In this document: positions 1-33,849 of the stretch, piece after piece
How positions within the stretch are numbered: position 1 is the stretch's first letter
Layout: each line of letters opens with the position of its first letter
Assembly (NCBI GenBank): GCA_002938035.1
Contig: PTLH01000011.1
Span: 1-33,849 of the forward strand
Length of the DNA stretch: 33,849 nucleotides
Direction: 5' to 3'
Source: Alphaproteobacteria bacterium MarineAlpha3_Bin6
GTDB taxonomy: Bacteria; Pseudomonadota; Alphaproteobacteria; Rhodospirillales; UBA2165
The notes under the pieces: generated by a model
What the model was told of the DNA's origin: nothing
The model's input: only the letters and a program-made list of their open reading frames with translations
The model's database searches: none
Position numbers and translations under genes: made by a program

Positions 1-162
1 GTGAGAAACATCCACGATTGTGCCCGGTGACTGACTGACATGCTTCAACTCAACCAAATAGTCTGTGCCACCCGCCAATATACGAACACGGGGACTATGC
101 GCTGCGAGTGCTGAAATTACACCCTCCTGGTCATCTGGTTTAACAAAATCAAAAGGTTTCAA
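1..162 (-). CDS. Molybdenum hydroxylase FAD-binding subunit (CoxM/XdhB type), N-terminal fragment
   Basis: The reverse strand reads MKPFDFVKPD, then a stretch containing AGGTDYLVELKH and ending TIVDVSH at the window edge. The start 'MKPF-F' and the AGGTD FAD/pyrophosphate-binding motif near residue 30 are typical of the medium FAD subunit of xanthine dehydrogenase / CO dehydrogenase-like molybdenum hydroxylases. In that family the subunit passes electrons from the 2Fe-2S subunit to FAD. I place the start at TTG (162-160) because an in-frame TAG stands at 168-166 and only ATT lies between. About 54 residues are seen of a usual 260-290, so the rest lies left of the window. The substrate cannot be told from this piece. 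Confidence 0.72.
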   Translation of the reverse strand, partial: MKPFDFVKPDDQEGVISALAAHSPRVRILAGGTDYLVELKHVSQSPGTIVDVSH

Positions 163-279
163 AATCTATCTCTCTATCTGGTTATTTACCTATTGCCTTA
201 TTCTTTACGCCAAACTTTCATCTTCATCACAAGTGTTTTTCAAGTTCTTAAAACTTTCTAAAATGATCATCCACCACAT

Positions 280-1263
280 TTAAGGCATAATCAGAGTTGA
301 GCCCCTTGTTTTACCCGCCTCAAAATCCTGATGTGCCTTCACAACATCTTCTAGTTTATATGTTTGTCCCACCTCCGTTTTTATTTCCCTAGAACCCAAC
401 TTAGCAAACACCTTGCCCGATGACATCAAAAGATCGGCTCTATCTGCCGTGTAAGTTACTAAAGTAGGCCGGGTAAAATAGAGTGAGTTTCGTTTTTGAA
501 GTTCCGTCGCTTGAACTGCCGGCACGGGGCCCGAAGTTGCCCCAAATGAAACAAAAAAACCGCGGGGACCCAAACAGTCTAATGTTGTCGTATAAGTCTC
601 TTTACCAATAGAATCATAAACTACAGGCAGACCAATACCGTTGGTCAATTCTGCTACTTTAGCCGACACATCTTCGTCAGCATGACGATCCAGACAAATT
701 TCGTAGCCATTTGCCAGTGCGAGTTGACATTTTTCTGGTCCACCGGCAACACCAATCATATGTGCTCCTAGGGATTTACCCCATTGGCCGGCTATCAACC
801 CAACACCCCCAGCCGCCGCATAGAATAATATCATTTGGCCCGGCTGCACAGAATAAACCCGTTCCAAGAGATATTCTACGGTCATACCCTTCATCAGGCT
901 TGTCGCAGCCTGCTCATCCGTAACATTATTCGGGATCGGGACAATCCGGGTTGCCAATACGTTACGGTAGTCGGCGTATCCACCGGGCGCGCCGCCTCCA
1001 TAGGCAACTCGATCACCTTCCTTGAACTCTGTAACGCCGGCACCAACTTTAGCGACAATGCCCGCCGCTTCGGTGCCGATACCAGTCGGCATGGAAAGGG
1101 GATAAGCTCCCGAACGGTGATAGACATCTAAAAAATTCATTCCTAAGGCTTTTTGATCAATGAGAACTTCGCCTTCTTCGGGATCTGGAAAGTTAAAAGA
1201 TCTCACCTGCATAACCTCAGGTCGACCTTGTTCAGTAATTTCGATTATCCGTCCTTCGACCAT
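280..1263 (-). CDS. NADPH:quinone oxidoreductase-like zinc-free MDR enzyme
   Basis: This is a full-length (327 aa) medium-chain dehydrogenase/reductase of the zeta-crystallin/Qor type. The N-terminal GroES-like part carries NFLDVYHRSGAYP, the usual Qor signature, and the Rossmann part carries YAAAGGVG, the nucleotide-binding turn, near residue 150. The catalytic Zn cysteines of alcohol dehydrogenases are absent, as in quinone oxidoreductases. It probably reduces quinones or enones with NADPH in the cytoplasm. I prefer ATG at 1263 (MVEGRIIEI, aligning with Qor starts) over a GTG at 1272 that overlaps the stop of the upstream GntR gene as GTGA. The near-overlap implies co-transcription with that regulator, which may control it. 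The exact substrate is unknown. Confidence 0.88.
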   Translation of the reverse strand: MVEGRIIEITEQGRPEVMQVRSFNFPDPEEGEVLIDQKALGMNFLDVYHRSGAYPLSMPTGIGTEAAGIVAKVGAGVTEFKEGDRVAYGGGAPGGYADYRNVLATRIVPIPNNVTDEQAATSLMKGMTVEYLLERVYSVQPGQMILFYAAAGGVGLIAGQWGKSLGAHMIGVAGGPEKCQLALANGYEICLDRHADEDVSAKVAELTNGIGLPVVYDSIGKETYTTTLDCLGPRGFFVSFGATSGPVPAVQATELQKRNSLYFTRPTLVTYTADRADLLMSSGKVFAKLGSREIKTEVGQTYKLEDVVKAHQDFEAGKTRGSTLIMP

Positions 1264-1268
1264 ATCAC

Positions 1269-1955
1269 TCACTTAATAATTGGGGGGTTTTCGAAAACGG
1301 TAAAGAACCGTTTCTGTGATTTCATTACGTGACCGCTTATTAAGCGTCCAGCTGCTGTTTTGTCACGTGCCTGGATAGCATCAATAATGCTACAATGTTC
1401 TCCTACCAACTTTTCCGAAGACGCGTCTGATGGTGCAGTCACCACGCCCATAAAAGTTAGTCGATCAAACTGATCAATAACATCCTGGGTCATCCTCGTA
1501 AGTCGAGCGTTACTCGAAAGTTGGGCAATAGCACGATGAAAATCCCTATTATAAGTTACCCAATCGGCAAGACTGCTATTCTCACCTGCCGAACGAAAAT
1601 GATCGAGATTGGCCAAATCCTGATTTGTAGCATTTTCGATAGCACGTTTAATGCAAGCCCTCTCTAAAAGGAGTCTGATTTCGTAGAGTTCTCGAGCATC
1701 AGAAACAGATATTGGCTGAATTCGATAACCCCTTCGGGGTATAACCTCAATTAGACCCTGTTCCTGCAATCTGAGGAGAGCGTCTCTAACAGGTGACTTG
1801 CTTACTTCATAGCGGGTAGCCAAATCCTTTTCTTGAATAAGTGCACCGGGAGTTAACGCGCAAGTCAAAATATCCGCACGCATACGATCATAAATACTGT
1901 CTCGAATTAGGCGCGAGCCATTGGTTGTTAATGGAGGAGTGTAATTATCAAGCAT
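1269..1955 (-). CDS. GntR-family transcriptional regulator, FadR/FCD subfamily
   Basis: An N-terminal winged helix (IYDRMRADIL... with recognition helix KSPVRDALLRL, then a wing RRGYRIQPI) is followed by an all-helical FCD ligand domain. The FCD metal-type ligands Asp-x-His (RDFH), His in VGEHCSIIDAI and His in SGHVMKS are all present, so it probably binds a carboxylate via a metal. The start is uncertain. The frame stays open to TTG 2006 and GTG 2003 with a purine-rich AAGTGGAAA upstream, but that extension is an unusual hydrophobic stretch (MIFILIFDIF), so I prefer ATG at 1955 (MLDNYTPP), which lacks a clear ribosome site. It lies immediately upstream of the quinone oxidoreductase and probably regulates it and itself. 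Confidence 0.85.
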   Translation of the reverse strand: MLDNYTPPLTTNGSRLIRDSIYDRMRADILTCALTPGALIQEKDLATRYEVSKSPVRDALLRLQEQGLIEVIPRRGYRIQPISVSDARELYEIRLLLERACIKRAIENATNQDLANLDHFRSAGENSSLADWVTYNRDFHRAIAQLSSNARLTRMTQDVIDQFDRLTFMGVVTAPSDASSEKLVGEHCSIIDAIQARDKTAAGRLISGHVMKSQKRFFTVFENPPIIK

Positions 1956-2013
1956 CAAAAAAATATCAAAAATTAGGATAAATATCATATACAGATATTT
2001 CACCAATTTCCAC

Positions 2014-2036
2014 TTTAAATAATAAATTATTTTAAA
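2014..2036. promoter_or_regulatory. AT-rich imperfect palindrome upstream of the GntR gene
   Basis: Between bolA and the GntR regulator is a 23-bp imperfect palindrome with TTTAAA at both ends and AATAAT/ATTATT arms separated by two bases. It lies just upstream of the longest possible GntR reading frame, a place where an autoregulatory operator or a promoter would fit. AT-rich DNA gives such palindromes by chance, so this is only a candidate. Confidence 0.25.
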
Positions 2037-2144
2037 TCAATGGATTATAAGTTCACATTTGTTTAAAAGTGGTATTTTTTAGTATATTTAATATTTCTTT
2101 AGAGTTTATACATTCTGTTATGGGAAAATAGTTCCGTTGAATTA

Positions 2145-2462
2145 TTAGCCTGACTTACTGCCACCCAGACATTTGGGAGATGGCATTATTTTCTCCCCTT
2201 TATTGTCCCACTCCTCGGCAGTTAGAGCTTGAATTGATAAAGCGTGGATCTCTCCCGCGAGTTCATCCGCAAGTATCTGGTTTACTCTTTGGTGCCGTTG
2301 CAGCAACCTTTGCCCTGTAAATTCATCAGAAATTATTACTACTTTAAAATGCGATTCGGAACCCGGTGGCACATTGTGCATGTAGCTTTCATTTATAACT
2401 TCCAATCCAAGTACGGGGATGGCGTCAACAATCTTCTCCTCAATCTTAGTTTGTACAGACAT
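2145..2462 (-). CDS. bolA: BolA family protein
   Basis: This 105-aa protein matches BolA closely: a central ESYMHNVPPGSESHFKVVI, then a helix with LLQRHQRVNQIL, then IHALSIQALTAEEW and a C-terminal SPKCLGG tail. BolA proteins have a KH-like fold, bind monothiol glutaredoxins through a shared [2Fe-2S] cluster, and act in iron-sulfur and redox homeostasis; some also affect transcription. The conserved His of the RH motif and the C-terminal Cys are present. It is divergently arranged with the selenoprotein candidate at 2601, sharing a 138-base intergenic region, so the two redox-linked genes may share control. Confidence 0.93.
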   Translation of the reverse strand: MSVQTKIEEKIVDAIPVLGLEVINESYMHNVPPGSESHFKVVIISDEFTGQRLLQRHQRVNQILADELAGEIHALSIQALTAEEWDNKGEKIMPSPKCLGGSKSG

Positions 2463-2586
2463 CTTTTCTATTCCCCAATGACTAAATTCGGTACAAATAC
2501 AATCTAACAGGCAAACTCCCCCTCGCCAATATTCTATGCTACCAAGAACTTAATTTTCGCCTTAAAACACACTGCTAACCTAGAAA

Positions 2587-2592
2587 AAGGAG
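2587..2592 (+). promoter_or_regulatory. Strong ribosome binding site fixing the start of the selenoprotein gene
   Basis: AAGGAG lies 8 nt before ATG 2601. It is the main evidence that translation starts at 2601, upstream of the in-frame TGA, and not at the ATG at 2754, which has no comparable site. Confidence 0.8.
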
Positions 2593-2600
2593 TAAAAAAT

Positions 2601-3242
2601 ATGACTGATCAGATTAAGTTGGAAGTTTTTAGCGACTACGTTTGACCTTGGTGTTACCTCAGTACCGGGCGTATTGAAAAAATCAAAGAAGAATATTCGG
2701 TTAAAGTTGACCTAATACACTTTCCCCTGCACCCCGAAACACCAGATGACGGGATGTCGCTAGAGGAACTTTTTGCCGGCCGTAATATAGACATAGACGC
2801 AATGTATACTCGTATGAAGGGTTTAATGGATGCAGAAGGACTTGAATACGGCAAACGGACCCATACCTATAATAGCCGATTAGCCCAAGAATTGGGCAAA
2901 TGGGCGGATGAACAAAGCAGACGTGGAAACAACTACAATGCAATTCATGATGCCCTTTATAGGGGCTATTTTGTTGATGGCCGAAATATTGGGGATGAGG
3001 ACACTCTTGTTGACATCGCAACCAATATAGGATTACCCAAAGATGAGGTTAAAGCGGTCCTTGCTGACCGCTCGCATAAAAATGCTGTCGATGCCGACTG
3101 GGCAAAATCTAGGGAATATGGCGTTACCGGTGTCCCTACGTTTGTAGCGGGAGGATACAGTCTTGTGGGCGCGCAACCCTACGAAATGCTCCAACAAATG
3201 ATGGATCAAATAAAAACCTCTGCAACGGAAAGCTCGCCTTAG
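2601..3242 (+). CDS. DsbA/FrnE-family thioredoxin-fold selenoprotein (Sec at residue 15, UGA 2643-2645)
   Basis: Reading from ATG 2601 through an in-frame TGA gives a 213-aa protein starting MTDQIKLEVFSDYV-U-PWCYL. The TGA sits exactly where the FrnE/2-hydroxychromene-2-carboxylate isomerase-like DsbA family has the first Cys of its D-x-V-C-P-W-C-Y motif, giving a UPWC redox site (Sec15, Cys18). Downstream come the helical insert and the cis-proline loop GVTGVPTF (residues 174-181), so the fold is complete at normal family length. A strong Shine-Dalgarno precedes the ATG and a SECIS-like hairpin follows the TGA. The family catalyses cytoplasmic thiol-disulfide exchange; no signal peptide is seen. 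A conventional caller would report only 2754-3242 and lose the active site. The alternative is a pseudogene with a Cys-to-stop mutation, which the hairpin and intact remainder argue against. Confidence 0.85.
2659..2677 (+). promoter_or_regulatory. Candidate bacterial SECIS stem-loop
   Basis: The mRNA here can form a 7-bp stem (2659-2665 with 2671-2677, one G-U pair) closed by the 5-nt loop CGGGC (2666-2670). The loop begins 20 nt after the UGA and has G as its second base. Known bacterial SECIS elements lie inside the coding region just downstream of the UGA, with a small apical loop carrying a G in its first two positions, which is what SelB recognises. An alternative weaker stem starting right after the UGA (2647-2654 with 2662-2669, rich in G-U pairs) is possible. 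Confidence 0.65.
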
Positions 3243-3312
3243 GTAACACTTTTTGTCACTAGAATGACGAATTATAGTTAACTTGGCCAGTCCGACCCTT
3301 GCTTCGGCTTAT

Positions 3313-4452
3313 TTAATCTTCAGACACGGCCCAAGTCTTAAAGTATTCCGGCACTTCTACGGCTTTAGCAGCATCAGTCATTGTAAGTGGTAATTCCACA
3401 TCTATATTCAATGCCGTTACTTCAGATCGAGCATCTTTTTGCCAATTTTTTCGAGATGCTTCACGAACACCCGGCTCTGGTCCGTGATGCAATCCCGCCG
3501 GGTTAAGGCTGATAGATCCCGTAGCGGCACCCTTTCCCCCTTCCGTTCTGGACATTGTAAATTGACCATCATGAATAAAAAATACCTCATCAAAATCAAT
3601 GTTCCTGTGCCCCCAAGGTACCCTCTCTACATTTGGGTTTCCCTCGAGGCTGCGAGGTCGGAATGTACACACATATAAGCCTTTTGCAGTAAAGGTAGAA
3701 TGGACACTAGGAGGCAAATGCATGCCTTCGCTCATCAGATTACTAATATCGCGGACATTGAGCTTTAACACTGTAAGAGACCCAGCCCATCCCACAACAT
3801 CCATTGGGCAGAAAGGGTAAAACACAGATGTAAACCGATCGCATTTCTTGATTTTTAGCTCCCATTCGCCTTGATCGCTTTCATAAACCGGATCGGGTTC
3901 AGGGGTCTCGAGTTTTGAGTAGTCAAATGGTGCATGTTGGCCAATAACGCCGCGATCGGGAAAGCTGATCGCATACCGTGATTCAACAATGATGGAAAAA
4001 TTTTCATTTGTATCATAGACAAATCGATAGTTTGTTCCCTTAGGAACGAGGATATAATCCCCAACCTCGAAGGACATCGCACCAAAGTCTGATTCGAAAC
4101 GCCCTCCTCCTTTATGTATAAAGTGCAATTCATCACCGTCGGCGTTGCGAAAGAAAAACGGCATCGACTCACGGCGGCGGGAAATGGAAAGAGAGATGTC
4201 TTCGTTATATAACAACTTTACGGGGCTACCATGCGGGTCGTTCATATCTTCTGGAATTAAATCGTAACTTTGGATTGAGTGAGGCTGTAGCGGCCCCTCT
4301 ATCCTAGTCCAGTTGGTGTTAGGATTTAGGCGATAAAACTGTACTTGATCTCCAAAGAACCCGTCTCTACCAAGTTCCTCCTCGTAGGTCCCTTCAGGTA
4401 AATTTGCATGGGCTTGTCGTGAATGAATCCCCTTAGCATAATTGAATCTCAT
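3313..4452 (-). CDS. Homogentisate 1,2-dioxygenase-like protein
   Basis: This 379-aa double-cupin protein resembles homogentisate 1,2-dioxygenase (HmgA), which opens the ring of homogentisate with Fe(II). Matching pieces include FYPFCPMDVVGWAG, the HRN motif with a nearby acidic residue (His282, Asp288/Glu289) and the late HHGPEPG motif (His322/323); in HmgA these supply the iron ligands. It is shorter than true HmgA (about 430-450 aa) and the spacing between His282 and the acidic ligand is off by one if Glu289 is used, so the substrate may differ. The start is ATG with a purine-rich GGGGAG site. No fumarylacetoacetase or maleylacetoacetate isomerase is nearby, which argues against the classical tyrosine pathway. 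It leads, at the 3' end, a run of four minus-strand genes. Confidence 0.8.
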   Translation of the reverse strand: MRFNYAKGIHSRQAHANLPEGTYEEELGRDGFFGDQVQFYRLNPNTNWTRIEGPLQPHSIQSYDLIPEDMNDPHGSPVKLLYNEDISLSISRRRESMPFFFRNADGDELHFIHKGGGRFESDFGAMSFEVGDYILVPKGTNYRFVYDTNENFSIIVESRYAISFPDRGVIGQHAPFDYSKLETPEPDPVYESDQGEWELKIKKCDRFTSVFYPFCPMDVVGWAGSLTVLKLNVRDISNLMSEGMHLPPSVHSTFTAKGLYVCTFRPRSLEGNPNVERVPWGHRNIDFDEVFFIHDGQFTMSRTEGGKGAATGSISLNPAGLHHGPEPGVREASRKNWQKDARSEVTALNIDVELPLTMTDAAKAVEVPEYFKTWAVSED

Positions 4453-4724
4453 GCTATTCTCCCCCCATAAAATTATCTCAATCTAATAAGGCATCGTCAC
4501 AATATAAAAAATTAAAGGTAATTGCTAATGCCCCTTTTTAGAGGGTTCGAGTTATTATAATATTTTCAGTGGTTAAACAGAGCCAAGGTACGAAGAGCGG
4601 CAGTTTAATTACTTGAATTTTCTGATATGTTTAATCAAGAGATCGGACCCAGAAGCAAGAAAATCGCAACAACAAGTCTATACCTTATATGCTTTTACGG
4701 CTTCGTTTTTAGCTTCTACTTTGA

Positions 4725-6011
4725 TTACTGTTCCATCCACTTAACCACACCTGCAACACCGTCAACAGCAACTTGGGTTCCATCAGGAATGTTCTGAGTT
4801 GCGTCTAATACGCCCAAGACCATCGGGATACCCCTTTCCCGTGCAAGAGAAGCAAGATGAGAAGTGCTGCCACCCAATTCTGTCACGACGGCGGAGACCA
4901 TAGGCAGAACCTGGCTTAAAGAAGGCCCTGCAACTTGAGTTACTAACACATCCCCTGGAGCAACCCGACTGAGTTCACATTCACAATTGATGACGCAGGC
5001 ACGGCCAGAACCCCAACCAATTCCAGCAGGGTGACCGCGAAGGCCCGGATGATTAGCCCAGTTCTCGTCAGAAATTGTCGTATCTTCCATCTGTAATGGC
5101 CGAACCTGAAGTATCTTAAAGCCTATCTCATCTCTGGCCCATTCAATTTCGGCAGGCATACCAATCATCGTTTCCGCCTGTTTAAGATACCCGCTGAGTT
5201 CTATTACCTGTTCATCACTCAAACATCTCAATTTTGCCATTTCCTTGGAAACTAATGCTGAAGGTGTTGCGTCATGGAGATGGCAGCCAATTTTGTGAGT
5301 TTTTCGCCCCGTATCGACGCTAGTGATGGTACCATTCACATCCAGTCCATAGCGGTCGGGAACGATTTCGCCTTGAGCGATCGCCTCCCCTAGACCCCAG
5401 GTGGCACTCAAAATCATACCGCCCTCAGCAGTTTGGCTTAGGCCCCCACCAGACGAGACTGCATCAATCAACGGCTGTATTAACAATGCCATGGCGGTGT
5501 CTGAGGGATCAATGGCGTGGGTCCCCATGTAACGAAGGGCTCTGACAGACCAGAGTGCGGCCCAGCAGGCCCGCACTGCTGTCATAAATTCTTTCTCATC
5601 TGCTAACCCCAGGAAGCTCTCAAACTGACCCGCGAAGCTGGACCCTTCACGGTCCTCTACTAATGCAGATGAGCGAACCACCAACGGAGCATTGGTGCGG
5701 CCCAACAGATCTGCACGAGCCTCAAGCAAAGGTTCCAAAATCTCAGACGCGATGGGTTTGTCAAAGAGCCCCATTCTTATTTCGTTGACAATGAGGCGTG
5801 CCTCGCGGTTATCCGCATTTGGCAGTTTTTCTATCACTTTCTTCAAGTTATTTGTTTCCAGCTGTACACGGTATGCTTCCGAACTTAGACAAAAGCCATC
5901 CGGGATTGGCAGACCAGCATGGCCTAACGCCGCTTGGTTAGCGGCTTTTGGTCCATAGACTTCAGCATTCGCAGCTTCCAGTGAACTTAACGGGACAACG
6001 AGTAGAACCAT
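4725..6011 (-). CDS. PEP-synthase-like dikinase: ATP-grasp plus phosphohistidine swivel domain
   Basis: Residues 1-310 form a PPDK-type ATP-grasp domain (VVRSSALVEDREGSSFAGQF at 111-130; IEWARDE and LQVRPL near 289-306). Residues about 335-425 form a phosphohistidine swivel domain with catalytic His385 in GGSTSHLASLARERGIP. The C-terminal PEP/pyruvate TIM barrel of PpsA/PpdK is absent, and there is no large middle acceptor domain as in rifampin phosphotransferase. Such proteins transfer the beta-phosphate of ATP via the His to an acceptor held by another domain or protein; the acceptor here is unknown. It sits between an aromatic-dioxygenase-like gene and an M24 gene, 112 bases after the latter. 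Just past the stop, the +1 frame stays open for about 17 codons to a TAG, a possible frameshifted tail. Confidence 0.8.
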   Translation of the reverse strand: MVLLVVPLSSLEAANAEVYGPKAANQAALGHAGLPIPDGFCLSSEAYRVQLETNNLKKVIEKLPNADNREARLIVNEIRMGLFDKPIASEILEPLLEARADLLGRTNAPLVVRSSALVEDREGSSFAGQFESFLGLADEKEFMTAVRACWAALWSVRALRYMGTHAIDPSDTAMALLIQPLIDAVSSGGGLSQTAEGGMILSATWGLGEAIAQGEIVPDRYGLDVNGTITSVDTGRKTHKIGCHLHDATPSALVSKEMAKLRCLSDEQVIELSGYLKQAETMIGMPAEIEWARDEIGFKILQVRPLQMEDTTISDENWANHPGLRGHPAGIGWGSGRACVINCECELSRVAPGDVLVTQVAGPSLSQVLPMVSAVVTELGGSTSHLASLARERGIPMVLGVLDATQNIPDGTQVAVDGVAGVVKWMEQ

Positions 6012-6122
6012 TTTATTTAACCAACCAAAAGAGTATCAAATTGATTCAAACGAAGAGGCCCCAAAGAAACCGATTGGGGGCCATCCTAATTAAATAACCG
6101 CGTCAATCTTTATGATGAGCCG

Positions 6123-7376
6123 CTATAAAACCTTGACCGGCATAATTCGATCAATCGGGAAATGAGTGATTAACTCGGTTTCATCTTTATGGACAATAAC
6201 CATTTCCTCAATCCGGCAACCCCATTCGAGCGGTTTTCCATGCTGTGTTTCCAGAGCAAAAACCATACCTTCCTCAATCTCAATGGGATGGTCTAGCGAC
6301 CATATTCTCGATATCACCGGTGGGTCATATTGAGCAAGACCCAAACCATGCCCCCATAAGTTAGCGGCGGCTTGGTCTTCCTCCTCGTAACCCCATATTT
6401 CCTTGGCCGATGGCCATTTCTCAGCAATTTCCCTGGTTGTTGTACCCACCTTCACGGCATCAATGGATGCCTGAAGCCATTCCAAGGCTCTCGCATAATA
6501 TTCCTGTTGCTCCTTAGTAGGTTCTGCACTAACACAATATGTACGGTAATAACACGACTTGTAACCATTCCAGGTAAGGGCTGCCAAATCCATAAAGACT
6601 ATATCGCCCGGCTGAATAATCCGATCAGAGAAGTTTCTCCAATTTGGCCAGGTGTTTGGCCCCGAAGAGACGATAACGTCTTCAACGTCTTCCATGCCTG
6701 GGATGTTATAGAGAAACTGCATTATATGGGCGGTAACCTGGTTTTCGGTGATGCCCGGCTCTAAAAACTTCATTGTCTCCCAGTGTGCCGCATCACCTAT
6801 GGCTCCAACAATCCTCATGCATTCGTGTTCATCTTCATTTTTTACCGCGCGGGCTTGCATCATGGGTGTCATACCGTCCACCCAGTTGATGCCTTCATCT
6901 TCAAAGGCCTTGAGCATGTTGATATCAATAAAATCGACGCCTAACTTTTCACCTTCAACGCCATGTCGCTTCATCTCATATTTTGCAGCTTCCATGAATT
7001 TCTTCACCTGCTGGGTGGACGCCGGTCCAGCTGCCCCTTTGATCCAAGCATATGAATACCGGATATTTTCCGGAGGGATCCATGGCGCATGACGTTCTAT
7101 CTGTGTTCCGATATCACCTTGTTCAAACAAAACAGGTGCCCCATCACCGCACAGCATAGCATATCTGAGACCCGGCTTTAGGCGGTTCCACCCTGGTGTC
7201 AAAGTGCTTGTAACATAACGGATATTCTCGTCATACATGAGGAGCATTGCTCCAATGCCGTGCTCCTTCATTTTCTGACGAGCTCGCTCGAGGCGATAAT
7301 TGCGTAAACGGTCCCAGTTAATACGTTGTTGCCAATCTACGCCTGTAATACCAAAATTTGCCGTACCCCTGGACAT
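6123..7376 (-). CDS. M24-family creatinase/prolidase-like hydrolase with altered metal ligand
   Basis: The 417-aa protein has an N-terminal creatinase domain (about 25-170) and a C-terminal pita-bread fold. Of the five usual metal ligands I see Asp263 (FMDLAAL), His343 (GHGLG), Glu376 (ALETQHG) and Glu390/391 (CRIEEMV), but the second Asp of the D-x-G...GY-x-x-D-x-TR pattern is replaced by Cys275 in GYKSCYYRTY. The N-terminus (WDRLRNYRLERAR, then ENIRYVTST) resembles the branch of M24 that includes the DMSP lyase DddP as well as creatinase-like hydrolases, so it may not be a peptidase. The start ATG 7376 is preceded by AAGGAGG (rev strand, 7382-7388), a strong ribosome site. It is co-oriented with the dikinase and dioxygenase-like genes. 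Confidence 0.85.
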   Translation of the reverse strand: MSRGTANFGITGVDWQQRINWDRLRNYRLERARQKMKEHGIGAMLLMYDENIRYVTSTLTPGWNRLKPGLRYAMLCGDGAPVLFEQGDIGTQIERHAPWIPPENIRYSYAWIKGAAGPASTQQVKKFMEAAKYEMKRHGVEGEKLGVDFIDINMLKAFEDEGINWVDGMTPMMQARAVKNEDEHECMRIVGAIGDAAHWETMKFLEPGITENQVTAHIMQFLYNIPGMEDVEDVIVSSGPNTWPNWRNFSDRIIQPGDIVFMDLAALTWNGYKSCYYRTYCVSAEPTKEQQEYYARALEWLQASIDAVKVGTTTREIAEKWPSAKEIWGYEEEDQAAANLWGHGLGLAQYDPPVISRIWSLDHPIEIEEGMVFALETQHGKPLEWGCRIEEMVIVHKDETELITHFPIDRIMPVKVL

Positions 7377-7595
7377 TAATTATCCTCCTTAGTCAAAACT
7401 ACCCCAAAAAAAGTGATTCAAAACAGCAAAACTCAAATTTCTTTGATCCTTTGGAAAGTTTATGTCTAGATCAACCGTTAGATCTAATCAAGAGGGTTTC
7501 CAGTTGCTCACTTTTTCCAGAGAAATATTTTTAAGGGCACCCCTAAAATTTAACTACAATTTATTTGACCCGGAGATTTGAATGGGATCAAATTT

Positions 7596-8594
7596 CTACT
7601 CAATCTCCATGGGTTTGCCACTTTCCGCTGACATACAGATTGCTTCAAAGACAGCAATATTCTGTAATTTTTCTTCAGTCGTAAATGGATATGGTGCACC
7701 TCCAAGGCAAGCCTCGGCAAAAGCATCAAAATTCAGACGAACTGTATCCTCCCACGCATAGGTAGTGCTTTGAACTTCTCCTTCCTCCCGGCAAACGGAA
7801 AAGTAAGTGGAACCCACCTCACTTGGATGGTGATAGTCTCTCGCCTCGACCCATGCATCTGAACCAAACACGCAATATCGCAAATAAAGCGGTGTCTCCA
7901 GGACAGAATTAAAAAAACCTGTAGCTCCATTCTGAAACCTGACTTGGAAAGATAGCACATCACCGTTCTTGTTGGCATCATTACGCCGGGCCGTTTGTGC
8001 GTAAACTTCCTTAATAGGACCAAACATATTCAAATAGGCGTCGGTTAGGTGGATACCCGTAGCCGTCATAGCTGCCGCAGGACTTTCTTTCGATGAAACT
8101 CTCCAATTATCCGGTGGTAAATTTGCTAGCTTGTCGTGTGAAAAGTTTGCCTCAACATGCATAATCTTTCCCAATTCACCCGTCTTGATCATCCGCCTTA
8201 TTTCTATCATTGCCGGCTCAAAGCGCCTTTCGTGACCCACACCCAAAATCACGCCGGCGCTTTCACAGGCATTTATTGATCTCTCGGCGCTTCTCTTGGT
8301 AAGTGCTAGAGGCTTTTCGCAAAAAACATGTTTTCCAGCTTTAGCTGAATTAATAATTTGGTTTTCGTGATGAGAATGAGGCGTTGCCAGCACGATTGCA
8401 TCTATGTTGTCATCATTTAGGGTTTCCTCAAAATCAGTTGATAGTAACAGCCCGTTTTCTTTGGCAAATTTATATTTTTCTTTAAGATCTATATCCACCG
8501 CCCGCACAAATTCTAGCTTTTCGCTTTTGTTTTGAAGGGTTGAGACAATATGCTGCCCCCACCAGCCCAGACCCACGATAGCCGCTTTTATCAT
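7596..8594 (-). CDS. Gfo/Idh/MocA family NAD(P)-dependent oxidoreductase
   Basis: The N-terminus MIKAAIVGLGWWGQHI holds the Rossmann GxGxxG turn (GLGWWG, 8-13). The family's CEKPLALT motif (Glu93-Lys94-Pro95, where the Lys is catalytic) follows, then the C-terminal alpha/beta substrate domain with GVGHERRFEPAM and a GIHLTD motif (the His near residue 180 is typical of the active site). Length (332 aa) is normal. Members oxidise or reduce sugars, inositols and other polyols with NAD(P). It lies 219 bases upstream of the M24 gene on the same strand and is divergent from the CoA-transferase genes. The substrate is not predictable. Confidence 0.87.
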   Translation of the reverse strand: MIKAAIVGLGWWGQHIVSTLQNKSEKLEFVRAVDIDLKEKYKFAKENGLLLSTDFEETLNDDNIDAIVLATPHSHHENQIINSAKAGKHVFCEKPLALTKRSAERSINACESAGVILGVGHERRFEPAMIEIRRMIKTGELGKIMHVEANFSHDKLANLPPDNWRVSSKESPAAAMTATGIHLTDAYLNMFGPIKEVYAQTARRNDANKNGDVLSFQVRFQNGATGFFNSVLETPLYLRYCVFGSDAWVEARDYHHPSEVGSTYFSVCREEGEVQSTTYAWEDTVRLNFDAFAEACLGGAPYPFTTEEKLQNIAVFEAICMSAESGKPMEIE

Positions 8595-8822
8595 TTTGGA
8601 TGTCCTTATAAAATTAGGGGCGAAGTTGTCTCCAATTCCTATTAGGTTTTTGGCATATAAACTCTTATAGCCAAAGCATTCAAATCAATATGTCAAAGCA
8701 CTCCAAACGAGTACTATAATTAGTGTTGTAGTGCATTCATTCTATAACGCTATGACTTTAGTAATATTGACCTAGGGAACAGAGAATTCTAATCAATAGT
8801 CTAAAATGTTCAGGGATTTATA

Positions 8823-9494
8823 ATGATTGATAAACGGGTTGATACTATAGATGCAGCGCTTTCCGGAATAGAAGATGGTTCCACCATCTTGGTAAGTGGG
8901 TTTGGCAATGCAGGATCACCAATCCGGCTTCTGGAGGCCTTAATTGATCAGGGCGCTGCTAATCTCACCATTGTTTCAAATAATGCCGGGGAAGGGGAAT
9001 TCGGTTTAGCAGCCCTAATGAAAGCCGGTCGAGTAACAAAGGTTATCTGTTCTTATCCGAGAAGCGCCGGTTCAATCATTTTTGAAGAACTTTATGATCA
9101 AGGGAAAATTGAGCTTGAAGTTGTTCCGCAAGGCACCCTTAGTGAACGCATGCGTGCAGCCGGCGCCGGGATTGGAGGTTTTTTTACTCCTACATCGGCA
9201 GGAACGTTGTTGGGAGCTAATAAAGAAACCCGAGAGATAGAAGGCAAGCTTCATGTTCTTGAAACACCATTAAAAGGGGATGTAGCACTCGTTAAAGCCG
9301 ATGCCGGAGACAGGTGGGGGAATTTAACTTATAATAAATCGGCAAGAAATTTTGGCCCTACAATGGCTATGGCCGCAAAATTGACGATAGCTGAAGTTAA
9401 AACAATCAAGGAGCTCGGAGAAATTAGCCCTGAACATGTCGTTACACCTGGCATATTCGTCGACCGGGTTATCAAATTGAGAGAAGAACGATGA
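8823..9494 (+). CDS. 3-oxoacid/3-oxoadipate CoA-transferase subunit A
   Basis: This 223-aa protein is the alpha subunit of a class I CoA-transferase (PcaI/ScoA/AtoD type): it has ILVSGFGNAGSP near the start, the glycine-rich GAGIGGFFTPTSAGT segment in the middle, and GDVALVKADAGDRWGNLTY later. With the beta subunit it moves CoA from succinyl-CoA (or another donor) to a 3-oxoacid; PcaI and close relatives use 3-oxoadipate from aromatic breakdown. The gene overlaps the next one by four bases (ATGA), the usual coupling for a heteromeric enzyme. No protocatechuate genes are next to it, so acetoacetate, glutaconate-type or other acids remain possible. Confidence 0.88.
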   Translation: MIDKRVDTIDAALSGIEDGSTILVSGFGNAGSPIRLLEALIDQGAANLTIVSNNAGEGEFGLAALMKAGRVTKVICSYPRSAGSIIFEELYDQGKIELEVVPQGTLSERMRAAGAGIGGFFTPTSAGTLLGANKETREIEGKLHVLETPLKGDVALVKADAGDRWGNLTYNKSARNFGPTMAMAAKLTIAEVKTIKELGEISPEHVVTPGIFVDRVIKLREER

Positions 9495-10162
9495 ACACGG
9501 CACTTAACCGAAAACAAATTGCGTGGCGCATCGCTCAGGAAATTAAAGAAGGAAGTTATGTCAATCTAGGCATTGGTATGCCGGAAATGGTAGCCAATTA
9601 TATTCCTAAAGATCGCGAAATTGTATTCCATAGTGAAAATGGATTGCTGGGAATGGGCCCCACACCTGATAAAGGACAAGAAGATGGGGATTTGATTAAT
9701 GCAGGGAAGAAGCCTGTGACTTTGTTAGAAGGAGGAAGCTATTTTAGTCATACCGACTCCTTCGCTATGATACGGGGTGGACACCTTGACCTCTGCGTTC
9801 TGGGGGCATTTCAAATTTCCGAATCTGGAGATCTTGCAAATTGGGCAACTCTTAATAACTCCAAGCCACCTGGCGTCGGTGGAGCCATGGACTTGGCAGT
9901 TGGGGCAAGACAGGTATTTGTAATGACGGAGCATTGCACAAAAGATGGCCAACCCAAGATTATGGAGCATTGTTCCTACCCACTAACCGGAACGGGAGTG
10001 GTAAATAAAATTTTTACCGATCTTGCGGTTATTGATGTAACGGAAGAAGGTCTCGTAGTTAGAGAAAAAGTTGTAGATATAACTTTAGGAGAATTACAGA
10101 ATAAAACCGCTGCAGCACTTTTTGAACCAAAGGTTTGTGAGCTTCGGGCACCTATTCTCTAA
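9491..10162 (+). CDS. 3-oxoacid/3-oxoadipate CoA-transferase subunit B
   Basis: The beta subunit (223 aa) carries the catalytic glutamate: Glu49 in HSENGLLGMGP, the residue that forms the glutamyl-CoA thioester in class I CoA-transferases. GIGMPEMVANYIP (27-39) is the usual start of the family, and VGGAMDLAVGARQVFVMTEH matches the second half. It overlaps subunit A by ATGA. No clear rho-independent terminator follows; the gene converges on yacG with 114 bases between. Confidence 0.9.
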   Translation: MNTALNRKQIAWRIAQEIKEGSYVNLGIGMPEMVANYIPKDREIVFHSENGLLGMGPTPDKGQEDGDLINAGKKPVTLLEGGSYFSHTDSFAMIRGGHLDLCVLGAFQISESGDLANWATLNNSKPPGVGGAMDLAVGARQVFVMTEHCTKDGQPKIMEHCSYPLTGTGVVNKIFTDLAVIDVTEEGLVVREKVVDITLGELQNKTAAALFEPKVCELRAPIL

Positions 10163-10276
10163 ACTGGATGATATACTAAAGAGCTTCAATTAATTACGCT
10201 GACCGGATATTAAAAAGACCAATCCGATGCCTTCCTTCGTAAATTTTTTAAGTAGACTGTGAAGTAATTATCCGAA

Positions 10277-10441
10277 TCAAACATCCTCAATGTCGTCTAG
10301 ATCATCATCTTCAATTACTGAAACTCGATAATCTTCATTCAGCCAATTACCCAAATCTAAATTGGCGCAACGAGAAGAACAGAAAGGCCTATATTTATCT
10401 TGAGCATTTTTGCCACAGAGGGGACATGTGAGGCTTTTCAT
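10277..10441 (-). CDS. yacG: YacG family zinc-binding DNA gyrase inhibitor
   Basis: A 54-aa ORF on the minus strand starts MKSLTCPLCGK and continues through RPFCSSRCANLDLGNWLNE, the YacG signature. Four cysteines (6, 9, 21, 25) make one zinc site, followed by an acidic tail rich in Asp. YacG binds GyrB and inhibits gyrase in E. coli. The gene follows the RNase G-like gene by 63 bases; maf, RNase E/G and yacG often stand together in alphaproteobacteria, which supports the call despite the small size. Confidence 0.9.
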   Translation of the reverse strand: MKSLTCPLCGKNAQDKYRPFCSSRCANLDLGNWLNEDYRVSVIEDDDLDDIEDV

Positions 10442-10504
10442 TTAAATTACTACCTCAACATTCAGGAGACTAACGACTTCATTAAACTACCATCAACTTT
10501 GCAC

Positions 10505-11950
10505 TTAATGCCCACCTATATCAGTTATTATACTGACTTCTGGAAAAGCTTGTCCTGATTTGGTCTTAACTTCAATCGGACCACACATCTCCTTTTCCAA
10601 TACCAATTTTGCTTCTAACGCTGGACCAGAACAAAATGCCTCGGTCACCTCTGGAGGAGTGTGAATTAAAAATAGTTTTCCAGGATTAATGCGCATTTCC
10701 CTCTTAACCTGATAAAGAGCATCCAACGCCAATGTGAGAGGCGATTTTAGGTTTTCCAAGGGTTTAAATAATTTCTGATTTAAAGATTTTCCACGACGAC
10801 GCCTCGTAAGCTCAAACATGCCGAGACGTGTAAAACCAATCAAGTTAATATTTCGCCTATCCTCATAGATGGCCTCTTGGAAAGTTTTCATTATTAATGT
10901 TCGCTTCTCGCGATGTTTTTGATAAAGAAGGTCAACAACTATCTGGCCCCCTAAATTGCGAAGTGTAACCTGTCGAGCTATTTCTGTGACCGCTTCAATA
11001 TTGATCGCCAGATTACTTTCTTCGGGGCGTATTCCATGAACCTGTTTACCACTATTTACGTCAATAGCCGTCATCGCGGCCGTCTCCTCAATGATAAGGG
11101 AACCTCCTGACGGCAATTGCACGGTGTTAGAAATGACTTGCTCCCACTGATCAGTCAAATCGTGCATAGCAAAGATTTCTTCCACGCTATCATGAAGTTC
11201 CAAAACCGGCAAAAGTTCCGGAACCCTTCTGTCAAGAACTCTCTGAATGTCCGCAAATAATTGCCTGTCGTCCACCCGTATCTGTTCCAACTCACCTTCA
11301 TATGAATTCAACAGGAAACTTATTAAAGGAACTGGCGGTTCCAACAAGATGGAAGGAGGCCTTTTCAACTTTTTCAAAGATTTTATGTTATTCCAGTCCC
11401 TACCAAGCATTTCAGCTTCCCGAACCAATGCTTTTTGCGATGCAAATGTGGCTCGGGTTCTCGCTATAAAGCCAGCGTCAAATAGCGAGATTTTTTGAAG
11501 AATGCGTCCCAAGCGGTCCCTCTCTTTCTGATCCTCAATTTGCCTCGAGACAGAAGTTTCCGGGCGCCCAGGTTTAAGTACAAGATTGAAAGCACTGATG
11601 CTGAGGTTGGTAGTAAGTTTTGCCCCTTTCCCATTTAAAGAATCTCGTGTCACCTGTACCAAGACAGTCTCACCTTCAGAAAACAACTGCCCAATGGGTT
11701 TAGGTCGTTCTCGCGAATGGTCAAAACTTTGGGCGTCAACAGCCGCAAGAAAACCCGCATTGTCCATACCAATGTCAACAAAAGCAGCATTTAGACTTCG
11801 ATTAACTTCGGTAATGCGTCCAAAGTAGATCCCATCTACCGCACTTTTCTCGCCAGTTCTGTCAATCTGAACCCGATTTAACTTACCATTTTTTGTAAGA
11901 GAAACCCTTCTTTCCCCTGGACCTGTCCGAATAAATACTTCCAGGGTCAT
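10505..11950 (-). CDS. Ribonuclease E/G family protein (RNase G-like)
   Basis: The 481-aa protein has the S1-embedded N-terminal domain (GIYFGRITEVNRSLNAAFVDIG, 40-61) and a DNase I-like catalytic domain with both metal-binding aspartates, Asp297 (MTAIDVNSGK) and Asp340 (GGQIVVDLLYQ). It lacks the long C-terminal degradosome scaffold of RNase E, so it is RNase G-sized. The family cuts AU-rich single-stranded RNA and matures 16S and other RNAs. Unusually, the zinc-link (C-P-x-C) that normally follows the TR-R-R segment is absent: after LTRRRRGKSLNQKLFKPL there is no cysteine pair. In the family that link helps dimer/tetramer assembly. It is 3 bases after maf, in an infA-maf-rng-yacG operon. 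Confidence 0.9.
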   Translation of the reverse strand: MTLEVFIRTGPGERRVSLTKNGKLNRVQIDRTGEKSAVDGIYFGRITEVNRSLNAAFVDIGMDNAGFLAAVDAQSFDHSRERPKPIGQLFSEGETVLVQVTRDSLNGKGAKLTTNLSISAFNLVLKPGRPETSVSRQIEDQKERDRLGRILQKISLFDAGFIARTRATFASQKALVREAEMLGRDWNNIKSLKKLKRPPSILLEPPVPLISFLLNSYEGELEQIRVDDRQLFADIQRVLDRRVPELLPVLELHDSVEEIFAMHDLTDQWEQVISNTVQLPSGGSLIIEETAAMTAIDVNSGKQVHGIRPEESNLAINIEAVTEIARQVTLRNLGGQIVVDLLYQKHREKRTLIMKTFQEAIYEDRRNINLIGFTRLGMFELTRRRRGKSLNQKLFKPLENLKSPLTLALDALYQVKREMRINPGKLFLIHTPPEVTEAFCSGPALEAKLVLEKEMCGPIEVKTKSGQAFPEVSIITDIGGH

Positions 11951-11953
11951 CGA

Positions 11954-12553
11954 TTAGATTTCCTCGATCATTCTATACCTCATGCCAACAAGAAGATTAA
12001 CGGTTTCATATATGGGTAATCCAACAACATTTGGGTAAGACCCACTAATTTTCTTTACGAAAGCAGCAGCACGCCCTTGAATGGCGTATCCCCCAGCTTT
12101 ATCACGCCATTCTTTTCCGCATAAATATAGGCATATATCTTTCTCTTCGAGTCTTTTGAAAGTAACTATTGTCTCAACCGCCTTTGATCGAATAATTCCA
12201 GCGGGATCAATGACACAAATTCCCCCGAATACGCGGTGACGACGACCCGACAATAATTCCAGGTAGGAGCGGGCAGTTTGTTCGTCCTCAGCTTTTCCTA
12301 ATATTTTTCGTCCACACGCAACTACCGTATCTGCACCCAGGACATATGTTCGAGAAAATTTATTAGCGCCTGCCAAAGCCTTTAAAGTTGCGAGGCGTTC
12401 AACCAAGCGCCTCGGTGATTCGTCTGGTATTGGTGTTTCATCTATATTTGGATGGTAAATTTCATCTGGCGTTATGCCTATCTGGCGCAAAAGGTCAAGC
12501 CGCCGAGGCGATGCAGAAGCAAGCGTTAAGGAACAATATGATCGGTCCGTCAT
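11954..12553 (-). CDS. maf: Maf family nucleotide pyrophosphatase
   Basis: The protein begins MTDRSYCSLTLASASPRRLD, with the Maf hallmark SASPRR, then NIDETPIPDESP, YVLGADTVVACGRKILGKA (the phosphate/metal-binding Asp in GADT) and a late GGYAIQGRAAAFV. Maf proteins hydrolyse dTTP/UTP or modified nucleotides to monophosphates and affect septum formation. I choose ATG 12553 (199 aa) since Maf proteins begin just before this motif; the frame is open to 12622, which would add 23 residues and overlap infA. It lies between infA and the RNase G-like gene in one transcription unit. Confidence 0.92.
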   Translation of the reverse strand: MTDRSYCSLTLASASPRRLDLLRQIGITPDEIYHPNIDETPIPDESPRRLVERLATLKALAGANKFSRTYVLGADTVVACGRKILGKAEDEQTARSYLELLSGRRHRVFGGICVIDPAGIIRSKAVETIVTFKRLEEKDICLYLCGKEWRDKAGGYAIQGRAAAFVKKISGSYPNVVGLPIYETVNLLVGMRYRMIEEI

Positions 12554-12581
12554 CGGACCATTTTCCCCTGTCAATAAAATA

Positions 12582-12800
12582 CTATTTAAACCTAAAGGTA
12601 ATCCGGCCTTTAGATAAATCATAGGGGGTCATTTCAACATTGACACGATCTCCAGCCAAAACCCTGATCCTATGCTTTCTCATTTTACCAGCGGTATGCG
12701 CTAATATTTCGTGCTCGTTCTCCAATTTTACGCGGAACATTGCATTGGGGAGCAATTCGGTAACAGTACCTTCAAATTCTAGTAATTCTTCTTTAGCCAT
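12582..12800 (-). CDS. infA: Translation initiation factor IF-1
   Basis: The 72-aa product is IF-1: it starts [20 protein letters not shown], carries the S1/OB-fold core [24 protein letters not shown] and ends [13 protein letters not shown]. Size and sequence are standard. IF-1 binds the A site of the 30S subunit during initiation. The ATG is preceded by a GGGTGA-type site. It is first in the infA-maf-RNase G-yacG run. Confidence 0.97.
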
Positions 12801-13167
12801 AAATCACCCATAAGCTGTTCTTGAGGCCATCAAATTGATCTGGTTAAGTTGGGAAATCAAGCGTTATTAGCTCAATCAAATGGAATTTAATAAATTCTTT
12901 TCTCAAACCTTTCAATTGCAGAAATCTCATACCCTACTATGTCTATTTAACCAAATATCTCCGAGTAGGTTGCATCTTATGGAAACCAAAGTAGAAAAAT
13001 TTTCAAACATAAATACCATTTAATCTCTTTTCCTCACGACTAACGACTGGACCAAAGGAGGTGGTGTTATCCAATATTTTATTGTTGCACGCCCCGATAT
13101 TGAAATGCCAAGAGATCAAAATCGAATTTGCAAAACACTTAAGGTTAAACATTTAATCTCTAAAGGA
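12801..13167. other. Intergenic region between hisD and infA with no recognised gene
   Basis: These 367 bases lie downstream of hisD and upstream of infA, both on the minus strand, so they should hold the hisD 3' end and the infA promoter. I see no convincing terminator hairpin or promoter. On the plus strand a perfect AAAGGAGGTG (13054-13063) stands before only a very short frame (GTG 13064, 28 codons) at poor spacing, so I do not call a gene. Confidence 0.6.
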
Positions 13168-14472
13168 CTATCCTCCATTATCAGAATCCAGCCTGATAGA
13201 CAGGGATAAAGCATGTGCATCCAATCCCTCAGCTTCTGCAAGAGCTAATGCTGCTGGAGCAATAGCCCTGAAGGATTTGGCGTCACCTCCAATTAGGCTA
13301 GTCCGTTTCATAAAATCGAGCACCCCTAGGCCAGAAGAAAATCTCGCGCTCCTATCGGTCGGAAGGACGTGACTTGGACCTGCCACATAATCACCCAACG
13401 CTTCCGGTGTATACCGCCCAAGAAATATGGCGCCGGCATTCTTAATGTTATTAGCCAAAGCATCTGGTTCCTGAACCGCCAATAGAAGGTGTTCGGGAGA
13501 GATCTTATCAACAAGAGGTATGGCTTGATCAAGTTGTTCAACAACGAATATAGCGCCAAACGTCCGCCAACTTTCTTCTGCAATTGCAGCGCGGGAAAGA
13601 TTGTTTAAATGCTGATTGATTGAAATACGTACCTGTTCCGCTAACTTTTTGCTATTAGTAATAAGTATCGCCTGCGCACAAGTATCGTGTTCTGCCTGTG
13701 ACAAAAGGTCGGCAGCAATCCAATCTGGGTCATTGCTCCCGTCGGCAATCACTAATATCTCCGACGGGCCTGCTATCATATCTATACCCACCTGACCAAA
13801 AACCATCTTTTTGGCGGCCGAAACGTAAATGTTTCCTGGTCCAACGACCTTATCTACCGCCTCTATAGACTCTGTCCCATAAGCAAGAGCGGCTATAGCC
13901 TGAGCTCCACCAATTCTGTATATTTCGTCCACCCCGGCGATATCTGCAGCCGCTAGAACCAATGGATTAATTTCACCGTCAGGAGTAGGTACCACCATAA
14001 CAATACGTTGAACTCCCGCTGCCTTAGCCGGCAAAGCATTCATCAATACGGACGAGGGATAAGAAGCTGTACCTCCTGGTACATATAATCCAATCGCACA
14101 GATAGGCTTCCATCGGTATCCCAACCGAACTCCGGTTGCATCAACGTAATCTAAATCTTCAGGCAGCTGCCTTTTGTGATAATCTCTGATACGTTCGGTA
14201 GCAACGCTAAGAGCGCTAAGGTGTTCTTTAGTGCAACATCGGATCGATCTAGCTTTTTCATCTTCTGTAAATCGCAACGTATTTGTATCGATGTCATGCC
14301 GATCATGTTTTTTTGTAAGCTCGACCAAAGCTGCATCACCATCTAGGCGAACCTGCTCAATTATAGCCTCAACAATGGCATCCACATTCGCTATCGTTTT
14401 CCTCTTTAAATTTAGGAATTCGCCAAATATTTTTTCAAAATCAGGCTTCCTAATATTAGCTATAAGCGTCAT
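13168..14472 (-). CDS. hisD: Histidinol dehydrogenase
   Basis: HisD oxidises L-histidinol to histidine in two NAD-dependent steps, the last of histidine synthesis. Clear family motifs are YVPGGTASYPSS, the GPGNIYVSAAKK segment, IDMIAGPSEILVIAD, SQAEHDTCAQAILIT (zinc/catalytic region), SPEHLLL and GPSHVLPT. I prefer ATG 14472 (MTLIANIRK, 434 aa, the usual size) to the upstream start at 14496. Either choice overlaps the end of hisG, so the two are translationally coupled. Confidence 0.95.
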   Translation of the reverse strand: MTLIANIRKPDFEKIFGEFLNLKRKTIANVDAIVEAIIEQVRLDGDAALVELTKKHDRHDIDTNTLRFTEDEKARSIRCCTKEHLSALSVATERIRDYHKRQLPEDLDYVDATGVRLGYRWKPICAIGLYVPGGTASYPSSVLMNALPAKAAGVQRIVMVVPTPDGEINPLVLAAADIAGVDEIYRIGGAQAIAALAYGTESIEAVDKVVGPGNIYVSAAKKMVFGQVGIDMIAGPSEILVIADGSNDPDWIAADLLSQAEHDTCAQAILITNSKKLAEQVRISINQHLNNLSRAAIAEESWRTFGAIFVVEQLDQAIPLVDKISPEHLLLAVQEPDALANNIKNAGAIFLGRYTPEALGDYVAGPSHVLPTDRSARFSSGLGVLDFMKRTSLIGGDAKSFRAIAPAALALAEAEGLDAHALSLSIRLDSDNGG

Positions 14473-15124
14473 CAACAGCCTCACGGAAACGATCAATCCA
14501 AGCAGTCATCTCCACAGGACGGGTTTTCATGGCCGTTCGATTTATTGCCAGACGCGACGTAATAACTGATATCTGCTCAACTTCCACCAATCCGTTAGCA
14601 CGAAGTGTTTCACCCGTAGAAACAAGATCCACTATTCTTCTACAAAGACCCAATGACGGCGCAATTTCAATGGCGCCGTGAAGTTTTATACATTCCGCTT
14701 GAACTCCCCGGGAAGCAAAGTGCCGACGAGTTATCTGTGGGTATTTGGTTGCCACGCGAATTTGGCTCCAACGGGTAGGATTGTCTTGGCTTGCAAGATC
14801 AACTGGCTCCGCTACCACCATTCGGCAAAATCCAACTTTCAGGTCTAGAGGAGCATAAATCTCACGCGAGTCTAACTCCGTTAGAACGTCTGCACCAGCG
14901 ATTCCAAAATGCGCCGCACCGAAGGACAAAATAGTGCCCATATCGATGCTACGAACTCGAATAATATCAATGTTTGGATCGTTGGTAGCAAATCTTAGTC
15001 GACGATCATCACCATCCTCGAAAGCCGCTTCGGGCTCAATACCAACTTTATTTACCAAAGACATAACGTCTCTAAGAATTCGCCCCTTAGGCAGAGCAAA
15101 GATAAGCTTGTCGTTAGCTAGCAC
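14456..15124 (-). CDS. hisG: ATP phosphoribosyltransferase, short form
   Basis: The 222-aa protein begins LIFALPKGRILRDVM, the HisG nucleotide-binding start, with RVRSIDMGTILSFGAAHFGIAGADVL and a PRPP loop near EIAPSLGLCRRIVDLVSTGETLRANGL. It catalyses the first, committed step of histidine synthesis. It ends without the C-terminal regulatory domain of long HisG, so it is the short form, which works as a hetero-octamer with HisZ. No hisZ is in this window. It overlaps hisD by 17 bases. Confidence 0.94.
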   Translation of the reverse strand: MLANDKLIFALPKGRILRDVMSLVNKVGIEPEAAFEDGDDRRLRFATNDPNIDIIRVRSIDMGTILSFGAAHFGIAGADVLTELDSREIYAPLDLKVGFCRMVVAEPVDLASQDNPTRWSQIRVATKYPQITRRHFASRGVQAECIKLHGAIEIAPSLGLCRRIVDLVSTGETLRANGLVEVEQISVITSRLAINRTAMKTRPVEMTAWIDRFREAVDDAYS

Positions 15125-15272
15125 GGGTAGCCACTCCAGTCATTTTTCAAGAAAGGGCGATTTAATAAACGTTTTTTATCAATAAAGCCAGAGGTGATGG
15201 GGCTTGGATGCTAATGCTAATCCGGAAAGTTTTAAGATCCACACTTTTTAAACTGCCATATTAACATGTTAA

Positions 15273-16562
15273 TTAGCCGTCACTTATCCGCTCTATTTCA
15301 GCTCCGCAGGCTGAAAGCTTTTCTTCCACTCGCTCATAACCGCGATCAAGATGGTATACTCTGTTGACAAAAGTCTCTCCGTTCGCTGCTAATCCTGCCA
15401 ACACCAAAGAAACGGATGCACGCAAATCCGTTGCCATTAACTGTGCGCCCGAAAGGGTAGGAACACCGCGCACGATAGCAGATGAACCGTGAACATTAAT
15501 ATCCGCCCCCATTCGGCACAGTTCAGGAACATGCATAAAACGATTCTCAAAGATTGTTTCGGTAATCATTGACACACCGTCTGCTACCGCCAACAAAGCC
15601 ATAACCTGAGCCTGCATATCCGTAGGAAAACCGGGATATGGCTCAGTCATAAGGTCGGTACCTTTCAAACTTGAATTTACACGGCGCACACGTACCGTAG
15701 TACCGTCTCCTGCAATCTCGACCCCAGCTTTCGCAAGTACATCTGCCAAAGCATTTAATAACTCTAATCGCGTTCCTTTCATAATAATATCACCTCCGGT
15801 CATAGCCGCGGCAACAGCATATGTACCAGTCTCTATGCGATCAGGAATTACTTCATGATTTGCACCTTTAAGTTCGGAAACACCGGTGACTTTGAGAGTA
15901 TCCGTTCCGATACCTTCAATATTGGCCCCCATGGCGACGAGACAATTAGCAAGATCCCCTACTTCCGGTTCCCTGGCTGCATTAGAAATTTGTGTTTCGC
16001 CCTCAGCTAAGGTCGCCGCCATCATTACATTTTCTGTTGCTCCTACAGAAACCGAGGGAAATAAAATATTAGCCCCTTTAAGACCCTTTTTTGCATGCGC
16101 TTTAATATAGCCCTCTTTAAGTTCTATTTCCGCTCCCAGTGCCTTAAAAGCACCCAGGTGAATATCCACCGGTCGCGTGCCAATAGCGCAACCTCCAGGC
16201 AAAGACACCGTTGCCTGCCCCCATCTTGCCAACAGTGGGCCTAACACCAATACCGATGCGCGCATCCTACGAACTAGATCATATGGTGCAATTTTTTGGA
16301 CGGGCTCGGACGCCACTAGTGTAAGTGCACGACCGAAATTTCCTCCATTTGAAACATTACCATCCATGCTGATAGCAACGCCCAATTCGGCCAACAAGTG
16401 AACCATTGTTGTTATATCTACCAAATGTGGAAGATTACTGAGAGTCAACTTTTGAGAAGTCAAAAGCGATGCCGCCATAAGCGGTAGGGCAGCGTTTTTC
16501 GCCCCCCCAATACTAATCGTTCCAAGAAGCGGGTTCCCTCCGCGAATGCGTATTCTATCCAT
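15273..16562 (-). CDS. murA: UDP-N-acetylglucosamine 1-carboxyvinyltransferase
   Basis: MurA (429 aa) adds enolpyruvate from PEP to UDP-GlcNAc, the first committed step of peptidoglycan synthesis in the cytoplasm. Lys22-Asn23 (GGAKNAALP) and catalytic Cys125 ([15 protein letters not shown]) are present, so it is the fosfomycin-sensitive Cys type as far as this residue tells. Further conserved blocks are [12 protein letters not shown] and [13 protein letters not shown]. The murA-hisG-hisD neighbourhood is common in alphaproteobacteria; 148 bases separate murA from hisG, so a separate hisG promoter is possible. Confidence 0.97.
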
Positions 16563-16642
16563 ACCTATAAGATGATCACTATCCGTTTAGAACTAAATGC
16601 TGCACTGGAAAGTTGAAACTGAAACTAAAAAGCAACCTAATA

Positions 16643-16807
16643 TTATGCCACCGTTGGTTTTTTGTTTAAGGCCATTGAAGCGTTCCGGACCCGGCGGCGC
16701 TTTAGGTTCTTACGCAATTCCACAGCCAACATTTCCTCTCGCTCCAAGGCACGAAGTAATCCTTTATTACTAAGTCCAGGCTTCTGTTGTTTAGTTCTTT
16801 TGGCCAC
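16643..16807 (-). CDS. Small basic protein of unknown function upstream of murA
   Basis: From GTG 16807 the product is 54 aa, beginning MAKRTKQQKPGLSNKG and continuing as a charged helix (LLRALEREEMLAVELRKNL) then an Arg/Lys-rich tail. The pI would be high, suggesting binding to nucleic acid or the ribosome, but I recognise no domain. GGAAGAAACGGA before the GTG is a fair ribosome site. The frame is open to 16876, but the extra residues look unlike a protein start. It is 80 bases upstream of murA on the same strand. It could still be a chance ORF. Confidence 0.55.
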   Translation of the reverse strand: MAKRTKQQKPGLSNKGLLRALEREEMLAVELRKNLKRRRVRNASMALNKKPTVA

Positions 16808-16954
16808 TCCGTTTCTTCCATCGATTGATTTTATTTTTTGTAAGTAAGATAATGTGAGGTAACTTCTGAAAATCACCGTAGCAGCTTATGGGAGTATTGT
16901 AGAGGCTTACCTCATATGTCATGTTGAGTCCTCTCACAAACACGTTATCATCAT

Positions 16955-17029
16955 GCCGCCGTAGCTCAGGGGTAGAGCGCGCCCTTGGTAAGGGCGAGGC
17001 CGAAGGTTCGATTCCTTCCGGCGGCACCA
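16955..17029 (+). tRNA. tRNA-Thr (anticodon GGT)
   Basis: A complete cloverleaf can be drawn: acceptor GCCGCCG paired with CGGCGGC, a D arm with GCTC/GAGC, an anticodon stem CGCCC/GGGCG with the 7-nt loop TTGGTAA (anticodon GGT, threonine ACC/ACU), and a T arm GAAGG-TTCGATT-CCTTC. The discriminator is A and the CCA end is encoded (17027-17029). Confidence 0.96.
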
Positions 17030-17162
17030 TTATTTGGCAACAATACCTTTAGTTAACCCAGACATTATCTCTGATTGGGATGTATAATAAATAATCGAAT
17101 GGAACAGTGAAAAATCAACCCTTCATAATATATTTGGTAGTTATTGGACTAACTCCCGGTCA

Positions 17163-17717
17163 ATGGGCTCTCTAGTGAATAAAGACAACCCTCCGAATGC
17201 ATTGATTGAATACACCAAATGGATATCTAAATGGGTCGCCGCCGCACTCTTGGTGTTAGTCGTTTTGGGTTTAAGTGGGTGGGGTGTCGTTTGGTTTATT
17301 AATACTAAGATACCGATGATTTCCATTCAGTGTGAAGCTGAAAAAATCCGATTAGTTAGAGGCAAACTAAGTCTTTTCTATATGGTCCAGAAGGAACGGT
17401 TTTCCGATATACCTTATGCTATTTATTTTGGAGCGGATAGCAGGAGAAATTTTCACAAACATACGGACGTTAAAGAAATTGTGTTAGGACCCAAATTAGA
17501 GGGCGTTACAGATGACCACTACCTATTTGGCAATTATTCTACTCCTCTGAAGTATCGTATAAACAGGAAGACCTTAATGGTTGAAATGCTCGGAAAAAAT
17601 AACCAACCTTTAAAAGGTAATTTTCCTATTAAAAGTTGTAAAAAAATCAGCTCAGAACAATTTTATGAAATGACGGGTGAGGAAGTTAACAGGAGGAAAA
17701 AAGAGTTAAAATTCTGA
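17163..17717 (+). CDS. Hypothetical protein with one N-terminal membrane segment
   Basis: The 184-aa product has a short polar N-terminus, one strong transmembrane helix (about residues 25-46, VAAALLVLVVLGLSGWGVVW) and a soluble domain of about 135 residues with two cysteines (near 57 and 159) and a Lys/Arg-rich end. With few positive residues before and Lys/Arg after, the topology is unclear. No domain is recognised. The start ATG has no clear ribosome site. It converges on egtD, with a 6-bp AT-rich hairpin (17716-17732) overlapping its stop. Confidence 0.7.
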   Translation: MGSLVNKDNPPNALIEYTKWISKWVAAALLVLVVLGLSGWGVVWFINTKIPMISIQCEAEKIRLVRGKLSLFYMVQKERFSDIPYAIYFGADSRRNFHKHTDVKEIVLGPKLEGVTDDHYLFGNYSTPLKYRINRKTLMVEMLGKNNQPLKGNFPIKSCKKISSEQFYEMTGEEVNRRKKELKF

Positions 17718-17732
17718 GTATTTATCATACTC
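17716..17732. terminator. Small hairpin between convergent genes
   Basis: GAGTAT and ATACTC form a 6-bp stem with a 5-nt loop at the end of the plus-strand gene and 48 bases past the egtD stop. There is no T-run after it on the plus strand, so it is a weak terminator candidate at best. Confidence 0.25.
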
Positions 17733-17779
17733 TTACCTGTCGCATTCAACTTAAAAGACAACCTCATATTTTATTTAGT

Positions 17780-18778
17780 TTAAACCGATACCAAGTATTG
17801 AATGCTAAATAGCTTGTTTTGGTCGGTCCAAGTTTTCCTAACTGTAAAACCGTTATTTTCTGCTATTTTTGAGAATTCTTTAAGTGAATATTTATAAGAA
17901 TTCTCGGTATGAATGGTTTCATCCGGTAAAAATTCAAATGTTGATCCCTCAAAAGTAATAGTCTGAGCTCGTTTAGATACGAGGTGCATTTCTACACGGC
18001 TTTGTTGCTCGTTAAAAAAAGCTAAATGGTAGAAAGAACCAACATCAACTTCCGCCTTTAACTCGTTTTTCATCCGCTTAAGAAGGTTAAGGTTAAATGC
18101 TGCAGTAAATCCCTCCGCATCATCATAAGCTCTATTCAAAATATTTTTATCTTTCTTGAGATCCACTCCTATCAGGATACTGCCGTTCGCCCCAAGAAGA
18201 TTACGCACTCGCCCCAAAAACTGACCAGCCTCCCCTGGCGTTTGGTTGCCGATCGTGGATCCAGGAAAAAACAACAAGGGTGCCTTACCTGTAACACCAA
18301 ACTCTTTTGGTAAATCCACAATTTCCATGAAATCGGCACAAAGCGCACCAACTTTTACTGCAGGAAATGTTTTTGCAACGCTCTTAGCCGTTTGGATTAA
18401 ATGCTCGTGAGAAATATCAATCGCGAGATATTCTGCGGGCTCATGAAGGGCACTAAGTAAGGCATTAATCTTAAGGCTAGACCCACAACCATATTCCATT
18501 ACATTGCTCGCAGTACCTATTAAAGCTGAGATTTCCGTTCCATTATTGTTTAGAAGAGCAATCTCAGTTCTTGTCACATAATATTCTGGCGTTTCGCAGA
18601 TTTTGTTAAATAGGTAAGAGCCCGTTTCATCATAAAAAAACTTTGGGGGGATTGACTTGGGTGATTGTGAAAGTCCAGAGATTACCTCCGCCAAAAAGTC
18701 TGATTGCTCTGGTATTTGGTCAACAAAATAAGCTAAACCGTCAGGCACTGCATTAGTAGTTTTGGAAAGTAGGTTCAT
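17780..18778 (-). CDS. egtD: L-histidine N(alpha)-methyltransferase (ergothioneine pathway)
   Basis: EgtD trimethylates histidine to hercynine using three SAM, the first step of ergothioneine synthesis. The diagnostic N-terminal block PPKFFYDETGSYLFNKIC followed by ETPEYYVTRTE is present, then the SAM site VMEYGCGSSLKINAL, LLFFPGSTIGN, the ILIGVDLKKD segment and the C-terminal YKYSLKEF. Length (332 aa) is that of the family. Start ATG 18778 or GTG 18790; neither has a strong ribosome site. The partner egtB is not adjacent: upstream is an EamA transporter 134 bases away on the same strand. Confidence 0.94.
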   Translation of the reverse strand: MNLLSKTTNAVPDGLAYFVDQIPEQSDFLAEVISGLSQSPKSIPPKFFYDETGSYLFNKICETPEYYVTRTEIALLNNNGTEISALIGTASNVMEYGCGSSLKINALLSALHEPAEYLAIDISHEHLIQTAKSVAKTFPAVKVGALCADFMEIVDLPKEFGVTGKAPLLFFPGSTIGNQTPGEAGQFLGRVRNLLGANGSILIGVDLKKDKNILNRAYDDAEGFTAAFNLNLLKRMKNELKAEVDVGSFYHLAFFNEQQSRVEMHLVSKRAQTITFEGSTFEFLPDETIHTENSYKYSLKEFSKIAENNGFTVRKTWTDQNKLFSIQYLVSV

Positions 18779-18912
18779 AAAACAATTCACCGTATTGTAT
18801 ATTGGCGATGCTCCCGATCAAGGAGAAGGGAATGGGCAAAATCTTATCTTTCAAGGCGCCTTCTGGCAGTATTGCCATATATTCAATCACCCACCATGCA
18901 AACCAAAATACC

Positions 18913-19806
18913 TCAGGCCCCCTTTCTCGCGAGATAGATGCCAACTAGCACAATTATGCCTCCAATTATTTGCAAATTGTGTAGAACCTCACCAAATAAA
19001 AACCACGCTATCATCGCAGCTAAAACTGGCTGCAGTAATAGCCCGACAGAACCGAGACCGACTGGTACATGCGCCAAAGAATATGCAATTAAGCTTTGAC
19101 CCCCAGCCTGAGAGAGGAGAGCAAGCAATAACAGTATTAACCAGCCATAGAGACTTGTTGCGATAAAACTCTCTCCCGAAAGTATTGTTACGGGGATTAA
19201 GATTAGACAGGAAATGCCTCCGCTCCAAGTCATGACAGTTGCCGTTGAAAACTCAGACCTCAACTTGCCAACGACTAAAATATAGGCGGCATAAAACATT
19301 GCCGTCACAAGACCTAAGATGTCTCCAACAAAATGTCTTTGATCTAGACCGTAACTATTACTCATTAATAAAATTATACCCGTAACGGCGCTAACCAAAC
19401 CAAATAGAAAAAGAGTTGAAAAACGCTCACCAAAAAACAAAAAAGCACCAAGCGTTACAAATATTGGTGCCGCATTTGCCAAGAGCGTTGAATTGGCAAC
19501 AGATGTTAGACTTATCGACCAATGCCAGACAGCAAGATCACAAGAAAAGAAAAGTCCTGCAAGGATTAATAAAAAATACTCACCATTTGTTGAGGGGTTC
19601 TTTCGCTGTCCTTTGGCTGGATTAGATAAAGACATCCAAACCCAAAGGACAGGTAGCGCAAAGGTAATTCGGTAAAATCCAGTGGCACTGGGTCCCAATT
19701 CGCTCAAACGCACAAAAATTGGCGAAAAAGAAATAGCCGCCGCACCTATAAACAACGCTATCAATGCTTTTTGCTGAACGGTTCTCAAATTATTGAGGCT
19801 ACGCAT
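18913..19806 (-). CDS. EamA/DMT-superfamily membrane transporter
   Basis: The 297-aa protein is hydrophobic throughout with about ten predicted membrane helices in two EamA repeats: the first repeat includes ISFSPIFVRLSELGPSATGF (family start) and AVWHWSISLTSVANSTLLAN, the second MFYAAYILVVGKLRSEF and AYSLAHVPVGLGSVGLLLQP, ending IVLVGIYLARKGA. DMT proteins export amino acids, nucleosides or other small metabolites across the inner membrane. It is upstream of egtD on the same strand; an export role for a thiol or histidine compound is possible but purely inferred. Confidence 0.9.
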   Translation of the reverse strand: MRSLNNLRTVQQKALIALFIGAAAISFSPIFVRLSELGPSATGFYRITFALPVLWVWMSLSNPAKGQRKNPSTNGEYFLLILAGLFFSCDLAVWHWSISLTSVANSTLLANAAPIFVTLGAFLFFGERFSTLFLFGLVSAVTGIILLMSNSYGLDQRHFVGDILGLVTAMFYAAYILVVGKLRSEFSTATVMTWSGGISCLILIPVTILSGESFIATSLYGWLILLLLALLSQAGGQSLIAYSLAHVPVGLGSVGLLLQPVLAAMIAWFLFGEVLHNLQIIGGIIVLVGIYLARKGA

Positions 19807-19911
19807 CTCTGGCGTTTATAAAAGTATGCATCAAAGGGAGCCAGCATCGTCTTTGTTTGCTTTTCCTCATCCTTCAAATTACCTCTCTTCCAGCTTAGTC
19901 AACTCACCAAA

Positions 19912-20709
19912 ATGAAAGTTCTACAAATGGGGTTGCTAAATTTGACTGAACCATATCCTTTTAAAACCATTAATAAAAATGGTCGTGCTCCGGTCCTGTT
20001 GATTTGCGACCATGCCAGCAAGGCTGTCCCCTCCAACCTCAATAACTTAGGTCTCGATCAAAATACTTTGGCTAAACATATTGGTTGGGATATCGGCGCG
20101 GCTAAGATAACACATGGTCTCTCAAATTCATTAGATGCGGTAGCCGTTCTCGCCGGCTTTTCCCGATTAGTAGTAGATACTAACCGCCACCCCGGTAACC
20201 CAAACTCAATTCCAGAAGCGAGCGATGGTATTATAATACCGGGCAATAAAGGTCTGTCAGAAGCTTTAAAGACACTTCGAATGAAAAAATATTTTTGGCC
20301 CTACCATCAAAAAATATCCGATGAAATTTCTCGACTTTGGAGTAGAGGAAAACCCCCAGTGTTATTTTCTGTACATACGTTTACACCTTCAATGAATGGT
20401 GAGGATCGGCCGTGGCATATGGGTGTCCTTTGGAACAGAGATCCAAGGATAGCAAAACCCTTGATTATTAATCTTAGAAAACATCCTGATAACCTCATCA
20501 TCGGCGATAACTTTCCCTACTCAGGCAGTCAATTTGCATACTCGCTAGATGTTCACGCTGGCGCAACGGGGCTTTCCCACTGTGCCGTTGAAATCCGTCA
20601 GGACCTAACAAATACGGACGAAAAGGTCTCCTATTGGGTGAATTTGCTATCTGACACGATGAGCAAGATTATTAAACGTTCAAATATTCATTTAGTTGAG
20701 ATCCATTAA
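19912..20709 (+). CDS. N-formylglutamate amidohydrolase family protein
   Basis: This 265-aa protein matches the FGase family: LLICDHASKAVP (metal-binding His) near residue 32, HIGWDIGAA, LVVDTNRHPGNP, ISVHTF-type segment FSVHTFTPSMNG, HMGVLWNRD and DVHAGATGLSHCAVEIRQDL. True HutG-type enzymes hydrolyse N-formylglutamate to formate and glutamate at the end of one histidine degradation route, but many members in alphaproteobacteria have unknown substrates, and no hut genes are here. The start could also be the ATG at 19927. It is divergent from the EamA transporter. Confidence 0.88.
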   Translation: MKVLQMGLLNLTEPYPFKTINKNGRAPVLLICDHASKAVPSNLNNLGLDQNTLAKHIGWDIGAAKITHGLSNSLDAVAVLAGFSRLVVDTNRHPGNPNSIPEASDGIIIPGNKGLSEALKTLRMKKYFWPYHQKISDEISRLWSRGKPPVLFSVHTFTPSMNGEDRPWHMGVLWNRDPRIAKPLIINLRKHPDNLIIGDNFPYSGSQFAYSLDVHAGATGLSHCAVEIRQDLTNTDEKVSYWVNLLSDTMSKIIKRSNIHLVEIH

Positions 20710-20830
20710 TTACTTTACTGCACCTTAGGTCTAGAAAACGGGAATCTAAAGGGACGGCTTGTGCTTTAGGTCCATATTAAATTGAAATATATGTAGGCAT
20801 TCGTTTATAGATGATTGCCAAGTGCGCGCC

Positions 20831-20860
20831 TTGACAGATATCTTCACGTCGCCCTTAAGG
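20831..20860 (+). promoter_or_regulatory. Possible sigma-70 type promoter for gapR
   Basis: A perfect TTGACA (20831-20836) stands 61 bases upstream of the gapR start, with a poor -10 match (TTAAGG, 18-base spacer). The -35 match and position are the only support. Confidence 0.3.
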
Positions 20861-20896
20861 GTAAATTCTCATAAGGTTAATCATTAGGAGACCCAA

Positions 20897-21139
20897 ATGG
20901 TCGAAGTTGGTGGTATTGCACGTGAACGTTTAAAGTCTCTTATAGAACGCATTGAAAATTTAGAGGAAGAGAAATCTGCCTTAACCGCCGACATCAGAGA
21001 AATCTACTCCGAGGCCAAAGGTATTGGTCTGGACATTAAGACATTACGCCAAATCGTCAGGTTACGTAAATTGGATAGCTCGGATCGCCAGCAGCAAGAA
21101 GAACTCCTGGACCTGTATAAAAACGCTCTTGGCATGTAA
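20897..21139 (+). CDS. gapR: GapR family DNA-binding protein (DUF2312)
   Basis: The 80-aa protein contains GIARERLKSLIERIENLEEEK, a coiled coil, followed by DIREIYSEAKGIGLDIKTLRQIVRLRK and ends with EELLDLYKNALGM, matching GapR almost throughout. In Caulobacter GapR forms a ring-like tetramer around overtwisted DNA ahead of forks and RNA polymerase and stimulates topoisomerases. The family is nearly confined to alphaproteobacteria, which supports the taxonomic reading of the window. TAGGAG before the ATG is a good ribosome site. Confidence 0.94.
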   Translation: MVEVGGIARERLKSLIERIENLEEEKSALTADIREIYSEAKGIGLDIKTLRQIVRLRKLDSSDRQQQEELLDLYKNALGM

Positions 21140-21147
21140 TTCTATCA

Positions 21148-21852
21148 TCAAAAATTTTCAACCCAAGGGCGAACCTCAATTTCCCATGACCAGGAACTAC
21201 GATGCTGAGTATGAAGGTGCCAGTAAGTGCTCGCAATTGCATCAGGATCTAGCCATTTATCCGGGTCATCCTCTTGGGTTTCCATTCTATTCTTCTCTGC
21301 ACTTCGAATACCGCCATCCACCACTACATGTACGACGTGAATGTTCTGAGGATGAAGCTCCCGCGCCATACTCTGTGCCAAACCTCTTAGGCCAAACTTA
21401 CCCATTGCAAATGTTGCGGACATCGGGAACCCCTTTACCCCGGCGGATGCTCCCGTAAAACATATTGTACCCCGGTTCTTAGGCACCATAAGCTTGGCTG
21501 CCGCCTGACCCACCAAAAACCCGCCATAAGAGGTTATAAGTAAGGCTTCTTTAACATCATCAGGATTTATTTCTGTTATAGCGCCGCGGACGCGAGCACT
21601 TGCATTAAAAACGACAACGTTGGGAGTTCCCAGTTCGGTAACAACAGTACTAAATAAATTATTTACCTGTTCTAAATTGGTGGCATCGCAACAAAAAAGC
21701 TTGGCGTCAGTTTCAACTGCAATGTCTGTTAATTTTTCCGTATTTCTGGCAGCTAGGGCAATTTTCATACCTCGGTCAGAAAACGTTCGGGCTAGCGACG
21801 CGCTCAGACCGTTGCCCGCACCAACAATAAGTGCAACCTCTTGTTCATCCAT
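21148..21852 (-). CDS. Short-chain dehydrogenase/reductase with Phe in place of the catalytic Tyr
   Basis: From ATG 21852 (with GAGGAGAA 9 bases upstream) the product is 234 aa. It has the Rossmann turn LIVGAGNGLSASLA (8-21), the FNASAR segment (NAG-type) near 82, and Ser136 in TGASAG. The YxxxK position reads F148-A-M-G-K152, so the catalytic Tyr is Phe while Lys is kept. The following block RGLAQSMARELHPQNIHVVHVVVDGGI matches a common SDR subgroup that shares this change. The reaction is unknown; without Tyr, normal carbonyl reduction would be impaired. It converges on gapR, with 8 bases between stops. Confidence 0.88.
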   Translation of the reverse strand: MDEQEVALIVGAGNGLSASLARTFSDRGMKIALAARNTEKLTDIAVETDAKLFCCDATNLEQVNNLFSTVVTELGTPNVVVFNASARVRGAITEINPDDVKEALLITSYGGFLVGQAAAKLMVPKNRGTICFTGASAGVKGFPMSATFAMGKFGLRGLAQSMARELHPQNIHVVHVVVDGGIRSAEKNRMETQEDDPDKWLDPDAIASTYWHLHTQHRSSWSWEIEVRPWVENF

Positions 21853-22077
21853 CTTTGAATTCTCCTCTAAACTAATCACTTAATTATTGTACTTAAACTG
21901 AAAGTATTTAAAGCCGTCTTGTTGATTATCCCACGAGGCACTCTCTAAATTTTTATAATTTATTGAAACTCATATTTGTTTATTTTTGTTTATAAGACAG
22001 TAATCATTTGTCCAGTAAGATAAGAAGTGAAATGAACACGCCTGGGTAATAGCAACATCAATAGGAATAGCGCTAAC

Positions 22078-23202
22078 ATGGCCATTACGAACGGATCAAT
22101 CAATGGAATTGTGGATACGCAGTTGTCACACAATCAGTTTAATTCTATGTCTGCAATCTCCTTAATAACCCAAAGATTACTGGAACGAAGCAAAGAAGAG
22201 AGTGCGGATGTAGCCGTCAATTTTGAAAGTCCTGCAATCCTTCGAGCAACGCGGGAGATTTCTAAAATGGTAGCATTTAAGGAAAGAATTTCTGACAGTG
22301 TTAGCGCTGTCAGCAAAGCCAAGGACGCTATTAATTGGACTAAAACCTACCTTAATAGAGCTAAGACCGATCTGAGCAACATACTGGGGTCCTCCTCCAG
22401 TGCCGATAGGACCGCCGCCGCCACCAGCTTTGACGGACACCTAAGCAATATTCACGGTAAAGTAAATGGTGCAAACCAACTAGTAGGATTTAACAACATA
22501 AACTTGATTGGAAATACCGAAGGCCCTGATTGGAAAACGGATGATATTTATACACCCACAAGTAATGCTGGCGGTGGCATATTAGAAATCAAGGGGGCGT
22601 TTCTAGGCGTAGACTTTCAAGTCACCGATACTAATGGTTTGCATTGGCGGCTAGATGCTATCGATAAAACCTTCTACCAGTATAGCTCTGATGGGACCGG
22701 TAAACGGACAGGACAATCCATGCCAGCTGAGGGTATGACGATAGAAAGCTATGATCCAATCAGTGGCGCCATCACGTACGGCGGTACAGGCACACTAGAT
22801 GGCACATTACAACGAGTAGGCTTAAATATCTTGACTTCTGAATATTATAAAAATTTTGCCGATGACGCTTCCGTTCAAACTGCAATAAGCGACATTGATA
22901 AAGCCTTGGCAATTTTGAATGTTGAAGGAAACTCTATTAAAGCTGATGCGGCTGTACTTGAAGGGCGCATCAAACTTGTTGACGCTAAAATCAATGGTTT
23001 TGAGGCTGAAAAAGATCTTATCGTATCAGAGGAAGTAGATGCCTCGAACGCCGTAACTAAGGCGGCAGACCTAAAACTCAGGATGTCACTGATTAATCTC
23101 AACCTACTCTCGTCAGCAAGTAACGGATTGGTTGAAAATATGTTGAGTTTGTCGAGGGGACCACAAAAAGCGAGTGGTTTATTCGGTTTGATGGGATATT
23201 AA
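22078..23202 (+). CDS. Flagellin-like filament/structural protein
   Basis: The 374-aa protein has a flagellin-type plan: long helical, Ala/Ser-rich ends (about 20-115 and 270-360) around a beta-rich middle (about 150-265, with repeated Thr/Gly/Asp). The N-terminal helix keeps the pattern SKEESADVAVNFESPAIL, and the C-terminus reads SEEVDASNAVTKAADLKLRM then LINLNLLSSASNGLVENML, like the D0/D1 domains of FliC/FlgL. There is no signal peptide, consistent with type III flagellar export. It begins MAITNGSING. No other flagellar genes are near. It differs from ordinary FliC in detail, so the filament role is inferred. Confidence 0.7.
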   Translation: MAITNGSINGIVDTQLSHNQFNSMSAISLITQRLLERSKEESADVAVNFESPAILRATREISKMVAFKERISDSVSAVSKAKDAINWTKTYLNRAKTDLSNILGSSSSADRTAAATSFDGHLSNIHGKVNGANQLVGFNNINLIGNTEGPDWKTDDIYTPTSNAGGGILEIKGAFLGVDFQVTDTNGLHWRLDAIDKTFYQYSSDGTGKRTGQSMPAEGMTIESYDPISGAITYGGTGTLDGTLQRVGLNILTSEYYKNFADDASVQTAISDIDKALAILNVEGNSIKADAAVLEGRIKLVDAKINGFEAEKDLIVSEEVDASNAVTKAADLKLRMSLINLNLLSSASNGLVENMLSLSRGPQKASGLFGLMGY

Positions 23203-23325
23203 TAACCTTTGGCCGTAATCAGTATAGCAATTTCACCCGACGGCTGATCAGAGTATTCCTACAGGGCGGTATTTATAGCGTAGCGCTCAGGTTGAGAAGG
23301 GACGACTGAAGAACATACGACCGGT

Positions 23326-23361
23326 CAACATGTTCTAAAATTTCACATGTTGGGATTTTAG
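23326..23361. other. Two interleaved 7-bp inverted repeats (pseudoknot-like)
   Basis: CAACATG (23326-23332) pairs with CATGTTG (23346-23352), and CTAAAAT (23335-23341) pairs with ATTTTAG (23355-23361). Each 5' arm of the second lies in the loop of the first, so the two stems are either alternatives or an H-type pseudoknot with connecting pieces of 2, 4 and 2 bases. It sits in the 193-base gap between convergent genes (flagellin-like and glcF), where terminators would lie; no T-run follows. Confidence 0.4.
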
Positions 23362-23395
23362 CATCACCTCTTCATGTAAATCTTTAATTATCCCC

Positions 23396-24679
23396 CTAAG
23401 TACCTGGAGGACTAGGTCCACCAGTGGCCCAATCCAGTAATTCTACTGTATGAACAACTGGCCTTTTCAGACCAGTTTGCAACTGAACCTGGCAACCTAT
23501 ATTACCGGTAGCAACAATTTCGGCTTCAATTTTCTCTATTGCCTCTAATCGACGTAATTTTAAAATTTCAGCAATTTCAGTTTGAATTAGATTGTAAACT
23601 CCCGCAGATCCACAACAAAAATGCTTTCCGGGTATTTCTTTAACATCAAATCCTACACTTTTTAGTAATAGCCTTGGTTCCTGTTCAATTTTTTGTCCAT
23701 GAAGTAGAGAACAAGCATCATGGTATACAATGGTATGGTGCTGCATGTTGGCACTTGTAGGAAAGTCTATTTCAGTTAATAACTCAGTGATATCTTTGGT
23801 AAGAAAGGAAATTCTTTCTGCCATTCCATGCCAGATTTCATCGTTCTTGAAGAGATGGCTATAACCTTTAACTTCCGTCCCACAACCCGAGGTGTTTACG
23901 ACGATAGCATCCAATCCTCTTTCTTCTATTTCGTTATTCCAAGATGTAATATTAGCTTTCGCAAATTCCCGCGCTTCATTTTGGCGACCCATATGATTAA
24001 CAAGGGCGCCGCAACACCCTATTCCCTTTGACAATACAACTTCACACCCCAACCGATTTAGTAACCTTATCGTAGCTTCGTTAATAGATGGCCTTAAGAC
24101 TTGTTGGGCACACCCTGCCAGAAGAGCCACTCGCAGGCGGGGCTTACCCACTGCCGGAAAACTCTGCGGAATGCTCAAAGTCGAATTTAAAGGTATCTTT
24201 TTTGGTAAAAGCTTGATCACAGACTTAATTCGCCTCCCTAACAACCCTGAAATAGGCCTTAATAGGCTAGCGGCGACTAAAGAAAGTCGAAACCAGTGCG
24301 GATTGGGTATAGTTCGCGCAAGGAACCAACGTAGAAAACTGTCAGGTATTGTTCGCTTGGTAAAAGGCTCTATATAGGACCGCGCAAAATCTACATAATG
24401 CTGATAATCAACACCGGATGGACATACCGAAGTACACGCCAAACATGAGAGACATTTATCCAAATGAGGCATGACAAACTTGGCACTTTTACCATCACTC
24501 TCGATCAATTCCTTGATGAGATAAATTCGCCCTCTGGGGCTGTCTCTCTCATCACCCAAAATACTGTATGTTGGACAATCGGAAAGACAAAATCCACAAT
24601 GGACACATTTACGCAGGATTGATTCCATTTCCCGCACTTCGGGTCGCGCACGTTGGTCAGAAGTAAAGTTGGTTTGCAT
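23396..24679 (-). CDS. glcF: Glycolate oxidase iron-sulfur subunit
   Basis: The 427-aa GlcF has two 4Fe-4S ferredoxin sites: CVHCGFCLSDCPTY (Cys 25, 28, 31, 35) and CLSCLACTSVCPSG (Cys 76, 79, 82, 86). Two cysteine-rich CCG domains follow (GIGCCGALVNHMG and KHFCCGSAGVYN). It takes electrons from the flavin subunits of glycolate oxidase to the membrane quinone pool. It is the last gene of glcDEF and starts 3 bases after glcE. Confidence 0.95.
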   Translation of the reverse strand: MQTNFTSDQRARPEVREMESILRKCVHCGFCLSDCPTYSILGDERDSPRGRIYLIKELIESDGKSAKFVMPHLDKCLSCLACTSVCPSGVDYQHYVDFARSYIEPFTKRTIPDSFLRWFLARTIPNPHWFRLSLVAASLLRPISGLLGRRIKSVIKLLPKKIPLNSTLSIPQSFPAVGKPRLRVALLAGCAQQVLRPSINEATIRLLNRLGCEVVLSKGIGCCGALVNHMGRQNEAREFAKANITSWNNEIEERGLDAIVVNTSGCGTEVKGYSHLFKNDEIWHGMAERISFLTKDITELLTEIDFPTSANMQHHTIVYHDACSLLHGQKIEQEPRLLLKSVGFDVKEIPGKHFCCGSAGVYNLIQTEIAEILKLRRLEAIEKIEAEIVATGNIGCQVQLQTGLKRPVVHTVELLDWATGGPSPPGT

Positions 24680-24682
24680 TCT

Positions 24683-25912
24683 CTATAAACCGGGCAGCAA
24701 TATTTTTCCGGGATTGAGTATTCCCTGCGGATCAAAATTTTGTTTTATTCTTGCCGACAACGCGGCCACGCCTGGGTTCTGTGGTTGAAAAACCGGCGTG
24801 ATACTGCGAATATCATTGGGTGCTCTCATTAATGTTGCATGTCCTCCTATATCAGATATTAAAGATCTTATCTCCTCGGAAAGTGCCCCTCCAACTGGCA
24901 AAACCCCAACCCATATTAGCCCACCACCCCAATCAAAATAAATATCAGCGTCAGAAAACTCCCGTATGGAATTTGCAATGTTAGCTCCTTCCTTTGGTGG
25001 AACCGACAATCGCCAAAGAAGTTTTGTTGGATCATTAATTAAATCAACAACTTCAGCAATTTCGGTCCAAAGCATATTCGAGTTGTCAGAGTGCAATTCT
25101 TCCATATCGCCAAATCTACTTAAAAGGTTCCTCAAGGCAATAGACCGTGCTTCAACGGAGGGAGCAGGGCCTTGCACACGAATTACCGTAACAGCTTCAC
25201 CGGCGTCATGTACGTAATCTACCTTTGATTTTTCAGACAAATTTTCAGGAAGGTGAGCAACCGCATTAACCTCATTAGGACTAGAAAGAGCGGTATTCAT
25301 CACGGTAATGGCGTCTTCAACGTTTAGCCCAAACACTAATATGCTTCTAGTTTTTTCAGGTTTGGGCAATACTTTAATAGAGATAGAAGTCATTATTGCG
25401 AGCGTACCAAAAGAACCGGCAAGAAGTTTAGAAAGGTCAAATCCTGTAACGTTCTTAACGACCCTACCTCCAGATTTGAATATCTCGCCACGGCCGCTCA
25501 CCGCTTCAAACCCAAGAAAATGATCTCGAGCTGCACCTGCCTGGATGCGTCTCGGTCCAGATAAATTACACGCCAATACGCCGCCTAATGTACCCATCCC
25601 CATCGATTTGCCGTACAATCGGTTTATATCCGGCGGTTCAAATGCTAGCTGCTGGTTTTTCCCCTCCAAAAGTTTTTTTATATATTCGATGGATGTACCT
25701 GCCGCCGCTGTCATCACCAATTCTTCGGGCTCATACATGGTGACGCCAGAGATGTTACTGACAGAAACCATGTGGCCACTTCCGTCTGGTTGCCCCCATC
25801 CCTCCTTACTACCCATCCCCTTTACCAAAAGTGGTGTATTTGAGGCTAATGACGATTTAACCAGATCACTGAGTTCCTCGACATTTCCTGGATACAGTAT
25901 CTGGTCATTCAT
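24683..25912 (-). CDS. glcE: Glycolate oxidase FAD-binding subunit
   Basis: GlcE is a shorter FAD_binding_4 (VAO-type) protein lacking most of the catalytic C-terminal domain. It starts MNDQILYPGNVEELSDLV, with VKGMGSKEGWGQPDGSG, GTLGGVLACNLSGPRR and SGGRVVKNVTGFDLSKLLAGSFG as family blocks, and ends FDPQGILNPGKIL. I choose ATG 25912, which leaves 16 bases after glcD; the longer frame to 25981 would overlap glcD and adds Cys-rich residues unlike GlcE. With GlcD and GlcF it oxidises glycolate to glyoxylate. Confidence 0.93.
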   Translation of the reverse strand: MNDQILYPGNVEELSDLVKSSLASNTPLLVKGMGSKEGWGQPDGSGHMVSVSNISGVTMYEPEELVMTAAAGTSIEYIKKLLEGKNQQLAFEPPDINRLYGKSMGMGTLGGVLACNLSGPRRIQAGAARDHFLGFEAVSGRGEIFKSGGRVVKNVTGFDLSKLLAGSFGTLAIMTSISIKVLPKPEKTRSILVFGLNVEDAITVMNTALSSPNEVNAVAHLPENLSEKSKVDYVHDAGEAVTVIRVQGPAPSVEARSIALRNLLSRFGDMEELHSDNSNMLWTEIAEVVDLINDPTKLLWRLSVPPKEGANIANSIREFSDADIYFDWGGGLIWVGVLPVGGALSEEIRSLISDIGGHATLMRAPNDIRSITPVFQPQNPGVAALSARIKQNFDPQGILNPGKILLPGL

Positions 25913-25928
25913 TTTGCAAATAGTTCGT

Positions 25929-27440
25929 TCAAAATCGTGGAATCTCGGGAAACCGGTTACGACCATCACGCACGTGCACACGCCCTAGTTCCGCACATCG
26001 ATGAAGCGTTGGAAATACTTTGCCAGGATTTAAAAGAGAGTTTGGATCAAATACACACTTAACCCTTTGTTGTTGATCTAGGTCAACTTGGGTAAACATC
26101 GTTTCCATTAAATCACGCTTCTCAACACCAACACCGTGCTCACCCGTAAGAACACCTCCGACAGCAACACACTTCCTAAGAATTTCCGCCCCGAATTGTT
26201 CGGCTTTTTCTAGTTCCCCTTTTTCATTTGCGTCATACATAATCAACGGATGTAAATTACCATCACCGGCATGAAACACATTAGCAACATTCAATCCGTA
26301 CTTTTTCGATAAGTCAGCCATGTGCGATAATAAAATTGGCAATTTTGCCCTCGGTATAGTCCCATCCATACAATAATAATCAGGAGTAATACGTCCAACT
26401 GCAGGAAAAGCAGCCTTCCGACCCGCCCAGAATTTTTCTCGTTCCTCATCAGATTTACTAGTTCGCATATAACTCGCACCTAACCCCTTGGCGATTTTTT
26501 CGACAGCATCAATCAAGTGGTTTACCTCTGGCTCGGAACCATCTAATTCAACAATCAACAAAGCCTCTGCTTCTAAAGGATAACCGGCCCTTACAAATTC
26601 TTCAGTAGCATGAACTGCTGGCTTATCCATCATTTCCATCCCTCCGGGAATAATGCCAGCACCGATGATTGCGGCAACACAATCACCAGCAAGTGAAACT
26701 TCAGAAAATCCAAGAAGAACCGCGCGGGCAACAGATGGCTTGCGGAGGATACGGACAGTTACCTCCGTTATCACCCCAAGTAACCCTTCGGAACCAGCAA
26801 TCACTCCAAGCAGGTCATAGCCGCCGGAATCCAAATGCTTGCCACCAATGCGGATTACCTCGCCGCTGATTAATACAAATTCAATGCCAAGAATGTTATT
26901 TGTGGTTAGACCGTATTTTAAACAATGAACTCCGCCGGAATTTTCTGCAACGTTGCCTCCGATAGAGCATACAATCTGACTAGATGGATCGGGCGCATAA
27001 TAAAACTCACGTTCCGCAACTGCGTCACTGATTGCTAAATTGGAAATACCGGGTTGAGCTACCACACAGCGGTTACCGTAATCAATTTCGATAATACGAT
27101 TTAGCTTTGCAAGCCCAATCATCACGGCATCCTCCAAAGGGAGTGCTCCTCCTGATAGTGATGTTCCGGAACCACGTGGTACCACTTTAATGCCATTATC
27201 ATGACAATAACGTAACACTTCGGATACCTGTGTAGTAGAATTCGGGAGAACCACCACCATAGGTCGCTGGCAATAAGCAGAGAGCCCGTCGCATTCATAT
27301 GCCCTTAAGGAAACATCATCGTAAATGACAGTCCCCGCATTTAAACCGTCTGACGGCACACGTGAAATGATAGTTTTCAAATCACTTATGATCTCATCGC
27401 TTCTATCAAGTATATCGCGATCCGGTTCAGGCATTTTCAT
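25929..27440 (-). CDS. glcD: Glycolate oxidase FAD-linked catalytic subunit
   Basis: GlcD (503 aa) has the VAO-type FAD domain with RGSGTSLSGGALPLEDAVMI and GGNVAENSGGVHCLKYG, then the FAD_oxidase_C domain with NVFHAGDGNLHPLIMYD and GEHGVGVEKRDLM. It oxidises glycolate (and D-lactate in some bacteria) to glyoxylate. With glcE and glcF closely downstream, glycolate is the likely substrate; marine heterotrophs use it to take up algal photorespiration products. The gene follows the rpmJ terminator, so it has its own promoter. No glcC regulator is adjacent. Confidence 0.95.
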   Translation of the reverse strand: MKMPEPDRDILDRSDEIISDLKTIISRVPSDGLNAGTVIYDDVSLRAYECDGLSAYCQRPMVVVLPNSTTQVSEVLRYCHDNGIKVVPRGSGTSLSGGALPLEDAVMIGLAKLNRIIEIDYGNRCVVAQPGISNLAISDAVAEREFYYAPDPSSQIVCSIGGNVAENSGGVHCLKYGLTTNNILGIEFVLISGEVIRIGGKHLDSGGYDLLGVIAGSEGLLGVITEVTVRILRKPSVARAVLLGFSEVSLAGDCVAAIIGAGIIPGGMEMMDKPAVHATEEFVRAGYPLEAEALLIVELDGSEPEVNHLIDAVEKIAKGLGASYMRTSKSDEEREKFWAGRKAAFPAVGRITPDYYCMDGTIPRAKLPILLSHMADLSKKYGLNVANVFHAGDGNLHPLIMYDANEKGELEKAEQFGAEILRKCVAVGGVLTGEHGVGVEKRDLMETMFTQVDLDQQQRVKCVFDPNSLLNPGKVFPTLHRCAELGRVHVRDGRNRFPEIPRF

Positions 27441-27521
27441 GAGCCGGCTACTCCATACAAAAATAAATAAAATGAAACATCATACAAACGATACATATCA
27501 CCGATATATACCACCAGAACT

Positions 27522-27546
27522 AAAAAACCGCACCATCAGGCGCGGT
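27522..27546 (-). terminator. Rho-independent terminator after rpmJ
   Basis: On the minus strand an 8-bp stem (27546-27539 with 27534-27527, one G-T pair, otherwise GC-rich) with a TGAT loop is followed at once by six T. It lies 43 bases past the rpmJ stop. Confidence 0.85.
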
Positions 27547-27589
27547 ACCAACGTTCTCTATATTAGCCCCTCAAATACGCCCAAGGCGC

Positions 27590-27715
27590 CTACCCTTGTC
27601 GGGCCTTAAAACGCGGGTTCCGCTTATTAATCACGTAAAGACGACCGCGGCGACGGACAACGCGACAACCTCTGTCACGTTGCTTTGCCGTTTTTAGGGA
27701 ACTACGAACTTTCAT
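27590..27715 (-). CDS. rpmJ: 50S ribosomal protein L36 (zinc-free type)
   Basis: The 41-aa ORF begins [17 protein letters not shown], then [18 protein letters not shown], ending FKARQG: a ribosomal L36. It has a single Cys and lacks the CxxC...C...H zinc ligands, which is the form usual in alphaproteobacteria. It is too short for common ORF cut-offs. A strong terminator follows, so rpmJ is transcribed separately from glcDEF. Confidence 0.95.
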
Positions 27716-27856
27716 AACACTTTCTCATTTCTAAGAGTTGCGCAGGTTATGCGAGCAACCTAGCAAAAAATAGGCGCGCCGATCCGTTCTGTCAATGCTT
27801 AGACGCCTCATGCAATTAATTTGGCCCCCAATAGATTGTGATCATGATATTCCCGT

Positions 27857-29068
27857 TTATATGACCCCCTCGATTGACAGTTCGTCGATTTGTTTGTCAT
27901 CAAGATTTACAAGGCTTTTAAGTATCTCTTTCGTATGCCCACCCAATATTGGCGGGGGCAAATCCACACCAACTGGCGTTTCCGAGAAACTGTAGGGAAT
28001 GCCCAATGTCCTGATAGTACCAGAGGTTAAATGGTCTATTTTCAAAACCATATTATTCTCATTCGCCTGCTCACTTTCTAACGCGTCATCAACAGAATTG
28101 ATCTTACTGCAAGGAATTCCATCTCGCTGCAACAAATCAATCCAATAATCTGCATTCTGTGATGATAGTGCAGCCCTTATAACACCATCACATTCCTCTC
28201 TATGCTTAACCCGATCAGAATTTTTTAGGAAACGCTTATCCGCCACCCATTCAGGGTGATCCAAGGCAATTGCCAGCTTCTCGAACTGCATATCGTTGCC
28301 AACAGCAATTGCAATTTCACCTGTATTACAGGGAAAATCTCGGTAGGGGACAATGTTAGGATGTCCATTCCCATAACGCGCAGGATTTTCCTCTCCAATC
28401 AAATAATTTGAAGCTACATTTATAAGCATCGAAAGACTAGTATTGAAAAGAGATAAATCAACTCTTTGACCTTTGCCATTATTCCTCCTCGCATTTAAGG
28501 CAGCCAAAATGCACATGGCGGCATACTGACCGGTGCAAACGTCAACTATTGCTACACCAAGTTTTTGGGGTCCTCCATTCTCTTCACCAGTGACACTCAT
28601 CAAACCACTTTCCGCTTGGAGCAAAAAATCATAACCGGGCATACCCGCTTTCGGTCCTTTGTCACCGTAGCCCGTAATGGAACAACGAATCAGTTGGGGC
28701 GTCTTGGACTTAAACCATTCTTCCGAAAACCCCCACGCCTTTATCGTACCTGTTTTAAAATTCTCAATCAAAATGTCAGCGTTTTTCAAAAGATCACCTA
28801 AAATCTTTTGTCCTCGTTTGTCTTTGAGGTTCAATGTGACGCTTTTCTTATTACGATTAATGCCTAGAAAATAAGCTGCTTGGTCACCTGCAAAGGGTGG
28901 ACCCCAACTTCTCGTATCATCACCTTTACCTGGCTGTTCAATTTTAATGATTTCCGCACCCATGTCTCCAAGGTTCATGGTGCAAAACGGCCCTGCCAAA
29001 ATACGCGTCAAATCAATAACCCGTATTCCGCTTAAGGGGCCTCTTCTTGATATCTCTTTTGAAGGCAT
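27857..29068 (-). CDS. CaiB/BaiF (type III) CoA-transferase
   Basis: The 403-aa protein begins GPLSGIRVIDLTRILAGPFC, then LGDMGAEIIKIEQPGKGDDTR and ITGYGDKGPKAGMPGYD, typical of family III CoA-transferases; Asp147 in MPGYDFLLQA is at the place of the catalytic Asp that forms the acyl anhydride. The enzyme would transfer CoA from a donor such as succinyl-CoA to a carboxylic acid in the cytoplasm. It is 3 bases after the crotonase-family gene on the same strand, so it probably activates the acid that the other two enzymes act on. Confidence 0.93.
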   Translation of the reverse strand: MPSKEISRRGPLSGIRVIDLTRILAGPFCTMNLGDMGAEIIKIEQPGKGDDTRSWGPPFAGDQAAYFLGINRNKKSVTLNLKDKRGQKILGDLLKNADILIENFKTGTIKAWGFSEEWFKSKTPQLIRCSITGYGDKGPKAGMPGYDFLLQAESGLMSVTGEENGGPQKLGVAIVDVCTGQYAAMCILAALNARRNNGKGQRVDLSLFNTSLSMLINVASNYLIGEENPARYGNGHPNIVPYRDFPCNTGEIAIAVGNDMQFEKLAIALDHPEWVADKRFLKNSDRVKHREECDGVIRAALSSQNADYWIDLLQRDGIPCSKINSVDDALESEQANENNMVLKIDHLTSGTIRTLGIPYSFSETPVGVDLPPPILGGHTKEILKSLVNLDDKQIDELSIEGVI

Positions 29069-29071
29069 AAT

Positions 29072-29974
29072 CTACTTGGCAGGTGCCCGATTACGATCAT
29101 TTTTGAGATCATCTAGATATGCATCAACCCGTTTCCTGCGTAATAACCGAAATTGATGAAAGTCAGGTTTACGCTTTTCTAAAAATGCATTCATACCTTC
29201 CAGTCCCTCATCCGAGCCCCAGATTTCCGCTAGTAATTCCATTCCGTGTTGCCACGAAGCATAGAGTTCGTCTGACTCAAAATTGAGGGACTTTTTAGTC
29301 GCTCTTAAAGTCTGGCCGGAATATCCTTTTATCTGCTGGCACCATTCCGAAGTTGCTTTACGCAATTCCGCCTTAGGAACTACGCGGTTAATCAACCCAA
29401 TCTTTACGGCTTCTTCAGCCGAGAAAGTCCTACACAGGAAAATCATTTCCTTAGCGAGACGCTCCCCAATCAATCTGGGTATATATTGGGTCGCACCAAC
29501 GGTGGGACAGGCACCCACCTTAGCGCCCGTCTGCCCGAAGACACCATCATCCGCCGAAATAACAAGATCGCACCATAGTGCTAGTTCATGCCCACCACCC
29601 ATACAGTGTCCGTGCACCATTGCAATCACAGGTATTGGAAGACCACGAATTGCCATAGCCAAACCGAGCATTCTATCATTCCAATGAAGCGCATTATCTC
29701 GATTTAATTTCATCATGGCATGAAAGTCACCACCAGCAGAAAAGGCTTTATCCCCTGCACCTGTTATAACCGCGGCAACTATCCCAGGGTCCTCTCTCGT
29801 AAACCGCACAGCATCCGTTAGTTCGTCAAGCGTCTGCTCACGGAATGCATTTAAAACTTCTGGTCGATTAATCGTGATCCATGCAACGTCATTTTCTATC
29901 TGAAATAATATTTCTTTGTAGTCTCTATTACTACTCACTCTTTCTCTCCTACTATTACTAGATTTGTTGGACAT
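29072..29974 (-). CDS. Enoyl-CoA hydratase/isomerase (crotonase) family protein
   Basis: After a polar N-terminus (about 22 residues) the crotonase fold begins ILFQIENDVAWITINRPEVLNAF. The oxyanion-hole blocks are AFSAGGDFHAM and HCMGGGHELALWCDLVISAD. The segment GVFGQTGAKVGACPTVGATQ and the late AFLEKRKPDF resemble the MenB / 2-ketocyclohexanecarboxyl-CoA hydrolase branch more than plain hydratases. It hydrates, isomerises or ring-opens a CoA thioester. Its stop and the CoA-transferase start are 3 bases apart, and its start overlaps the epimerase stop by one base. Confidence 0.9.
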   Translation of the reverse strand: MSNKSSNSRRERVSSNRDYKEILFQIENDVAWITINRPEVLNAFREQTLDELTDAVRFTREDPGIVAAVITGAGDKAFSAGGDFHAMMKLNRDNALHWNDRMLGLAMAIRGLPIPVIAMVHGHCMGGGHELALWCDLVISADDGVFGQTGAKVGACPTVGATQYIPRLIGERLAKEMIFLCRTFSAEEAVKIGLINRVVPKAELRKATSEWCQQIKGYSGQTLRATKKSLNFESDELYASWQHGMELLAEIWGSDEGLEGMNAFLEKRKPDFHQFRLLRRKRVDAYLDDLKNDRNRAPAK

Positions 29975-30441
29975 TAGTTATCTTTGGCCAGGGTTTCTTC
30001 AATTTCAATGAGTGAACCAAGTGTGTCTTTTGGATGAATAAAAAACAATTTTTTACCGTGGTGACCAATAGTGAGAGTATCTCCGCCTAAAATCCGCATT
30101 CCGGAATTGTTCGCTGTTGCTGCGGCTTCAGACACATCGTTGGTAGTTAAACAGAAGTGGTGAAGTCCACCTTCAGGATGGTTTTCCAAAAATTTTGAGA
30201 TTGGAGAACTGGAACCTAGGGGCTCCATCAACTCCAGTTTTGCATTTCCCAACCCTACATATGCTATGCGAATGCCCTGCTCCGGCAGTTCCATTGGGTT
30301 CGAGACAACGCATCCGAATTTTTCACGATAAAGGTCTATAGCCTGGGCCAAATCCGGAACAGCTATCGAAATATGATCCAAACTCTCAACGGAAATACTA
30401 GTCGTTTTTTGAGGTGCATTATTTGCCACGACAACCTCCAT
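29974..30441 (-). CDS. Methylmalonyl-CoA epimerase-like VOC protein
   Basis: The 155-aa protein has a paired beta-alpha-beta-beta-beta (VOC) fold: LDHISIAVPDLAQAIDLYRE (first His ligand), AKLELMEPLG (Glu), GGLHHFCLTTND (His) and LGSLIEIEE (Glu). These are the metal ligands of methylmalonyl-CoA epimerase, which racemises the alpha-carbon in the propionyl-CoA route. No mutase genes are next to it, and it heads an operon with a crotonase and a CoA-transferase, so its substrate may be another 2-substituted acyl-CoA. Confidence 0.88.
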   Translation of the reverse strand: MEVVVANNAPQKTTSISVESLDHISIAVPDLAQAIDLYREKFGCVVSNPMELPEQGIRIAYVGLGNAKLELMEPLGSSSPISKFLENHPEGGLHHFCLTTNDVSEAAATANNSGMRILGGDTLTIGHHGKKLFFIHPKDTLGSLIEIEETLAKDN

Positions 30442-30555
30442 GTCTTACCAACCTACATTGGGCAAGTATTTTTGATCCGTAAAGACGTTGACCAAAACAA
30501 TTATAGACTTTTACATCATTAACCGACACCCGAGTGGTTAAAGCTATCTTCATAT

Positions 30556-30573
30556 GGTCCTAAAAAACGGACC
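30556..30573. other. Hairpin in the leader upstream of the epimerase operon
   Basis: GGTCC and GGACC form a perfect 5-bp GC-rich stem with an 8-nt A-rich loop, about 115 bases upstream of the epimerase start. It might be part of a leader or an operator; on the plus strand a short T-rich piece follows. Confidence 0.3.
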
Positions 30574-30620
30574 TTTATTAAGAAACCTTAAAAATATTAT
30601 AACTGGGGGATTAAAATTTA

Positions 30621-30641
30621 GACCTCACTAAACGGTGAGTC
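30621..30641 (-). terminator. Possible terminator of the beta-barrel gene
   Basis: On the minus strand, GACTCAC pairs with GTGAGGTC (7 bp with one bulged base, 6-nt loop), followed by TAAATTTTAA. It lies 21 bases past the stop of the outer membrane protein gene. The T-run is imperfect. Confidence 0.45.
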
Positions 30642-30662
30642 CAAAATTATTAGAATTCAAAC

Positions 30663-31424
30663 CTAGAACTTGTAGGCTATGCCAATTCCAGCTTCTGTAG
30701 TCGTATTTGCCGGCTCAAATGCCTCGAATACTAATGCACCTGCAAATGTCCCATTAGCAGTATCAGATTTGTCTATATCCCAATGCCTATAAAATGAATA
30801 TAGACTGGTTGCACCTGAGAATTTGTAATCAATAGTAAAATCTACGCCCCAACCGTATGACTGATCATTTTCAACGTCGCTAAAGCCTGCAACATCCGAT
30901 AAATACGATGTCTGTCTTCCAGCAATTAGATAATTAAACTGACTTTTTATTTTTATAGCCTTATTAATATTGAATATACCTCCAACAGGGATGTACAGGT
31001 ACTGTGACTGACGGTCGTAACCTAACGCACCCGTTGACGATGTCTCCCCACCACTATCGTCATATAACCATCTATACCCCAAGCCAATTATTGGTGTAAA
31101 ATTATCCAGTTGGTAACCAGCATAGGTCTCACCCCTGAACTTATAGTAATCTTTGTCGAGGGTACCAGAACCACTGTAATTGACCCAACCTCGAGTTACT
31201 TCCGTAGTATAAAGAAATTGCCATGCATCGTCAGGATCGTCGGAGACGTCCCACTTTCTCGACCCTGCGGAATATAAAACAGGATTGGAAGTGTCATCCA
31301 TGAAGTTCGGTTCTTCGTAATAGTAATAGCTTATATCTAGCGTCACGTCCGCAGACCTTGCAAAGTTCGTACTAAAAAAGCACCCAATCCAAAATACGAG
31401 AAGCGTAGCTTGTAGTCTTTTCAT
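30663..31424 (-). CDS. Putative outer membrane beta-barrel protein
   Basis: From ATG 31424 the product (253 aa) begins MKRLQATLLVFWIGCFF, a signal peptide with likely cleavage after FARSA. The mature part is rich in aromatic and alternating polar/hydrophobic residues (for example YYYYEEPNF, YKFRGETYAGYQL, PIIGLGYRWLYDDSGG) and ends GIGIAYKF, the C-terminal Phe signal used by the BAM complex. About ten to twelve strands are plausible. It may be a porin-like or surface barrel of unknown cargo. The ATG overlaps the stop of a 70-codon upstream frame as ATGA. Confidence 0.8.
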   Translation of the reverse strand: MKRLQATLLVFWIGCFFSTNFARSADVTLDISYYYYEEPNFMDDTSNPVLYSAGSRKWDVSDDPDDAWQFLYTTEVTRGWVNYSGSGTLDKDYYKFRGETYAGYQLDNFTPIIGLGYRWLYDDSGGETSSTGALGYDRQSQYLYIPVGGIFNINKAIKIKSQFNYLIAGRQTSYLSDVAGFSDVENDQSYGWGVDFTIDYKFSGATSLYSFYRHWDIDKSDTANGTFAGALVFEAFEPANTTTEAGIGIAYKF

Positions 31425-31633
31425 GAACTTGCCAGCCAACTTTTCAATTCATAAATTGATCTAAAGTATTCGAGACATTCATCATAATTGGGAATCCTCG
31501 GTTGTGTCCAGCGTGTTAATTCAGTCAAAGTCTCAAAATCACCTTCTCCCTTAACCGCTATACAGCAAAATAGGGTCAACGACTTAGCCTGGGCATGTCC
31601 ACGACTTTGTATTTGGCTATTACCAAACCCCAC
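31421..31633 (-). CDS. Short uncertain ORF coupled to the beta-barrel gene
   Basis: A 70-codon frame from GTG 31633 ends SIYELKSWLASS with its TGA overlapping the ATG of the barrel gene (ATGA). The C-terminal half (FETLTELTRWTQPRIPNYDE) looks protein-like, but there is no ribosome site at the GTG and no recognised domain. It may be chance or the remnant of a longer gene. Confidence 0.3.
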   Translation of the reverse strand: MGFGNSQIQSRGHAQAKSLTLFCCIAVKGEGDFETLTELTRWTQPRIPNYDECLEYFRSIYELKSWLASS

Positions 31634-31800
31634 TTTAAAACGATTGTGACGAACTGAGATGATAACCTACTGACAAGACAATCCTCCAAAACACCGCCTT
31701 CGCTATACGCCCCATCCTAGCGAGTAAGGAATTTGCCCCTGTCCATAAAGTATTCAGTATCCACCCTATAAAAATTTAAAAACACTAAGGGTTGATTATC

Positions 31801-32364
31801 TTAACTTTCCACATCTCCGCCAGCTACTATAGGCCGATATGTAATGTATATTTCTCGCGTTATTTTATCCTCGACTTGAACCATCTCACCTCTTGCTTGG
31901 GCTTGTATCCGTTCAGGTGTTTCGTTCATCTCCAGGCAATCAGTGGGTGACAATCTTTTAAGGCTTACATAGAAGTCATCTGGATCATCACCTGCCACCA
32001 CGGCATATTTGTCCAACCCCTCTGCCATTGCAGAAGCTGGAGCCAGTCTATCCGGATGAACATTCCATTTCTTAGATACCTTGTATTTGTTTAGAACGTA
32101 ACCTGCTACCCCCGCCATTATTTTTTTTTTAACCAGAGGCCAATGTTGAATTTTGGGATTATCACTATCAAAGACATATTGGATCATTCCCTCTGGAGGA
32201 TAGGAACACGTATGAGGCACTTGCCCTGATTTAGTAAGCCAAACAAGACCGGGTAATAGCGAAGGTTGGACACCAGGAGCCGCCTCTACTCCTGTGAGCT
32301 TCAAGAAACCATCATTAGTAATCCTCTCTATCCAACGGTCCCTGGCATAATGAAAAACCCTCAT
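31801..32364 (-). CDS. Hypothetical protein
   Basis: The 187-aa product begins MRVFHYARDRWIERITNDG and contains PGLVWLTKSGQVPHTCSYPP, a Lys-rich middle helix, then DRLAPASAMAEGLDKYAVVAGDD and an acidic, Glu-rich C-terminus. There is no signal peptide or membrane segment. AAAGGGAAAG before the ATG is a good ribosome site, so the gene looks real. I do not recognise a family; the first part faintly recalls proteins that handle small ligands, but no function can be given. Confidence 0.72.
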   Translation of the reverse strand: MRVFHYARDRWIERITNDGFLKLTGVEAAPGVQPSLLPGLVWLTKSGQVPHTCSYPPEGMIQYVFDSDNPKIQHWPLVKKKIMAGVAGYVLNKYKVSKKWNVHPDRLAPASAMAEGLDKYAVVAGDDPDDFYVSLKRLSPTDCLEMNETPERIQAQARGEMVQVEDKITREIYITYRPIVAGGDVES

Positions 32365-32579
32365 CTTTCCCTTTCAAAACTACCTGGTTATCGAAATTGG
32401 TAAGGTTTTAAAGCACTCAGCATATCATAAAAAAAAAGAAAAAGTGTGTAGCCTCGAATAAAATACATATTGTTAGTTATCTGTTCTTTGGCTCCTGCTA
32501 AAGGCACACCGAAAAACTATTAAATAAAAATTTCTACAAATCCTTTAGTTAAATGGAAGAAAGCGACTAACTCTTATAG

Positions 32580-32617
32580 GTCAGAAGTAGATATTTTCTA
32601 CTCTTCCGTGGTCTGAC
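32580..32617. other. Nested inverted repeats downstream of the 42-codon ORF
   Basis: An outer 6-bp stem (GTCAGA 32580-32585 with TCTGAC 32612-32617) encloses a perfect inner 6-bp stem (AGTAGA 32586-32591 with TCTACT 32597-32602, loop TATTT) with a 9-base one-sided bulge. It lies 34 bases past the stop of the small coiled-coil ORF on the minus strand and could be its 3' structure; no T-run follows. Confidence 0.4.
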
Positions 32618-32650
32618 GTTGCAAACCACCTAGAAAAGTTATGTCATCAT

Positions 32651-32779
32651 TCAAACCTCTTCTCCGATGGCCTGACCAAATACTTTAATTGCTGTTTCTA
32701 ACTCAATGATCCTATCTTTTAATCTTTTGTTTTCTGCCTCAAGGATTTTGATTTGAACTTCATATTCTTCACTGATCAT
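32651..32779 (-). CDS. Small coiled-coil protein (42 aa)
   Basis: A 42-codon frame encodes a single charged helix with a regular heptad pattern, MISEEYEVQIKILEAENKRL then KDRIIELETAIKVFGQAIGE. AGAGGTGGAG directly before the ATG is a strong ribosome site. The hydrophobic a/d spacing (Val, Ile, Leu, Leu, Ile, Leu, Ile, Phe) predicts a leucine-zipper-like dimer. It follows the 53-codon membrane ORF by 29 bases on the same strand. No family recognised; too short for usual ORF cut-offs. Confidence 0.55.
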   Translation of the reverse strand: MISEEYEVQIKILEAENKRLKDRIIELETAIKVFGQAIGEEV

Positions 32780-32808
32780 CTCCACCTCTTAGATAACTGC
32801 ATTCCACT

Positions 32809-32970
32809 TTACATCAAGTTCAGTAAATATCTTGCAAGGCTGTCATATCCTTCTTTCATCAACCAACCGGAAACAACACCAAAAACAAATTGGGTATCAA
32901 AAATGAAATTCAACAGCCAACCTGCTACCAATAAAACAAAAGCAAAAAAAGTTCGCTTAATAAGTCTCAT
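32809..32970 (-). CDS. Small membrane protein (53 aa)
   Basis: The 53-codon frame begins MRLIKRTFFAFVLLVAGWLL: a positively charged start, then a membrane helix (about 7-24), then a second hydrophobic piece (TQFVFGVVSGWLM) and an amphipathic end EGYDSLARYLLNLM. It could be a one- or two-pass inner-membrane peptide. The ribosome site is weak (AGAGG 15 bases upstream). Its position just ahead of a coiled-coil ORF suggests a tiny two-gene unit. An opposite-strand frame (32753-33040) overlaps both but looks non-coding. Confidence 0.5.
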   Translation of the reverse strand: MRLIKRTFFAFVLLVAGWLLNFIFDTQFVFGVVSGWLMKEGYDSLARYLLNLM

Positions 32971-33143
32971 GTCAGACTATCCCGACCTCTTCACCAAAAC
33001 ACCTTCTCATAGATTAAGTATAGCGTTAAAGCATGCGTAAGTCTTTATCTCCCGGATCAGAAAATTATTGCTAGACCATCGGTGGAAAGAAAAGAGTTTG
33101 CTGGGAATGTTGCATTCAATTGCCTAGGCTTTATTAAGGCATG

Positions 33144-33284
33144 CTAGTCCCCACAAATTTTTATTCCGGTACCAAATGGATTGTTAGGACTATCACTTCT
33201 ATAAGGACTTCCAGCCCTATACCGATTATTAATGCTATCGGGAATATATCTGATCGTTTGAGAATTAGAATCGGTTAGGTGTAT
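33144..33284 (-). pseudogene. Remnant of an Asn/Pro/Tyr-rich short-repeat protein
   Basis: A 46-codon open frame without a usable start reads TIRYIPDSINNRYRAGSPYR and then SDSPNNPFGTGIKICGD. The spaced S-P-Y, D-S-I-N-N and S-P-N-N-P-F-G units match the repeat of small exported proteins in proteobacteria whose repeats read like PNSVSNPYG / SPYSPDSINNPYG. An in-frame TAA (33285-33287) precedes it and the codons before that read VAQEN, like the end of a signal peptide, with another stop (TGA) just upstream. So it appears to be a decayed C-terminal part. The 5' part would overlap the divergent DUF2237 gene. Confidence 0.55.
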
Positions 33285-33328
33285 TTAGTTTTCTTGAGCT
33301 ACACCTCATTTAGTCCCATAATTGGAGT

Positions 33329-33733
33329 ATGTTCGACAATACTTCCGAAAAGCCACAAAAACCACAAAAGCAACTAAATGTTTTGGGAACAGATTTAGAG
33401 GTTTGTGGGACCGATCCGATGACAGGGTTTTATCGTGATGGCTGCTGTAACACGGACAATGATGATGTTGGGACGCATACCGTTTGTGTGATCGTTACGG
33501 ATAAATTTCTGAATTATTCGAAGAGTAGAGGCAATGATTTGAGTACCCCAATCCCTCAATATGGGTTTGAAGGGCTGAAGGCTGGTGATCCTTGGTGTCT
33601 ATGTGCGCTGCGTTGGAAAGAAGCGAAATCGGAGGGCTTTGCCCCACGCGTAAAACTTACAGCAACCAATAGAAAAACACTGGAATTTGTTGACCTTGAT
33701 GACCTTAAGGAACATCAAATCGACTTGAATTGA
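33329..33733 (+). CDS. DUF2237 family protein
   Basis: The 134-aa protein matches DUF2237 closely: LNVLGTDLEVCGTDPMTGFY then RDGCCNTDNDDVGTHTVCVI, GNDLSTPIPQYGF and GLKAGDPWCLCALRWKEA, ending VDLDDLKEHQIDLN. Many conserved cysteines (in CGTDP, DGCC, TVCV and WCLC) suggest metal binding or redox chemistry, but the family has no established function that I know. No signal peptide is seen, so it is probably cytoplasmic. The start ATG has no strong ribosome site; the conserved part begins about residue 16. Confidence 0.92.
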   Translation: MFDNTSEKPQKPQKQLNVLGTDLEVCGTDPMTGFYRDGCCNTDNDDVGTHTVCVIVTDKFLNYSKSRGNDLSTPIPQYGFEGLKAGDPWCLCALRWKEAKSEGFAPRVKLTATNRKTLEFVDLDDLKEHQIDLN

Positions 33734-33849
33734 ACAGCGTCAATACGCCTCCACCTTTTCTCTTTCTAAAACTGGCCATAACTGAATCTCACTGTGACAC
33801 GATTGTGACAAAGTTGATTCAGCTGATGCCTGACGACTGGCTAAGTCAT
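33734..33849. other. Window end, no gene seen
   Basis: No frame of note. TGTGAC occurs twice 11 bases apart (33796-33812), a short direct repeat that could be part of a regulatory site for a gene to the right, or chance. Confidence 0.4.

Follow-up and report, generated by a model that had tools for sequence, protein, structure and literature searches.

A predicted FrnE-type DsbA-family selenoprotein with a Sec-Pro-Trp-Cys active site and its SECIS element in a Rhodospirillales genome

The window, meaning the whole stretch of 33,849 nucleotides that was analyzed, harbors on its plus strand at 2601–3242 a gene for a FrnE-type member of the DsbA family, which appears to be a selenoprotein. The reading frame starts at ATG 2601, 8 nt downstream of the Shine-Dalgarno sequence AGGAG (2588–2592, plus strand), passes an in-frame TGA at 2643–2645 and ends with the stop codon TAG at 3240–3242. 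Direct translation with the TGA read as U yields a product of 213 amino acids, MTDQIKLEVFSDYV-U-PWCYLS...TGVPTFVAGG..., with one selenocysteine (Sec) at residue 15. Here, the TGA replaces the catalytic first cysteine in DYV-U-PWC-Y and would be decoded as the first position of a UPWC redox motif. The resolving cysteine of this motif, Cys18 (2652–2654, plus strand), is invariant in the alignment of homologues and is the only cysteine of the protein, so that the redox pair would be Sec15-Cys18. The cis-Pro loop GVPTF (residues 177–181; 3129–3143, plus strand) is present as well, and its V178 and P179 are likewise invariant. A first-pass annotation of this DNA had described a strong Shine-Dalgarno sequence with an ATG and an in-frame TGA on the first cysteine of the redox motif; the AGGAG before ATG 2601 confirms the former, and the frame together with the homologue alignment the latter.

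A standard ORF caller applied to the window returns 2754–3242 (plus strand) alone. This truncated ORF of 162 amino acids has lost the first 51 residues and with them strand 1 and the active site, exactly as had been anticipated for an automatic call from 2754. A Shine-Dalgarno sequence comparable to AGGAG was sought 5′ of ATG 2754 and none was found. Automatic annotation misses the true start of the selenoprotein gene, and standard gene callers drop the active site of Sec-FrnE genes.

The Pfam family DSBA (PF01323) matches residues 7–200 of the read-through product with 121.2 bits against a gathering threshold of 25.6 (E 6e-35). In the AlphaFold2 model (pLDDT 94.4, pTM 0.89), residue 15 lies just before helix 16–31. 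The best PDB matches found by Foldseek are five entries of FrnE from Deinococcus radiodurans (DR_0659; PDB 5cnw, 5co3, 5coh, 5cp1, and 5xwh) with TM scores of 0.87–0.89 and rmsd values of 1.8–2.1, followed by SCO1869 from Streptomyces coelicolor, and the sequence matches agree with this ranking. SCO1869 (PDB 3gl5), the top PDB match on sequence level (E 1.2e-23), has the same fold but is a Cys form. D. radiodurans FrnE is approximately 30% identical to the window protein and shares the fold, the CPWC-type active site, the cis-Pro loop and the lack of a signal peptide. In contrast, it carries Cys in place of Sec and contains a C-terminal CX4C motif, which was sought in the window protein and not found, as no Cys follows residue 18. 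This CX4C has been proposed to regenerate the active site of the Deinococcus enzyme; FrnE proteins without CX4C exist, so that its absence does not exclude membership (PMC8945050). The assignment to the FrnE subfamily is based on the nearest relatives in sequence and fold, which are FrnE or near kin, on the CPWC-type motif and on the absence of a signal peptide.

For D. radiodurans FrnE, disulfide reductase/isomerase activity in the cytoplasm and a link to the tolerance of oxidative stress have been described (PMC8945050). By analogy, the window protein likely reduces or isomerizes disulfides in the cytosol by means of a selenolate nucleophile; its redox direction and substrate are derived from homology at approximately 30% identity. 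A different main reaction of the Sec protein, either of the GST-kappa/HCCA-isomerase type on a small molecule or as a YjbH-like adaptor, would fit the more distant fold matches, which include GST kappa, 2-hydroxychromene-2-carboxylate isomerase and YjbH, and also the origin of the name FrnE in a polyketide cluster (PMC8945050). Nevertheless, D. radiodurans FrnE is much closer (E 2e-15 vs. 1e-8), UxxC and the cis-Pro are retained, and the retention of Sec implies a redox-active residue, which makes such a reaction unlikely.

Homologues of this disulfide reductase/isomerase candidate were collected from 100 related genomes and from a scan of 84,980 species genomes, the latter adding 80 named loci that are labelled mostly as Rhodospirillales/Alphaproteobacteria and in some cases as Acidobacteriota, Betaproteobacteria or Gammaproteobacteria. 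At the Sec column, the 103 homologous loci have TGA (48), TGT (29) or TGC (26) and no other codon, with one further homologous locus that does not cover this codon standing outside this number. These counts are loci and not independent events, since some contigs were apparently entered twice (e.g., L027 and L056); collapsing identical stretches reduced them to 42 distinct sequences with TGA and 44 with Cys. Within the 100 related genomes, most close homologues keep the TGA and the others have TGC or TGT. Thus, both a cysteine at the TGA column of the FrnE/DsbA alignment (55 loci) and close relatives keeping the TGA (48 loci), which had been suggested as checks, were found.

The TGA loci are 52–73% identical to the window protein, which is conserved on either side of the TGA throughout the 48 loci. 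Furthermore, the downstream sequence is intact in these relatives, and the decay after the TGA that had been considered as a counter-argument is not seen. Within the 10 codons before the TGA, the differences between the TGA loci and the window are more often synonymous (181) than non-synonymous (136), which indicates that the upstream stretch evolves as protein. The occurrence of the TGA at exactly the same codon in 48 loci from many assemblies excludes chance.

Directly downstream, starting 13 nt after the UGA, a hairpin is present at 2659–2677 (plus strand; TCAGTAC-CGGGC-GTATTGA in the window). It consists of a 7-bp stem (2659–2665/2671–2677, UCAGUAC/GUAUUGA) and an apical loop of 5 nt (2666–2670, CGGGC). 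In the TGA loci, codons 5–11 after the TGA are nearly frozen including their synonymous sites and read mostly CTC-AGY-ACS-GKN-CGT-RTT-GAA. Here, Leu is encoded by CTC and Arg by CGT in 98% of the TGA loci each, whereas the Cys loci use six codons for this Leu and five for this Arg. This synonymous freeze is confined to the TGA loci and to the hairpin stretch.

Among the 42 distinct TGA sequences, 99.0% of the cells in the stem are paired. Nine of these cells are compensatory. At columns 21/31, U-A is replaced by C-G in eight sequences from about three groups, and one sequence has U-A instead of A-U at columns 19/33. The covariation score was reached by none of 500 shuffles, which ignore the relatedness of the sequences. 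Two controls are less exposed to relatedness than this shuffle test: sliding the partners lowered the pairing to 25–44%, and in the Cys homologues the same hairpin is paired to 52.4%, which is not above shuffles. RNAalifold recovers the same helix unprompted. The folding energy of the hairpin in the single sequence is unexceptional (z −0.15) and uninformative, so that the evidence for the hairpin is the alignment. A scan of window positions 2500–3300 against Rfam gave no match; bacterial SECIS elements are variable. Judged from this covariation, the hairpin 3′ of the UGA is a bacterial SECIS element, and it adds a covarying SECIS of Sec-FrnE to a known selenoprotein family. On the protein level, LSTxR(I/V)E is found at this position in the Sec forms and LGDxRVK in most Cys forms, and the hairpin within the coding sequence appears to dictate the residues LSTxR(I/V)E.

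If the TGA were a true stop, the locus would be a pseudogene or would encode the 162-amino-acid protein from ATG 2754. The output of the ORF callers and the absence of selA and selB from the genome bin would fit to this. Against it stand the flanks of the TGA, conserved on both sides in 48 loci, the covarying hairpin restricted to TGA homologues, and the short ORF itself, which would have to do without a Shine-Dalgarno sequence, strand 1 and the active-site motif. A true stop is therefore regarded as very improbable. That a sequencing or assembly error turned TGC or TGT into TGA, conceivable for a single MAG contig, has a negligible probability, since independent assemblies at 52–73% identity have the TGA and the hairpin alike.

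For the decoding of UGA as Sec, the genome bin (2.2 Mb, 179 contigs, 89% complete) was searched for selA, selB, selC, and selD, as had been proposed. Here, the outcome was divided: a tRNA-Sec (anticodon TCA, 79.4 bits) and selD were found, whereas the 89%-complete bin yielded neither selA nor selB. The selD gene (L023/L148, G000:C92:11689-12618, minus strand) carries a Sec codon of its own: an in-frame TGA encodes the U of its active site GGG-U-GCK and precedes a perfect 7-bp hairpin, UAGCACC-GUC-GGUGCUA. As a separate observation, a SelW-like gene (Rdx, PF10262; L149, G000:C65:153-365, minus strand) has an in-frame TGA in C-A-E-U and, judged from its sequence, is the third selenoprotein gene of the genome.

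In the relative G009, a distance of 2–3 kb separates the tRNA-Sec from an enoyl-CoA hydratase gene, and selB and selA are located approximately 7–10 kb upstream. A similar enoyl-CoA hydratase gene adjoins the tRNA-Sec in the genome of the window (contig C43), where approximately 150 nt of sequence remain upstream before the contig breaks off. Because this break lies on the side where G009 has selAB, and the bin is 89% complete, we infer that SelA and SelB exist in this strain and that their genes were most likely lost to an assembly gap. A tRNA-Sec nested in selB has been reported for other Alphaproteobacteria (PMC8124441). This arrangement was rejected for contig C43, where stops lie close upstream in three frames across the tRNA, and for G009, where selB is about 7 kb off.

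The distribution across genomes is in line with Sec decoding. A strong tRNA-Sec (65 bits or more) or SelA was found in 16 of 18 TGA genomes, including that of the window, vs. one of six Cys genomes (Fisher p 0.0027, uncorrected for kinship). SelA is found in most TGA relatives. SelB parallels this pattern among the genomes tested: of eight TGA relatives examined for it, five have a complete SelB and a sixth has it in pieces. One exception, G052, combines the Sec machinery with a Cys FrnE, which is allowed since Sec use is decided per gene. Furthermore, G006 and G021 have the TGA form, yet no match to SelA, SelB or a strong tRNA-Sec was found in their bins, both of which are less than 90% complete.

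Reassignment of UGA to tryptophan occurs in some reduced alphaproteobacteria. For this genome, reassignment or general readthrough has a vanishingly small probability: TGA ends six of the 27 window ORFs, TGG is used 106 times, the tRNA-Trp has the anticodon CCA, which together make the recoding local, and the homologues have Cys and never Trp at the column in question.

Taken together, we consider it highly probable that the gene encodes a cytoplasmic Sec-Pro-Trp-Cys oxidoreductase of the FrnE subfamily with SECIS-directed insertion of Sec15 and a presumed function as reductase/isomerase; the gene, the UGA position, the SECIS, the tRNA-Sec with selD and the fold have their basis in comparison. 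The initial idea of a FrnE/DsbA-like selenoprotein with a UPWC active site is thereby strongly supported on sequence level. Mechanistically, SelB in complex with Sec-tRNA-Sec would recognize the SECIS hairpin 13 nt past the UGA and insert Sec at residue 15. The selenolate of Sec15, which sits where helix 1 begins and points towards the cis-Pro179 loop, would then attack a substrate disulfide, and the resulting mixed selenosulfide would be resolved by Cys18. Since the C-terminal CX4C pair of Deinococcus FrnE is absent here, the Sec15-Cys18 bond would be re-reduced by glutathione or thioredoxin, and a Sec15-Cys18 pair reduced in this way is the most likely mechanism, for which we infer reaction direction, reductant and substrate.

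On a quickly built, unrooted tree of 81 proteins, the Sec/Cys label has to change twice, vs. 25 times with shuffled labels. Here, the Sec rows and three Cys rows (L092, L111, and L068) group together, surrounded by Cys forms. This fits one origin of Sec with later reversion to Cys, a direction that is presumed given the lack of a root, and amounts to about one Cys/Sec switch in the clade. An apparent recent Sec-to-Cys reversion is seen in L041/L092, from a MAG labelled Caenispirillum bisanense. This locus has TGT and a SECIS-like remnant, TCAATACCGGGCGCATCGA, in which five of seven pairs are kept. Its genome (G002) gave no match to SelA, SelB or a strong tRNA-Sec, a pattern that loss of the Sec system would predict. 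The rows labelled Acidobacteriota, Betaproteobacteria and Gammaproteobacteria fall inside the Sec group of the same tree, so that, with the MAG labels taken as given, a transfer of Sec-FrnE between phyla is likely. The Acidobacteriota-labelled MAGs L073, L082, L084, and L100 have the Sec form, the same SECIS and a common DFV-U motif. Tentatively, and with more doubt than confidence, it may be proposed that UPWC Sec-FrnE is a separate and hitherto undescribed lineage within the DsbA-like selenoproteins, which arose once from a Rhodospirillales-type Cys-FrnE and spread with its SECIS to Acidobacteriota as well as Beta- and Gammaproteobacteria, the SECIS-forced LSTxR(I/V)E partly outlasting reversion.

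The selenoprotein family itself is not new. COG2761 is the FrnE/DsbA-like group. DsbA-like UxxC selenoproteins of COG2761 were first reported in 2005 with nine Sargasso Sea sequences and their SECIS (Zhang et al., PMC1088965), were known from 41 organisms by 2016 (PMC5029168) and are listed in reviews of 2022 and 2026 (PMC9312934; PMC13188914), the latter with the entry "DsbA-like protein form 1," PF01323. This published family shares PF01323, UxxC with Sec for the first Cys, and a SECIS directly downstream. Judged by PF01323 and the UxxC motif, as defined in PMC1088965 and PMC13188914, the window protein belongs to this family, whose published members include AACY01178397 and NIP15863.1. The Rcas_1661/DsbG-like (seleno)lipoprotein family (NF041057) also comprises thioredoxin-fold proteins with UxxC members; it was rejected, as the match scores 52.5 bits where 190 are required, covers the C-terminal half only and the family is of the lipoprotein type.

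New here are the covarying SECIS, the history of the clade and the missed gene start. This predicted selenoprotein family, on which no enzymology was found, gains well-supported members. Together with the apparent Sec-to-Cys reversions, the matched homologues of the Sec and the Cys type represent a natural test of what a cytosolic disulfide enzyme gains from selenium and, likewise, of how an RNA element within the coding region shapes the protein.

In the neighborhood, a BolA gene (window 2145–2462, minus strand) and the selenoprotein gene are arranged divergently, and BolA is also located close to the homologous gene in the nearest relatives (L027/L056 and L028). Around the genes of the nearest relatives only BolA recurs, with GntR in one, which gives no functional hint. 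Further along the window, the minus strand encodes at 4725–6011 a stand-alone protein of 428 amino acids with PEP-synthase ATP-binding and phosphohistidine domains and no PEP/pyruvate-binding C-terminal domain. EgtD, the histidine methyltransferase of ergothioneine biosynthesis, is encoded at 17780–18790 (minus strand; TIGR03438 above cut-off). The product of 3313–4452 (minus strand) resembles homogentisate 1,2-dioxygenase with 57 bits against the hmgA cut-off of 511 and is, on this score, probably a dioxygenase other than hmgA.
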